From Luminiphilus syltensis NOR5-1B (lineage in GTDB: Bacteria > Pseudomonadota > Gammaproteobacteria > Pseudomonadales > Halieaceae), in assembly GCF_000158175.1 (NCBI RefSeq), contig NZ_DS999411.1, positions 2,927,674 to 2,991,673 on the forward strand: DNA of 64,000 bases, written 5' to 3'. The position numbers and the translations under genes were made by a program. A model generated the notes under the pieces. That model had not been told where the DNA came from, did not search any database, and saw nothing but the letters and a program-made list of their open reading frames with translations. Below are positions 1-64,000 of the stretch, one piece after another (the first letter of the stretch is position 1; each line of letters begins with the position of its first letter).

Positions 1-1469
1 TTATGTCTCGGTTCAACATGGCGCAAGTGCGCGGGCAAAATGCAAAACGCTTCGATCAGCGAAATGATCAGCGCGAGGGTAATCACAATCGACAGCTGTC
101 GTGTTATCTGAGCCTCGACGCCACTGAGAAAAAGCCAGGGTGAAAAAGCGACGATAGTGGTAAGCACCGCAAAAATAACGGGGCGACTCACCGCCAGGGT
201 ACCTATAACCGCCGCCTGTTCGCCGGGCATGCCGCTGTGCGCGTGGTGATGCACACTTTCGCCAACCACAATGGCGTCGTCAACGACGATGCCCAGAACG
301 AGCAAGAATGCAAAGGTCGAAATAACATTGAGTGACACGTCGTTGGCAGGAAGCAGTGCGAAGGTTCCAACAAACGCAATGCCAATACCTGCGGTCACCC
401 AGATCGCGACCTTGGGCCTGAGGGTTAAGATCAGCACCAAAAATACCAGCGCCAAACCCATCAGCGAAGAGCGTGTGATCAGCTCCATTCGCGAACTGTA
501 AATGTCGGCGGTATCAAACCAGAGCGACAGCTCCACCGAATCAGGTAAGGTTTTCTGACGCTCCGAGATCCACTCTTTGATAGTCTCGCTCGACTTCATG
601 ACCTGCATGTTGTCGAGTGCCCTTACATCCAGAACGATTCCCGGAGTACCATTAAAGCTCGCGTAAACCTCATCCTGCTGAAATCCATCGATGACCGTCG
701 CAATATCGCCGACTCTGATCACCGCGCCCTCAGGGTCCTGACGTACCACGATTTGCTCGAAGTCATCTTCATTGTCCGCCAGGTTAAGCGCTCGAAGCTG
801 GATATCGCCGGTTGGCGTTCTTACCGATCCCGACGATACATTGAGCGAACTATCGCGAATGGCATCGGCAACCTCACTGAACGTCAGGTCATAACTGCGC
901 ATGGCGCGTTCTGACAACTCAATGGTCACCTCCTCCGTGCGGCCACCCCACATTTCTACCTTAGAGGTATAGGGCAGTGCTGCGACTTCCTCGCGCAGAT
1001 CTTCCGCGAGTCGCGACAGGGCGCGCTCACCAATATCTCCGGATATCGAGATATAAATCATATCGTTGCGCCATTCGGTGCGCCTGACCCGGGGATTTTC
1101 GATGTCGCGGGGGAAGGAATTGATGGAATCAACCGCGCCCTTTACTTCGTTGACGAAGCCGTTGATATCGACGCCAGGGAGTGTTTCGACCTCGACATAG
1201 GCGCTGCCCTCGCTTGCCGTGGAATTAAATCGGTAAACCTGGCTGATATCCTCCAGTGATTCCTCAATGCGCTGCAGAACCTGTTGCTCCACCTCCTGAG
1301 GTGAGGCCCCTGGCCAGATTACATTGATCGATACCCGATCGGGCGCAATCGCGGGAAAGGCTTCCTTTTCGATATTGATAAGGCCGAGCACTCCCGATAG
1401 GAGAATGCCGAGCATGAGCAAATTGGCCGCGACCGGGTTACGTACCCACCAGGCAATCAATCCCTGCAT
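1..1469 (-). CDS. RND-family efflux permease, N-terminal part (runs off window start)
   Basis: Inner-membrane proton-driven efflux pump subunit of the AcrB/MMPL-like RND superfamily. The readable N-terminal 489 residues begin MQGLIAWWVRNPVAANLLM, the usual first transmembrane helix, followed by a periplasmic porter region with the GASPQEVEQQ motif. Near residues 392-403 is GIVVDDAIVVGE, the TM4 motif whose two adjacent acidic residues carry protons. The start at 1469 follows AAGGGG at good spacing. The gene lies 9 nt downstream of its membrane-fusion partner and is surely co-transcribed with it. The C-terminal half is outside the window. The substrate cannot be told from sequence. Confidence 0.9.
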   Translation of the reverse strand, partial: MQGLIAWWVRNPVAANLLMLGILLSGVLGLINIEKEAFPAIAPDRVSINVIWPGASPQEVEQQVLQRIEESLEDISQVYRFNSTASEGSAYVEVETLPGVDINGFVNEVKGAVDSINSFPRDIENPRVRRTEWRNDMIYISISGDIGERALSRLAEDLREEVAALPYTSKVEMWGGRTEEVTIELSERAMRSYDLTFSEVADAIRDSSLNVSSGSVRTPTGDIQLRALNLADNEDDFEQIVVRQDPEGAVIRVGDIATVIDGFQQDEVYASFNGTPGIVLDVRALDNMQVMKSSETIKEWISERQKTLPDSVELSLWFDTADIYSSRMELITRSSLMGLALVFLVLILTLRPKVAIWVTAGIGIAFVGTFALLPANDVSLNVISTFAFLLVLGIVVDDAIVVGESVHHHAHSGMPGEQAAVIGTLAVSRPVIFAVLTTIVAFSPWLFLSGVEAQITRQLSIVITLALIISLIEAFCILPAHLRHVEPRH

Positions 1470-1478
1470 AAAAGCCCC

Positions 1479-2684
1479 TTAACCCTTCTGTCCAAGGAAA
1501 CTCTCGTCTCCTACCGGCTGCTCCTCAGAGTCGCTAATCAACTCGAGCTTCATACCGGGAATCGCATTGCGGATGGCCGAGGTGACAATCATCTCTCCAG
1601 CCAATACCCCGTCCTCGAGTATCGCGCCCTCGCTATTAAGATAAACCACGGATGCATCACGTATCTCCAGTCGACCTTCCTTGTTCAGGACGTAAACCTG
1701 ATCTCCGGCACGCAAGCCTGCGGCGGGTATACGTATCGCATCCTCCACCATACGACCCGCGATGCGGGCATCAACAAAAAGGCCAATGGCCAGCGGCATA
1801 TCAGAGGCCGCGCCTCCTGCATCATAGGGTTTATCAACTTCGGCGGTGGCAAAAACAGTCCGTGTGGTCGGGTCGATAAACGCATCCAAACGTCTCACCC
1901 ATCCTGTCCAGTGGTGGGTCTCACCGGCGACCCTGGCACTGAAATCAACCGGGAATCCGTCTTCAGAATCCCCAGCGCTGAAACCAATGGGCACGCCCAG
2001 GGCGGCGAGCTGGCTATCGGTCATGGGTAATCGCACCTCCACCCGATCGGTGCCGAACGCGGTACCGACTCGCGTCCCGGCTGTCACAAATTGCCCGAGA
2101 TCAACTTCGGTACTGGCAATCCGCCCCGCGAAGGGGAGCGACAATCGGGTGCGCTCAAGGTTGGTTTGCGCCAGTGAAAGCGCTGCCTCCGCGGCCTTCA
2201 GGGAGGCGCGGGCCTGGGCAACCTGCGGCTTCTTCAGAGCCAGTGGACTGGGGTTGGATTGTCCAGCGAGTTGTTTGCGCGCCACGTCGGCATCCGCCAG
2301 CGCCTGCTCCAACTCGACCTGAGCCCCGGCAAGGCGGGCCTTGGCCTCATCGAGAGCGAGGACAAAGTCGGTGTCCTCAATACTCAGCAAAGGCTCTTCC
2401 GGGAGGAACCGGCCGCCCTCGATAAATTCCGGCGAGACCGAGACAACACGCCCGCTTACCTGCGCAACCAGTTCCGCCGAAAAACGTGGACGAACGTTAC
2501 CTTGAGTTTCGACCGTAAGCTGCGCGACTTCAGCCACCGCGGGGGTGACAAAGACCGCGGTTCCCCTAAGCTCGGCGCCCTTCTCCTCCGGAACTGGCTT
2601 TGTCGCCTGCAATGCCAGGTAAATACCAGCGCCTGCGCACAACACCAAACCGGGTAGTGCCAGTCGTTTTAAAAGGTTGGTCAT
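1479..2684 (-). CDS. RND efflux membrane-fusion (periplasmic adaptor) protein
   Basis: Periplasmic adaptor (HlyD/AcrA type, about 402 aa) linking the RND permease downstream to an outer-membrane channel. The protein opens with a hydrophobic anchor (MTNLLKRLALPGLVLCAGAG). A biotinyl-lipoyl-like half motif (VAQVSGRVVSV), a long alanine-rich coiled hairpin (about residues 110-185), the second lipoyl half (LPFAGRIASTEVDLGQ) and a beta-barrel region follow. I place the start at 2684 because GGGGAG precedes it by 6 nt. A reading-frame extension to 2714 lacks such a site. No outer-membrane factor gene is visible nearby. Confidence 0.9.
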   Translation of the reverse strand: MTNLLKRLALPGLVLCAGAGIYLALQATKPVPEEKGAELRGTAVFVTPAVAEVAQLTVETQGNVRPRFSAELVAQVSGRVVSVSPEFIEGGRFLPEEPLLSIEDTDFVLALDEAKARLAGAQVELEQALADADVARKQLAGQSNPSPLALKKPQVAQARASLKAAEAALSLAQTNLERTRLSLPFAGRIASTEVDLGQFVTAGTRVGTAFGTDRVEVRLPMTDSQLAALGVPIGFSAGDSEDGFPVDFSARVAGETHHWTGWVRRLDAFIDPTTRTVFATAEVDKPYDAGGAASDMPLAIGLFVDARIAGRMVEDAIRIPAAGLRAGDQVYVLNKEGRLEIRDASVVYLNSEGAILEDGVLAGEMIVTSAIRNAIPGMKLELISDSEEQPVGDESFLGQKG

Positions 2685-2858
2685 TACTACTCCCCGTTTC
2701 AACACCAAAACCACTGGGCCTTCTGGCCAAACCCTCCCGCGGCGGGCTTCGGTATTTTTAAGTGCGGTAGAATATCAGGGAATCCTTGATTCAGGGCGGG
2801 GCGGCGAACAATTACCGACGGCGCGTCGCGGCAAACCCCAGAAACTACGGAGCACAGT

Positions 2859-4073
2859 GTGGCCGCTAATCAGCAGAGAAAATTCGATATCGTCCTGTTT
2901 GGGGCCACCGGCTTTACCGGGGGGCTTGTCGCTGAGTACTTGAGTCATCAGGACGAGACGGTGAGCTGGGCTATCGCCGGTCGCTCCAAAGAAAAGCTGG
3001 AAACCGTGCGCAACGCGCTGGGGCTTAAGGATTTACCCCTGATTGTCGCCGACAGTGGCGATCCATCGGCGATGCGCGAGCTCGCTGACAGCACCCGGGT
3101 CATTTGCACCACGGTAGGGCCCTATGCCCTGTATGGCAGTGAACTGGTCAAAGCCTGCGCCGAAATGGGGACCCATTACTGCGACTTGTGCGGCGAGGTA
3201 CCCTGGATGGCACAGCTATTCGCGCCGCTAAATGCTGCGGCACAGCAGTCCGGCGCCAGAATTGTTCACTGTTGCGGTTTCGATTCCATTCCCTCCGATC
3301 TGTCAGTCATGGTTGCCCAGCAGACAATGTACGAAAGACACGGCGTCCACGCCCGCGCGATAAGGGGGCGCATGGGACGCTCGAAAGGGACCGCCAGTGG
3401 CGGTACCGTAGCCAGCATGATGAACGTAATGGACCAGGCAAAAACAGATACCAGCGCCAGAAAAGCGGTCCGCGACCCGTACTCGCTTTACCCGCCAGGC
3501 GCCAAACCGGGACCCGATCGCAGCGACCAAATGACGCCGCGTTGGGATGACAAATTTGACAGTTGGACCGGACCGTTCGTCATGGCCATGATCAATGCTC
3601 GTATCGTCCGTCGTTCCAACGCTCTGGCGGGTTTTCCCTACGGCGAGGATTTTCAGTACGACGAAGCTCAGCTGTGTAAAACCCGAGGCCGGGCGGTGAT
3701 TCTTGCCAGCGCTCTCGGGGCCTTTTTTGCTGCCGCCAGTTTCAAACCAGCGCGCGGGCTTCTCGAGCGGTTTCTCCCCGCACCGGGTGAAGGGCCTGGG
3801 CCGAAAGCGCGCGAAACGGGCTTTTTCGAGTTCTTCGCCCATGCGCAACATCCGGAAGATCCCGAAAAAGACGTTCGCATTAAGGTGTTCGGGAAACGTG
3901 ATCCGGGCTACGGTGCCACATCCAGAATGTTGGCGCAGGCGGCACTTTGCCTCGCCAACGACGAAAGCCCGGTAGGTGGTGGTGTATGGACACCGGCTAC
4001 AGCACTGGGGAATAACTTTGTTCGTCGCCTCGCTGGCGTCAACGTTACCTTTGAGGCGGTCGATCTCGCCTGA
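2859..4073 (+). CDS. saccharopine dehydrogenase-like / trans-acting enoyl reductase-family oxidoreductase
   Basis: A 404-aa NAD(P)-binding protein with an N-terminal Rossmann signature (VLFGATGFTGGLVAEYL, residues about 12-28). The rest follows the plan of saccharopine dehydrogenase-like or mycobacterial-type trans-acting enoyl reductases, including CGFDSIPSDL near residue 145 and SGGTVASMMN near 190. Members act on lipid or polyketide intermediates or have unknown substrates, so the reaction is not assigned. The start is GTG at 2859. It is transcribed alone, divergent from the efflux operon. Family assignment is firm; function is not. Confidence 0.8.
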   Translation: MAANQQRKFDIVLFGATGFTGGLVAEYLSHQDETVSWAIAGRSKEKLETVRNALGLKDLPLIVADSGDPSAMRELADSTRVICTTVGPYALYGSELVKACAEMGTHYCDLCGEVPWMAQLFAPLNAAAQQSGARIVHCCGFDSIPSDLSVMVAQQTMYERHGVHARAIRGRMGRSKGTASGGTVASMMNVMDQAKTDTSARKAVRDPYSLYPPGAKPGPDRSDQMTPRWDDKFDSWTGPFVMAMINARIVRRSNALAGFPYGEDFQYDEAQLCKTRGRAVILASALGAFFAAASFKPARGLLERFLPAPGEGPGPKARETGFFEFFAHAQHPEDPEKDVRIKVFGKRDPGYGATSRMLAQAALCLANDESPVGGGVWTPATALGNNFVRRLAGVNVTFEAVDLA

Positions 4074-4113
4074 GACAGATCACTGCACCAGGCGAAAGGC
4101 GTGCCCGGGACCC

Positions 4114-4686
4114 TCAGTTCAGGGGTTCGTAATTGAATTTCTGACCACCAATAGAAGCCTCGAACATCAGGCCACCCTTGGCAATCGTAAACACCGCCAT
4201 ACCCTTTCGGTAACCCGCGTGTCCCAATTTCGCATCGTTCTTGCCGCCAGAGAGCGAAGATGCCGCACCACCACCTGTGGTTGCTTCGGCCGACGCGCCG
4301 GCCGTCAGAGCGACGGCGTTGGCCTGCGCACCAAACTCGAAATTACCTGAGGTAAATGCTGTAAATGCACTGTTATTCTCAAAAAATATAATCTGACTGA
4401 ACGCCTGCCCGCCCGCTTGAAAACCGATTGAGACCTGGCCGACGTCGGCGGAGCCCACCATTACCCCCTGCCGGAACACGCGACCCTCTCCGTAGGCGCC
4501 ACCGATACCAAAACCGCCCTTGGCGATAGTCGGAAAAACCGCATAACCGAATGCCGTATTCACGTATTCACGGGCGCCGGCTTTTGCAAAGCGCTCGACG
4601 ATCTCCTCGTAAGACTCCTCGGCCATCGAGGGTATGGCCAACAGTACGAGACTGGTGACACACAAAGAGCGAAGTATTGATTTCAT
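4114..4686 (-). CDS. SYLF (Ysc84/DUF500) domain protein, exported
   Basis: A 190-aa protein with a Sec signal peptide (MKSILRSLCVTSLVLLAIPS, likely cut after SMA at about residue 23). It then matches the SYLF lipid-binding domain: YAVFPTIAKGGFGIGGAYGEG, GQVSIGFQAGGQAFS, and the end KGGLMFEASIGGQ. Bacterial SYLF proteins are predicted envelope proteins that may bind phosphoinositide-like lipids, but their role is poorly known. It is convergent with the upstream oxidoreductase (40 nt between stops). Nothing suggests a link with photosynthesis. Confidence 0.85.
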   Translation of the reverse strand: MKSILRSLCVTSLVLLAIPSMAEESYEEIVERFAKAGAREYVNTAFGYAVFPTIAKGGFGIGGAYGEGRVFRQGVMVGSADVGQVSIGFQAGGQAFSQIIFFENNSAFTAFTSGNFEFGAQANAVALTAGASAEATTGGGAASSLSGGKNDAKLGHAGYRKGMAVFTIAKGGLMFEASIGGQKFNYEPLN

Positions 4687-4821
4687 CGTATTTCCTTTTT
4701 CGATGGTTTTGCGCGGTAGCGCCTATGATTGATACAAAGACTGGGGGGTTTGACAGCGTTTTTTCCGTTAGTTCACCCCCCAGGGACGCGCGAATACTAC
4801 ATCAACGAACCCGGTTGGACA

Positions 4822-5544
4822 TCACCAGGGAATGGGCTTTCCCGCCCAGTCGAGAAATTTCAGGTCGGCTGACGGCGCCGTGGCATCCAACTCCTCCAGC
4901 AGTCGCTGCGCCACGAAATCAGGCTCGAAAAGCTTCTCGCTGGCAACACTGCCCTGAAAAGGCTTGGACAAACCCGTATCGACCGTACCCGGGTGGAAGG
5001 CGATGATGGCCGCCTGCTTATTGCCGCGATACAGTTCAATGGCGGCGCTCCGCAACATCATATTGAGCGCGGCCTTGCTGGCCCGATAGCTGTACCACCC
5101 GCCGAGATTGTTATCGCCAATGCTGCCCACTCGAGCCGAAAAGGCCACCACGCGGGGGTGCGGCGCCTTTTTCAAGTGCGGCGCAAAAGCGGCCAACCAC
5201 TGCATAGGAAGCACCGCATTGACCGCCAATACCTTTGACATGACCCCCGCCTCGAGTTCCCGCATCGATCGCTCAGGGCGAAAATCCTCGCCATGCAGGA
5301 CACCATTGCAGATAATCAGACGCTGCAGAAAACCCGGAGCCGCCATAATGGAGCTTACGACGCTGGCGATCTGTTCCGGAGAATTATCGCAGACATGGTG
5401 AACCCCCTCTGCCACCGGAGCCCGATCGCGACGGGACACCGTATGTACCCGGTCTCCACGCTGACGGGAACGCTCGGCAATCGCTGCCGCTATCGCACTG
5501 CTGGCGCCGACGATAACGACTTTGGGGGGATCAGCTTGTGTCAT
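4822..5544 (-). CDS. short-chain dehydrogenase/reductase
   Basis: A 240-aa SDR. The N-terminus carries a variant cofactor motif (VVIVGASSAIAAAIAER, in place of TGxxxGIG). The catalytic tetrad region is readable as NG (ICNGVL), SARVGSIGDN and YSYRASKAAL (the YxxxK pair). This is the C-factor/YciK-like branch of the SDR family, in which the cofactor glycine motif is often relaxed. It probably reduces a small carbonyl with NAD(P)H; the substrate is unknown. It stands alone, divergent from the MFS gene. Confidence 0.85.
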   Translation of the reverse strand: MTQADPPKVVIVGASSAIAAAIAERSRQRGDRVHTVSRRDRAPVAEGVHHVCDNSPEQIASVVSSIMAAPGFLQRLIICNGVLHGEDFRPERSMRELEAGVMSKVLAVNAVLPMQWLAAFAPHLKKAPHPRVVAFSARVGSIGDNNLGGWYSYRASKAALNMMLRSAAIELYRGNKQAAIIAFHPGTVDTGLSKPFQGSVASEKLFEPDFVAQRLLEELDATAPSADLKFLDWAGKPIPW

Positions 5545-5683
5545 CTAACAGTCTCCTTAACAGGCGCAGTGCCATCGACGCTCTTCCGGTAACATCCACA
5601 AAGGCAACAAATAGTGACGTTTTCTCCTTTTCGAAAAAAGCGCGCGCTGCCACACTCCGCGGTTTAGCCCACTGGCGATCCCG

Positions 5684-7033
5684 ATGACTGAATTTCGCTC
5701 TCTGTTCGCACTGCTGCTCTCGACGGCCCTGCTGGTAACCGGTCACGGGCTCCACTACACACTACTGCCCCTCAGGGCGGCAGAAAATGGCTTCAGCGCC
5801 ACACAAATCGGATTGACGGGTTCGGTGTATTTTGCAGGCTTTATGACCGGTTGTTTTATCAATCCGCATATTATCGCCCGGGTCGGTCATATACGGTGTT
5901 TTGCGGCCCTGGTCGCGCTGTTCCTGGCCTCAATGCTGCTGCTCGATGTCTTTACCCAGTGGTGGCTATGGCTGGTGCTGCGCTTCGTTATTGGCGTGAT
6001 GATGTGTGGCGCCTACACCGTGATTGAAAGCTGGCTCACCGACCAGACGCCGATGAGCGCAAGGGGTCGGGTGCTCGCTATTTATACCTTCCTGGCACTT
6101 TCGGCGATGGTCGCCGGACAGTTACTCGTCAACCTGGCACCGATCAGTTCCTCAACGCCCTTCATCATCCTCGGTATTATCCTCGCGCTGTCAATCGTCC
6201 CCGTGAGCCTGACGCGGTCTCTCGCCCCCGCACCGATTTCGAGAACCCGACTAAGCTTTATGCTGCTCTATCGCCGTTCCCGTACCGCGTTTGCCGGGGG
6301 ACTGGTTTCGGGTCTGGTCATGGGAAGTTTCTGGAGTCTCGGCGCCGTTTATGCGCTGAACATGTCGGGCGAGTCATCCTTTGCCCCGCTATTCATTACG
6401 GCCTGTGTTGCAGGGGGCGCGCTGGGACAATACCCGATCGGTGTTTTCTCCGATCGTATTGATCGCCGCTACATACTGGCGGCGCTGTGTCTGCTCACAG
6501 CGGCTTCGAGTCTCCTGCTGGCGTTCCAGGATTCGAAGTTCTGGTTGATTGCCTTTGCCGGTTGTTTTGGAGCGAGCGCCAACGCGTTATACCCCCTTTC
6601 CCTGGCGAAAGCATCGGATAATTCCGAACGGGATGAGTTTGTACTGATTGGTTCTTCCGTGCTGCTGCTGCATGCATTGGGCGCCGCTCTGGCCCCCTTG
6701 GCGGTTGGTCCCCTGATGAATCAATTCGGTCCACAGGCGCTGTTTTCAAGCTTGAGCATCCTCAGTGTACTGTTTGGACTGTATATTGTTCTGCAGCCGA
6801 GGTCTGAAACCGCGGTCGCGGCAGCGGTCCAGGGATCATTTATCGCGGTCGGTGTAGAAACGGTTCCCGCGAGCTTCGAGATCGATCCGCGTAGCACCGA
6901 AGACATGTCCCACCCCATCGAAGCCGCGCATGAGCCGCTCTCGACTTACGATGCCGCAGAAGTGGCTGAGGAGAATGTCGACGTTAGTGCACCCGAGATT
7001 GCAGAAAGAGCCAGGGAAACCGATTTTCGATAA
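5684..7033 (+). CDS. MFS transporter, YcaD-like
   Basis: A 449-aa major facilitator with about 12 hydrophobic segments. TM1 begins at residue 5 (SLFALLLSTALLVTGHGLHY), and the loop 2-3 region reads YFAGFMTGCFINP. In the second half GALGQYPIGVFSDRIDRRYI is the repeat of the MFS motif A. The protein resembles the YcaD / UMF1-like drug-transporter group. The last 65 residues after TM12 are hydrophilic and acidic (AEEVAEEN-like composition) and unusual in length for the family. The gene precedes an NADP-linked dehydrogenase by 44 nt and may be in one transcript with it. Confidence 0.85.
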   Translation: MTEFRSLFALLLSTALLVTGHGLHYTLLPLRAAENGFSATQIGLTGSVYFAGFMTGCFINPHIIARVGHIRCFAALVALFLASMLLLDVFTQWWLWLVLRFVIGVMMCGAYTVIESWLTDQTPMSARGRVLAIYTFLALSAMVAGQLLVNLAPISSSTPFIILGIILALSIVPVSLTRSLAPAPISRTRLSFMLLYRRSRTAFAGGLVSGLVMGSFWSLGAVYALNMSGESSFAPLFITACVAGGALGQYPIGVFSDRIDRRYILAALCLLTAASSLLLAFQDSKFWLIAFAGCFGASANALYPLSLAKASDNSERDEFVLIGSSVLLLHALGAALAPLAVGPLMNQFGPQALFSSLSILSVLFGLYIVLQPRSETAVAAAVQGSFIAVGVETVPASFEIDPRSTEDMSHPIEAAHEPLSTYDAAEVAEENVDVSAPEIAERARETDFR

Positions 7034-7077
7034 CCCCCATAACTGTCGGCGCAGGCAGGAATAGGAGTACTCCAGTA

Positions 7078-7995
7078 GTGACACGTTCTTCATCAGGCAC
7101 CTCCAGTGCTGCATTTATTGGTCTTGGGGTCATGGGCGCTCCCATGGCGGGTCACCTTCAAAACGGCGGTGTTGCTACCCGGGTATTCAATCGAACCGCC
7201 GACAAGGCAAGGCGGTGGTCTGAGCGCCACGGAGGTAGTACCGCAGGGACTCCGGAAGCAGCGGTGGTCGGTGCGGATTTTATTTTTCTTTGTGTCGGCA
7301 ACGATGACGATGTGCGTAGTGTGATGTACGGAGAGCATGGGGTACTCGCAGGTGCAAAGTCGGGTGCGACCGTTATCGATCACACCACAGCCTCTGCCGA
7401 GCTTGCGCGGGAACTGGCCAACGCCTGTGCACAACAGGGGGTGGAGTTCATGGATGCGCCGGTCTCGGGAGGTGAAGCCGGTGCGGTTAATGGTCAGCTT
7501 ACTGTCATGTGCGGCGGGGATACGGCCGTCTATGAGCGGACAGAACCCGTCATGGCCCATTACGCCAAATCGATGCGACTAATGGGTGCAGCGGGTGCGG
7601 GCCAGCTCACCAAGATGGTCAACCAGATCTGCATCGCCGGCGTTTTGCAGGGTTTAAGCGAAGGCCTGCATTTCGCGGAGGCCGCAGGTTTAGACATCGA
7701 GCAGGTGGTCGCTGCGATTTCCCAGGGCGCCGCACAGTCCTGGCAGATGGACAATCGCCATCGCACCATGGCCGCGGGCAAGTTCGATTTTGGTTTCGCG
7801 GTCGACTGGATGCGTAAGGACCTCGATATTGCGTTGAAAACCGCACGAGAGATCAACGCGACCTTGCCGTTAACCGCGCTGGTCGATCAATTTTATGCCG
7901 ACATACAGGGGAACGGCGGCGGACGCCTCGATACGTCGAGCCTGATCACACGGCTGCGCAAGCCGGATACGTCCGGGGATAAACAATCTCAATGA
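7078..7995 (+). CDS. 3-hydroxyisobutyrate dehydrogenase-family oxidoreductase
   Basis: A 305-aa beta-hydroxyacid dehydrogenase. The start is GTG at 7078 with GGAG upstream. Signature features: Rossmann AAFIGLGVMGAPMAGHL (residues 11-27), substrate-binding DAPVSGGEAGA (about 125-135) and catalytic-lysine region GAGQLTKMVNQ (about 176-186). Family members reduce or oxidise short 3-hydroxy acids (3-hydroxyisobutyrate, tartronate semialdehyde, glyoxylate). The substrate is not resolved. The gene overlaps the next gene by 4 nt (ATGA), so they are translationally coupled. Confidence 0.9.
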   Translation: MTRSSSGTSSAAFIGLGVMGAPMAGHLQNGGVATRVFNRTADKARRWSERHGGSTAGTPEAAVVGADFIFLCVGNDDDVRSVMYGEHGVLAGAKSGATVIDHTTASAELARELANACAQQGVEFMDAPVSGGEAGAVNGQLTVMCGGDTAVYERTEPVMAHYAKSMRLMGAAGAGQLTKMVNQICIAGVLQGLSEGLHFAEAAGLDIEQVVAAISQGAAQSWQMDNRHRTMAAGKFDFGFAVDWMRKDLDIALKTAREINATLPLTALVDQFYADIQGNGGGRLDTSSLITRLRKPDTSGDKQSQ

Positions 7996-8474
7996 GCATC
8001 AGCGAGGAAGAGCCCTTCTGGAGCACGAAGGGCCTCGATGAACTCTCGACTGCGGAGTGGGAATCCCTGTGCGACGGCTGCGCCAAGTGCTGCCTGCACA
8101 AGCTCGAGGACGAGGACAGCCGCGTCGTGCATTACACCCGGGTCGCCTGTCGCCTGCTGGATATCGAACGAGGTCGCTGTACCGATTACGCTGACCGCAC
8201 CAGGCAGGTCAGCGATTGCGTTAACCTGCGTGAACTCGACTTCGCGTTGTTTGTTTGGCTACCTGAAACCTGTGCCTATCGGCGCGTGCATGAGGGAAGG
8301 CCCCTTCCCGACTGGCACCCGCTGATCAGCGGCGACTCCAGCGGGGCTCAAGCGCAGCTGGACTCGGTCCGAAACCTTGCCATTCCCGAGTCGGCGGCTG
8401 ATCTCGACAATCTGGAAGAGGAGATCATCCAGTGGATATCTCCCGCGGGGCAAAAAGCCGACCCCCAGGCGTAG
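7992..8474 (+). CDS. YcgN-type cysteine-cluster protein (UPF0260)
   Basis: A 160-aa protein with the zinc/iron-chelating-type cysteine cluster of the YcgN/UPF0260 family: WESLCDGCAKCCLHKL near residues 24-39, then VACRLLDIERGRC, DRTRQVSDCVNL and LPETCAYR. These cysteines probably bind a metal; the family has no established biochemical role. It overlaps the preceding dehydrogenase by 4 nt and ends back-to-back with the ferredoxin gene, with no bases between the two stop codons. Confidence 0.9.
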   Translation: MSISEEEPFWSTKGLDELSTAEWESLCDGCAKCCLHKLEDEDSRVVHYTRVACRLLDIERGRCTDYADRTRQVSDCVNLRELDFALFVWLPETCAYRRVHEGRPLPDWHPLISGDSSGAQAQLDSVRNLAIPESAADLDNLEEEIIQWISPAGQKADPQA

Positions 8475-8795
8475 TCAGTATTGCGCTTCCGGGACGTTAA
8501 CGACCATTCCATCCATCGCGTCCGTAATCGTGATCTGGCAGGCGAGACGACTGTTGTCGTTGGGTTCGAGCGCGCACTCAATCATCGACTTTTCCATATC
8601 GTTGGGCTCACCCGCAACCGCGGTCCAGGCGTCATCGATATAGCAGTGGCAGGTCGCACACGCGCAGGAGCCACCACATTCAGCGACAATGCCATCGACA
8701 CCGTTGTTGATCGCGGCGAGCATTACACTGCTGCCAACCTCGCCCTCTGCTTCGATCTCAGATCCGTCGGCATTGATAAACTTGATTGTCGGCAT
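8475..8795 (-). CDS. 2Fe-2S ferredoxin, adrenodoxin/putidaredoxin type
   Basis: A 106-aa [2Fe-2S] ferredoxin. Cysteines C40, C46, C49 and C86 give the vertebrate/bacterial P450-type spacing CX5CX2C...C, with extra cysteines C44, C51 and C74. The fold markers AGEPNDMEKSMI and RLACQITITDAMDG are typical of redoxins serving class-I P450s or Isc assembly. A cytochrome P450 gene lies 6 kb downstream (14502-15881), so this is a plausible electron donor for it. No ferredoxin reductase is seen in the window. Reading start at 8795. Confidence 0.9.
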   Translation of the reverse strand: MPTIKFINADGSEIEAEGEVGSSVMLAAINNGVDGIVAECGGSCACATCHCYIDDAWTAVAGEPNDMEKSMIECALEPNDNSRLACQITITDAMDGMVVNVPEAQY

Positions 8796-8955
8796 GGCAA
8801 AGAGTTCCTGATTCCGTTTAATGAAAGATTAGTGGGTCGCCGTATGGTTGCACGACGGTGGTTATTTACTCTGATTATCCCGCATTGGACCACCGCAGCG
8901 GGGGGGTCAACCACCCGCTGTCGAGGAGCCGAGAGGCCTCCAGTCGCAGCCGGCG

Positions 8956-9729
8956 TTAACGTGGCTGCATTCTAATACCACCATCCATACGAATGCACTC
9001 GCCATTGATGTAATCGTTGTCAATGATTGACGCCACCAACTTGCCGATTTCCTCGGGCTTGCCCAGTCGCTTGGGATAAAGCACTGACTTTTCGAGTGCT
9101 TCGACATACTCCGGGCTCAAGGTAGAAAACAATGGCGTATTGATCAGGCCCGGCGCTATGGCATTGACGCGAATGCCCAGGGGTTGCAGATCCCGGGCAA
9201 TCGGCAGGGTCATTCCGACGATACCGCCTTTTGACGCCGAGTATGCCGCCTGTCCCACCTGCCCCTCGAAGGCGGCAACCGAGGCCGTATTGATAATAAC
9301 GCCACGACCTCCATCGTCATTGAAGGGCTCATTGTCAGCCATGATCTCAGCGCAGAGCCGCAATACATTGAACGTTCCCGTCAAGTTGACCGCGATCACT
9401 TTTTCCCACCCCGCCAACGGGAAGGCGCCATCCCGACCGACGGTTTTAGACGCCACACTGATCCCGGCACAGTTTACACAGACATGGATCCCGCCAAACT
9501 TCGCGACTCCTTGTGCCAACCCCTCCTTCACCGAGTCTTCATCAACCACATTGACCGGCAGGGCCAGGCAGTTATCGGCACCCAACTCGTCAATCATGGC
9601 CTGACCCGCTTTCTCGTTCAGGTCAAAAATAATCAGCCGACCACCATCAGCCGCGATTCTGCGTGCGATCGCCTGACCAATACCGGAGGCGCCCCCGGTC
9701 ACGACTGCCGTCTTTCCCTTAACGTCCAT
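8956..9729 (-). CDS. SDR oxidoreductase, 3-hydroxyacyl-CoA dehydrogenase type-2 like
   Basis: About 257 aa, classical SDR of the HSD10/17-beta-HSD10-like group. It has the cofactor motif TGGASGIG (residues about 10-17), NCAGIS, a catalytic serine in NTASVAAFEGQVGQ, and YSASKGGIVGM with the Tyr-Lys pair. These enzymes oxidise short-chain 3-hydroxyacyl-CoAs or hydroxysteroids with NAD. I choose ATG at 9729, preceded by GGTGA, rather than an in-frame start at 9771, because the cofactor motif then sits at the usual distance from the N-terminus. Confidence 0.85.
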   Translation of the reverse strand: MDVKGKTAVVTGGASGIGQAIARRIAADGGRLIIFDLNEKAGQAMIDELGADNCLALPVNVVDEDSVKEGLAQGVAKFGGIHVCVNCAGISVASKTVGRDGAFPLAGWEKVIAVNLTGTFNVLRLCAEIMADNEPFNDDGGRGVIINTASVAAFEGQVGQAAYSASKGGIVGMTLPIARDLQPLGIRVNAIAPGLINTPLFSTLSPEYVEALEKSVLYPKRLGKPEEIGKLVASIIDNDYINGECIRMDGGIRMQPR

Positions 9730-10117
9730 AAACTTCACCACGTATTGATACATAAGCAAAAAGTGGCGCAAGTATCCGGGATCCCAGGAAACCAGCGCAA
9801 CCGTATTACCCGTCCCGCTGCCTCACTTTCGTAATCCCTCCGAGCCTTTTTCTGCCGGGGGCAGGCCCGCAGTAACTGCACCGACAGCGAAGGAGCTGCG
9901 CGCCGCCAGCAGCTGCAGGGAGACAGCGGCAGCAACGGGACGTCGCGCGGTTTACCCCGCCCAGAATGGCGATTTATCGAGCCCTGGGTATCAAACGACG
10001 ACGAATCGGGAACACGACCGATTGCGCGTGCACGGCGATAATCACGCGCTGACAGCGCTGGGTAATCGAGGGATGGCCGGGACGGTTAGCAACCGTGATT
10101 TCCGTTAAAGGGCTCGA
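9730..10117. other. gene-free stretch between SDR and decarboxylase
   Basis: I see no convincing gene here. The stretch contains the upstream region of the SDR and the 3' flank of the decarboxylase. A small 6-bp inverted repeat with a 3-nt loop (ACGGTT-AGC-AACCGT, 10082-10096) lies just past the decarboxylase stop. It is not followed by a T-run on either strand, so I do not call it a terminator with confidence. Confidence 0.5.
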
Positions 10118-11851
10118 TCAGTCGATCGACTCCAGCAGATCCTGTGTCACGGCCACGAGGCGATCGATGAGTTCCTCAACCATTCGATCATTATCGAGGT
10201 AGGGGTTCATAATGACCATGCGCACGACGGTCAGTTGGCTGGCATCGATCGCCCCCGACCAACCCGCCACCATCTCGGTGACGAGCGCGCGGTAATTATC
10301 GGTACCCAAGGCCGTTTGCGTTACCGAAAAATCGCGACAGGCTCGAAACGCCTGGGTTAGAGCGACCGCGCGATGATTCACCGAAGCAAGACTTTCGCCC
10401 TCCCGTGCCACCGTAAAACAAGCAATATTACTGTCGCTTGCCGGCACCATGCGGATGTCATCGATGCTCTCGGCCAGAGCGGTAAAGAACCGCCCCGTCA
10501 GCTCGATATTGCGATTGAGGATTGCGCCATGACCCGCAGCGGTCAGCGGCAGCACCTTCGCACTCAATAGCACAGCGCCGGCGCCGGTGGCCGCACGGGA
10601 GCCCTCAAGCGTTGTCGACCAGGTCGGGTAATCGGGATTCTCCGTTTTTACCAGATACGGCGCCTCGATACTCGATACCGCGTAGTTTCTGGCGTTGGGC
10701 ACCAGGAAAGCTCCGCAGGCGTAGGGAACAAACCCCAGCTTATGCGGATCCAGGGTGATTGAGTCAATGTCAGGCAAACTTTGCAGCGCGGTTTGCGCGG
10801 GCTTACCCAGAGCGGAACTGCCATCACGGAAGGTGCTGCAGAGATAACCGCCGTAAGCGGCGTCCACATGGTGCCAAATGTGTAGGCCCTCCCGCTCTCT
10901 GTACTCGGCCAATATCCCGGCGATCTCATCCAGCGGGTCTATCATGCCGAGCTCGGTGGAACCGGCAACAGACACCACCATCAAAATCGGGCGCCCCTCG
11001 GCTCGGGCACGTTCGATATTTGCCCGCAGTGCTGCCGGCTTTACACGCCCCTCGCGGTCGAGTTCCGTGGCCCAGATGGCGCTTTCACTCAATCCGAAGA
11101 CATTGGCGCATTTCGGCCAGGAATAATGCTTATTTCCCGGGACCATCACCACAGGCTCGGGGAATTCAATCCCCAACTCATCGCGATAAAAACGCGCCGT
11201 GCTCCAGGTGCCCTGCAACACCCAGCTGCGACTGCGCAGCATCTCTTCGCTGATATTGAAATCGGATTGCGCCTTGTGAAATGCGTCCCAACCCATATGC
11301 GCATGATCAAACAGCGTCGCTTCAGAGGCGTCTTTCTCGAGCAGGTAGGCGCCCATCGCCAGCCAGTGATCAAGACGATAGCGGGCGCGCCAGAAGCCTT
11401 CAAAATTGGCGACCGTTCCCCCGGAAGTGAAATGCCCACAGGCGGGCTCAACCGGAAATCCAACCAACTCCGCCAGGATATTTATCGCGGCAATCTCTAT
11501 GTGGGAACCCGCTGCGGCAGCCTCTCGCGAAGCCAGATTCGGATTCTCCAGGAGCACCGCCATATGACCCATCAAGGCCGGGATTGAGGTATCGGAGATC
11601 ATGTGGCCCAGATACCGTGGGCTGAACGTGGGGATCTCCTGTTCAAGGGTAGCAAGCAGCTCGTTAAGGGCAGCCTGCTGCTCCTCCGCCGACACTCCCT
11701 CCCCGGGGCTCCAGAGCGGATCCTCGGTGAACAATTGCCGGCGCCGGTGCACAAGTGCATCGAACATCTGTGACCACAGCGCATTGAACTCTTCAGAGAA
11801 TTCGGCTTTGGGACCGACGAAAAGCGGCTGCTTACCCTTGATCGCTGTCAC
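10118..11851 (-). CDS. PLP-dependent group II decarboxylase
   Basis: About 577 aa, aspartate-aminotransferase-fold (type II) decarboxylase of the glutamate/aromatic-amino-acid/tyrosine family. Visible: FTSGGTVANFEG (about residue 145, cofactor phosphate binding), HVDAAYGGY (conserved Asp and aromatic-stacking region), and DPHKLGFVPYACG, whose lysine forms the PLP aldimine. It is longer than typical GadB and closest in plan to the TyDC/PanP-like group. The exact amino-acid substrate is unknown. AGGAG sits 9 nt before GTG at 11851, which I prefer to TTG at 11860. Its neighbour is an AvtA-like aminotransferase on the opposite strand. Confidence 0.85.
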   Translation of the reverse strand: MTAIKGKQPLFVGPKAEFSEEFNALWSQMFDALVHRRRQLFTEDPLWSPGEGVSAEEQQAALNELLATLEQEIPTFSPRYLGHMISDTSIPALMGHMAVLLENPNLASREAAAAGSHIEIAAINILAELVGFPVEPACGHFTSGGTVANFEGFWRARYRLDHWLAMGAYLLEKDASEATLFDHAHMGWDAFHKAQSDFNISEEMLRSRSWVLQGTWSTARFYRDELGIEFPEPVVMVPGNKHYSWPKCANVFGLSESAIWATELDREGRVKPAALRANIERARAEGRPILMVVSVAGSTELGMIDPLDEIAGILAEYREREGLHIWHHVDAAYGGYLCSTFRDGSSALGKPAQTALQSLPDIDSITLDPHKLGFVPYACGAFLVPNARNYAVSSIEAPYLVKTENPDYPTWSTTLEGSRAATGAGAVLLSAKVLPLTAAGHGAILNRNIELTGRFFTALAESIDDIRMVPASDSNIACFTVAREGESLASVNHRAVALTQAFRACRDFSVTQTALGTDNYRALVTEMVAGWSGAIDASQLTVVRMVIMNPYLDNDRMVEELIDRLVAVTQDLLESID

Positions 11852-11996
11852 GTGTTGCAACTCCTATGGTCGAAATAACTACCGGTGCAATTTGAAGTGA
11901 TGGTCGAACCCGGCCACATCAGATCATCCCTCACACATGCTACATTGTACCGATATAAAACCCCGAAAAACGTAACGCTCGAGTACAGTTGCCAGT

Positions 11997-13250
11997 ATGG
12001 AATTCTCGCTTCACGCCAATCGCCTCAGCCACGAGAGCGGGACTGTTCAATTAATGGAAGATCTGGAGGTGGCCCGTCAATTCGAGGGCCCGGTGAGCAT
12101 GCTCGGTGGCGGCAACCCGGCACATATCGACGCCGTTGAGCAACGGTTCCGCGAACAGATGCAGCACATCGCCAATGACCAGACGACCTTCGCCCGAATG
12201 GTCGGCGACTATGATGCGCCCAAGGGTAATTCCCGCTTCATCACCCTGCTCGCTGATATGCTCAACCGGCAATTTGACTGGGGACTCACCCCCGACAACA
12301 TAGCCATCACCAACGGCAGCCAAAGCAGCTTTGGTCTTATTTTCAACCTGCTCGCCGGTGATTTTCCAGACGGTAACTTCAGGCCCGTATTACTCCCGAT
12401 TACTCCCGAATATGTGGGCTATGCAGATGTCGGAATCGCCAGTCAGCCCCTCTTTGAGGGGCATCGCCCCACCATTGAGCGCCTGCCGGACCAGATGTTC
12501 AAATACCGAATCGATCTCTCCTCGCTGCACATCGATAAACGCTACGGTGCCGTTTGTGTTTCACGTCCGACGAATCCGACCGGCAATGTCATTACCGATG
12601 CCGAGCTGGATAGCCTCTCAAAGCGTTGTGAACAACACCGCGTTCCCCTGATCATAGACGGTGCCTACGGGCTACCCTTTCCTGGTATCCTGTTCAAAGC
12701 GGCGAAACCCCGCTGGAATACCAACACCGTGCTCTGCCTGAGCTTGTCCAAACTCGGGCTCGCGGGTCTGCGAACCGGCATCGTCATCGCCGACACACCG
12801 TTGATCGAACTGATACGTAACGGCAACGCCATTAACGCCCTGGCGCCCAGTCGCGTGGGTCCTGAGCTTATTGCACCGCTGCTGCCGAACGACGAATTGC
12901 TGACGCTTTGCCGAGACCATATACGCCCGTTCTACGAGACGCGGTCAGCGTGGGCGATTGATCGAGTAAAACACCATCTGGGACACCTCCCCATCCGCAT
13001 CCATCAATCGGAGGGCGCCATTTTCCTCTGGATTTGGTTTGAGGACCTTCCCGTCACCAGCGACACCCTGTATCGGTCGCTTGCCCAACAGGGGGTTTTC
13101 GTCCTCTCCGGACACCACTTCTTCCCGGGACTACAGGACGACTGGCGCCACCGCCACCAGTGCATCCGGATCAATTTTGCGGCACCGGAATCGAGCCTGG
13201 AGCGGGGCCTTGGCATCATTGCCCAAACCGTTGCCGCGCTTTATCCCTGA
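11997..13250 (+). CDS. avtA: AvtA-like valine-pyruvate aminotransferase
   Basis: A 417-aa fold-type-I aminotransferase matching AvtA in length and character. It opens with a PVSMLGGGNPAHI motif near residue 34. ITNGSQSSFGLIFNLL is the PLP-phosphate site. SRPTNPTGNVIT contains the conserved Asn, and SLSKLGLAGLRTG holds the Schiff-base lysine and phosphate-binding Arg. The C-terminal NFAAPES carries the carboxylate-binding region. AvtA makes valine from 2-oxoisovalerate using alanine. Given the neighbouring decarboxylase, ATP-grasp and P450 genes, a different acceptor in a small secondary pathway is possible. Confidence 0.8.
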   Translation: MEFSLHANRLSHESGTVQLMEDLEVARQFEGPVSMLGGGNPAHIDAVEQRFREQMQHIANDQTTFARMVGDYDAPKGNSRFITLLADMLNRQFDWGLTPDNIAITNGSQSSFGLIFNLLAGDFPDGNFRPVLLPITPEYVGYADVGIASQPLFEGHRPTIERLPDQMFKYRIDLSSLHIDKRYGAVCVSRPTNPTGNVITDAELDSLSKRCEQHRVPLIIDGAYGLPFPGILFKAAKPRWNTNTVLCLSLSKLGLAGLRTGIVIADTPLIELIRNGNAINALAPSRVGPELIAPLLPNDELLTLCRDHIRPFYETRSAWAIDRVKHHLGHLPIRIHQSEGAIFLWIWFEDLPVTSDTLYRSLAQQGVFVLSGHHFFPGLQDDWRHRHQCIRINFAAPESSLERGLGIIAQTVAALYP

Positions 13251-13347
13251 TTGGCATCACCACTCAGGTAGGCTCCGAGGACAATTGTTTTTGACATCAT
13301 GCCGACAAAGCCTGAGAGTCGTTGCCATCTGATGACCGATAACCCGT

Positions 13348-14517
13348 ATGTCGACCACCGTTCTACTGACCCTGGGACGCTTTCCCAAAGCGCTATCACT
13401 CGCAAGAGCCTTGCATCGCGGTGGCTTCAGAGTTGTTGTGGCGGACCCCTTTCGCTGGCATCTGTGCCAGGTCTCCAACTGCGTCAGTAAGAGCTACCGG
13501 GTCACCGCACCCAATACCGACCGCGCGAAATACATCGACGACCTGTTGCGCATCGTAGACGTTGAAGCCGTCGACCTTGTTATCCCCGTATCCGAAGAAG
13601 TCGTCAGTACCGTCGAAATCAGCGATCACCTACCAGCTTCTACGCAATTGCTTAGTGGCGACAAGGCTGTTGTGGACGCACTGCATGACAAGCAGCGCTT
13701 TGGCGCGCGTGCCGTAGCACTCGGACTACCCACCCCTGCAACCTGGCTGTCCAACGATCGAGAGGCCCAGGCGTTTACACGGAGCAACGCGTTCATCACC
13801 AAGCCCCTTAACGGCTGCTCCGGGATTGGCTTCAAGTGGCACGCCGCGGGAGAGACTCCGGTTGAGGTCGGCCCCGACACACTGCTACAGCAAGCCATAG
13901 AGGGCACAACCATAAGCACGCTCTCACTGATACATCGCGGCAAGGTTATCGGCACCACCGTCTACGAGGGCTTGGTCTATGCCGGCACCGTAGCCATCGC
14001 CTTTGAACGGAAGTCCGCGATGACCGCCGTGCTCGAATGGGTGAACGCCTACTGCGAGCATCTCGATTACACCGGCTTTATTGCCTTCGATTTTATTGTC
14101 GACTCGCAACACACCGCCTGGGGAATCGAATGTAATCCGCGCCTGACCAGTGGCATTCACTTTTTTGATCCCGACAGTCTCGCCAACGGAATTGGCGCGT
14201 TGTGCCACGCTGACACGGCTATTGAGGCTTCCAGAGGATCACACTGTCAATGGGGCTACAGCGTATTGACCGAGGCGTACCGCCACATTTTTAATCCGGC
14301 ACGCTTCCGTGCACACCTTTCGGCACTTTTCCGGTCCCGGGATGTGGTCTGGGACTTCAGGGACCCGCTGCCTTTTTTACTGATGACGCCACTCTCGTGG
14401 GAGATCCTCTGGCCCGCCATAACCACGGATATGAGCCTTGGCGAGGCGAGTCAGCGAGACATCGCGGCGCTGTGGAGCCCCCAACACCCAAAAAGCGATA
14501 ATCAGGATCCTTCATGA
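13348..14517 (+). CDS. ATP-grasp domain ligase
   Basis: A 389-aa protein of the ATP-grasp superfamily. The preATP-grasp Rossmann-like N-terminus (TVLLTLGRFPKALSLARAL) is followed by VIPVSEEVV. The ATP-binding lid has FITKPLNGCSGIGFKW near residue 150, and the catalytic metal site reads GIECNPRLTSGIHFF near residue 270. Such enzymes join a carboxylate to an amine or thiol through an acyl phosphate. The substrate is not predictable. The stop lies within the 3' end of the converging P450 gene (16-nt overlap). It may be co-transcribed with avtA 97 nt upstream. Confidence 0.8.
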   Translation: MSTTVLLTLGRFPKALSLARALHRGGFRVVVADPFRWHLCQVSNCVSKSYRVTAPNTDRAKYIDDLLRIVDVEAVDLVIPVSEEVVSTVEISDHLPASTQLLSGDKAVVDALHDKQRFGARAVALGLPTPATWLSNDREAQAFTRSNAFITKPLNGCSGIGFKWHAAGETPVEVGPDTLLQQAIEGTTISTLSLIHRGKVIGTTVYEGLVYAGTVAIAFERKSAMTAVLEWVNAYCEHLDYTGFIAFDFIVDSQHTAWGIECNPRLTSGIHFFDPDSLANGIGALCHADTAIEASRGSHCQWGYSVLTEAYRHIFNPARFRAHLSALFRSRDVVWDFRDPLPFLLMTPLSWEILWPAITTDMSLGEASQRDIAALWSPQHPKSDNQDPS

Positions 14518-15881
14518 CGCGCGATCCGACAGTTGATTTGCTGCGCCGGGCGGGTGGTCAGCCTCGCTGCCGGTCGGACCTGCAGCGCGGGATCCACGGC
14601 AAAATCAAAACTACGGATCAGCTCGGCAATAATCAGAATCCCCTCGGTTTGCGCAAAGCCCGCACCGACACAGGTATGCGGACCCGCACCGAAGGGAATG
14701 TAGGCGCCAGGCGTCAACCCATCCTCGTTCTCCGGAAGAAAACGTTCGGGTATAAAGCAGTGGGGATTCTGCCAGTGGGCGTCATGACGATGCAGCGTCC
14801 AGGGCGCGATCATGACCAGAGCCCCCCGCTTGATGCGTCGACCACCGATTTCTGTGGCCTTGAGGGCAACTCTGGGAAGAAAGGTAATGGGTGGATACAG
14901 GCGCAACGTCTCACGAAACACAGCACGGACCAGCGGGAGCTGTTTGGTGTGTTCGAAGCTGATATCGCCGTCGCCGACGACCGCTGCTATTTCAGCGCGA
15001 AGCTGCTGCACCCGAGCCGGCTGACGGGCGAGAATATAAAATACCCAGGTCAGCACACTGGCCGTGGTTTCATGGCCTGCCAGAAAAAAGACGCCCAACT
15101 GATCGATCAATTCCTCCCGGGTAAACGCGAGCCCATCGTCTTTATCCCGGGCGGCAATCACGGCGCTGGCAATATCGTTGAAGTCGGCGCCTGGCTCCAG
15201 GTGGGGGTCAATCAGCGATCCCAGATGAGATCGAATACGAGCGCAGGCGGACAGGACGCCTGGCGGCTGCGGCGCCTCGCTCCAGGCCGGCTGAAAAATA
15301 AGACGGAAAATATCGACCTGAGCCACCGAGCGCTCGAACTCGGTGAAATCCTCGAAGACTTCCCGCGCGACGTTGGAATCAAGGGAGGTCGAAAATACCG
15401 TGCGACAGATGATGTCCGCGGTCAGGTGACTCATTGTCATATCCAGCGAAATCGATTCCCCGTCGCGGGCAGCGCCATCGAGTGTCGAAACATGGTCGCG
15501 CACCGCCTCGCCCATGGCAGAGAAAGCGTGGGTGATTCGCATCAGCGAAAAAGCCGGGTCGATCATCGCTCGCTGGCGACGCCACCTGTCACCGTCCGTG
15601 ACGAAAATCGATTGGCCAATCAGCGGCTCCAGGGCATTGACCATCAAGTCACTTTTCGGAAAAACTCCGTCGGGGTCCTTCAGGATGTGGCGAATATCGT
15701 CGGGGCGATTGAAAAGCACCGTGGAACGGCGCGAGTAGCCGAGATTGCCCACCGCAAATCGATAGGCAGCGGCCGGCAGGAGTTCAAGAAGATTGCCATC
15801 ACCACGCCAGATAACCCTGAGCAACGACGGCAAAGCCGGCATCGGTTTGGGATGCGGCGGTCTGTAAAAATCATCAGTCAT
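14502..15881 (-). CDS. cytochrome P450
   Basis: A 459-aa soluble-type P450. The diagnostic motifs are all present: I-helix oxygen-binding AGHETTAS, K-helix FRETLRLYPP (ExxR), the PERF-like FIPERFLPEN, and the haem loop FGAGPHTCVGAG whose cysteine is the axial ligand. It has no N-terminal membrane anchor. It is likely to take electrons from a 2Fe-2S ferredoxin such as the one at 8475-8795. I start at ATG 15881 (MTDDFYRPPH); an in-frame TTG at 15899 is the alternative. It diverges from the membrane ORF-crtD pair by 47 nt. The substrate is unknown. Confidence 0.92.
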   Translation of the reverse strand: MTDDFYRPPHPKPMPALPSLLRVIWRGDGNLLELLPAAAYRFAVGNLGYSRRSTVLFNRPDDIRHILKDPDGVFPKSDLMVNALEPLIGQSIFVTDGDRWRRQRAMIDPAFSLMRITHAFSAMGEAVRDHVSTLDGAARDGESISLDMTMSHLTADIICRTVFSTSLDSNVAREVFEDFTEFERSVAQVDIFRLIFQPAWSEAPQPPGVLSACARIRSHLGSLIDPHLEPGADFNDIASAVIAARDKDDGLAFTREELIDQLGVFFLAGHETTASVLTWVFYILARQPARVQQLRAEIAAVVGDGDISFEHTKQLPLVRAVFRETLRLYPPITFLPRVALKATEIGGRRIKRGALVMIAPWTLHRHDAHWQNPHCFIPERFLPENEDGLTPGAYIPFGAGPHTCVGAGFAQTEGILIIAELIRSFDFAVDPALQVRPAARLTTRPAQQINCRIARHEGS

Positions 15882-15928
15882 GGGCGATCGCCAGAGCAAG
15901 ATGCGCCGGAGTATGGAGTGAGTCTGTA

Positions 15929-16675
15929 ATGATGTCGAGCCACCAACTTTTTGAGGTCCTTGTCGCCATCCATATCACCTCAGGAAGCATTGGCTTACTG
16001 AGTTTTTGGGTACCCGTTGTCGGTCGCAAGGGCGCGATGACCCATCGGCGCTTCGGCAAACTCTTCATCATCACCATGTTAATCACCGGCACCGTCGCCG
16101 TCGGTATCGCGCTCACCACCCTGAGTGACCCGGTCGGTACCCACCCCCACCTGTCCACCCACCCCATTTTTTCGGATAGCGCAATAATCAGCGGTATTTT
16201 TGGCTGGATGATGCTCTACCTGGCGGTACTCACGATCAACCTGAGCTGGCATGGATGGCTGGTCATCAGACACCGACGCGAACCGCAAATGAACCGTGCC
16301 TGGCACAATTTGCTGTCGCAGTTGGTATTGACCCTCGTGGCGATCAACTGCGCCTGGCAAGGCTGGTTGATCGAGCAACCGCTGATGATTGGAATATCGA
16401 TGGTCGGCTTTGCCACGGTGGCAACCAACCTCTGGTACCTCTACCGAATCCCGCAGACGCCGGTAAACCGCCTGCGTGAACATATCAAGGCGCTGGTGGG
16501 TGCGGGCATCTCGGTCTACACCGCCTTCTTTGCCTTCGGCGCGGTGCGCCTCATGCCTGAACTCGCGCTCACGCCGGCGCTGTGGGCGGTACCGCTGGTG
16601 GTGGGCCTGACGCTTATTTTTTACCACCGCTGGTCCGTGGCACAACAGTTCGCACGATCGGGGAAAGCAGCGTGA
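15929..16675 (+). CDS. conserved membrane protein of unknown function, coupled to crtD
   Basis: A 248-aa polytopic protein with about 7 hydrophobic helices. Features: MTHRRFGKLFIITML in the first loop, a second loop with RHRREPQMNRAWHN, and a late helix pair AGISVYTAFFAFGAVRLMP. It recalls the DUF2306-type membrane proteins but I cannot name it with certainty. Its stop overlaps the crtD GTG start (GTGA), implying coupled translation. It may therefore be a membrane partner in carotenoid or pigment-membrane biology, but that is inference. Confidence 0.75.
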   Translation: MMSSHQLFEVLVAIHITSGSIGLLSFWVPVVGRKGAMTHRRFGKLFIITMLITGTVAVGIALTTLSDPVGTHPHLSTHPIFSDSAIISGIFGWMMLYLAVLTINLSWHGWLVIRHRREPQMNRAWHNLLSQLVLTLVAINCAWQGWLIEQPLMIGISMVGFATVATNLWYLYRIPQTPVNRLREHIKALVGAGISVYTAFFAFGAVRLMPELALTPALWAVPLVVGLTLIFYHRWSVAQQFARSGKAA

Positions 16676-18159
16676 CCCGTCCACCGCGAGTGGCGGTCAT
16701 CGGCGCCGGTGCCGGTGGTCTCGCAGCCGCTATCGATCTCTCACGGCAGGGCTGCGCAGTCACCGTCATTGACCGCGCGCCGAAGCCGGGCGGCAAGATG
16801 CGCAATCTCGACGTTAACGGCAAACCGATCGCAGCGGGGCCTACGGTCTTTACCATGCGCTGGGTGTTTGATGGCCTGTTCTCCGACGCCGATACTGCGC
16901 TTGAGCAGCGTCTCAATCTCAGTGAAGCCTCGGTGCTGGCGAGGCATGCCTGGACCGATGGCGATCGACTTGATCTCCACGCCAGTATTGACGACAGCGT
17001 ACGTGCAATCGCCGAATTTTCGGGCCCCACCGACGCCAGTGCCTACCGGCGATTTTGTGGCGAAAGCCAGGGTATCTACGACACCCTCAGGGATACCTTC
17101 ATGGGCGCGCAACGCCCCAATCCGCTATCGCTGACTCATCGCGTGGGTCTAAGCCGCATACACAAATTGCTACAAACCCTACCCCACGTTTCACTGTGGT
17201 CGCGGTTGAGTAAGCATTTCGAGGATCCTCGGCTGGTCCAGCTGTTCGCGCGTTACTCAACCTATGTCGGCTCGTCTCCTTTTCAGGCACCTGCCACGCT
17301 GATGTTGATCGCTCATGTCGAACAATCCGGTGTCTGGCTTGTGGATGGGGGAATGTCTGCGGTTGCACAAGCCATGGTAACGCTGGCCGAGGAGCGTGGT
17401 ACCCGACTTCACTTCGGTGACGGTGTCGATGAAATCACCACCGCCAACGGGGCAGTGAACGGTGTCGTGCTCGACAGCGGTGAGACACTCCCTGTAGATG
17501 CGGTCGTTTACAACGGCGACTATACGGCCCTCAATCAAAGTCTATTACCCGCCGCAATGCGTAGTAAAATTCCCTCGCGTAAGGTCAATCAACGTGGCCT
17601 TTCCGCCATAACCTGGTGTATCGATGGAACCACCCGTGGCTTCCCGATGGCTTTCCACAATGTCCTGTTCGCCGACGATTACCATCGCGAGTTCGGCGAT
17701 ATATTCAATCATCAAAGGATTACCCCGCGCCCCACGGTGTATATCTGCGCTCAGGATCGCAACGGTGGCCCCGCGATTAGTGACAATGAACGAATGCTGA
17801 TGCTGATTAATGCACCCGCCAATGGCGACACCGAAGCATGGCCCGAATCGGTGCTTGAATCCTGGTACCAACGCGCCTGCGAGCTGTGTGAACAGTGCGG
17901 GCTGACCCTCTCAGCCGACCGTCAAAACCGGCTGGCCACCAGTCCGAAGGATTTCCACCAGCGCTTCCCGGCGAGTGGCGGTTCGCTCTACGGCGGCGCC
18001 TCCCAGGGTATGTGGTCAAGTTTCTCCCGGCCCGGGGCGCGAGCTCCGATCCGCGGCCTCTATCTCGCGGGGGGAACGGTACATCCCGGACCCGGCGTTC
18101 CGATGGCGACATTGTCAGGACGACTGGCCGCCGCTGCGCTAATGGCGGATCAGCTCTGA
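16672..18159 (+). CDS. crtD: CrtD, hydroxyneurosporene/methoxyneurosporene desaturase
   Basis: A 495-aa FAD-dependent carotenoid 3,4-desaturase of the CrtI superfamily. The N-terminal FAD site is VAVIGAGAGGLAAAIDLSRQG. The C-terminal signature is GLYLAGGTVHPGPGVPMATLSG, the CrtD form of the FAD-binding C-motif. GAAxPGG-like KPGGKMRNLDV and SGGSLYGGASQGMW are also family-typical. It introduces the C-3,4 double bond after CrtC hydration in spheroidene/spirilloxanthin synthesis. I choose the GTG at 16672, which has GGGGAAAG upstream and overlaps the preceding stop. An in-frame extension to 16582 would lie inside the membrane ORF. Confidence 0.93.
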   Translation: MTRPPRVAVIGAGAGGLAAAIDLSRQGCAVTVIDRAPKPGGKMRNLDVNGKPIAAGPTVFTMRWVFDGLFSDADTALEQRLNLSEASVLARHAWTDGDRLDLHASIDDSVRAIAEFSGPTDASAYRRFCGESQGIYDTLRDTFMGAQRPNPLSLTHRVGLSRIHKLLQTLPHVSLWSRLSKHFEDPRLVQLFARYSTYVGSSPFQAPATLMLIAHVEQSGVWLVDGGMSAVAQAMVTLAEERGTRLHFGDGVDEITTANGAVNGVVLDSGETLPVDAVVYNGDYTALNQSLLPAAMRSKIPSRKVNQRGLSAITWCIDGTTRGFPMAFHNVLFADDYHREFGDIFNHQRITPRPTVYICAQDRNGGPAISDNERMLMLINAPANGDTEAWPESVLESWYQRACELCEQCGLTLSADRQNRLATSPKDFHQRFPASGGSLYGGASQGMWSSFSRPGARAPIRGLYLAGGTVHPGPGVPMATLSGRLAAAALMADQL

Positions 18160-18211
18160 TGCACCGCCGCTGACACTGCGTACCCGGCACACTGGCCCCG
18201 GGCGGGATGCG

Positions 18212-19126
18212 CTAGAGCGCGCCCCAAAACGTGTCCAGCGCCTCAAATGTCGCCTCGGGCAGCTCCCACTGGGGAATCCCCCGGCTCGGCGACACTCGTT
18301 TTGCAGACCAGTTTTTATGGTGATCGAGCAACTCCGGTAAACGCTCAAAACCGATGTTCGGATCCTCATCGAACAGCACCAACGCAGGCACCTCGACGCG
18401 CCCGTACAAGGCTTCGATGGCCTGCCTGGAAAATAGGCTGAAGGTAAGAAAGGCCAGCGCAGCAAACCGGGCATTGGGTTGTCGGGTGGTCTTCACCGCA
18501 TAATCAACCAACTCATCGGGCGCACGACCGACAAAGGCCTTGTTCAAAAAGAAACGAACACTCGGTCGAGTGCGAAGCACACTGTAAATACTGGACCCGA
18601 TGAGCGCTTTGGAGAAGACACGTTTCGCGTTTTCTCCGAACTTATCGCCCGGGGGATTACGCTCACCCAGCCCTGTCGGTGAAATTGCCACCAGGCTGTG
18701 GCAGCGTAATCCGTGATCGACGATGGCTCGGGCGACGAATTCCGAGGTCAGTGACAAGGCGATGATATCCGGCGGATCGCCATCCAGCGAATCCACCATG
18801 GCCGAGATCGCAGCGCCGAAAAACTCAGCGCTGTAGCCGGTTTGAGGACGATCCGAAATGCCAAACCCGGGCAGATCGAAAGCTACAACGGGCCGTGTGC
18901 CGCGATAATGCTCAAACAATGGCCGCATTTCCATGCTGCTCGGAGCAGCATTGATGCTATGCAGCAGTACCAATGGTCGACCGCTCGGGTTATCTTCCCT
19001 GTAATATCGGCATTGCGTCGTCGAATTGATCGCGACACTGCCGATATCGGCATCGATCGCCGGTGGTAGCGTTGGCGCGTTCGGGCTTTTATTCAAAATA
19101 AGGTCTCCGGAAAGTAACGAAATCAC
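18212..19126 (-). CDS. alpha/beta-hydrolase-fold protein with degenerate active site
   Basis: A 304-aa alpha/beta-hydrolase homologue: oxyanion region LVLLHSINAAPSSMEM (residues 52-67), strand VVAFDLPGFGISDRP, and a lid helix region. The nucleophile elbow reads IIALSLTSEF (S125) instead of GxSxG. At the position of the catalytic histidine (usually GHxxHxExP) the sequence is SRGIPQWELPE (residues 281-291), with no His. The family is clear, but classical hydrolase chemistry looks lost. It sits between crtD (convergent) and bchI (divergent, 93 nt), a conserved-looking place inside the photosynthesis cluster. It is distinct from bchO. Confidence 0.75.
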   Translation of the reverse strand: MISLLSGDLILNKSPNAPTLPPAIDADIGSVAINSTTQCRYYREDNPSGRPLVLLHSINAAPSSMEMRPLFEHYRGTRPVVAFDLPGFGISDRPQTGYSAEFFGAAISAMVDSLDGDPPDIIALSLTSEFVARAIVDHGLRCHSLVAISPTGLGERNPPGDKFGENAKRVFSKALIGSSIYSVLRTRPSVRFFLNKAFVGRAPDELVDYAVKTTRQPNARFAALAFLTFSLFSRQAIEALYGRVEVPALVLFDEDPNIGFERLPELLDHHKNWSAKRVSPSRGIPQWELPEATFEALDTFWGAL

Positions 19127-19219
19127 TGCGAACTGATGGCCATACCAATCCAGAACACCGCTTTGGGGCAGTCGCCCCGAGCATCAGCATACAACGCTTA
19201 ATCGAGGAGCGAAGAAAAC

Positions 19220-20242
19220 ATGGCATTGCCCTACCCGTTTACCGCCATTGTTGCCCAGGAAGAGATGAAACAGGCGCTGATGATCGCCGCTGTAGACCAG
19301 AGCATCGGTGGTGTTCTGGTCTTCGGCGATCGCGGCACCGGCAAATCTACGGCGATTCGTGCCTTGGCAGCACTGCTGCCAAAAATGAGGGTGGTCACCG
19401 GGTGTGCCTATAACTGCGATCCCGCCACGCGCAAGCCTGGGCTGTGCGAGCGCTGCATTGGTGATCCCGACGCCGAGCTCAAGGGGCACGCGGTGCCCCT
19501 GCCCGTGGTTGATTTACCCCTGGGCGCCACCGAGGACCGCGTGATCGGTGCGCTGGATATCGAGCGGGCCCTTCACAAAGGTGAGAAGGCATTCGAACCC
19601 GGACTGCTCGCCCAGGCCCATCGCGGCTTTCTTTATATCGATGAGGTCAATCTGCTTGAAGACCATATTGTTGACGCCCTGCTCGACGTCGCCGCATCGG
19701 GGGAAAATGTTGTCGAACGGGAAGGGCTTAGCATTCGCCACCCTGCCAAATTTGTACTGGTGGGCAGTGGCAACCCGGAGGAAGGCGAACTGAGACCCCA
19801 ACTGCTCGATCGCTTCGGTCTTTCCGTCGATGTCAGAACCCCCACCGAGATCAAAACCCGAGTCAGTATCGTGCAGTCTCGCGATGCCTTCGAGCGGGAT
19901 CGCGAAGCCTTCATCAAAAAGTGGCAACGCAAAGAAGGCACGCTGCGCAAGCAGATTGAGCGCGCCAGATCCCTGGTCAATGAGGTCGACACCCCCGAGC
20001 AGCTACTCGAGCGGGCGGCCCGTATTTGCGTGGCCCTCGGAACCGACGGACTGCGTGGTGAATTGACGCTGATCCGGGCCGCTCGCGCTACCGCCGCGCT
20101 CGCTGGCGAGACCTGTGCCACCATCGAGCATCTCGATTCAGTGGTGCTGCCCGTGCTGCGACATCGACTGCGCCGGGATCCCCTCGATGAGTCGGGATCA
20201 GAGACGCGGATATTGCGCGCCATGGCCAACCTGGAAGCCTGA
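19220..20242 (+). CDS. bchI: BchI, magnesium chelatase ATPase subunit
   Basis: A 340-aa AAA+ ATPase that drives Mg insertion into protoporphyrin IX with BchD and BchH. Walker A GDRGTGKST is at residues 36-44, Walker B FLYIDEVNLL near 140, and the arginine-finger region RPQLLDRFGL near 195. The Cys-rich insert CAYNCDPATRKPGLCERC is typical of BchI. AGGAGCG gives a good ribosome site before ATG 19220. Its TGA shares an A with the ATG of bchD, so the two are translationally coupled, matching their equimolar complex. No PpsR operator is visible in the 93-nt upstream gap. Confidence 0.97.
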   Translation: MALPYPFTAIVAQEEMKQALMIAAVDQSIGGVLVFGDRGTGKSTAIRALAALLPKMRVVTGCAYNCDPATRKPGLCERCIGDPDAELKGHAVPLPVVDLPLGATEDRVIGALDIERALHKGEKAFEPGLLAQAHRGFLYIDEVNLLEDHIVDALLDVAASGENVVEREGLSIRHPAKFVLVGSGNPEEGELRPQLLDRFGLSVDVRTPTEIKTRVSIVQSRDAFERDREAFIKKWQRKEGTLRKQIERARSLVNEVDTPEQLLERAARICVALGTDGLRGELTLIRAARATAALAGETCATIEHLDSVVLPVLRHRLRRDPLDESGSETRILRAMANLEA

Positions 20243-22074
20243 TGAGCGACGAGTTTTCCCCGGAACCACCGGCGCAAACGGCCTGGGAGGCCGCGGGTTG
20301 GGCTGCAGCGGCCATTGCCGTTGACCCCATCAACCTCGGGGGCGTCTGCCTGAGAGCCGCTCCCGGGCCTGTGCGCGATCTCTGGCTGGAGCTACTCCGG
20401 GACGTCAGTGATTGTGACCGGTGGCGCCGGATACCGCTGCATATCTCTGAATCCCGACTGCTGGGCGGTATCAATCTGGCCGCAACCATGAACAGTGGCA
20501 AGCTCGTTGGCGAGCAGGGACTGCTGTCAGAAGCCGATGGGGGTTTTGTTGTTCTCGCGATGGCTGAACGTGCCGAGCGCAACACTATCGCTCATTTATG
20601 TCACGGTCTGGATACCGGCGAAATCATCGTGGAACGTGAGGGTCTGCGAGATAAGGTATCGGCACGCTTTGCCGTCATTGCGCTTGACGAAGGACTGCCC
20701 GATGAACACCTGAGCCGCGCCCTCGCTGACCGCCTTGCACTGCACGTTGATTTACACTCGGTCAGCATTCGAGACATCACGCCCCTGCCCTTTGATGTCG
20801 ACGATGTGCTCAATGCCCGACACCGCTTACCCGACGTCGTCATGGATGATCGTCAGATCGAAGCCCTCGCCAGCACCGCGGCGGCTTTGGGTATCGACTC
20901 CACCCGCATTCTCATCCTGGGCAGTCGTCTCGCGCGCACCTGTGCGGCCCTCTCTGACCGCGAAGCGGTCAACGAGCTGGATCTCCAGCGCGTGATCACC
21001 CTGCTCCTCCTGCACCATGCAACGCAGATACCCGCCAGTGACGACGTCGCCGAGCCGGCACCGGAACAACCACCGCCCGTGGAAGAACCCGAGCAGGCAG
21101 ATGCCGACGAACCACCCGCGAGCGAGCAAGCACAGGACGAGGAAGCGCAAAGCCCGGAAACAGAGCCTGACGACCCGGTACCCCTGGAAGCGCTTTCCGA
21201 ACAGTTACTCGAGGCGAGCACTGCTGTGCTGCCGGCAGAAATGCTGGGGCAATTGTTGCTGCGCAATCAGCCCTCCCGCCGACAATCCCTACACGCCGGC
21301 AAGTCGGGAGCTACCCAGCGCTCCAAGCAACGCGGGCGGCCCATTGGCGTCAAGCCGGGAAACCCCAAGAGTGGCGAAAAACTCAATCTCGTCGCAACGC
21401 TGCGAACGGCTGCTCCCTGGCAGCGACTGCGCCAACAACAACGTGACGGTCTCAATACCGGTACGAACATCGCCATCGAAACCAGTGACTTTCGGGTCGT
21501 GCGATATCGACAACGTTCGGCGAGCACCACGGTGTTTGTCGTCGACGCCTCAGGCTCGGCCGCGTTGCATCGACTGGCGGAAGCCAAGGGGGCGGTCGAA
21601 CTACTGCTGGCCGAGTGTTATGTGCGGCGGGATCAGGTCGCGCTCATCGCATTCAGGGGCACCGAAGCTGAACTGCTGCTACCGCCGACACGATCCCTGG
21701 TGCGCGCAAAACGTTCACTGGCCGAACTGCCGGGGGGCGGCGGCACGCCCCTCGCCTCTGCGCTGCGGCTGCTGGATACCGTGACGGAGCAGATCGCCAG
21801 TCATGGAGGCACACCACACTATGTCTTGCTCACCGATGGTCGCGCCAATATAGGTCTCAGCGGTGAACCCGGGCGCGAGCAGGCGTCGCAGGACGCCGAG
21901 CAGACCGCGTCCCATCTGCGCAAACGTCAGCTGCGCGGCATTGTCATCGATACCTCGTCGCGACCGTCTTACCGTGCAGAGGAGCTGGCGGGGCACCTCG
22001 GTGCGATTTATGCGCCGCTGCCCCAGGCCAATGCCAGCGACCTGCAGCGGGTCATCCAGGCGGTAACCTCCTGA
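20242..22074 (+). CDS. bchD: BchD, magnesium chelatase subunit D
   Basis: A 610-aa chelatase D subunit. It has a degenerate N-terminal AAA+ module without Walker A, then an acidic proline-rich linker (about residues 270-315, rich in E, P, Q and A). The C-terminal von Willebrand A domain carries a MIDAS motif VVDASGSAAL near residue 435 and the strand YVLLTDGRANIG. It forms the double hexamer with BchI and presents it to BchH. It overlaps bchI and bchO by single bases on each side, so bchI-D-O is one operon. Confidence 0.96.
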   Translation: MSDEFSPEPPAQTAWEAAGWAAAAIAVDPINLGGVCLRAAPGPVRDLWLELLRDVSDCDRWRRIPLHISESRLLGGINLAATMNSGKLVGEQGLLSEADGGFVVLAMAERAERNTIAHLCHGLDTGEIIVEREGLRDKVSARFAVIALDEGLPDEHLSRALADRLALHVDLHSVSIRDITPLPFDVDDVLNARHRLPDVVMDDRQIEALASTAAALGIDSTRILILGSRLARTCAALSDREAVNELDLQRVITLLLLHHATQIPASDDVAEPAPEQPPPVEEPEQADADEPPASEQAQDEEAQSPETEPDDPVPLEALSEQLLEASTAVLPAEMLGQLLLRNQPSRRQSLHAGKSGATQRSKQRGRPIGVKPGNPKSGEKLNLVATLRTAAPWQRLRQQQRDGLNTGTNIAIETSDFRVVRYRQRSASTTVFVVDASGSAALHRLAEAKGAVELLLAECYVRRDQVALIAFRGTEAELLLPPTRSLVRAKRSLAELPGGGGTPLASALRLLDTVTEQIASHGGTPHYVLLTDGRANIGLSGEPGREQASQDAEQTASHLRKRQLRGIVIDTSSRPSYRAEELAGHLGAIYAPLPQANASDLQRVIQAVTS

Positions 22075-22949
22075 TGTCGCCCCGTCCTGCCAGTGCATCC
22101 GGTACCGAAAGCGGCGCCACCTTTCACCGCGCGGCGGGCCATTACTGGCGCGTCACCGAGGGCGGAACCGGCAGCGACATTTTGCTGCTTCACGGTACAG
22201 GCGCTTCCGCCCATTCCTGGGACTATCTGTCGCCTATCCTGCATGAAGCGGGTTTTCGCACCGTGGCGCCCGACCTACCGGGCCACGGTGCGACCGATTT
22301 ATTACCCGCTCGTCGAATGACGTTGGAGGCAATAGCCACAGGCGTGGGCGAGCTCATCGAGGAGTGTGGCTATGAACCCAAGCTGGTCATCGGTCACTCG
22401 GCGGGGGCGGCGATCGCGCTGCAAATGACAATGAAGGGGCTGATTGATCCCCGGGGAATTATCAGCATAAATGGCGCGTTTCAACCTTTCGGCAGCTTCG
22501 CTGCGCCATTATTGAGCGGTGCCGCGCGCCTGCTCGCGCACACGCCGCTGGTTTCCTTCATGCTTTCAATGAAGGGGAACCGCAACGAAACCGTGTCCCG
22601 TGTCATTGAGCAGACGGGATCCCAATTACAGCCCGAGGCGCTCGATGCCTACCGACTTCTGGCCGGGCGGCCGCGACACGTCACGGGCGCGCTGCGCATG
22701 ATGGCAGCCTGGGACCTGCGCCCGCTCTGGTACGCATTGCCCCACCTCGAGGTTCCATTGCACCTGATCACCGGACTTGAGGACAAGGCAGTTCCTCCGC
22801 GACAGGCCCATGAACTCGCCGATCGGGTACACGGCGCAAAAGTTCACGAGATCCAGAATGCCGGGCATCTCGGCCACGAAGAGGCCCCGGAAATCTTCGC
22901 CGCCTGCGTGCTGGAGATAGCCGAGAATCTGGGCCTTCCGGCGGGTTGA
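22074..22949 (+). CDS. bchO: BchO, alpha/beta-hydrolase linked to Mg chelatase
   Basis: A 291-aa alpha/beta hydrolase always found next to bchID in purple bacteria. The active site is intact: oxyanion strand ILLLHGTGASAHSW, nucleophile elbow VIGHSAGAA (S109), and a histidine in AGHLGHEEAPE near residue 272. The exact reaction of BchO is not established; it is presumed to act in early Mg-porphyrin steps. The start shares a base with the bchD stop. Confidence 0.9.
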   Translation: MSPRPASASGTESGATFHRAAGHYWRVTEGGTGSDILLLHGTGASAHSWDYLSPILHEAGFRTVAPDLPGHGATDLLPARRMTLEAIATGVGELIEECGYEPKLVIGHSAGAAIALQMTMKGLIDPRGIISINGAFQPFGSFAAPLLSGAARLLAHTPLVSFMLSMKGNRNETVSRVIEQTGSQLQPEALDAYRLLAGRPRHVTGALRMMAAWDLRPLWYALPHLEVPLHLITGLEDKAVPPRQAHELADRVHGAKVHEIQNAGHLGHEEAPEIFAACVLEIAENLGLPAG

Positions 22950-23017
22950 GCGCCGCTTGCTGCAATTGAAAAGTCCTGTTCACTGCCGCTGTGCAAAGGG
23001 GCAAAAGATTGCTATCC

Positions 23018-23060
23018 TGTAAATATCTTTAGACAGTCAAAGCGTCAACCTAAATGAACA
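23018..23060. promoter_or_regulatory. tandem PpsR/CrtJ operator upstream of crtI
   Basis: A perfect TGT-N12-ACA palindrome (23018-23035, TGTAAATATCTTTAGACA) is the canonical PpsR/CrtJ binding motif. A one-mismatch copy (CGT-N12-ACA, 23043-23060) starts 25 bp later and covers the crtI start codon at 23054. The spacing matches the operator pairs elsewhere in the cluster. It probably represses crtIB in air and light. Confidence 0.75.
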
Positions 23061-24592
23061 GCATCCAGCCCATCAGTACCATCTACGCCGATGGCAGCAT
23101 CGACGAGAAACCCCATGCCATCGTTATAGGAAGCGGCTTCGGCGGGCTCGCCGCAGCGATACGCCTCGGCGCCCGGGGCTATCGCGTCACCGTACTCGAA
23201 AAGCTCGACGCACCTGGCGGTCGTGCGTACGTCTTCCATGAGAACGGCTATACCTTTGATGCTGGCCCCACCATTATCACGGCGCCCTTTGTGCTCGAAG
23301 ACCTGTGGTCATTGTGCGGAAGAAAACTGGAGGATGACGTCGATCTGCGACCCATGGATCCGTTTTTCAGGATACGTTTCGATGACGGCACACATTTCGA
23401 CTATAGCGGCGACCGCGACGCAATTCTGTCGCAGATCGATGACCTCTGCCCGGCCGATAAAGCCGGCTACCTCGCCTATCTTCAGGCCAGCGAGGAACGC
23501 TATCGCGTAGGGTTCGAGCAACTCGGCACCAAGTCATTTGACTCGTTGGCCAAATTGGTAAAGTTCCTGCCGCAAATGATCCGGCTGCGCGGAGATAAGA
23601 GCGTTTACAAGCTGGTGTCAAAGTTTGTCAGCAACGAAAAGCTGCGCATGGTGATGAGTTTCCACCCCTTGCTGATCGGTGGAAATCCCTTCTCCGTCAC
23701 CTGTATCTACTCGCTCATTTCCTATCTCGAGCAACGCTGGGGGGTCTATTCTGCAATGGGCGGTACCGGCAGCATCGTCACCGGACTGGCTGACCTGATC
23801 GAATCCCAGGGTAGCCAGTTCCGGTTTAACGCTGAAGTCGATGAGATTCTCATAGATGACGGTAAGGCTGTGGGAGTCCGCCTGCAGTCCGGAGATACCC
23901 TGAAGGCTGATGTGGTGGTTTCCAATGCAGATTCCGCCTGGACCTACCGACATTTGATCAAGTCCGAGCACCGCAAGCGCTGGACCAATCAAAAACTGGA
24001 AAAGGCCCACTACTCCAATGGACTTTTCGTCTGGTATTTCGGCACCCGTAAAACCTACCCCGACGTGCCCCATCATTCCGTGCTGCTGGGTCCCCGTTAC
24101 CGGGATTTGCTGAAGGATATTTTCAAGCACAAAAAGCTTGCGGACGATTTCAGCCTCTATTTGCATAGGCCTACGGCGACCGACCCGGACATGGCGCCGG
24201 AGGGCTGTGACACGTTTTATGCGCTGGTCCCCGTACCTCATCTCGATGCGGGCATTGACTGGAAGAACCACGCGGAAACCTTCCGGCTGGCCATTCAAAA
24301 ACGGCTGGAGGAAACCGTGCTCCCCGACCTCGGCGAGCATATCGACGCGTCACTACTCATGACGCCGCTGGATTTTCAGGACCGCCTGTGTTCCTACAAA
24401 GGTGCAGGCTTCAGCTTCGAGCCCCGAATCAGCCAGAGTGCCTGGTTCAGGCCCAATAATCGCAGCGAAGATATCGAGGGCCTCTATCTCGTGGGTGCAG
24501 GAACACACCCCGGGGCAGGTATTCCCGGAGTAATCTCCTCCGCCCAAGTACTTGATGAGGTCGTGCCCCATGGCAACAGCGTTCGCGCTTAA
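23054..24592 (+). CDS. crtI: CrtI, phytoene desaturase
   Basis: A 512-aa FAD-dependent phytoene desaturase. The FAD motif AIVIGSGFGGLAAAIRL is at residues 22-38, then DAPGGRAYVFHENGYTFDAGP. The C-terminal signature GLYLVGAGTHPGAGIPGVISSA is diagnostic for bacterial CrtI. It makes neurosporene or lycopene from phytoene, feeding CrtC/CrtD/CrtF. The stop overlaps the crtB start region by 23 nt. Preceded by the tandem PpsR operator. Confidence 0.97.
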   Translation: MNSIQPISTIYADGSIDEKPHAIVIGSGFGGLAAAIRLGARGYRVTVLEKLDAPGGRAYVFHENGYTFDAGPTIITAPFVLEDLWSLCGRKLEDDVDLRPMDPFFRIRFDDGTHFDYSGDRDAILSQIDDLCPADKAGYLAYLQASEERYRVGFEQLGTKSFDSLAKLVKFLPQMIRLRGDKSVYKLVSKFVSNEKLRMVMSFHPLLIGGNPFSVTCIYSLISYLEQRWGVYSAMGGTGSIVTGLADLIESQGSQFRFNAEVDEILIDDGKAVGVRLQSGDTLKADVVVSNADSAWTYRHLIKSEHRKRWTNQKLEKAHYSNGLFVWYFGTRKTYPDVPHHSVLLGPRYRDLLKDIFKHKKLADDFSLYLHRPTATDPDMAPEGCDTFYALVPVPHLDAGIDWKNHAETFRLAIQKRLEETVLPDLGEHIDASLLMTPLDFQDRLCSYKGAGFSFEPRISQSAWFRPNNRSEDIEGLYLVGAGTHPGAGIPGVISSAQVLDEVVPHGNSVRA

Positions 24593-25643
24593 GTCGCTTC
24601 CCACCCCACAGACCGACCTCGCCGCCTGTCGTGAGATGCTGTGCTGCGGTTCACGGTCCTTTTATCTGGCCTCATTTTTGCTGCCCGCACCACTGCGCAC
24701 TTCGGCCTGCTGCCTGTATGCCTTCTGCCGTGCTGCCGACGACGCCGTTGATGAAGGTGATGAACCCCTCGCCGCACTCGCCACACTCATGCGCAGGCTC
24801 GATGCCGTGTACGCCGGCGAACCCGAGGACCACTCGGTGGACCGGGCACTGGCACTGATTGTTGTACAACACAGACTGCCCCGAGAACTGCTCGACGCGC
24901 TGCTTGAAGGGTTTTCCTGGGACGCCAGCGGACGGCGCTACCAGACACTTTCCGAGGTTCTTGATTACAGCGCCCGGGTTGCCGGAGCCGTCGGCATTCT
25001 GATGTCACTGTTAATGGGCGTTCGATCCCCCAATGCACTGGCCCGCGCCGCTGATCTCGGTGCCGCCATGCAGCTGACCAATATCGCCCGCGACGTGGGC
25101 GAGGATGCCCGAGCGGGACGGCTTTACCTGCCCCTCGACTGGCTACGGGAAGCGGGAATCGATGGTGAAGCATTTCTCGCCAGACCCGAAAAAAACAGCG
25201 CTATCGCCAGCGTTACGCGCCGGCTGGTCGAGGAAGCCAATACACTCTACGAGCGCGCCGATAGCGGTATCGCAGAGCTACCGCGGAATTGCCGCCGGGG
25301 TATCTATGCCGCCCGTCTGCTTTACGCCGAAATCGGCAACCGACTGGGAGAGTTGGAATTTGACTCCGTGAGCCAGCGTGCCATTGTCGGCAAATCCAAC
25401 AAGGCAGCGCTGCTCCTGAAAACGCACGCGGCCAACACACTGAGCACCCGCTACCTGAGCGCCCCCCTATTACCCGAGTCGGCTTTTTTGATTGAAGCCG
25501 TATCGGCAGTCGATGCCGAGAGCACCGGCGCCGACAACAAACACCTCAAAGCCTTTGCCAGCAGCTTCTACCATCGTGTGCTGTGGATGCTCGATCTGTT
25601 TGAGGCTCAGGATCAACGCCGGGGAAAAACCTCTTCACCCTGA
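24570..25643 (+). CDS. crtB: CrtB, phytoene synthase
   Basis: A 357-aa squalene/phytoene synthase joining two GGPP into phytoene. The two aspartate-rich Mg-binding motifs are FCRAADDAVDEGD (near residue 55) and LTNIARDVGEDARAGR (near 175), followed by the signature LYLPLDWL. The start is ATG 24570 with GAGG 12 nt upstream, inside the end of crtI; an ATG 18 nt earlier is less likely. It is co-transcribed with crtI and ends 9 nt before the converging crtC stop. Confidence 0.96.
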   Translation: MATAFALKSLPTPQTDLAACREMLCCGSRSFYLASFLLPAPLRTSACCLYAFCRAADDAVDEGDEPLAALATLMRRLDAVYAGEPEDHSVDRALALIVVQHRLPRELLDALLEGFSWDASGRRYQTLSEVLDYSARVAGAVGILMSLLMGVRSPNALARAADLGAAMQLTNIARDVGEDARAGRLYLPLDWLREAGIDGEAFLARPEKNSAIASVTRRLVEEANTLYERADSGIAELPRNCRRGIYAARLLYAEIGNRLGELEFDSVSQRAIVGKSNKAALLLKTHAANTLSTRYLSAPLLPESAFLIEAVSAVDAESTGADNKHLKAFASSFYHRVLWMLDLFEAQDQRRGKTSSP

Positions 25644-25652
25644 CCGGACAGG

Positions 25653-26669
25653 CTAACGTGATATCGGGTAGCCGCGGCGCGGCATTCGAAACGGCAGCAA
25701 GGTTTGTACCCAACGCTTGCGAAAGCGATGAAGATCCAGGCTTTCGTGCATCGCCTCTACAGGCGCACCCCCTACCGACACACCGACTTTGGAGCGCGAG
25801 TAAAACGGCGTATCCTCGAAGGTCTTTACTACTGTGTTTCCGCTTAGGGCCTCCGAACTCACGGGCCGCGGCATTCTCCAGATCGGCGTTGCCCGCAACG
25901 CTGACTCATCGGGAAGCGGGCACGGTCGACTTGCCCCGTCGCTGTCCACAGCGAGTGCGATGGACACAGCCTCACCGCTGAGGGGTCGTGTCTGGTAGAA
26001 GATCCGACCTTCGTCGGACCCTCCGCCTTCGGTACGCAACCAGTGCCAGCCCCTGAAGGTCCGCTCAAGCGGTACGGCTCCCGCATTGCAGTCGACGTAG
26101 GCATTCCCTTTCCAGCTCACCGACGGAGCGCTCAGGTCCACGTCGATAGCAGTGCGCGGCGCAATAGGCCACCAGCGGTGATGACCCGCAGTATCGAGCG
26201 AAAAACAGGTCCCCGACGGTTTAGGCAGGTCGACACGAATCCGACCGCGCAAGCGGCTGGGCAGCGGCACCGTGACTTCGTCGATCTCGATTTCAAGCCG
26301 CGAGCCATCCCAATTCAATTGACTGGGCCCGATGCGAAGTACGCCATCGTCACGCCTCAAAGATTCACGGTTGCGTTCGGTCAATGCCCAACGCTTGCGA
26401 CCGGGGCCGTACAGAATGGCGTTGACGCTGCAATGGTTCTCGGGGTCTCCCTCGCCCCGATCACGGGCCGAGGCGTAATAGGGAGAGAAAACGCAGCCGA
26501 TAAAGGCAATGACCGTTAAGCCCCACCGCCCATCCGGGCTGAAGGCGTCGATATACCACCAACGATAGCCGTCACGGGGCACTCGCGCCGCAAAACCAAG
26601 GCTTGTGGTATCGGCCAATAGGCCCTGTGCAGGGCTATCGGGTAAAGATTCAGGGTTGACGTCAGGCAT
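25653..26669 (-). CDS. crtC: CrtC, carotenoid 1,2-hydratase (hydroxyneurosporene synthase)
   Basis: A 338-aa CrtC: it hydrates the psi-end 1,2 double bond of neurosporene or lycopene to the tertiary alcohol later methylated by CrtF. Family features are GYRWWYIDAFSPDGRWGLTV near residue 35, FSPYYASARDRGEGDPENHC and HRWWPIAPRTAIDVD. It is divergent from crtE across a 49-nt gap holding a PpsR operator. On this strand TATAGT lies 8 nt upstream of the ATG and may be its -10. Confidence 0.95.
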   Translation of the reverse strand: MPDVNPESLPDSPAQGLLADTTSLGFAARVPRDGYRWWYIDAFSPDGRWGLTVIAFIGCVFSPYYASARDRGEGDPENHCSVNAILYGPGRKRWALTERNRESLRRDDGVLRIGPSQLNWDGSRLEIEIDEVTVPLPSRLRGRIRVDLPKPSGTCFSLDTAGHHRWWPIAPRTAIDVDLSAPSVSWKGNAYVDCNAGAVPLERTFRGWHWLRTEGGGSDEGRIFYQTRPLSGEAVSIALAVDSDGASRPCPLPDESALRATPIWRMPRPVSSEALSGNTVVKTFEDTPFYSRSKVGVSVGGAPVEAMHESLDLHRFRKRWVQTLLPFRMPRRGYPISR

Positions 26670-26703
26670 AGATTACAACTATAACTGTAAAACTTAATTG
26701 ACA
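26656..26703. promoter_or_regulatory. crtC/crtE divergent control region: tandem PpsR operator and crtE promoter
   Basis: A perfect TGT-N12-ACA site is at 26686-26703 (TGTAAAACTTAATTGACA). A one-mismatch copy CGT-N12-ACA at 26660-26677 begins 26 bp before it and covers the crtC start codon. A forward sigma-70-like promoter for crtE can be read as TTGACG (26656-26661), 18-bp spacer, TATAAC (26680-26685). The weaker operator lies in its spacer and the strong one just downstream of the -10, a geometry suited to repression. Confidence 0.75.
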
Positions 26704-26718
26704 TAACCCGGTGAAGCC

Positions 26719-27597
26719 ATGAATTACGCCCATCTGGATTGCGAGACTGATTTGGAGCGAGCCGTCGCTGCCGGCGCCGACGAGCGCTGTCCTCCGCAGC
26801 TTGCCAATGCGCTGCATTATGCCGTCTTTCCGGGCGGCGCCCGGGTAAGACCACAACTCTGCATGGCGGTCGCAGCGGCGAATACCGGTAAGGATCCGTC
26901 ACTGGCCAAATCTGCCGCCTGTGCGATTGAACTCCTGCACTGTGCCTCGCTGGTACACGATGACCTGCCCTGCTTTGACGATGCCACGGTGCGCCGGGGC
27001 AAACCCTCGGTTCACTCGGCGTTTGGCGAGAGGATTGCGGTGCTCACAGGCGACGCCCTGATTGTGATGGCCTTCCAGGTGCTTGCAAAAGGCATGGCAA
27101 CGGCCCGCTATCCCGATCGTGGCCCTGCGGTCATGGGTTATGTCGCCGATGGTGTGGCGGCCCCCTGTGGAATCGCTGCGGGCCAGGCGTGGGAATGCGA
27201 ACAGCGAGTCGATCTGGCGCTATACCATCAGTCAAAAACCGGAGCGCTGTTCATAGCCGCAACCTGTGCCGGCGCCGCCGCCGCAGGGGTCGACCCGACT
27301 CCCTGGCGCAATCTTGGCGCAAGTATCGGCGAAGCGTATCAGGTCGCCGATGATATCAAGGATGCCACCTCGGATATCGAGACTATTGGCAAGCCCACGG
27401 GTATCGATATCGCGCTTGACCGGCCCAGCGCGGTGCGTGAGCTCGGCGTCGATGGCGCTGTTCAGCGACTGCGTCAATGCATGGAGGCGGGGCTTGATGC
27501 GATACCGCAATGCGACGGTCGCGCGCAATTACAACAACTGGTCCGCCTCCAGTCGCAGCGTTTTATACCGAAAAACAAAGGTCGAACCGCAGCCTGA
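26719..27597 (+). CDS. crtE: CrtE, geranylgeranyl diphosphate synthase
   Basis: A 292-aa trans-prenyltransferase providing GGPP for phytoene and for the bacteriochlorophyll tail. First aspartate-rich motif LVHDDLPCFDDATVRRGKP (D81-D82 and D87-D88), second motif VADDIKDATSD near residue 212, and GGARVRPQL for IPP binding. It is the first gene of the crtEF-bchCXYZ-puf superoperon. Confidence 0.95.
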   Translation: MNYAHLDCETDLERAVAAGADERCPPQLANALHYAVFPGGARVRPQLCMAVAAANTGKDPSLAKSAACAIELLHCASLVHDDLPCFDDATVRRGKPSVHSAFGERIAVLTGDALIVMAFQVLAKGMATARYPDRGPAVMGYVADGVAAPCGIAAGQAWECEQRVDLALYHQSKTGALFIAATCAGAAAAGVDPTPWRNLGASIGEAYQVADDIKDATSDIETIGKPTGIDIALDRPSAVRELGVDGAVQRLRQCMEAGLDAIPQCDGRAQLQQLVRLQSQRFIPKNKGRTAA

Positions 27598-27604
27598 TCA
27601 CCTT

Positions 27605-28753
27605 GTGTCGCCGCAGTCCCTCTATGAAGTCGAACCCACTCGACGCGATAGCCTGTTCTTGATTGACCAGATTTACGCCTGGCGAGATCGGCTGCTGGCG
27701 AGCCCCCGCTTCCAGCGCGCCGCATCCCGACTACCGGTCATGCGGTGGATCGCCCGACGCAAGGCGCGGGAATTGCACGATATGACGGCGGGCTTTATTT
27801 ATTCACAGGTCCTGTATTGCTGTGTCGAGTTACGGCTTTTCGACGCGCTGAAACCGGGACCCATGACGCTTGAGCAAATCGCCACCCATATCGGACTGCC
27901 CGAGGAAGGCACCCTGCGATTGCTGCGCTCGGCGGCCGCACTGAAATTACTTCGCCTCACCCGAGACCATCGCTGGGGACTTGGCGAGCGCGGTGCCTCG
28001 ATGCTGGGCAATCCCGGTGTCGGTGCGATGGTGTCCCACCACTTACGGCTATACCAGGATCTGGCGGACCCAATCGCCCTGTTTCGCGGGCGCAGGGAAA
28101 CCCAATTATCGGGTTTCTGGCCCTATGCCCGCGACGAAAGCAGCCAACCCAGCGAAGACGCGGCCCGTTACAGCGCACTCATGGCTCAATCCCAGGACCT
28201 TATTGCCGACCACGTCCTCGACGCCTGCTCGATGAAGCGCACCCGGGTCTTGATGGACATTGGTGGAGGCACCGGCCGCTTCCTCGCGGCGGCAAAGAGC
28301 CGGTGGCCGCACCTCGAAACCCTGCTTTTTGATCTGCCCGCGGTCGTCGAACTGCCAGCCGAGCCCTCCGAAGCCCCGACAAGCGCTGTTTCCCGGCGCA
28401 TCGGGGGCAATATGTTCAGCGATACCCTGCCCACCGGCGCCGACACCATCAGTCTTATCCGCATTCTTCACGACCACGATGACGAACCGGTCAAAGGCCT
28501 GCTCCGCGCGGTCCATCAGGCGCTGCCCGAGGACGGCGGTCGATTGATTATCGGCGAACCCATGGCGGGAACACCCGGCGCCGAGCCCATCGGAGACACC
28601 TATTTTGGGGTTTATTTGTGGGCAATGGGCAGTGGCAGACCACGTACCAGCGAGGAAATCATCCACTTTCTCCAGGAAGCAGGCTTCCGCCGTTGCCGGG
28701 AAAAGCGCAGCAATATGCCGATTCTCACCCGTGTCATTGTCGCGGAGAAATAA
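27605..28753 (+). CDS. crtF: CrtF, hydroxyneurosporene O-methyltransferase
   Basis: About 382 aa, SAM-dependent O-methyltransferase. A dimerisation N-terminal domain (FIYSQVLYCCVELRLFDAL) is followed by the SAM motif VLMDIGGGTGRFLAAA near residue 220 and an acidic catalytic region RILHDHDDEP. It methylates the C-1 hydroxyl to give methoxy carotenoids (spheroidene or spirilloxanthin branch). I place the start at GTG 27605, 7 nt after the crtE stop; no strong ribosome site is visible. The frame stays open back to 27266 inside crtE, so the start is the least certain point. Confidence 0.9.
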   Translation: MSPQSLYEVEPTRRDSLFLIDQIYAWRDRLLASPRFQRAASRLPVMRWIARRKARELHDMTAGFIYSQVLYCCVELRLFDALKPGPMTLEQIATHIGLPEEGTLRLLRSAAALKLLRLTRDHRWGLGERGASMLGNPGVGAMVSHHLRLYQDLADPIALFRGRRETQLSGFWPYARDESSQPSEDAARYSALMAQSQDLIADHVLDACSMKRTRVLMDIGGGTGRFLAAAKSRWPHLETLLFDLPAVVELPAEPSEAPTSAVSRRIGGNMFSDTLPTGADTISLIRILHDHDDEPVKGLLRAVHQALPEDGGRLIIGEPMAGTPGAEPIGDTYFGVYLWAMGSGRPRTSEEIIHFLQEAGFRRCREKRSNMPILTRVIVAEK

Positions 28754-28755
28754 AC

Positions 28756-28799
28756 TGTATCTTTTTGTTGACATTATCTGCTGTATTCTTAAACTGACA
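28756..28799. promoter_or_regulatory. bchC promoter with two perfect PpsR operators
   Basis: Two perfect TGT-N12-ACA palindromes, 28756-28773 (TGTATCTTTTTGTTGACA) and 28782-28799 (TGTATTCTTAAACTGACA), begin 26 bp apart. The first ends in a consensus -35 hexamer TTGACA (28768-28773), and 16 bp later TAAACT (28790-28795) can serve as -10 inside the second operator. This matches the classic CrtJ-controlled bchC promoter, where the repressor binds both elements cooperatively. Confidence 0.88.
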
Positions 28800-28891
28800 C
28801 ATATTCCAGATCGGCTTTCAGTACCCGAAATCCGAACAGAAACCCGCAGCAGCGGGACGATTGATCTGGACAACCCTCCGGGAGGGCGCGA

Positions 28892-29839
28892 ATGAACATG
28901 TCATCCACCGCAGTCGTTTTTGAGCAGCCACACAAGCTGTCGCTGCGCACTGTGGCGCTGCCCGAACCCGATGACAACGACCTGCTTATCGACGTGGAAT
29001 GGACCGGCATTAGCACCGGCACCGAGCGTCTGCTGTGGGATGGCCGCATGCCTGCCTTCCCCGGCCTTGATTACCCCCTGGTTCCTGGCTACGAGACTAT
29101 CGGTACAGTGGTCGAAACCGGCAGTGATACCTCGATTGCACCGGGCACACGGGTTTTCGTACCGGGCTCAAAAGGTTTTGTCGATGCACGCGGCCTGTTT
29201 GGCGGAGCCGCCTCTCGCGTGCTGGTCGCCGAACATAAAGCGGTCCCACTACCCGATGACGAGACCCCCGACGGCGCGCTGTTCGCCTTAACGGCGACCG
29301 CGATTCACATTTTGACCTTGCTGGGCCAGGACCGAACCCCCGACCTTATCGTCGGCCACGGCGCACTCGGTCGACTGCTGGCGCGATGTACCCGCGCGCT
29401 GCGCGGACGCGCACCTCAGGTCTGGGAAACCAACGCCATACGCGCCGAGGGAGCCACCGGATACAACGTCATACACCCGGATCAGGATGAGCGCTTTGAT
29501 TACCAGACCGTGGTCGATGTCAGTGGCGACTCGACTCTTCTCGACACCCTGATCACCCGCGTCGGTGCCGGCGGCACCATCGCACTCGGCGGGTTTTATA
29601 CGCACCCCCTGGCCTTCAATTTCGTGCCCGCGTTCATCCGCGAAGTTGAAATCAAGGTCTGCGCGGAGTGGAACGAGCAAGACGTCGCCCTCACCACCCG
29701 ATTGATCGCCGAAGGTCGCCTTTCACTGGACGGCCTCATAACCCATCGTCACGCCGTAAACGACGCGGCGAGCGCCTACGACACTGCATTTACTAACCCC
29801 GAGTGCCTGAAAATGGTCCTCGACTGGAGAGAGCAATGA
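28892..29839 (+). CDS. bchC: BchC, bacteriochlorophyllide a dehydrogenase
   Basis: A 315-aa MDR-type dehydrogenase that oxidises 3-hydroxyethyl bacteriochlorophyllide a to the 3-acetyl product. It has EWTGISTGTERLLWDGRMP near residue 32, a feature of BchC, and PLVPGYETIGTVVETG near 60; the C-terminal half contains VGAGGTIALGGFY. GGAGGG lies 5 nt before ATG 28892. A 92-nt leader follows the PpsR-controlled promoter. It overlaps bchX by 4 nt. Confidence 0.95.
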   Translation: MNMSSTAVVFEQPHKLSLRTVALPEPDDNDLLIDVEWTGISTGTERLLWDGRMPAFPGLDYPLVPGYETIGTVVETGSDTSIAPGTRVFVPGSKGFVDARGLFGGAASRVLVAEHKAVPLPDDETPDGALFALTATAIHILTLLGQDRTPDLIVGHGALGRLLARCTRALRGRAPQVWETNAIRAEGATGYNVIHPDQDERFDYQTVVDVSGDSTLLDTLITRVGAGGTIALGGFYTHPLAFNFVPAFIREVEIKVCAEWNEQDVALTTRLIAEGRLSLDGLITHRHAVNDAASAYDTAFTNPECLKMVLDWREQ

Positions 29840-30828
29840 GTTTGATTGAATCCGCGACCGTTTACGATCCGGACGCGCCCAAGGAGTCATCCCCTATTCT
29901 GGCCACTTCTGGCGAAGGGGCTCCAAAGACTCAGATTATCGCTATCTACGGCAAAGGCGGAATCGGCAAAAGCTTCACCCTCGCCAACCTCTCCTACATG
30001 ATGGCGCAGCAGGGCAAGAAGGTGCTGCTCATCGGCTGCGACCCCAAGAGTGACACCACGTCGCTGCTGTTTGGCGGCAAGGCCTGTCCGACCATCATCG
30101 AGACCTCTTCAAAACGCAAAGCTGCGGGCGACGAAACCCACATCGGAGACGTCTGCTTCAAACGCGATGGCGTTTACGCTATGGAACTCGGTGGACCCGA
30201 AGTCGGTAGAGGCTGCGGTGGCCGCGGCATCATCCACGGCTTTGAAACACTGGAGAAGCTAGGCTTTCACGACTGGGATTTCGACTACGTACTACTCGAC
30301 TTCCTCGGTGACGTGGTGTGTGGCGGTTTCGGCCTGCCCATCGCCCGGGACATGTGCCAAAAGGTTATTGTCGTTGCCTCCAACGATTTGCAATCCCTCT
30401 ACGTCGCCAACAATGTCTGCTCCGCGGTCGAATACTTCCGCAAGCTCGGCGGTAACGTCGGCGTCGCAGGCATGGTAACCAACAAGGATGACGGCAGCGG
30501 CGAAGCTCAGGCCTTCTGCAAGGCAGTAGGCATTCCAGAGCTGGCCTCAATCCCCGCCGATGATGATATCCGGCGCAAAAGCGCGAGCTACGAAATTATC
30601 GGCCGACCTGAAGGTGTATGGGGTCCGCTTTTCGCTGAGCTCGCAGAAAACGTGGGCTCGGCGCCACCCACCCAGCCCAACCCCCTGGATCAGGATCAAT
30701 TACTCGGCCTGTTTTCCGGTGATGCAGTGGGTCGCGATGTGGTACTCGAACCCGCCACGATCGAAGACCTGTGCAGCGCAGCGACATTGAACAAGCCTTC
30801 ACTTGAGGTTATTTATGACGCCGTCTGA
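29836..30828 (+). CDS. bchX: BchX, chlorophyllide a reductase iron protein
   Basis: A 330-aa NifH-like ATPase supplying electrons to BchYZ for chlorophyllide a C7=C8 reduction. P-loop [11 protein letters not shown] (residues 38-48), switch region IGCDPKSDTTSL and a 4Fe-4S cysteine pair in GRGCGGRGII and DVVCGGFGLP. The start is ATG 29836, overlapping the bchC stop; an in-frame start 33 nt earlier lies inside bchC. It overlaps bchY by 14 nt. Confidence 0.97.
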   Translation: MSLIESATVYDPDAPKESSPILATSGEGAPKTQIIAIYGKGGIGKSFTLANLSYMMAQQGKKVLLIGCDPKSDTTSLLFGGKACPTIIETSSKRKAAGDETHIGDVCFKRDGVYAMELGGPEVGRGCGGRGIIHGFETLEKLGFHDWDFDYVLLDFLGDVVCGGFGLPIARDMCQKVIVVASNDLQSLYVANNVCSAVEYFRKLGGNVGVAGMVTNKDDGSGEAQAFCKAVGIPELASIPADDDIRRKSASYEIIGRPEGVWGPLFAELAENVGSAPPTQPNPLDQDQLLGLFSGDAVGRDVVLEPATIEDLCSAATLNKPSLEVIYDAV

Positions 30829-32347
30829 TACATCGACAGCGACACCCGGCACAGAGGCAAGCGACGCCGTGCAGCGTATTGACGCGGTAGATATGACCGC
30901 AGCCGCCGACCTCAAGGACGGCCAGGGCTGCCATGGTGGCAAAGAAAAGCTTCAAGCCTCAGCGGCGGCAAGCGGCAAAAGCGAGCTGTTGCAGCAGTTC
31001 AAACGCGACTACCCCACCGGGCCCCATGATCAACCCCAGAGTATGTGCCCCGCTTTCGGATCGCTCAGGGTCGGCCTTCGTATGCGCCGAACGGCTACCA
31101 TTCTCAGCGGCTCGGCCTGCTGCGTGTACGGCCTTACCTTTACTTCTCATTTTTACGGCGCACGGCGCACGGTGGGCTACGTGCCCTTCGACTCAGAAAC
31201 GCTGGTAACCGGCAAGCTGTTTGAGGATATCCGCGAGGCCACCTACCAGCTCGCCGATCCCGATCGCTATGACGCCGTCGTCATTATCAACCTGTGCGTG
31301 CCTACTGCATCGGGAGTGCCGCTTGAGCTGCTTCCCCCCGAAATCAATGGCGTCCGTGTCATCGGCATCGACGTCCCCGGATTCGGTGTACCTACCCACG
31401 CGGAGGCCAAAGATGTGCTTGCGAGCGCGATGCTCAGATACGCCCGCAAAGAAGCGCTTGCCGGACCCGTGGCTCGGCCCAATCGCAGCAATGAAGTGGA
31501 TGGTCGCCCTACCGTCAGCCTGGTCGGCGAAATCTTCCCAGTCGACGCGATTACCATCGATCGTCTTCTCGCACCCCTTGGACTCGGCGCCGGACCCGTT
31601 GTACCCACACGGGAGTGGCGCGAGCTCTATTCAGCGCTCGATTGCGCCGCTGCCGCCATGCTGCATCCGTTCTACACCGCCACGGCGAGGGAATTTGAAG
31701 CCGCGGGCCGACCATTGGTCGGCTCAGCGCCTGTCGGCTGCGAGGGCACTGCACGCTGGTTGCAGATGATTGGCGAAACCCTGGATGTTCCCAAGAGTCG
31801 AATCGACAAAGCGATCAATGAATTCCGACCCGCCATCTCCGGTGCGCTGGCCGCAAACCCCATCAAGGCAAGAATGACCTTGTCGGGCTATGAAGGTTCC
31901 GAGCTTCTGGTGGGCCGGTTGCTCGTCGAGAGCGGCGCGGACCTTCGCTATGTCGGAACCGCCTGTCCGAAAACCCGCTGGTCGAGCGAAGACTGCGAGT
32001 GGCTAGAGGCCCACGGTGTTCAAGTGCGCTATCGCGCCTCGCTGGAAGATGATCTGGAAGCCATGGCTGAGTATGAACCGGATCTCGCGGTTGGTACTAC
32101 GCCAGTGGTACAAAAAGCGAAAGAACTGGCCATTCCATCCCTTTACTTTACCAACCTGATTTCCGCGCGGCCGTTAATGGGCCCCGCCGGTGCCGGTTCA
32201 CTGGCCCAGGTTATCAATGCCGCCGTGTCAAATACCGAACGGTTTGCTGCCATGGAGTCCTTTTTCGAGGGCGTTGGCGAGGGTCAGATGGCCGGTGTAT
32301 GGACCCCCGAAATCGCGACCGCCGCCAGCCAGCGAGGTGCCTTTTAA
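30815..32347 (+). CDS. bchY: BchY, chlorophyllide a reductase subunit Y
   Basis: A 510-aa nitrogenase-like catalytic subunit. [16 protein letters not shown] near residue 75 carries the N-terminal cluster-binding cysteine; [12 protein letters not shown] supplies further ligands. It pairs with BchZ as a heterotetramer. The first 65 residues are hydrophilic and low in complexity, as often in BchY. GAGG sits 6 nt before ATG 30815. Its TAA shares a base with the bchZ ATG. Confidence 0.96.
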
Positions 32348-33798
32348 TGTTGGTGCTTGATCACGACAGAGCCGGGGGCTATTGGGGCTCCGTCTATGTG
32401 TTTACCGCGGTCAAGGGCTTGCAAGTCATTATTGATGGACCGGTGGGCTGCGAAAATCTGCCGGTAACCTCGGTGCTTCACTACACCGATGCCCTTCCCC
32501 CCCACGAGCTTCCAGTGGTCGTCACAGGCCTCGGCGAAGATGAATTGGGGCAGCACGGTACCGAAGGAGCGCTGCGCCGCGCCCACAAATCCCTGGATCC
32601 TAAAAAGCCCAGTGTGGTCGTCACCGGCTCGATCGCCGAAATGATCGGTGGTGGCGTCACTCCTGAAGGAACCGGTATCAAGCGCTTCCTGCCGCGCACC
32701 ATTGATGAAGATCAATGGCAGAGTGCGGACCGCGCCATGGTCTGGCTGTGGAAAGAATACGGGTCGAAGAAAAAACGCAAGGCCAAGGTAAAGGCTGAAG
32801 ACGCCAAGCCCCTGGTCAATATTATTGGCCCCGCTTACGGCTGTTTCAACACCTGGTCCGATCTTGCCGAAATACGGCGCCTGGTCGAGGGTATTGGTGC
32901 CGAGGTCAATCTGGAATTCCCATTGGGTTGCCCCCTCGAGGATATCGCGACCCTCGGCGATGCCGATGCCAGCGTCTGTATGTATCGCGAGTATGGCCGC
33001 AAGCTCTGTGAAGAACTGGACAAGCCCTACTTTCAGGCGCCGATCGGGCTGCACAGTACCACCGCTTTCCTGCGCGCTTTGGCGGCAGAGCTGGGGCTGG
33101 ACCCCGAACCGTTTATCACCCTCGAGAAACACACCACGATCAAACCGATCTGGGATCTGTGGCGTTCGGTTACCCAGGATTTCTTTGGCACTGCCAGTTT
33201 TGCGGTCGTCGCCACCGAAACCTATACCCGCGGTTTACGCCACTTCCTCGAGGAAGAGCTTGGCCTGCCCTGTGCGTTCAATTTCGAGCGTAAAGCCGGT
33301 ATGAAAACCGACAACGAGGCCGTCAGACAGGCACTTGCCGATACCAAACCGCTGGTTGTATTCGGCAGCTATAACGAGCGCATGTATCTCGCGGAACTGG
33401 GCGCCCACAGCATATACATTCCCGCGTCGCTGCCCGGGACGATTATTCGCCGCCACACGGGTACGCCATTTATGGGCTATGCCGGCGCCTGCTATTTACT
33501 GCAGGAAGTGTGCAATGCGCTGTTCGACGCGCTCTTCAATATTTTGCCACTCGGTTCTGATCTCGATGCGGTCTCGGCGACGCCGGCGCGAAACTTCGAA
33601 GCGCTGTCCTGGGATGACGAAGCCGAACAGGCGCTTGAGGGAATGGTGGCCAAGGCCCCTATTCTGATTCGAATTTCTGCCGCCAAGCGCTTGCGCGATG
33701 CGGCTGAAACAGTGGCTAGAAATAATGGGGCCACGGTAGTCACAGTTTCGCACCTTAACGCTGCGGAAAATATTGTGAATGCGGGTAATGCCGCGTGA
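32347..33798 (+). CDS. bchZ: BchZ, chlorophyllide a reductase subunit Z
   Basis: A 483-aa partner of BchY. Features: [19 protein letters not shown] near residue 35 (cluster and substrate region), [18 protein letters not shown] near 165 and [17 protein letters not shown] near 380. ATG 32347 overlaps the bchY stop (TAATG); an upstream in-frame start lies inside bchY. Last of the bchCXYZ group, 13 nt before the putative pufQ. Confidence 0.96.
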
Positions 33799-33811
33799 TG
33801 GAGGGATCGCT

Positions 33812-34036
33812 ATGACCGATCTACAAGGGATGAAAGCGAAAGAGTCAGGAAGAAGCTTCGGTGAACGTATGCAATTTCGCATGTTGCTCAGTGTTGTTTT
33901 TCTTTACTTCTTCGTCGGCGCCGTGATGGGCCGGATGTTTCCGGGGCAAAGCGTCCAAGCATCACAGGCTACCTGTTATGAGCACGCGCGACAGTCAGCT
34001 TATAGCGTTGTGCCCTATATCTACATGCGGGTGTGA
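33812..34036 (+). CDS. pufQ: probable PufQ
   Basis: A 74-aa protein with one transmembrane helix (residues about 21-40, QFRMLLSVVFLYFFVGAVMG) and a short C-terminal tail (HARQSAYSVVPYIYMRV). Size, single helix, position between bchZ and the reaction-centre genes, and a tail resembling the ARxxxxxTPxIF end of PufQ all support the name. Overall similarity to Rhodobacter PufQ is low by eye. PufQ aids bacteriochlorophyll supply and complex formation. GGAGGG lies before ATG 33812. Confidence 0.65.
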   Translation: MTDLQGMKAKESGRSFGERMQFRMLLSVVFLYFFVGAVMGRMFPGQSVQASQATCYEHARQSAYSVVPYIYMRV

Positions 34037-34097
34037 AAACTGGTTCCGGTGACGGAGCCCGCCGCTACGGTGGCAGATAAAAACCAAGACTTTTGAA

Positions 34098-34114
34098 GGA
34101 TGCACGGTGCATCC
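34098..34114 (+). repeat. inverted repeat before pufL
   Basis: GGATGC-ACGGT-GCATCC forms a perfect 6-bp stem (8 bp if written as dyad symmetry) a few bases before the pufL ribosome site. It lies in the pufQ-pufL gap and could form a 5' stem-loop on the LMC segment of the transcript. The core TGCACGGTGCA recurs at 37030-37040 upstream of pufB. Confidence 0.5.
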
Positions 34115-34129
34115 AAAGAGGAACTAGCC

Positions 34130-34957
34130 ATGTCGATGTTGAGTTTTGAAAAAAAATACAGGGTGCGCGGGGGAACACTGCTCGGCGGTGACCTTTTCGA
34201 CTTCTGGGTGGGACCTTTCTACGTGGGGTTCTTCGGCGTCACCACCATTTTCTTCTCGTTACTGGGCACGCTGCTCATAGTCTACGGTGCCGCCATTGGC
34301 CCCACCTGGAATCTGTGGCAGATCAGTATCGCACCACCCGATCTTTCCTATGGACTTGGATTGGCACCCCTGGCTGAAGGGGGGCTCTGGCAAATTATCA
34401 CCTTCTGTGCCATCGGCGCCTTCGTGTCCTGGGTATTACGCCAGGCCGAGATTTCAAGAAAACTGGGCATGGGCCTACACATCCCGTTCGCTTTCAGCTT
34501 TGCAGTCCTCGCCTACATCACACTGGTTGTGATTCGGCCACTACTGCTCGGCGCCTGGGGACACGGCTTCCCCTACGGCATCCTCAGTCACCTCGACTGG
34601 GTATCGAACGTCGGCTACCAGTTTCTGCACTTCCATTACAACCCAGCACATATGCTCGCGGTGACCTTCTTCTTCACCACGACCCTGGCATTGTCAATGC
34701 ATGGATCGCTGATCCTCGCTGTCACCAACCCGCCGAAGGATGACGACGTCGTCAAGACCGCGGAGCACGAAAACACCTTTTTCCGCGACGATATCGGCTA
34801 CTCCATCGGCGCGCTAGGCATTCACCGCCTGGGCCTGTTCGTAGCGCTCTCTGCGGGTTTCTGGAGCGCGGTCTGCATCGTTATCAGCGGCCCCTTCTGG
34901 ACTCGCGGATGGCCCGAATGGTGGAACTGGTGGCTCGAACTGCCCATCTGGAATTAA
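34130..34957 (+). CDS. pufL: PufL, reaction-centre L subunit
   Basis: A 275-aa five-helix membrane subunit. The N-terminus [16 protein letters not shown] is the family hallmark. Bacteriochlorophyll ligands H154 and H174 and non-haem-iron ligands H191 and H232 correspond to L H153, H173, H190 and H230. I start at ATG 34130, which gives the usual N-terminal length and has AGAGGA upstream; an earlier ATG at 34100 lies in the stem-loop. First of the pufLMC group. Confidence 0.98.
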
Positions 34958-34975
34958 TAGTAGGAGAACCTAAGC

Positions 34976-35950
34976 ATGGCTGAATACCAAAATATCTTCA
35001 CCCAAGTCCAGGTCGACGCACCCTACTATCCCGGTGTATCGCTCGGCAAAGACAACTCAAACCGTGTCGGAAAGGACACCCATTCCTACTGGTTGGGTAA
35101 GCTGGGAGATGCACAGATAGGTCCGATTTACCTCGGCCCCACCGGTGTGCTCTCGCTCCTCTTCGGCTTCCTCGCCTTCGAGATTATCGGTCTCAATATG
35201 TGGGCGTCGGTCAACTGGGATCCTATCGAGTTTATTCGACAGCTTCCCTGGCTGGCACTGGAACCACCGCCCCCTGAATATGGCCTCAGCATCCCTCCAC
35301 TGCACGATGGTGGCTGGTGGTTAATGGCTGGCTTCTTCCTTACCGCCTCAATTCTCTTGTGGTGGTGGCGAACCTTCCAGCGCTCCAGAGCGCTCGGTAT
35401 GGGTAACCACCTGGCCTGGGCCTTCGCAGGTGCTATCTGGCTCTACCTGGTACTCGGTTTCATCCGACCGGTATTGATGGGAAGCTGGAGTGAAGCGGTT
35501 CCGTTTGGGATATTCCCGCATCTCGACTGGACAGCAGCGTTCTCGCTGCGCTACGGGAACCTCTTCTACAACCCCTTCCATATGCTGTCGATCGCCTTCC
35601 TTTACGGTTCGACCCTGCTCTTCGCGATGCACGCAGGCACGATTCTCGCCACCAGCCGCTTTGGTGGTGACCGGGAGATCGATCAGATTACTGACCGGGG
35701 TACCGCGAGCGAACGTGCCGCCCTCTTCTGGCGCTGGACCATGGGCTTTAACGCGTCCATGGAATCGATTCACCGATGGGCCTGGTGGTTCGCTGTACTG
35801 ACCGTAGTCACCGGTGGCATTGGCATCCTGCTTACCGGCACCGTGGTGGACAACTGGTATCTCTGGGGCGTCAAGCACGGCATCGCCCCTGCCTATCCAC
35901 CGCTTGAAGCCACACCAGTCGTTAGTCCGCTTGCGGCGGGAGGTCAATAA
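34976..35950 (+). CDS. pufM: PufM, reaction-centre M subunit
   Basis: A 324-aa reaction-centre M subunit. H182 and H202 (pigment ligands), H219, E234 and H266 (iron ligands) fall at exactly the canonical positions. The tail after residue 307 lacks any long PufX-like extension. TAGGAG precedes the ATG. Its TAA overlaps the ATG of pufC. Confidence 0.98.
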
Positions 35951-36999
35951 TGAAAATGAATAAACTTCTACGCAGTAGTGCTCTTGTGGTGACTCTGGGA
36001 AGCGTATTCATCGCAGGTTGTGAGCAACCCGACGGTGAAACGGTTCAACTGGGTTACCGCGGGACTGGCATGGAGGCGGTGTATAACCCCGACACGCTCC
36101 AGGCCAAGATCGACGCCAATCAGGTACCCGATCCACAACCCAAGGTCCCCACCACCGGCCCGAAGGCCAGGGACATCTACCAGAATGTTCAGGTGCTGGG
36201 TGATCTGAGTGTCGGCGAATTCACGCGCCTGATGGCGGCCATGACCGAGTGGGTCTCCCCTGAGGAAGGTTGCAACTACTGCCATAATGCCGCCGACTTC
36301 GCAGATGACGCACCGTATACCAAGCGAGTGGCTCGCGTCATGATTGGCATGACCCAACGGGCTAACGAAAAGTGGCAGCCTCACGTCGGTGACACTGGCG
36401 TTACCTGCTACACCTGTCACCGCGGCAAGAATATTCCCGAGTACGTGTGGTCTACCGATCCTGGACATCCTCACGCCAAAGGTATTGCATCGGCGCAGCA
36501 AAACATCGCTTCTGCATCGGTAGGTTATTCATCACTGCCTTATGATCCGTTTACGCCCTTCCTCGAGGACAATGCCGAGATTCGGAACGCCTCTGACACA
36601 GCGCTGCCCACCGGCAATCGCACGTCGATCAAGCAAACCGAGTGGACGTACAGCCTAATGATGCACTTCTCGGATTCACTGGGGGTGAACTGTACGTACT
36701 GCCACAACTCACGAGCCTTCGCGAGCTGGGAGCAGAGCTCGCCAGCAAGAACGACGGCCTGGCACGGTATCCGAATGGTTAGGGAGTTGAACAACGACTT
36801 TATCAACTCGACCACCAGTTACCTGCCGGACAACCGTAAAGGTCCGCTGGGCGACCCCCTTAAAGTCAGCTGTGAAACGTGCCACCAGGGGGCCTACAAG
36901 CCTCTGTATGGCGCGCCCATGCTGAAGGATTATCCCAATCTGTCATCACTCGATGAAGCCGCAACCGCGCAGTACCTCAAGGCGGCGCTGAGCGAGTGA
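35950..36999 (+). CDS. pufC: PufC, tetrahaem reaction-centre cytochrome
   Basis: A 349-aa periplasmic cytochrome that re-reduces the special pair. The lipobox IAGC (C24) predicts a lipid-anchored N-terminus. Four CxxCH haem sites are present: CNYCH, CYTCH, CTYCH and CETCH, so all four haems should be bound. Axial methionines occur in the expected helices (for example FTRLMAAMTEW). It is coupled to pufM by the TAATG overlap. The 189 nt to pufB contain a stem-loop. Confidence 0.97.
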   Translation: MKMNKLLRSSALVVTLGSVFIAGCEQPDGETVQLGYRGTGMEAVYNPDTLQAKIDANQVPDPQPKVPTTGPKARDIYQNVQVLGDLSVGEFTRLMAAMTEWVSPEEGCNYCHNAADFADDAPYTKRVARVMIGMTQRANEKWQPHVGDTGVTCYTCHRGKNIPEYVWSTDPGHPHAKGIASAQQNIASASVGYSSLPYDPFTPFLEDNAEIRNASDTALPTGNRTSIKQTEWTYSLMMHFSDSLGVNCTYCHNSRAFASWEQSSPARTTAWHGIRMVRELNNDFINSTTSYLPDNRKGPLGDPLKVSCETCHQGAYKPLYGAPMLKDYPNLSSLDEAATAQYLKAALSE

Positions 37000-37089
37000 T
37001 GTCAGCAAACGAACATACCGGCACTTTGGTGCACGGTGCAGTAATTCCCGAAGGGTTGTGGGCGCAAGCACGCTGCTTTTCCGGAAGTC

Positions 37090-37117
37090 GATCGAAGGGG
37101 CACCTGCCCTCTCGATC
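37090..37117 (+). repeat. stem-loop between pufC and pufB
   Basis: GATCGAAGGG (37090-37099) pairs with CCCT-C-TCGATC (37107-37117), giving a 10-bp stem with one bulged C and a 7-nt loop, about 70 nt upstream of pufB. There is no T-run after it. It is a candidate mRNA-stability element marking the 5' edge of the pufBA segment. Confidence 0.55.
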
Positions 37118-37188
37118 AATAGGTGTCGGAAGCACGGGAATTCTCGTTTCTTTCGACGGAGCTCGACAAAAACATGGGAGGAATGTCC

Positions 37189-37323
37189 ATGAGTGAGCAA
37201 TCAGGACTGAGTGACGGCGAAGCAAGAGAATTCCACAGTGCATATATGCAAGGATTCCTCGGTTTCACCGCAGTTGCTGTGGTAGCTCACATCCTAGTCT
37301 GGATGTGGCAACCCTGGTTCTAA
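37189..37323 (+). CDS. pufB: PufB, LH1 beta polypeptide
   Basis: A 44-aa light-harvesting 1 beta chain: hydrophilic N-terminus ([20 protein letters not shown]), one transmembrane helix, and the bacteriochlorophyll ligand H34 in [14 protein letters not shown], the typical AxxHxxxWxWxPW end. GGAGGA ends 6 nt before ATG 37189; ATG 37183 is too close to that site. pufB and pufA here follow pufLMC rather than precede it. Confidence 0.93.
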
Positions 37324-37338
37324 ATTAACCAACCCATC

Positions 37339-37367
37339 GCGACCATCTGATTATTCAGTACGGTCGC
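37339..37367 (+). repeat. stem-loop between pufB and pufA
   Basis: GCGACC (37339-37344) pairs with GGTCGC (37362-37367). Inside, CTGA-TTAT-TCAG forms a second short stem, giving a two-part hairpin separated by a small internal loop, in the 67-nt pufB-pufA gap. Confidence 0.5.
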
Positions 37368-37390
37368 TAAACTGATCACGGAGAACGTTT

Positions 37391-37579
37391 ATGTATAGAA
37401 TCTGGCTGATCTTCGACCCGAGAAGGGTTCTCGTGGCTAACGCAGTGTTCCTGTTTGTTCTGGCGCTGTTTATCCACTTTATTCTTCTCAGCTCGGAAAA
37501 GTACAACTGGATCGAGGGCTCTTCATATAGTGCTGCTACGGCATCACATATGGAGGCTCTGCCACCCTCACGAAGTTAG
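37391..37579 (+). CDS. pufA: PufA, LH1 alpha polypeptide
   Basis: A 62-aa light-harvesting 1 alpha chain. [19 protein letters not shown] is the classic LH1 alpha N-terminus. H29 in [16 protein letters not shown] is the bacteriochlorophyll ligand and the following Trp is the hydrogen-bonding residue. About 20 residues follow the helix. GGAG lies 8 nt before the ATG. It is the last gene of the puf operon. Confidence 0.96.
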
Positions 37580-37596
37580 TGAGAAAAATCTGAGGC

Positions 37597-37715
37597 GCCC
37601 CGCAAGGGGCTCTCTACCGAGTCGACCCGCAGCGATACTGCAAAGGCTTGCTGTGACCGGATAAGGGCTCGCCCTTAACGCCGGTTCCCCTTCCCCCAAA
37701 GGGGGGGTCATTTTT
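37597..37715 (+). terminator. puf operon 3' hairpins and probable terminator
   Basis: Three hairpins follow pufA: GCCCC-GCAA-GGGGC (37597-37610, a GNRA-type tetraloop), TAAGGG-CTCG-CCCTTA (37662-37677), and CCCCC-AAA-GGGGG (37693-37705). The last is followed within a few bases by TTTTT (37711-37715), the best intrinsic-terminator candidate. The first could protect the pufBA messenger 3' end. Confidence 0.6.
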
Positions 37716-37731
37716 CCACCCCAGGATAACT

Positions 37732-38340
37732 ATGAGTTCTTTGCATTCCCCCGAAGAGACGCCGACGTCAACCGCGGTGACCGTATCCTTCGATGAGGAA
37801 CCACTGATTCTTGTAGACCCCGACGACAATGTCGTTGGTCATCAAAGCAAGTATTTAACGCATCAAGGCCGAGGCTTATTGCACCGCGCCTTCTCCATTT
37901 TCTTATTCGACAGCCTTGGCAGAGTTATGCTGCATCAACGTGCCGCGGATAAGCCGTTGTGGCCCGGCTATTGGACTAATGCCTGCTGCAGTCACCCCCG
38001 TCGCGGCGAAACCCTTGAGCAGGCTACCGCACGTCGATTACAGGAAGAACTGGGCACTGTCACCGAATTGTACTACTGCTACCGGTTTATCTATCAGGCG
38101 CAGTTTAAGAATGTGGGCAGCGAGCACGAACTGTGTGCCGTTTATATCGGGCAACTGACTGAGCACTCGCCTCCCCTCGCTCCAAACCCAACCGAAATAG
38201 CAGCGCACGGCTGGTATCACTTGTCCGAAGTAGACCGATGGATTGACGAGGATCCAGGCGCCTTCACACCCTGGTTCTTAATCGAGTGGACCCGGCTACG
38301 ACGGGATTTCCAACAGAAGATAACAGCGCTCAACGTGTAG
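37732..38340 (+). CDS. idi: Idi, isopentenyl-diphosphate delta-isomerase (type I)
   Basis: A 202-aa type-I IPP isomerase of the Nudix fold, balancing IPP and DMAPP for carotenoid and phytyl synthesis. The active-site Cys lies in GYWTNACCSHPRRGE near residue 85, and the Nudix-like helix ARRLQEELG near 105 provides metal-binding glutamates. The N-terminal 20 residues are an extra hydrophilic stretch. AGGATAACT precedes the ATG. It stands alone after the puf terminator and converges on the hemN-like gene. Confidence 0.95.
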   Translation: MSSLHSPEETPTSTAVTVSFDEEPLILVDPDDNVVGHQSKYLTHQGRGLLHRAFSIFLFDSLGRVMLHQRAADKPLWPGYWTNACCSHPRRGETLEQATARRLQEELGTVTELYYCYRFIYQAQFKNVGSEHELCAVYIGQLTEHSPPLAPNPTEIAAHGWYHLSEVDRWIDEDPGAFTPWFLIEWTRLRRDFQQKITALNV

Positions 38341-38403
38341 CGCTGTTGCAGGGCAAGATAGGGAGTGATCGCAGCGGGCTATCACACACCGCTGCTCACG
38401 ATA

Positions 38404-39738
38404 TCAGACTTCGGGAGCGCACCCGTACAAGGGCTCGAGGCCACTGAACATCTGGCGAAGCACGATTTTACCGTTATCGGTGAACGAGACCCGATTACCT
38501 TCCAGGGCGACTACACCCGAATGTTTCAGCTTGGGCAGAACACCGGTTTCTGCGTTGAACCAGGACATTTCAATGTCTGATAGCTCCCGACTGGTAAACA
38601 CGCCTTCCAAGACATCTCTCGCCAACTGGTCCTGGTGCGAAAGCACACGCTGCATGCGCGCGGGGTGTCGAGTCGTTGAAATCGTATCCTGCCAGGTCTT
38701 TAAATTTGGGGTGTTCTGGACGACTACATCACCCAGTTCGCTAAATGCGCTGGCACCGACACCCAAAACCACACCGCGTTGCCCGAGAGCATAACCATCC
38801 CAGCCTCTGTAGATCGGACTGTCCTTGGCTGCGCGTGCGACCGGGTCAGATGCGGTCATAAAGCAATCCAGACCTACCCACTCAAAGCCTGCGCCATTGA
38901 AAGTGTCGGCGATGGTCTGGAACATCACCAGACGATCGGCCAACGACGGCATCCCGCTGGCAACAATATTGCGCTGATTGGGATAGAGATCCGGGCGGCG
39001 CTCAAAGGCCTTGCAGATGACTCGGTCGGGGCCAAGCTCAGCAATCGCCCTTGCGCTCTCGGCCACAGACTCTATGGTCTGTGATGGCAGACCATAAAGC
39101 GTGTCTGTCGTTATCCGCTGAAAACCGGCCTGACGGGCACTATCAAAAACATCAGACAGCATTTCCGCCGTGGTAAATCGGCCAAGTGATCGCTGTACCG
39201 TCTCATTAACGTCGCGAACCTCGAACCGAATACGATCAAAACCGAGGCCATTGAGTAAAGCCAATTGACCACTGGAGACGCGATTAGGATTGGCGGCCAG
39301 CGACATTTCGGTGTCATCGGTCACCAGGAAGTGTTTTTCGATAGAGCTGACCAACCGTAACAGTTGAGCCTCACTCAAGAGATTCGGAGTGCCGCCGCCC
39401 AGATGAATCTGATCCAGGGCTCGTGGATTCTCAACCTGACTGGCAACTGCAGCCAGCTCCAGGTCGAGCATGTCGAGATAGGCTTCTATTTCACCAGAAC
39501 CACTAGGAACCGTACTCGAACGGCTACAACTGAAACACTTCGATGAGCAAAACGGAACGTGCACATACAAACGCAGCGGTGTGGACACATCAGCGGAGAG
39601 TTGTTGGTTAGCCAGCGCCACAAACTGAGCCTGTGTCATGGGCTTACCGATCTCTTCGAAATAAGGTTTGTTGCTAAACGGCTGAGAGATAAAGTCGTTG
39701 GTGAGTTGCTTGTTCGTTTTGCCTGAATCTTCGGACAT
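38404..39738 (-). CDS. hemN: HemN-like radical-SAM protein (oxygen-independent coproporphyrinogen oxidase family)
   Basis: A 444-aa radical-SAM protein of the HemN group, with the N-terminal extension that separates HemN from HemW. Y58 and H60 of RLYVHVPFC are kept, and C64, C68, C71 form the CX3CX2C cluster site. HemN has a fourth cysteine two residues after the third, but here the segment reads CSRS, so that residue is R73. Downstream it has IHLGGGTPNLLS and a HemN C-terminal domain. It would convert coproporphyrinogen III to protoporphyrinogen IX without oxygen. The altered cysteine leaves the exact activity open. Confidence 0.75.
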   Translation of the reverse strand: MSEDSGKTNKQLTNDFISQPFSNKPYFEEIGKPMTQAQFVALANQQLSADVSTPLRLYVHVPFCSSKCFSCSRSSTVPSGSGEIEAYLDMLDLELAAVASQVENPRALDQIHLGGGTPNLLSEAQLLRLVSSIEKHFLVTDDTEMSLAANPNRVSSGQLALLNGLGFDRIRFEVRDVNETVQRSLGRFTTAEMLSDVFDSARQAGFQRITTDTLYGLPSQTIESVAESARAIAELGPDRVICKAFERRPDLYPNQRNIVASGMPSLADRLVMFQTIADTFNGAGFEWVGLDCFMTASDPVARAAKDSPIYRGWDGYALGQRGVVLGVGASAFSELGDVVVQNTPNLKTWQDTISTTRHPARMQRVLSHQDQLARDVLEGVFTSRELSDIEMSWFNAETGVLPKLKHSGVVALEGNRVSFTDNGKIVLRQMFSGLEPLYGCAPEV

Positions 39739-39953
39739 ACGCCAGCTCCAAGTGCTGGTTTTGCGGCTGCCTGGAAACTCCAGGACCTAAATGCGCAGAT
39801 GGGCGTCAATCAATCTTTGCACGGGTGAAACCAAATACGTTTGTACCGCCCCCACGACGCACATTATGACGGCTCTAAATCCGGGTCAAGGAAAATCGTC
39901 CGAAATCTCATATGCTCGATAAATAAATATTTTCTACCTATTCACGCCGGTTA
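39739..39953. other. hemN upstream region / puh operon 3' flank
   Basis: A 215-nt gap holding the hemN-like gene's promoter and the end of the puh operon. I find no TGT-N12-ACA PpsR site. Reading toward hemN, a TTGAT half-site of the FNR type occurs near 39812-39820, but without a proper second half. An AT-rich run lies near 39915-39940. No terminator with a T-run is obvious. Confidence 0.4.
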
Positions 39954-40715
39954 TTAGTCCTTACTGGACAATTTCACCCAGCGCCAGAGGGCAGCATCGC
40001 CCAGCGGTAGCATCAAAAACACATGTTCCAACACAGCCAACGCGAGCAGAACACCCACCAACGCGTTACTCAGCTCACCGAAAGTGGAAGTGGCGGCCAT
40101 GGAAAGATGGAAAAACCAGGCCGTCGCCGCTGATCCTAGCACCACCGAGAAGGGAAACAGCGGATTCATTGTTTTTCTTTTGACGTAACTGTCGAGATAG
40201 CTCAAACGCTCGGGTAGCCAGCTGTGATTGTAGTTTCGAACGCCGAGGAACATATTGAGCTTCGCACTCCAACGCATTAACCAGAGCGTTATAAACGACC
40301 AGGTAGCTACCTGATTTCCACCACCCCAACTCAAGGCAATAATCAGTGACCCCAGCACCACAATGGCAATTTCGTGGTAGATGCTTGCACCGATCGCGCG
40401 TTTAAATCGCTCTCCCGTCGACAGGTTGGCGGGGCAATACTGATTGTGGGTGCCGGTGAGAATTCCCATAAGATAGGTCATCTCCAACCAGCCCCAAATC
40501 GCCAGCGTCAGGCAAAATCCGGTAATAGCGCCGCCGGTATTGGCCTGCTGGGAGACATGGGGCAAGGCCGACAAACTGAACACCAGCAGCACGGTGGCTG
40601 CGAGAGCGCTCCAGCGGTAGGTACTTTCGTGCTGATGATTGAGGTAAAGAATAGCGCCGGTGCTCAACCACCAGCCAAGAACCGCAATACAAAATGCCAA
40701 TCCATGTTCGGACAC
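39954..40715 (-). CDS. puhE: PuhE, photosynthetic complex assembly protein 2
   Basis: A 253-aa polytopic membrane protein (about 7 helices) matching PuhE/DUF3623. Helices include FCIAVLGWWLSTGAILYL at the N-terminus and the conserved loop RFKRAIGASIYHEIAIV. The segment LNMFLGVRNYNHSWLPERL follows. It is needed for normal bacteriochlorophyll and RC-LH1 assembly. The start is GTG at 40715, 1 nt after the puhC stop. Last gene of the bchF-puhE operon. Confidence 0.9.
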   Translation of the reverse strand: MSEHGLAFCIAVLGWWLSTGAILYLNHQHESTYRWSALAATVLLVFSLSALPHVSQQANTGGAITGFCLTLAIWGWLEMTYLMGILTGTHNQYCPANLSTGERFKRAIGASIYHEIAIVVLGSLIIALSWGGGNQVATWSFITLWLMRWSAKLNMFLGVRNYNHSWLPERLSYLDSYVKRKTMNPLFPFSVVLGSAATAWFFHLSMAATSTFGELSNALVGVLLALAVLEHVFLMLPLGDAALWRWVKLSSKD

Positions 40716-40716
40716 G

Positions 40717-41202
40717 CTAGCGACCTATCACTGCTTGCCTACTGGCGCCCGAGCAGTCCTGGAGAATCTGGCGAAACAGCCCGACATTGGTTTCACCAAA
40801 CGCCTGCAGTGTAATGCCCTTCGAGGTCAAAGGATCGAACAGTATCGCAGCGCCATCGGTGTAGCCGTAAAGCATAAATTCTGCGCGGCTACTCAGACCT
40901 TCCTGATTTCGACCGCGCACCAGCGCTCGAACAACCCCGCGAAGGAAACTACCCTCCCCCGCATCAAATACCGTAATTGCCTGCCCTGTGTCCGCATTGA
41001 CCGCCGCGACTACGCCAGCCTCACGATCTTCCAAAGCCAGGCGACACTGCTGCTCAATCAGCTCGGATGGCGGTAGTTCCATGGTGTCATCCGAGGTCCG
41101 GAAAAGGGCGACCGCAATGACGCTGGTAAGCAATAGCGCACCAATAGCCAGTACGATTTTATCGGTACCGCTATTGGGCATGGGGACATCGACGGCGAGC
41201 AT
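40717..41202 (-). CDS. puhC: PuhC, photosynthetic complex assembly protein
   Basis: A 161-aa protein with one N-terminal transmembrane helix (about residues 16-34, IVLAIGALLLTSVIAVALF) and a periplasmic domain. Conserved PuhC features include ITVFDAGEGSFLRGVVRALVR and an R...G-type strand pattern; the tail ends VGLFRQILQDC. It assists LH1 assembly around the reaction centre. It lies 5 nt downstream of puhB. Confidence 0.88.
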   Translation of the reverse strand: MLAVDVPMPNSGTDKIVLAIGALLLTSVIAVALFRTSDDTMELPPSELIEQQCRLALEDREAGVVAAVNADTGQAITVFDAGEGSFLRGVVRALVRGRNQEGLSSRAEFMLYGYTDGAAILFDPLTSKGITLQAFGETNVGLFRQILQDCSGASRQAVIGR

Positions 41203-41207
41203 TGTGT

Positions 41208-41867
41208 TTAACCTGCAGCGGGAATACCGATAGCGCCCTGATGAGTAGCAGTCGCGCGCTCGGTGCGCTCATGCCAGCCCTTGTCCTGCGCGGTCTGAGC
41301 GAGGATAGCTACCACTTTGTCGGGATCGGCAACACCGCGAAGCATTGGCTGAACCCTTTTAATATGTCGCGGACGAGCAAAAGGCCAAAGCGCCATGTAG
41401 GAGAACTTATGGTCCTCTTTCAATGTCAGGGCGATATCGCCAGTGCCATCCTTGCAACGCCGAATATCCGCCGACTCCACCAAATCCCAGGGGATGTTGA
41501 CCATCATGGGCAGCGCAACACCGAAACGCATCACGACTCGCTGATTGGTGACGGTGTAAACGGTGGATCGCGCATAGGCCCACCCGAGCATCGCAACAAC
41601 GCCAAGCGCCGTGGCCGCGAGGGCTACCTGCCAGGCGGTGCCGACAACGATATTCGCGACGGCATCACCCGAAGCCAGCCGGTAAGCCAGATGCAGCGCA
41701 ATCAATGCGGCAAAATAAATGCCCAGCGAATTAAAATGAAAGGCGCGATTGGCAATGGGTCTCCAGTTCGGCTCACCCTGCCAGAGCATCGATTCACCCT
41801 CGGGCAGTTTCTCGGGCAAGCCCTTGACGGGCTCGCATTCATATTCGTTCGCGTGACTGCCACTCAT
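41208..41867 (-). CDS. puhB: PuhB, photosynthetic complex assembly protein (PH domain)
   Basis: A 219-aa membrane protein. The opening GLPEKLPEGESMLWQGEPNW is the PuhB signature, then two to three helices and a bacterial PH-like domain (YTVTNQRVVMRFGVALPMM). It promotes reaction-centre assembly. It overlaps puhA by 4 nt (ATGA). Confidence 0.92.
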   Translation of the reverse strand: MSGSHANEYECEPVKGLPEKLPEGESMLWQGEPNWRPIANRAFHFNSLGIYFAALIALHLAYRLASGDAVANIVVGTAWQVALAATALGVVAMLGWAYARSTVYTVTNQRVVMRFGVALPMMVNIPWDLVESADIRRCKDGTGDIALTLKEDHKFSYMALWPFARPRHIKRVQPMLRGVADPDKVVAILAQTAQDKGWHERTERATATHQGAIGIPAAG

Positions 41868-42652
41868 AGCAATGGCTCCGATCGGGTCGGCGTCGCGTAG
41901 AGTGTACCGCCGCCGTAGTAAGCGGTGATCTTATCTTCTTCCTGCAGCGTTACCTGATCGGCGTTGGCCAGTTTCGGTACGCCGGCGAACTGATCACCCC
42001 GTATCGAGTTGACGACTACCGTGTTGTTTCGCTTTACCCGTGCCATGGTCATGGGGAGCAATACTGAAGTGCCCTCCTCGCCATCGGCAACTTCGCCAAC
42101 CGCAACTTCAAGGTAGCGGATGATGGGCTCGGCTCGATCAACCCACGCCTCGGTAACCTTTCCACCAACCACACCGTCACAACCCACAACCGACATACCT
42201 CGGGGATCCGGGTCACGCTTGGTAAGACCAAAGCCAGGCGCCGCTCTCAACGGTACGATTTTCGGCGCCCCGTCCTCGGTCAGATCGGGTGTCTCGGGTC
42301 GAATCGCCCAGGCTGCAGGACCCACACCATCCACCATCGGGTCACCCGTCGGCTGGAGGGGGGCACCGCTGGATCGCCACATGGGCGTCGCGGCCACCTC
42401 ATACTCATCGGGACGAGGGCCGGGAACGGTGCGCGAACCTTGTCCGTGGGGCAAGTTGAAGGTTTTTGCAGTGGGTGCATCAGGCCAGCCCATTGTCTTC
42501 ACCTCTCCGTTAGGGGTATCCACTTCAATGGGATAGCCCTCGCGTTTGGTTTCACGGTGCAGGTAATACACCAGACCGAAAAAGAAAATCCAGAACGCAT
42601 ATAAAACAACTTGTGCTACGTCGAAGTAGCTGGTTAATGCACCTGTACCCAT
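41864..42652 (-). CDS. puhA: PuhA, reaction-centre H subunit
   Basis: A 262-aa H subunit: one N-terminal helix (AQVVLYAFWIFFFGLVYYL, about residues 13-31), the charged REGYP hinge, then the cytoplasmic PRC-barrel domain with GFGLTKRDPDPRGMSVVG and CDGVVGGKVTEAWVDRAEP. It shields the quinone site and guides proton uptake. 26 nt downstream of lhaA in the long bch-puh operon, as in most purple bacteria. Confidence 0.97.
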   Translation of the reverse strand: MGTGALTSYFDVAQVVLYAFWIFFFGLVYYLHRETKREGYPIEVDTPNGEVKTMGWPDAPTAKTFNLPHGQGSRTVPGPRPDEYEVAATPMWRSSGAPLQPTGDPMVDGVGPAAWAIRPETPDLTEDGAPKIVPLRAAPGFGLTKRDPDPRGMSVVGCDGVVGGKVTEAWVDRAEPIIRYLEVAVGEVADGEEGTSVLLPMTMARVKRNNTVVVNSIRGDQFAGVPKLANADQVTLQEEDKITAYYGGGTLYATPTRSEPLL

Positions 42653-42678
42653 GATGATGCCTCCTCAGTGTGGGGTTT

Positions 42679-44109
42679 TCACCCCGGAAAATCTGCTAGT
42701 TGAAAATTGGAACTACTACTGCTGCGAATAGACGGCTGTTTTACGAGTGGACCAATCGCTACCAATGCGGCGAATAAAATAAAGATCTCAACGTGATAAA
42801 CCACGCTGTAACCGGTAATGGGCGAATTCATCACCTCACCCAATTGTCCCGAGCTCGCGAAACCTGAAATCAGATCGCGCAGGGCACCACCGACAAAAAC
42901 GCCAATACCCGCCGCCGTCGCCTGCACCGCTCCCCAGGCCCCCAGCGCCAGCCCGTTGTTTTCCTCGTTGCCCTGAAGCATCGCGGCGGTCAGGGTTCCG
43001 ACCGCGAACAGACCGCCACCAAGGCCGATCAATGCGGTACCCGCGCGGAACAAGAAGGTGGACTCCAGGGGCGCGGCAAACACCACCGCCGCGAAGGCAA
43101 AAATACCGATTACGGCGCCATAGGCGGCAAAGCGAACAGGATCGACGTGACCGCGCAATGTCTTTGAGGCAAACGCAAAGGCCACCAACATGCCGGCGCC
43201 AAAAATTCCAGTGAGCGCGGTGGTTTGACTCACAGACATAGCGAGTATTTCAGCGCCGTAGGGCTCCAGTAAAATGTCCTGCATACTGAAACCCATGGTG
43301 CCCAGAGCGACCGCAACCAATAATCGCGTTGCCCTGTTGGCACGGGAAAACTCCCGCCAGATCGCCATAAATTGCGGTCGCTTCCGATCCGGTCGCGTCA
43401 GGTGGGGCTGTCTCGCCTCCTGCTTCCAAAGCGCAACAAAATTGAATACGACGGTGAGTACCGCGGCGCCCTGGATCACCTTGATCAGGCGCACGTAGTT
43501 GAAGTCCTCGAGCACAGCAGCGAAAACCGCTGAACTGGCGATCATGCCCACCAGCAGCATGACGTAGAGCAGCGCCACCACTCGGGAGCGGTTGTCTTCA
43601 TTCGCCAGGTCCGTCGCGAGTGCCAAGCCGGCGGTTTGTGTGGTGTGCATGCCGGCACCGACCAACAGAAACGCCAGCATGGATGCAGCAGGACCCACCC
43701 AGGCAGGACCCGCCTGAACCTCGGTCATTACGATCAACGCAAATGGCATAATCGCCAGACCGCCAAACTGCATCAGGGTACCCACCCATAGGTAAGGCAC
43801 ACGACGCCATCCAAGAAGCGACTTGTGGTAGTCCGAGCGGAAACCAATCAGTGCCCGCGCCGGCGCTGCCAGCAGCGGTAGAGAAATCATCAGTGAGACC
43901 AACCAGACCGCCTGGCCCAGCTCAATCACCATGATTCGATTGAGCGTGCCGGTGAGCAATACAACACTCATGCCCACACTTATCTGGAACAGCGAAAGCC
44001 TGAGCAGACGCGACAATGGCAGATCAGCCGTAGCGGTATCCGCGAACGGCAACCAGCGGGTACTTAACCCCTGAATGACGTTTACCATTGTCGGCCGGCG
44101 AGGACTCAT
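42679..44109 (-). CDS. lhaA: LhaA, PucC-family LH1 assembly / pigment MFS protein
   Basis: A 476-aa, 12-helix member of the BCD (PucC/LhaA) MFS family required for LH1 assembly, probably by delivering bacteriochlorophyll. LFQISVGMSVVLLTGTLNRI is the family N-terminus, with RALIGFRSDYHKSLLGWRR as loop 2-3. The start at 44109 overlaps the bchM stop; an internal ATG at 44088 is the alternative. The position between bchM and puhA is the classic one for lhaA. Confidence 0.93.
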   Translation of the reverse strand: MSPRRPTMVNVIQGLSTRWLPFADTATADLPLSRLLRLSLFQISVGMSVVLLTGTLNRIMVIELGQAVWLVSLMISLPLLAAPARALIGFRSDYHKSLLGWRRVPYLWVGTLMQFGGLAIMPFALIVMTEVQAGPAWVGPAASMLAFLLVGAGMHTTQTAGLALATDLANEDNRSRVVALLYVMLLVGMIASSAVFAAVLEDFNYVRLIKVIQGAAVLTVVFNFVALWKQEARQPHLTRPDRKRPQFMAIWREFSRANRATRLLVAVALGTMGFSMQDILLEPYGAEILAMSVSQTTALTGIFGAGMLVAFAFASKTLRGHVDPVRFAAYGAVIGIFAFAAVVFAAPLESTFLFRAGTALIGLGGGLFAVGTLTAAMLQGNEENNGLALGAWGAVQATAAGIGVFVGGALRDLISGFASSGQLGEVMNSPITGYSVVYHVEIFILFAALVAIGPLVKQPSIRSSSSSNFQLADFPG

Positions 44110-44806
44110 CGTCGCTTCAGCTCGCAGGCCTGGGACGTATAAAATCCGCTGGCTACGCGCTGGGATCGTCCCCGCTGCCAGTCCCTGAAGGCCGGTGCAT
44201 TATCGAGGGCACTGAACAGCCTTCGCTCGCTAACCGGTTCGATCGCGGGTGAGCGATTGCCCCTTGGGAAAATCTGCCCGACCGCATGCATGGCAGCGAG
44301 TAAATTGGTTCTCGGCGCAAAGGTAAAAACAAAGCTACCGGACACCTTCGGCGCCAGCGAACGCAATGTTTCCAGGCCGTCGTCAACGGCGTAGTGGATC
44401 AACGAGTCCATCGCGACCACGTGATCGAACTCGCCGAGATCCATACGGCGCATATCACCCACCTGAAAATCGATGCTACCGGGCAATTGGTCGGCGTCGA
44501 TCCGTTGCGCAGCCAGAGCAACGAGGGTCGGTGACAAATCAATAGCCACCACATCGGCACCGCGCATCGCCGCTTCGAAAGCCAGTGCGCCAGTGCCGCA
44601 ACCGGCATCCAGCAGGCGTAATCCCCGCATATCATCGGGCAACCAGCTCAGCAGGGTGGCGCGCATGGTGTCGCGGCCTGCACGAACGGTTTGGCGAATC
44701 TTGCCCACCGGTGCATCCGATGTGAGGCGCGCCCAGGTATCGGCGGCGGTTCTATCGAAGTAGTGCTCGATTTCATCGCGACGCTGTTGGTATTGAGCAG
44801 CCGGCA

Positions 44807-44807
<1 letters not shown>
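44106..44807 (-). CDS. bchM: BchM, Mg-protoporphyrin IX O-methyltransferase
   Basis: A 233-aa SAM methyltransferase. SAM motif I LRLLDAGCGTGALAFEAA is near residue 65, with VVAIDLSPTLV as the acidic motif II. The N-terminus RRDEIEHYFDRTAADTWARL is BchM-specific. It makes the Mg-protoporphyrin IX monomethyl ester used by AcsF. It overlaps bchL by 1 nt and lhaA by 4 nt. Confidence 0.96.
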
Positions 44808-52760
<7,953 letters not shown>

Positions 52761-52830
52761 ACTGCGGGCCTCCCTGGGACTGCCACACCTTCCTAAGCCA
52801 AAACCAAGGCGGGTGTTAGGTTTCAGACCC

Positions 52831-52897
52831 AATCTAGCGGTCACCCCCAGAGTTGTCAACTTTTTCTGACAGATTTTTGAGTCTAAAGAAGTGGACA
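52831..52897 (-). promoter_or_regulatory. bchF promoter with tandem PpsR operator (also ppsR upstream region)
   Basis: On the reverse strand a consensus -35 TTGACA (52859-52854), a 17-bp spacer and TAGATT (52836-52831) make a good sigma-70 promoter about 70 nt before bchF. The -35 is inside a perfect TGT-N12-ACA operator at 52854-52871. A one-mismatch copy AGT-N12-ACA (52880-52897) begins 26 bp away. The region is shared with divergent ppsR (start 53018), so PpsR may also affect its own gene. Confidence 0.8.
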
Positions 52898-53017
52898 TTT
52901 TTGGCAGACTATGGTCGTATTCATTCTTTAATCCCTTTTGGTCTATAAAAAGGGTGACACTGACTATGGCAACATTGCCCAAATCGTCGTGTTAGGAATC
53001 GGGGACCTACTGCCGCT

Positions 53018-54442
53018 ATGGGAATCACCACCAATGCCATCCGTGATGAGGGAGACCCGAGCGTGCTTACTGACCTCAGCTTCGACGAGTTGACACTGCT
53101 TCTCGGAAGGGCTTTTGATTTCCGCCTTGTGATCGATGGCGAGGGGCGCATTTTTGACTCCGCGGTCACCAATAATGAAGCCTCCGATTTAAGCCCAGGC
53201 AACTGGAATAACCGGGAGTGGATCAGCACGATCGCCCCCGAGAACCGTCAGCAGGCGAAGCAGGCGCTGCAAACGGCGCACAATCAACCCGGCATACCCG
53301 TAGATCTCGACGTAATCCACATCAGCGATTCCGGCATCGAAATGCCGGCGAAATATGTGCTCTTAGGGCACGGGTCGCGCACCATCGGTTTTGCCGATGA
53401 TTTAAGGCCGCAGGCCAACCTGCGGCAGCAGCTACTGAACTCCCAACAGGCACTGGAACAGGATTACTGGACGCTTCGGCAGGTTGAGACCCGCTATCGG
53501 CAACTGCTTGAAATGACCGAGGAAGCACTGCTTATTATTGACGCCGGCAGTGGTCGAGTGGTCGAGGCGAATGCGGCCGCGAATAGACTTCTCGCTGGAG
53601 GCGCCGCCAACTCCCTGGTCGGTAGGCCATTCCCCCGCGGGCTGGCACCCGAAAGCCAGGTGGCGCTGGAGCGACTGTTCAACGATGTCCGGCAGACCGG
53701 ACGCCACGAGCCCCTGGAAATAATGCTGGCATCGGGCGGAGAACGACTAGGCCTTGAGGCAAAGGCGGTGAGCGAAGGCAATGACCTGCGTTTTCACGTC
53801 AGAATCACGCCCCAGGAAGGCGCGGCGGCTAACGACGATCTGAATGCACTCCCCGCCTGGCTCGATCGGGCGCCCGATGGCGCACTGCTGCTCGACAACG
53901 AAGGCAACATCAAGGCCGCCAACCAGGCCTTCACGCGTCTGGTCGAGGCGACCACCAGCGCCGAAATCACCGGCCGGCATGCCTCTCAATGGCTGGGGCG
54001 AACCTCGGTTGATCTCAATGTGCTGCTTAACAACTTGCGCAGCCAGGACTCAGTGCGCTTGTACAGCTCGGTATTACGGGGCACCTTTGGCGCCATGACC
54101 GATGTGGAGATCAGTGCCAGCACGATGGTCAAGGGGCCAGAGCCCGACTACCTGTTGCTGGTTCGCGACGTCAGCCGTCGCGTTGGCGCAGAACACCCTT
54201 CCAGCAGCCCCCTGCCCCGGTCGATCGAACAGATCACCCGCCGGGTGGGCCAGGTGCCACTGAAACAATTGACCAAAGAGTCAACCGGCATTATCGAGGC
54301 CCTGTGCATCGACGCTGCACTCAAGCTTACCGGCGATAATCGCGCCTCCGCCGCCGAAATACTGGGACTCAGTCGCCAGAGTCTGTACGCGAAACTGCAC
54401 CGCTATGGCGTGGGCACCAAGGAAACCAGCGAAGAAAGCTAG
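53018..54442 (+). CDS. ppsR: PpsR/CrtJ, photosynthesis repressor
   Basis: A 474-aa transcriptional regulator. A PAS-like N-domain (FDELTLLLGRAFDFRLVID), a Q-rich linker helix (about 145-165), two further PAS domains (MTEEALLIIDAGSGRVVEAN and APDGALLLDNEGNIKAANQA) and a C-terminal Fis-type helix-turn-helix (ASAAEILGLSRQSLYAKLHR). It binds TGT-N12-ACA palindromes such as those listed here. The only cysteine is C430, just before the HTH; the second redox cysteine of CrtJ/PpsR is missing. No aerR/ppaA gene precedes it. Confidence 0.95.
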   Translation: MGITTNAIRDEGDPSVLTDLSFDELTLLLGRAFDFRLVIDGEGRIFDSAVTNNEASDLSPGNWNNREWISTIAPENRQQAKQALQTAHNQPGIPVDLDVIHISDSGIEMPAKYVLLGHGSRTIGFADDLRPQANLRQQLLNSQQALEQDYWTLRQVETRYRQLLEMTEEALLIIDAGSGRVVEANAAANRLLAGGAANSLVGRPFPRGLAPESQVALERLFNDVRQTGRHEPLEIMLASGGERLGLEAKAVSEGNDLRFHVRITPQEGAAANDDLNALPAWLDRAPDGALLLDNEGNIKAANQAFTRLVEATTSAEITGRHASQWLGRTSVDLNVLLNNLRSQDSVRLYSSVLRGTFGAMTDVEISASTMVKGPEPDYLLLVRDVSRRVGAEHPSSSPLPRSIEQITRRVGQVPLKQLTKESTGIIEALCIDAALKLTGDNRASAAEILGLSRQSLYAKLHRYGVGTKETSEES

Positions 54443-54464
54443 GCCCGGCTCCATACCCCGCATC

Positions 54465-54507
54465 TGTCTATTTATTTAGACGCTATTGTTGTTTTTATAT
54501 ATTGACA
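54465..54507 (+). promoter_or_regulatory. bchG promoter with tandem PpsR operator
   Basis: A perfect TGT-N12-ACA operator spans 54490-54507 and a one-mismatch copy TGT-N12-ACG spans 54465-54482, 25 bp earlier. A forward promoter fits as TTTAGA (54475-54480), 17-bp spacer, TATATT (54498-54503). The operators thus cover its -35 and -10. It would give bchG its own start site, separate from ppsR. Confidence 0.75.
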
Positions 54508-54522
54508 CTTGATGCAGTGTCA
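54503..54522. repeat. 20-bp inverted repeat upstream of bchG
   Basis: TGACACT-TGATGC-AGTGTCA is a perfect 7-bp inverted repeat with a 6-bp spacer. It overlaps the right end of the PpsR operator and lies about where transcription would begin. It might be an extra regulator site or a leader hairpin. Confidence 0.5.
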
Positions 54523-54537
54523 CCCCACACTACGGGG

Positions 54538-55458
54538 ATGCAACGTGCCACACCCATAAATGCTGATAGTACTGCGCGCCTGGAGCCCCTGGCGCTACTG
54601 CAGCTGCTCAAGCCCGTTACGTGGTTCCCACCCATGTGGGCCTTTCTGTGCGGCGCGGTCTCTTCCACGGTGTCACTCTCTGAAAACCTGTGGCTGGTTC
54701 TCGCCGGGTTGATACTGGCAGGGCCTTTGGTCTGCGGTGCAAGTCAAATCATCAATGACTGGTTTGACCGGGAAGTCGATGCCATCAATGAGCCCAATCG
54801 TCCCATCCCCTCGGGGAGGGCGCCCGGAAACAGCGCTCGCCACTTCGCCATCATCTGGTGCCTGCTGGCTCTCGTCTGGAGTGGCCTATTGGGCACCTGG
54901 GTGTTCCTGGCAACCCTGGTGGGCCTCTTTATGGCCTGGGCCTACAGCGCACCGCCGCTGCGTTTTAAGCAAAACGGCTGGCTCGGCAACGCCGCCGTCG
55001 GTATTAGCTACGAGGGCCTGGCGTGGGTCACCGGTGCGGCGGTCATGCTCGGCGGAACACTGCCCGCAGGTCCGATTCTCCTGTTGGCTGCCCTCTACAG
55101 CATCGGCGCCCACGGCATTATGACGCTCAATGATTTTAAAGCCCTCGAAGGTGATCTGAAGCTGGGCATTCAATCGCTGCCCGCACAACTCGGACCCGAG
55201 CGCGCGGCGCGACTGAGCTGTGTCGTCATGACCCTCCCCCAACTCGGCGCCATCGCCCTGTTGGTTTATTTTGATCGCACCACTTACGCCGCGATCGTCG
55301 GGGCTCTGGTCGTGGGACAGTTCATCGCCATGGCCAGAATGCTCAAGGATCCGCGCCAGTATGCGCCCTGGTACAACGGTACCGGCGTCACCCTATACGT
55401 GCTGGGCATGCTGGTTTGCGCCCTCGCGGCGCCCTTTGACAGCGGAGTGGCCATCTAA
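54538..55458 (+). CDS. bchG: BchG, bacteriochlorophyll synthase
   Basis: About 306 aa, UbiA-type prenyltransferase that esterifies bacteriochlorophyllide a with GGPP. KPVTWFPPMWAFLCG is the BchG N-terminal hallmark near residue 28. The substrate-binding aspartates lie in IINDWFDREVDAINEPNRP (NDxxDxxxD). GIMTLNDFKALEGDLKLG is the second motif. I choose ATG 54538; the frame continues upstream into the operator, so the N-terminus is slightly uncertain. It ends directly before the PucC-type gene. Confidence 0.95.
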   Translation: MQRATPINADSTARLEPLALLQLLKPVTWFPPMWAFLCGAVSSTVSLSENLWLVLAGLILAGPLVCGASQIINDWFDREVDAINEPNRPIPSGRAPGNSARHFAIIWCLLALVWSGLLGTWVFLATLVGLFMAWAYSAPPLRFKQNGWLGNAAVGISYEGLAWVTGAAVMLGGTLPAGPILLLAALYSIGAHGIMTLNDFKALEGDLKLGIQSLPAQLGPERAARLSCVVMTLPQLGAIALLVYFDRTTYAAIVGALVVGQFIAMARMLKDPRQYAPWYNGTGVTLYVLGMLVCALAAPFDSGVAI

Positions 55459-56790
55459 ATGCTGGGATGGATAGGCATTGTCCGACTGGGGCTGGTGCAA
55501 ACCGCACTGGGTGCGATTATCGTGCTCACCACCTCGACACTCAATCGGGTCATGGTGGTCGAGCTCGCACTGCCCGCCATGCTCCCCGGCTTTCTTGTGG
55601 CGATTCATCACGCCGTCCAGCTGTCCCGACCCGGATTTGGCCATGGCGCGGATATCGGCGGGCGCAGTACACCCTGGATTATTGCCGGCATGGTGACCCT
55701 CGCCACCGGCGGCGTTGGCGCCGCGTGGTCAACCACCCTGATGGCGACGGACGTGACATTAGGTACGGTGTTCGCCGCCCTGTCGTTCATTCTTATCGGT
55801 CTGGGTGCGAGCGCCAGTGGTACCTCTTTACTGGTGCTCCTGGCCAAAGACGTACCGATCGAGCGTAAGCCAGCAGCGGCGACTATTGTCTGGTTCATGA
55901 TGATCGCGGGCTTCGCGGTGACGGCGGGAGTCGCCGGTCACTACCTCGATCCCTTCTCGCCTGAACGTCTGGTAATAGTTTCGGCCACTGTCGCTGTTAT
56001 TGCGGTGCTGGTAACCCTGGCCGCAGTATTCCGACTGGAAAAGCCTCGGGAAATAGAGAGCATCAATGTAGCAGAGAGCAAAACCAAGGCCCGCTTTCTT
56101 CAGGCATTGCGCCAGGTCTGGCAGGAGCCCACCGCCCGAAGCTTTACCGTCTTTGTCTTCCTGTCGATGTTTGCCTACAGCGCACAGGATTTGATTCTGG
56201 AGCCTTTCGCCGGCACCGTTTTCGGCATGACCCCCGGCGAATCCACCCAGTTATCGGGTATACAGCACGGGGGCGTTATGCTCGGAATGCTGGCCGTTGC
56301 CCTCAGTGGCACTGTGCTCAAACGCTCCCGGGGTAAGGCCATTCAGTTTTGGACCGTTGGTGGCTGTATCGCCTCAGCGATAGCGCTCACCAGTCTTGCC
56401 GTCGGCGGCAGTCAGCCCGAGACCTGGCCCCTCTCGCTGAATGTTTTTGCGCTAGGCGTTGCCAACGGTGCATTCGCGGTCGCCGCTATTGCGTCAATGA
56501 TGATTCTCGCAGGGCACGGCGAAGGTCGTAAAGAAGGCTTGCGCATGGGTCTCTGGGGCGCCTCCCAGGCGATTGCCTTTGCGCTGGGCGGCTTTCTCGG
56601 CACAGTCGCGGTCGACGTCAGTCGCCAGTTCATCACCGAACCCGCGCTGGCTTACGGACTGGTCTTCACCGCCGAGGGCGTGTTGTTCCTCGCCGCCGCA
56701 AAACTGGGCATGAGTATCACGACCACCCCGAATTCAGCCAGGGAACCGTCTGTTTCATTTGGCAAAGTAGCCATGACAGAAGTCATGTAG
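55459..56790 (+). CDS. PucC-family MFS protein of the bchG-bchP operon
   Basis: A 443-aa, 12-helix BCD-family protein, paralogue of LhaA in this window. RLGLVQTALGAIIVLTTSTL and the loop PGFGHGADIGGRSTPWIIAG mark the family; FVFLSMFAYSAQDLILEPFA is the conserved TM7 signature. In other purple bacteria the gene between bchG and bchP (orf428/bch2) is thought to help move or exchange pigment. ATG follows the bchG TAA directly. Confidence 0.9.
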   Translation: MLGWIGIVRLGLVQTALGAIIVLTTSTLNRVMVVELALPAMLPGFLVAIHHAVQLSRPGFGHGADIGGRSTPWIIAGMVTLATGGVGAAWSTTLMATDVTLGTVFAALSFILIGLGASASGTSLLVLLAKDVPIERKPAAATIVWFMMIAGFAVTAGVAGHYLDPFSPERLVIVSATVAVIAVLVTLAAVFRLEKPREIESINVAESKTKARFLQALRQVWQEPTARSFTVFVFLSMFAYSAQDLILEPFAGTVFGMTPGESTQLSGIQHGGVMLGMLAVALSGTVLKRSRGKAIQFWTVGGCIASAIALTSLAVGGSQPETWPLSLNVFALGVANGAFAVAAIASMMILAGHGEGRKEGLRMGLWGASQAIAFALGGFLGTVAVDVSRQFITEPALAYGLVFTAEGVLFLAAAKLGMSITTTPNSAREPSVSFGKVAMTEVM

Positions 56791-56801
56791 GACAGTTGAT
56801 T

Positions 56802-58001
56802 ATGAATAACAGTACCGAACAGTTTGATGTTGTTGTCATCGGTGGCGGCCCCGCCGGAGCCACTGCCGCCAATGACCTCGCCTGCCAGGGTAAACGTGTG
56901 CTGATCGTGGAACGGGGCTTTCGCATCAAGCCCTGCGGTGGCGCCATACCCCCTGCGGCGATCGACGCTTTCGATATTCCACAGAGCCAATTGGTCGCGC
57001 GTATCAAGTCCGCGCGAATGATTTCACCCAAGAACAAACGGGTCGATATGCCGATTGCCGACAGCTATGTGGGCATGGTTGATCGCAAGGATTTCGATCC
57101 CTGGTTGAGAGCCCGCGCCGCATCGAACGGCGCAGAGGTCAGGACCGGCAACTTCTCCCAACTTAAGTACCTTGATTCAGGTGAGGTACTGCTAACCTAT
57201 CGGGACAAGTCTCCCGAACAAAAAGAGGTCTCTGTTCTCACCCGCGCCGTCATCGGTGCCGACGGGGCCAAATCCAAGGTGGGCAAACAATGCGTGCCCG
57301 GCGCTGACAAGATAAAAAGCGTGTTCGCCTACCATGAAATCGTAAAGGCTCCTGCGGCAGATTCATCCGCTGACTACAAACCTACGCGATGCGACGTCTG
57401 GTACCAGGGACGTTTGTCCCCCGATTTCTACGCGTGGGTGTTTCCCCACGGCGATCATGCCAGTATCGGAATGGGCAGCGCCGTGAAATCCTTCTCCGCC
57501 ACCCAGTCGGTTCGCCAACTGCGTGCTGACGTGGGTCTGACGAACGCCGAGACTGTGCGGCGGGAAGGCGCACCGATTCCGCTCAAACCCTTGAAAAAAT
57601 GGGATGATGGCAGGGCCGTTCTCCTCGCGGGGGATGCCGCCGGTGTGGTTGCGCCCGCCTCGGGCGAGGGCATCTTCTATGCCATGCTCGGCGGCCGTCT
57701 TGCCGCAGATGCCGTGTTGCAGTTTCTCGCTCACGGCGATCCCGCTGCACTGCGCCAGGCCCGCAAACGCTTTATGAAAGAACACGGGCGAGTGTTCTGG
57801 GTTCTCGGCTTACTGCAGGCCTTCTGGTACGGCAGCGACAAACGACGGGAAAAGTTTGTTCACATGTGTGACGATCCCGACGTGCAGCGCCTGACCTGGC
57901 AGAGCTACACCCAGAAAAAACTGGTGCGCTCAGAACCGATGGCGCATTTTCGGGTCTTTATGAAGGATATGGCGCAATTGCTGGGAATCGCGCGAGCCTA
58001 A
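56802..58001 (+). CDS. bchP: BchP, geranylgeranyl (bacterio)chlorophyll reductase
   Basis: A 399-aa FAD-dependent reductase that hydrogenates the geranylgeranyl tail to phytyl. FAD motif FDVVVIGGGPAGATAANDL (residues 8-26), the GD motif AVLLAGDAAGVVAPASGEG near 275, and RGFRIKPCGGAIPP near 45 are BchP/ChlP hallmarks. ATG 56802 is preferred over an in-frame TTG 6 nt upstream. 11 nt after the upstream stop, in the bchG operon. Confidence 0.96.
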   Translation: MNNSTEQFDVVVIGGGPAGATAANDLACQGKRVLIVERGFRIKPCGGAIPPAAIDAFDIPQSQLVARIKSARMISPKNKRVDMPIADSYVGMVDRKDFDPWLRARAASNGAEVRTGNFSQLKYLDSGEVLLTYRDKSPEQKEVSVLTRAVIGADGAKSKVGKQCVPGADKIKSVFAYHEIVKAPAADSSADYKPTRCDVWYQGRLSPDFYAWVFPHGDHASIGMGSAVKSFSATQSVRQLRADVGLTNAETVRREGAPIPLKPLKKWDDGRAVLLAGDAAGVVAPASGEGIFYAMLGGRLAADAVLQFLAHGDPAALRQARKRFMKEHGRVFWVLGLLQAFWYGSDKRREKFVHMCDDPDVQRLTWQSYTQKKLVRSEPMAHFRVFMKDMAQLLGIARA

Positions 58002-58011
58002 ACCGCGCTCA

Positions 58012-58284
58012 GTGATCCAGGATCTACTGCTTTCCGGGCGCCTTTTTGATCTCATACTGATCGGAATCGGGCTGGAGATAGTGCTGCTCGGCTGGATTGC
58101 CCGGCAATATCCGGGCACACCACGCCTCGGTGTTCTACTCCCGAATCTGCTATCCGGTGCTGCGCTGATGCTTGCGGTGCGACTGGCGGTTACCGACAGT
58201 CGCTGGGAATGGATTGCAGCGACACTCGCCGCCTCGCTAGCGTTTCACCTGATCGATCTGGTAAAACGCTACCGCGAAGAATAG
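58012..58284 (+). CDS. small membrane protein downstream of bchP
   Basis: A 90-aa protein with three predicted helices: LFDLILIGIGLEIVLLGWIA, LLPNLLSGAALMLAVRLAV and WIAATLAASLAFHLIDLV. It ends with a basic KRYREE. The start is GTG 58012, 10 nt after bchP. I do not recognise a named family. Operon position suggests a pigment- or membrane-related role, but none can be stated. It converges on acsF, with only 9 nt between the two. Confidence 0.7.
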   Translation: MIQDLLLSGRLFDLILIGIGLEIVLLGWIARQYPGTPRLGVLLPNLLSGAALMLAVRLAVTDSRWEWIAATLAASLAFHLIDLVKRYREE

Positions 58285-58293
58285 TCCGCTAAC

Positions 58294-59361
58294 CTACCAG
58301 GCTGGGGCCATGCGCGCTTCGGCAGGCAACTCGTTGGACTCAACAGGCAGAAAGTAAAGCTTGGCGAAAGTAACTCCTGTGGCCGCCATCAGCCCCCATT
58401 GCTTGAGCCTCGGCAACACACCCTTCTGCTGACGCAGCGCTTCAGTACGAAGACTGAGATCGAGCATGCGATCGAGCCCGCGGCGGAAACGGGGATCATC
58501 GGTATTGAGGGTCAATGGAAAGACCTGGCGGGTAATCGCGGTGCAGATATCAAAAACCCGGTAATCAAACTCAGTGACATCCATACCGAACGCTTCGTAC
58601 AGTTTTGGCCGCGTGTGATCCCGAACGTACATGGTTGAATAGACCGCCAGCAGGAAGAACCGGATCCACAATTTGTTGTGGCCGCGAAGCAGATACGGAT
58701 TCGCACGCATCAGTAGCGCAAACGCTTCTCCGTGCGCAAATTCATCATTGCACCACTCGTAAAACCAGCTAAATATGGGGTGGAATCGATTTTCAGGGTT
58801 GCGCTCAAGATGTCGGAAAATAGTGATGTAGCGCGCGTAACCAATTTTCTCGGAAAGATAGGTCGCGTATAAAATATACTTGGGCTTAAAGAAGGTGTAT
58901 TCCTTCTTTTTCTTGAGCTCACTCAGGTCAACGGCGACGCTCATTTGATTGAGAGCCTTGTTGATAAACCCGGCATGGCGTGACTCATCACGGGCCATGT
59001 AGCGCATCAGGCGCTCCATATCGGGATTCTCGGTGTGCTTCTGTATCTCCTGATACAACACACAGCCCGAATATTCTGCCGTGATCGAGCTCACCAACAA
59101 ATCGAGAAACTCTTCTTTGAGCTCTGGGTCGGAATCGAGCGAGGCCGGATCGAAGTCGTAGGTTTTCTTGAAGTGGGCGCGATTCTTGTCCTCAGCAAAG
59201 TCCGCCATCATGGCGTCCCATTGCGCCCGGACGGGCTCGATATCGAGCTTGTCCAGCGCTTTATAGTCGGTTTTATAGAATCGCGGCGCCAGCATACGGC
59301 TTTCCAATGCCTGCTGCGTGGATTCGTTGTGCTCAATAATTTCCGCGTCGGTTTGTGTCAT
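58294..59361 (-). CDS. acsF: AcsF, aerobic Mg-protoporphyrin monomethyl ester cyclase
   Basis: A 355-aa diiron monooxygenase forming ring E using O2. Ferritin-like ligands are readable: EYSGCVLYQEIQKH, ARDESRHAGFIN (ExxH) and NDEFAHGEAFAL (ExxH). RAQWDAMMADFAEDKNRAHF is a family N-terminal motif. It is the only cyclase in the window (no bchE), so pigment synthesis here depends on oxygen. GGGGGAG lies before ATG 59361. A PpsR operator pair sits upstream, shared with the divergent BLUF gene. Confidence 0.97.
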   Translation of the reverse strand: MTQTDAEIIEHNESTQQALESRMLAPRFYKTDYKALDKLDIEPVRAQWDAMMADFAEDKNRAHFKKTYDFDPASLDSDPELKEEFLDLLVSSITAEYSGCVLYQEIQKHTENPDMERLMRYMARDESRHAGFINKALNQMSVAVDLSELKKKKEYTFFKPKYILYATYLSEKIGYARYITIFRHLERNPENRFHPIFSWFYEWCNDEFAHGEAFALLMRANPYLLRGHNKLWIRFFLLAVYSTMYVRDHTRPKLYEAFGMDVTEFDYRVFDICTAITRQVFPLTLNTDDPRFRRGLDRMLDLSLRTEALRQQKGVLPRLKQWGLMAATGVTFAKLYFLPVESNELPAEARMAPAW

Positions 59362-59382
59362 GCTCTCCCCCAGAGATCCATG

Positions 59383-59425
59383 TGTTCAGTCGAATTGACT
59401 ATTTTCGTGTGTAGTTTAGTTGACA
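59383..59425. promoter_or_regulatory. acsF/BLUF divergent region with tandem PpsR operator
   Basis: Perfect TGT-N12-ACA at 59408-59425, and a one-mismatch copy TGT-N12-ACT at 59383-59400, 25 bp away. The perfect site ends in TTGACA (59420-59425), a consensus -35 in the direction of the BLUF gene. The pair lies 22 nt upstream of acsF and about 100 nt upstream of the BLUF start, so PpsR could control both. Confidence 0.75.
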
Positions 59426-59525
59426 TTTTGCGCATTTTCAAGCTTAGTGTGACAGATGTCCCGTTCTTTCGGGCCTCTCACCTTGGCCGCGGTTCTAGCC
59501 GTCGCCAACCACTGCAGGAGGTAGC

Positions 59526-59975
59526 GTGTCGGAGCAAGCCAACAGCCCATGCGACACGCTGTTACAGGTCGGTTATGTGAGTACCGAGAGCGCCCCTATC
59601 GACTCGCTGGGCCTTCTAAGGCTGCTTACCCGTATCAGGGAGCGCAACAATGCACGGGGCCTGACCGGGCTATTGCTACACCGGGACGACTCGTTTTTTC
59701 AGGTATTGGAGGGGCCGCCCGATGCCGTGGAAACGACGATGCATGAGATAGAAGCCGACACACGGCATCACAACGTGAGGATCCTGTTTAAGGAAACCAT
59801 ATCTGAGCGGGAATTCGGCGATTGGCAAATGGGCTTTCTGCAGCTCGATGGCGTCGACATGAGTAAAGTAGAGGGGTTTTCGAGCTTTCTGCACAACCCT
59901 GAACAACCCCAATCGTTCCTGGAGAACCTGAGTCAGAGCAAACGGCTCGCCCTGCTCTTTCGCGAACTCAGCTGA
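59526..59975 (+). CDS. short BLUF-domain blue-light photoreceptor
   Basis: A 149-aa protein consisting of one BLUF domain plus about 35 residues. The flavin-binding set is complete compared with AppA: Y17 (AppA Y21), N42 (N45), Q59 in SFFQVLEG (Q63), W100 and M102 in FGDWQMGF (W104, M106). There is no haem/SCHIC or output domain. GTG 59526 has AGGAGG 5 nt upstream. It shares a PpsR-operator region with acsF. A light-dependent role on PpsR is plausible but unproven. Confidence 0.93.
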   Translation: MSEQANSPCDTLLQVGYVSTESAPIDSLGLLRLLTRIRERNNARGLTGLLLHRDDSFFQVLEGPPDAVETTMHEIEADTRHHNVRILFKETISEREFGDWQMGFLQLDGVDMSKVEGFSSFLHNPEQPQSFLENLSQSKRLALLFRELS

Positions 59976-60462
59976 CCGCCACTTTTCGTTTCCGCCAGAT
60001 CGGCCTGAATACACCCAGCACCACGTTGGCAGACGCCACAAACCCCAGCACCCACAAAGAGGCCTGCTCCGCTGCAACGGTGGTTGCAAGCGCACTGACC
60101 GCTAATTCGCCGCTCACCGCCTGCGCAGCCAGTTCGGCTTCCCGCTCGATGGGGCCCTGAACCGCGAGAAGCGTCCCTTCAAACATCACCACACCGGAGA
60201 CGAGCTTCAGCCACGCCCAGCCGGCGTTGTGGAAGGCGGTCGTGATGGCCATCGAGAGCAATCCGCTGACCAGGGTTACCCCGAGCGAGGGAAACAACAC
60301 CCACCGCGCGATGCCGTCCATGACATCCCGGAGCGCACGGTAAGTCTCGAGGCCCTGCTCGGGGTCGGGCAATAAGGCATTAACAACAATCAAAGAGGCC
60401 ATGGCACCCAACATGCCAATTGCCCCCATTGTGTGCAGAAACTTCATGACCTTGCGCTGCAT
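59968..60462 (-). CDS. DUF2269-like membrane protein
   Basis: A 164-aa protein with four helices; the N-terminus KVMKFLHTMGAIGMLGAMAS resembles DUF2269 proteins. It has LVSGLLSMAITTAFHNAGW as second helix and a basic C-terminus RPIWRKRKVAVS. Function unknown. It overlaps the 3' end of the BLUF gene by 8 nt, tail to tail. It may mark the edge of the photosynthesis cluster. Confidence 0.7.
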   Translation of the reverse strand: MQRKVMKFLHTMGAIGMLGAMASLIVVNALLPDPEQGLETYRALRDVMDGIARWVLFPSLGVTLVSGLLSMAITTAFHNAGWAWLKLVSGVVMFEGTLLAVQGPIEREAELAAQAVSGELAVSALATTVAAEQASLWVLGFVASANVVLGVFRPIWRKRKVAVS

Positions 60463-60539
60463 GGGACCCCGTCGACGCTTCGATAGTCGCCGAATGTACG
60501 CAGTGCAAAGCCGGGGAGATCATCCCCGAGCAGCGGGGT

Positions 60540-61655
60540 TTAACCGCCCAGCGCCTCGAGCGCCGGGACGTAGGCGTAACCGAGGGCCTCAGCCACCGCT
60601 TCGTAGGTCACCTTGCCCTCATGCACATTCAGGCCGTTGCGCAGGTGGACGTCGTCTTTCAACGCATCAAGGCCTTTACCCGCCAGGCGAATGGCATAGG
60701 GCAAGGTCGCGTTGTTAAGCGCCATGGTAGAGGTCCGCGCCACACCCCCGGGCATATTGGCCACGCAGTAGTGCACTACGTCATCGACCACGTAGGTGGG
60801 CTCCTGGTGGGTCGTTGCCTTCGAGGTTTCAAAACAGCCCCCCTGGTCAATCGCCACGTCGACCATCACAGCACCGGGCTTCATCCGCGATACCAAATCC
60901 CGAGAAATCAGCTTCGGTGCTGACGCGCCAGGGATTAACACCGCGCCGATCACCAGATCAGCGCTCAGCGCGTAGCTCTCGATCGCGTCCTGGGTCGAGT
61001 AGATCGTCGCCACCCGCCCATCGAAAATATCATCGAGCTGCTTCAGGCGGGGCACGCTGCGATCGAGTATCGTTACACGTGCACCCATACCCACCGCCAT
61101 GCGTGCGGCATTGGCACCGACAACGCCACCGCCGATGACCAATACTTCGCCCGACGCAACGCCGGGAACACCGCCGAGCAGCGTACCGTTTCCACCCTGG
61201 GCTTTCTCCAGATGATAGGCTCCCGCCTGCGCCGACATGCGCCCGGCCACCTCGGACATCGGTGCGAGCAGCGGCAATCCACCGCCATTCTGGGTCACTG
61301 TCTCGTAGGCTATACAGGTAGCCCCCGACGCCACCAGCAGTTCAGTCTGGAGCGGATCTGGCGCCAAATGCAGATAGGTGAACAGCAATTGCCCCGGACG
61401 CAGTTGCTTACACTCCTCGGGCTGCGGCTCTTTGACCTTGATGATCATTTCGGCTTCGGCAAAAATCGCTGCGGCAGTCGCTGAAATCTCGGCACCGGCC
61501 GCCGCGTAGTCCTCATCGCTAAACCCGATGCCGGCACCGGCCATGGTCTCGACCAGCACTCGATGTCCGAAGTGGCTGAGTTCGCGGACACCCGCCGGAG
61601 TCAAGCCGACGCGGTACTCGTGGTTTTTTATTTCCTTGGGGATTCCGACAATCAT
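60540..61655 (-). CDS. ald: alanine dehydrogenase
   Basis: A 371-aa NAD-dependent alanine dehydrogenase (alanine to pyruvate and ammonium). [20 protein letters not shown] is the family N-terminus, and [20 protein letters not shown] the NAD-binding fold near residue 170. [12 protein letters not shown] is in the substrate domain. The start is ATG 61655 with GGAGG upstream; a frame extension to 61721 is unlikely. Divergent from an Lrp/AsnC regulator, which is its probable controller. Confidence 0.95.
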
Positions 61656-61849
61656 AATGTCCTCCGACGCCGCTTCTCGAGCCGCTGCTATTAACCGTTG
61701 TTTACCGTACAATTGATACAACTAATTTAGCCCCTTTCCTGTAGCGCTTTTTATCGAATTACGCTGGAAATTCAGATGAATCGACTATTTCAATTCGCAT
61801 AGAGGCCGTTTCGACTATTGTCGTCGACAACTCGTATCGAGGAGTAGCC

Positions 61850-62344
61850 ATGCCCTATCAACAGGGTGATCGTATAGATCGCCACATACTCAGACTTCTT
61901 AAACGCCACGGTCGTATGAGCTTCGCTGAAATCGGCCGTCGCGTCGGGCTCACAACAACACCGTGCAAAGAACGCATACGCCGTATGGAGGAGGGAGGCG
62001 TCATCCGGGGCTACCATGCGGATCTCGACCCACAACAGCTCGGTGCCGGCTTGATTGTTTTCGTGCAGGTCACCTTGCAGCGCACTGCCGGTGATGCCTT
62101 TCGGCGATTTACCGACACCATCGCGACCATTCCGCAAATTGAGGAATGCCATCTGGTATCTGGCGAATTCGACTACCTGATCAAGGCCCGTGTTGGCGAC
62201 ATGAGCGAGTACCGCGAGCTTCTGGGCGGGGCACTGCTGCAATTGCCCAATGTGCTCGAATCGAAGAGTTACCCCGTCATGGAGACCCTCGTCGACACGC
62301 AGGCGCTTGATGCCGTGTTGGGCGCCGACCGTCCGCGGCGATAA
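61850..62344 (+). CDS. Lrp/AsnC-family regulator, probable ald regulator
   Basis: A 164-aa feast/famine regulator. The N-terminal winged HTH reads IDRHILRLLKRHGRMSFAEI and GRRVGLTTTPCKERIRRMEE. The C-terminal RAM domain has the ligand-binding strand EECHLVSGEFDYLIKARV. It diverges from ald across 194 nt, an arrangement typical of alanine-responsive Lrp/AldR pairs. AGGAG precedes the ATG. Confidence 0.9.
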   Translation: MPYQQGDRIDRHILRLLKRHGRMSFAEIGRRVGLTTTPCKERIRRMEEGGVIRGYHADLDPQQLGAGLIVFVQVTLQRTAGDAFRRFTDTIATIPQIEECHLVSGEFDYLIKARVGDMSEYRELLGGALLQLPNVLESKSYPVMETLVDTQALDAVLGADRPRR

Positions 62345-62384
62345 GGTGGTCCGCTACCGTCGCGCTAATACAACCGTCTCAGGA

Positions 62385-63553
62385 TCAGTCACGTCTGTCG
62401 GCCCGTCGCTGCACATGCTCGGGACCGAGCTCTGCCACCGAACGGCAGCCGAGTAACGCCATCCCACGTTCGACTTCTTCGCGCAGTAATGACAGGGCAT
62501 GGGCCACACCCGCCTCTCCGCCCGCCCCGAGTCCGTAAAGATAAGGGCGGCCAATCGAGCAGGCATTGGCACCCAGCGCGAGCGCTTTGATCACATGCGT
62601 GCCACGACGAATCCCGCCGTCCACAATCAACTCCAGCTGATCACCCACCGCATCCCTGATCGGCGCCAAACAGTCTACCGGCGCTGGCGCCGTCTCGAGC
62701 TGACGCCCGCCGTGATTGGAAAGCATCACCGCACTGGCACCGATCTCGACTGCGCGTCGCGCATCCTCCGGTGTCGACATACCCTTAATGACAAAAGGTC
62801 CATCCCATTGATCGGCCAACCACGCTGCGTCATCCCAGGTCACCGTCCGATCAAACTGTGAATTGATGTATTGGATAACACCCATCGCACCAAGATCTAC
62901 TACATCGAGTGACTTGTGCTCGACATTCGCGAGTTTGAAATCGGGCTGCATCAAGAAGCGGAATGACCAGGGTAGCTTCGTGGCAAAGCTGAGAGAGCTC
63001 TGTAGCGTGATACGAGGAGGGATAGTCATCCCATTGTGAAGATCACGTTCACGGTGGCCGGCGACCATGGTATCGACGGTGAGGCATAACGCTTTGTAGC
63101 CTGCTGCCTTACAGCGCTGAACAAACTCCGTGGTCAGTCCTCGGTCTTTAAAATATAGACCTGGAACATCTTCGCGCGTCAGTGCATGCGCCCACTTCCT
63201 CGATACTCGTCGAGGACATACTCGACAAAATTGTATAGCGTCCCCGCCTCTGCGGCCGCGCGGGCAACCCCCAGTTCCTTGTGATGATGAAACAGTCGAC
63301 TGGTGCCGGTAGGAGACAGGAAAAAAGGGAGTTGTATATCGAGCCCAAGCACTCGGGTGCCCAGATCAATCTGCTGCACGTCATTCAGATAACGTGGCAG
63401 TAACTCGTAGTCGTCGAACGCGCTGCTGTTGCGGCGTAACGAGATTTCATCATCCGACCCTCCATCCAGGTAATCGAATATGGGCTTCGGCAGGCGCCCT
63501 TTCGCGCGCAAGCGCAGATCCGCAATACTGTGGCATTGCTTGAGTGACTTCAT
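62385..63553 (-). pseudogene. FMN-dependent alpha-hydroxyacid dehydrogenase (LldD-like), frameshifted
   Basis: The N-terminal part (63553 down to about 63230) and the C-terminal part (from about 63150 down to 62385) each match LldD-type FMN enzymes. KPIFDYLDGGSDDE and LPFFLSPTGTSRLFHH occur early; SNHGGRQLE and LIVDGGIRRGTHVIKALALG late. The middle must change frame three times to keep family sequence: NLSSMSSTSIEEVGA after one extra T in TTTT near 63230, KMFQVYI after a lost base near 63174, and KDRGL after a lost base near 63152. Either a true pseudogene or local sequencing error. If repaired it would be about 390 aa. Confidence 0.75.
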
Positions 63554-63717
63554 GGGGATCCCCTGTTCAGCGCAGACCAATAAACGAGGGAATCAACAGG
63601 CACCGCCGCCCCCCCGCTTATTCAATTCACCGCCGATGGTACCCCCTCGTCGCCTCGTTTACATCGATGCGGGACAATTAAACCGCGCCTTACCCGACCA
63701 AGCACACAACCGGAGGG

Positions 63718-64000
63718 CTAACCCGTCATGAGGTCGTTCAGGCGCTCATGGAACGCCTGCACCCTGCGCTCCTGATTCGGCATCCAGTACCCCTGATAGC
63801 CCGCAGACGCCAGGCCTTGTTGCTGCATAGCCGCAATGCTGAGATCCTGGTCAGCGGTGGTACCGAGACTCTTTTCTCCGTAGCGGATGTGCTCATGCAT
63901 GGCATCCTCTACCGGAAGATCAGGACCGCCTGCGGGTGACGGTGTCATCGATTGCCCCTCGATCGGATTCACCAGCCACCAGTGGTCGAAAAGACACTGG
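63718..64000 (-). CDS. C-terminal part of a Rieske-type ring-hydroxylating oxygenase alpha subunit
   Basis: The last 93 residues of a protein entering from beyond the window end. The segment has the C-terminal features of aromatic-ring-hydroxylating dioxygenase large subunits: an acidic D-Q-D-L-S stretch, then MQQQGLASAGYQGYWMPNQE and a final helix VQAFHERLNDLM. The Rieske domain itself is outside. The frame is open through the window edge. Substrate unknown. Confidence 0.6.
   Translation of the reverse strand, partial: QCLFDHWWLVNPIEGQSMTPSPAGGPDLPVEDAMHEHIRYGEKSLGTTADQDLSIAAMQQQGLASAGYQGYWMPNQERRVQAFHERLNDLMTG

Follow-up and report, generated by a model that had tools for sequence, protein, structure and literature searches.

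Blue-light control of photosynthesis genes in a marine group that has no AppA has been a question in print since 2009, when Spring et al. suggested for Congregibacter litoralis KT71 that a single-domain BLUF protein modulates the repressor PpsR. The sections of that paper available to us (PMC2654016) describe a genome without appA, two BLUF genes, one of them close to ppsR, and a cluster with 15 putative PpsR sites; the proposal is repeated in the available part of a later paper (PMC3666943, 2013), and an excerpt from a third (PMC3176799, 2011) places BLUF near acsF in the photosynthesis clusters of the NOR5/OM60 group. The idea of a BLUF protein acting on PpsR is thus already published, and the sequence-only reading of the present locus, which had put it forward as a circuit simpler than AppA–PpsR, overstated its novelty. 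A full-text literature search, judged by titles and the openings of abstracts, returned no later test of BLUF acting on PpsR. Relative to the portions of the literature on this clade that we could draw on, and leaving aside the supplementary site list of PMC2654016, what appears to be new here is the operator statistics, the overlap of operator and acsF promoter, the C-terminal motif of the BLUF protein and its association with acsF in split clusters.

The physiology of the group is described in the same partial sources. In KT71 the pigments are repressed by blue light independently of the initial oxygen, nearly all pigment is lost after six transfers on malate in darkness, and on one and the same carbon source C. 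litoralis can be either stably pigmented or stably unpigmented, the latter state persisting in prolonged light (PMC2654016, in part). Chromatocurvus halotolerans and Pseudohaliea rubra were studied under light of various colours, Luminiphilus syltensis and P. rubra also respond to green light, and oxidative stress is named as an alternative cause (PMC3666943, in part). According to a passage of PMC3679898, BLUF is present in four phototrophic members, and one of two columns without pufLMC has it too. Outside the group, the available texts report that Fur, a repressor, is bound by the short BLUF protein BlsA in darkness but not under blue light (PMC5955987), that the LOV protein LdaP is an antirepressor of PpsR in the AppA-less phototroph Dinoroseobacter shibae (PMC10890935), and that blue light is sensed through BLUF in a non-phototrophic Spongiibacter (PMC8805636).

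The window analysed here, 64,000 nt of the L. syltensis genome, holds a further member of what is essentially the system of the KT71 BLUF protein (KT71_19323) and the NOR5/OM60 clusters, namely a short BLUF near ppsR and acsF with no appA. It resembles AppA of Rhodobacter sphaeroides in fold, in photocycle residues and in sequence (33–36% identity), with PpsR as the presumed target of both, whereas the SCHIC haem domain of AppA has no counterpart in it and the sequence match ends near residue 106. AppA also carries a Cys-rich tail, which the window BLUF is without. PpaA/AerR would play the same presumed role next to PpsR with a different fold and chromophore (B12-binding), and LdaP is likewise a blue-light flavin protein that acts on PpsR in an AppA-less phototroph, but of the LOV and not the BLUF type. 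BlsA of Acinetobacter is, like the window protein, a stand-alone BLUF with a C-terminal extension, and it binds its repressor in the dark; it differs in the repressor (Fur), in gene context and in its non-phototrophic host.

Features of the acsF–BLUF region and of the ppsR region, in coordinates of the window
Feature	Position	Strand	Remarks
Tandem PpsR-type operator, bchF/ppsR divergent region	52854–52897		found by matrix
ppsR, complete PpsR/CrtJ repressor gene	53018–54442	+	TIGR02040, 436.7 bits (cut-off 275.4)
Tandem PpsR-type operator between ppsR and bchG	54465–54507		found by matrix
Gene of a 90-aa protein	58012–58284	+	between bchP and acsF
acsF, O2-dependent Mg-protoporphyrin IX monomethyl ester cyclase	58294–59361	-	TIGR02029, 500 bits; divergent from BLUF
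Operator 1, acsF-proximal	59383–59400		TGT-N12-ACT, imperfect (last base off consensus); matrix score 6.4
Operator 2, BLUF-proximal	59408–59425		TGT-N12-ACA; matrix score 15.5
Predicted acsF promoter	59413–59441	-	TTGAAA-N17-TAAACT; -10 within operator 2
Best rightward candidate for a BLUF promoter (inference)	59420–59448	+	TTGACA-N17-CTTAGT, 9/12 consensus matches; -35 within operator 2, weak -10
Ribosome-binding site of the BLUF gene	59516–59521		AGGAGG
Stand-alone BLUF gene	59526–59975	+	149 aa; GTG start at 59526, stop at 59975
C-terminal segment with clade-specific motif	59928–59972	+	codons 135–149; predicted helix 137–147, low confidence
Gene of a 164-aa UPF0093-like protein	59968–60462	-	overlaps the BLUF gene by 8 nt

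The BLUF protein matches the Pfam BLUF model (PF04940) with 96.2 bits (cut-off 25), and this is the sole Pfam model over cut-off, which makes it a short single-domain BLUF. It had been credited with all residues of the flavin photocycle, and Y17, S19, N41, Q59, W100 and M102 are indeed present and are invariant in the 56 compared BLUFs of the type found beside acsF (acsF-type BLUFs). We take these to be the photocycle residues of AppA, going by their roles in AppA, and most of them lie inside the AppA alignments. In the AlphaFold model the core has block pLDDT values of 87–96, and block means fall to 52–67 in the C-terminal helix 137–147. The closest structures found by Foldseek are AppA BLUF domains, then PixD-type proteins, BlsA (6w6z) and others; these matches are uninformative on the C-terminal part, where AlphaFold confidence is low. 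On the other side, the BLUF gene stands tail to tail with the gene of a 164-aa protein that has weak UPF0093 (HemJ-like) similarity under cut-off; this gene adjoins BLUF in much of the window's genus, and no match was found beside BLUF in other genera.

That the BLUF gene is divergent from acsF and shares a tandem PpsR-type operator with it was borne out, with the two sites separated by 7 nt in the acsF–BLUF spacer and operator 1 one base off; ppsR itself lies about 5 kb away in the window. The bare pattern TGTN12ACA is not significant in the 64-kb window (13 occurrences against 9.0 expected, and at least 13 in 12 of 100 shuffles), and as it was too weak, we turned to a matrix derived from other promoters. 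This matrix combines 39 distinct sites, taken from 74 extracts of spacers adjoining ppsR (bchF/ppsR/bchG) in relatives, some genomes entering twice, and every acsF–BLUF spacer and the window itself were excluded from the training. It detected 8 sites in the window and 6 tandem pairs, including 59383/59408, the tandems standing at promoters of crtI type and crtC/crtE type and at those of bchC, bchF/ppsR, ppsR/bchG and acsF/BLUF, compared with a mean of 0.6 sites (maximum 2) and no tandem in 20 dinucleotide shuffles of the window. For the acsF–BLUF spacers of relatives, 55 in number and, coming from related genomes, not independent samples, a matrix site at the threshold used for the window was found in 54 and a tandem pair in 39, where 100 shuffles of the spacers gave means of 0.65 spacers with a site (maximum 3) and 0.01 with a tandem (maximum 1). 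As a control, 35 other BLUF genes of the family were examined over 220–256 nt of upstream sequence; a single region had a site and none a tandem. An exact-letter test on the spacers gave the site in 24/55 and the tandem in 16/55 (2.5 and 0.09 in shuffles). At the thresholds used, the tandem pair is missing in 16 of the 55; 14 short spacers, in the window's genus, mostly carry a single strong site. Control of the acsF–BLUF promoter region by PpsR is likely on this sequence evidence.

A scan of contigs with one peptide pattern yielded 51 loci, which are not a census. An acsF–BLUF pair with tandem sites occurs in L173, L185, L186, L189 and L194, five assemblies that are labelled Chromatiales, Chromatiaceae or Gammaproteobacteria and may lie outside the family. 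The pair of L185 has a complete PpsR gene (393 bits) as its immediate neighbour. Shortened PpsR-like frames, both under cut-off, stand next to the pair in L173 (601–1422, 273 aa, 156 bits) and in L186 (1239–1571, 110 aa, 85 bits); they are either decaying second copies or short regulators. L193 has, in place of acsF, a haem oxygenase gene divergent from the BLUF gene, which carries a tandem operator, and a phytochrome gene near; on the other side of BLUF are genes for an O-methyltransferase and a polyprenyl synthase. Neither acsF nor an operator was found at the most distant locus, L198 (labelled Comamonadaceae).

Our leading reading, which we put forward tentatively and give slightly less than an even chance, is that the BLUF protein may be the dedicated blue-light sensor of the photosynthesis cluster and a light-gated partner of PpsR. 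PpsR would bind the tandem operator and repress acsF and probably BLUF too, as the conserved sites suggest; in darkness or weak light the C-terminal helix of BLUF would dock on PpsR and weaken the repression, and in blue light PpsR would be released from BLUF and the pigment genes would be shut off. With its antagonist's gene under its own repression, PpsR would be part of a double-negative loop. Operators that are kept in the BLUF/acsF spacer and are nearly absent upstream of other BLUF genes argue for this reading, as do the PpsR gene beside the pair in L185 and the operator-bearing BLUF without acsF in L193. It also draws on the O2-independent repression of pigments by blue light in C. litoralis and on the precedent of BlsA and Fur, as far as the cited sections describe them. 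The imperfect operator 1, the spacers that have no tandem and the weak BLUF promoter of the window tell against it. Moreover, the loss of pigment by KT71 in darkness, as given in the available part of PMC2654016, speaks against a simple dark antirepressor, which predicts otherwise.

The distribution of the gene was followed in 140 genomes of the family, a sample with many incomplete assemblies. Fifty-eight of them have acsF, and in 55 of these a divergent BLUF gene adjoins it; the remaining three are cut short by the end of a contig on the side facing BLUF, about 0.24 kb past the acsF match (G072), within a piece of BLUF (G077) or inside acsF (G083). A genome without detected acsF, G089, has at a contig end a BLUF gene that was taken as acsF-type because it groups with the BLUFs of this type in the tree and shares their neighbour on the far side, and that was excluded from the 55 spacers. 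The 99 BLUF matches in the family thus comprise 56 of acsF type, 35 others used for comparison and 8 left out (G100:C96, G097:C182, G028, the second G027 gene and four fragments, two in G096 and one each in G059 and G077). Both species of the light-colour tests, Chromatocurvus halotolerans and Pseudohaliea rubra, have the acsF–BLUF pair. Genomes with PpsR over cut-off carry an acsF-type BLUF in 54 of 59 cases and those without in 2 of 81. Within the 140 genomes an acsF-type BLUF occurs only where there are photosynthesis-cluster genes; the 75 genomes without detected cluster genes have none, and other BLUF types are found in 10 of them. Of the 54 genomes with both genes, 28 have BLUF and ppsR on one contig and at most 20 kb apart. 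In split clusters (e.g. G112, G096), BLUF accompanies acsF instead of ppsR, without a bch gene nearby; in G112, ppsR is on a contig of 172 kb and BLUF in the middle of one of 67 kb. The pairing of acsF and BLUF is real and conserved, and the constant neighbour of BLUF is acsF, not ppsR, which counts against an action of BLUF on PpsR.

This constancy gives room to an alternative that we consider unlikely, in which BLUF would act on AcsF or on a tetrapyrrole step of its neighbours and lower bacteriochlorophyll synthesis in blue light through the enzyme itself, with PpsR setting expression only. It would explain why the two genes stay together wherever contigs allow them to be seen, also in split clusters, and it is in line with five genomes that have reaction-centre genes without detected acsF and that all are without an acsF-type BLUF, as well as with the weakly HemJ-like gene that is often convergent on the other side of BLUF in the genus. 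A common divergent promoter alone could, however, keep acsF and BLUF together, and in L193 the BLUF gene and its operators stand beside a haem oxygenase gene instead. Control in trans of an enzyme of the AcsF or tetrapyrrole kind is not known to us for any BLUF protein, which also weighs against this alternative.

To return to BLUF as a partner of PpsR, its best candidate output surface is the C-terminal segment, whose motif is confined to the acsF-type clade. In an unrooted tree with long branches elsewhere, the 35 other BLUFs of the family are separated (support 100/98) from the acsF-type BLUFs, which make up a single clade, and across this clade the C-terminal consensus LSRGKRLALMFR is kept. 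In its strict form the motif is present in 46/56 acsF-type BLUFs versus 0/35 others; the comparison BLUFs are mixed, so that weak C-terminal conservation among them is expected, and the telling point is the absence of the motif. Eighteen other ppsR genomes were also compared; 14 of them have a BLUF gene, and the motif is absent from all 31 BLUF frames at the 30 loci covered, out of 37 matches listed. We infer that the C-terminal segment of acsF-type BLUFs may bind PpsR, and a clade with its own C-terminal motif, restricted in the family to genomes with cluster genes, is in favour of the leading reading. The acsF-type BLUF of G111 (L012) has a change of frame near its end and so lacks the conserved motif, by assembly error or true loss.

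Short BLUF proteins elsewhere have diverse partners. The output of the present one could lie outside pigment control (e.g. a PixD-like partner, motility or c-di-GMP), with PpsR control only timing the sensor with the photosystem; we think this improbable. The motif-free BLUFs in 14 of the 18 other ppsR genomes favour this alternative, since they indicate that a ppsR genome needs no BLUF of acsF type, while the lack of acsF-type BLUFs in all 75 genomes without cluster genes, ten of which do have BLUFs of other types, speaks against it.

A light input to PpsR through BLUF gains weight from the regulators of the L. syltensis genome (99.8% complete), in which neither AppA nor AerR/PpaA was detected. 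The sequence-only reading had noted that the protein has no SCHIC/haem part and that the cluster has no ppaA/aerR gene, and had named an AppA/PpaA homologue elsewhere in the genome, if it accounted for all light and redox control, as evidence against its proposal. The protein ends at 149 aa and has the only BLUF domain of the genome. The SCHIC model PF21966 was over cut-off in none of the 140 family genomes and weak in three, with no match in the L. syltensis genome; it is a weak test for AppA, because the BLUF–SCHIC fusions L224, L226 and L227 reach 19.9–27.8 bits against a cut-off of 28.6, and the absence of AppA is for this reason read from the single BLUF match. Among these BLUF-B12/SCHIC fusions, L226 (763–1872, minus strand), an AppA-like gene of another ppsR genome, has one PpsR-type site upstream (score 14.8), and no such site was found upstream of L224 and L227.

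With the B12-binding profile, three matches were found in the L. syltensis genome and none was read as AerR, which extends the earlier observation from the cluster to the genome. The first is a MetH-sized frame of 1230 aa, the second a mutase-sized frame of 714 aa, which is also the only match of the AerR profile in the genome, and the weak third (L004) is a GuaB-like protein by reading of its sequence. As a control, the frame beside ppsR matched PF02310 in 7/7 loci tested (of 20, in other ppsR genomes), 6 of them over cut-off. In the family at large the AerR profile matches at least 127 of the 140 genomes (E ≤ 1e-4); these were not taken as AerR, as the matches listed cover the B12-binding part only and many of the frames have about 720 aa. 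The best of those listed are frames of about 240 aa, and one of these, L142, lies beside MTTB and is the corrinoid protein of a methyltransferase. Our statement on AerR accordingly covers the L. syltensis genome. This genome does not encode the canonical LOV core NCRFLQ, as judged by an exact pattern search. Three genes of photolyase/cryptochrome type (L229, L230, L231) lie elsewhere in it and are other possible blue-light sensors.

The position of the operators relative to the promoters bears on which gene PpsR would control. In the acsF direction, the pattern CTTG..-N17/18-TA...T places a -10 box within the BLUF-proximal operator in 52 of the 55 spacers; this loose pattern matched 53, one of them at another position. 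When a sigma-70 consensus was scanned over all positions, the acsF offset was best in two spacer groups and tied best in a third, G137 and G138 being counted in the group long(g1). In the BLUF direction, TATACT or TATAAT stands right after operator 2 in 10 of 16 spacers from other genera or assemblies and is absent in 6; combined with a weak hexamer of -35 type that lies 17 nt upstream, this would place operator 2 between both boxes. A fit of the operator geometry to the acsF promoter is better supported than one to the BLUF promoter, and L193, where a BLUF gene has the tandem operator without acsF, supports operator control of BLUF itself. That the operators serve acsF alone, with BLUF a bystander and the blue-light repression of pigments due to a cryptochrome-like sensor or to photo-oxidative stress, would suit the acsF -10 box within operator 2, the three photolyase/cryptochrome-type proteins and the repression by green light in two species (PMC3666943, in part), but we hold it to be quite unlikely, as a clade-specific C-terminus and an invariant place are unexpected for a bystander and a BLUF-direction -10 box (TATACT) follows operator 2 in several other genera.

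The green-light response, the named alternative of oxidative stress and the photolyase/cryptochrome-type proteins also reduce our confidence in BLUF as a light-gated partner of PpsR. A more specific form of this leading reading, for which we see little chance, is a minimal PpsR antirepressor made of a BLUF domain and a short C-terminal docking helix, which, with its own gene repressed by PpsR, would act as a pigmentation switch with memory that is reset by blue light. Such a double-negative memory loop could account for the two stable phenotypes of C. litoralis, as the available text of PMC2654016 describes them. If a BLUF–PpsR contact is real, the acsF-type BLUF would be, as far as we know, the smallest light input to PpsR, and the conserved common operator and the clade-specific motif make what was a general speculation directly testable. 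On the far side of acsF, the gene between bchP and acsF encodes a protein of 90 aa that has no Pfam or NCBIfam match and is found in the same place in many relatives.
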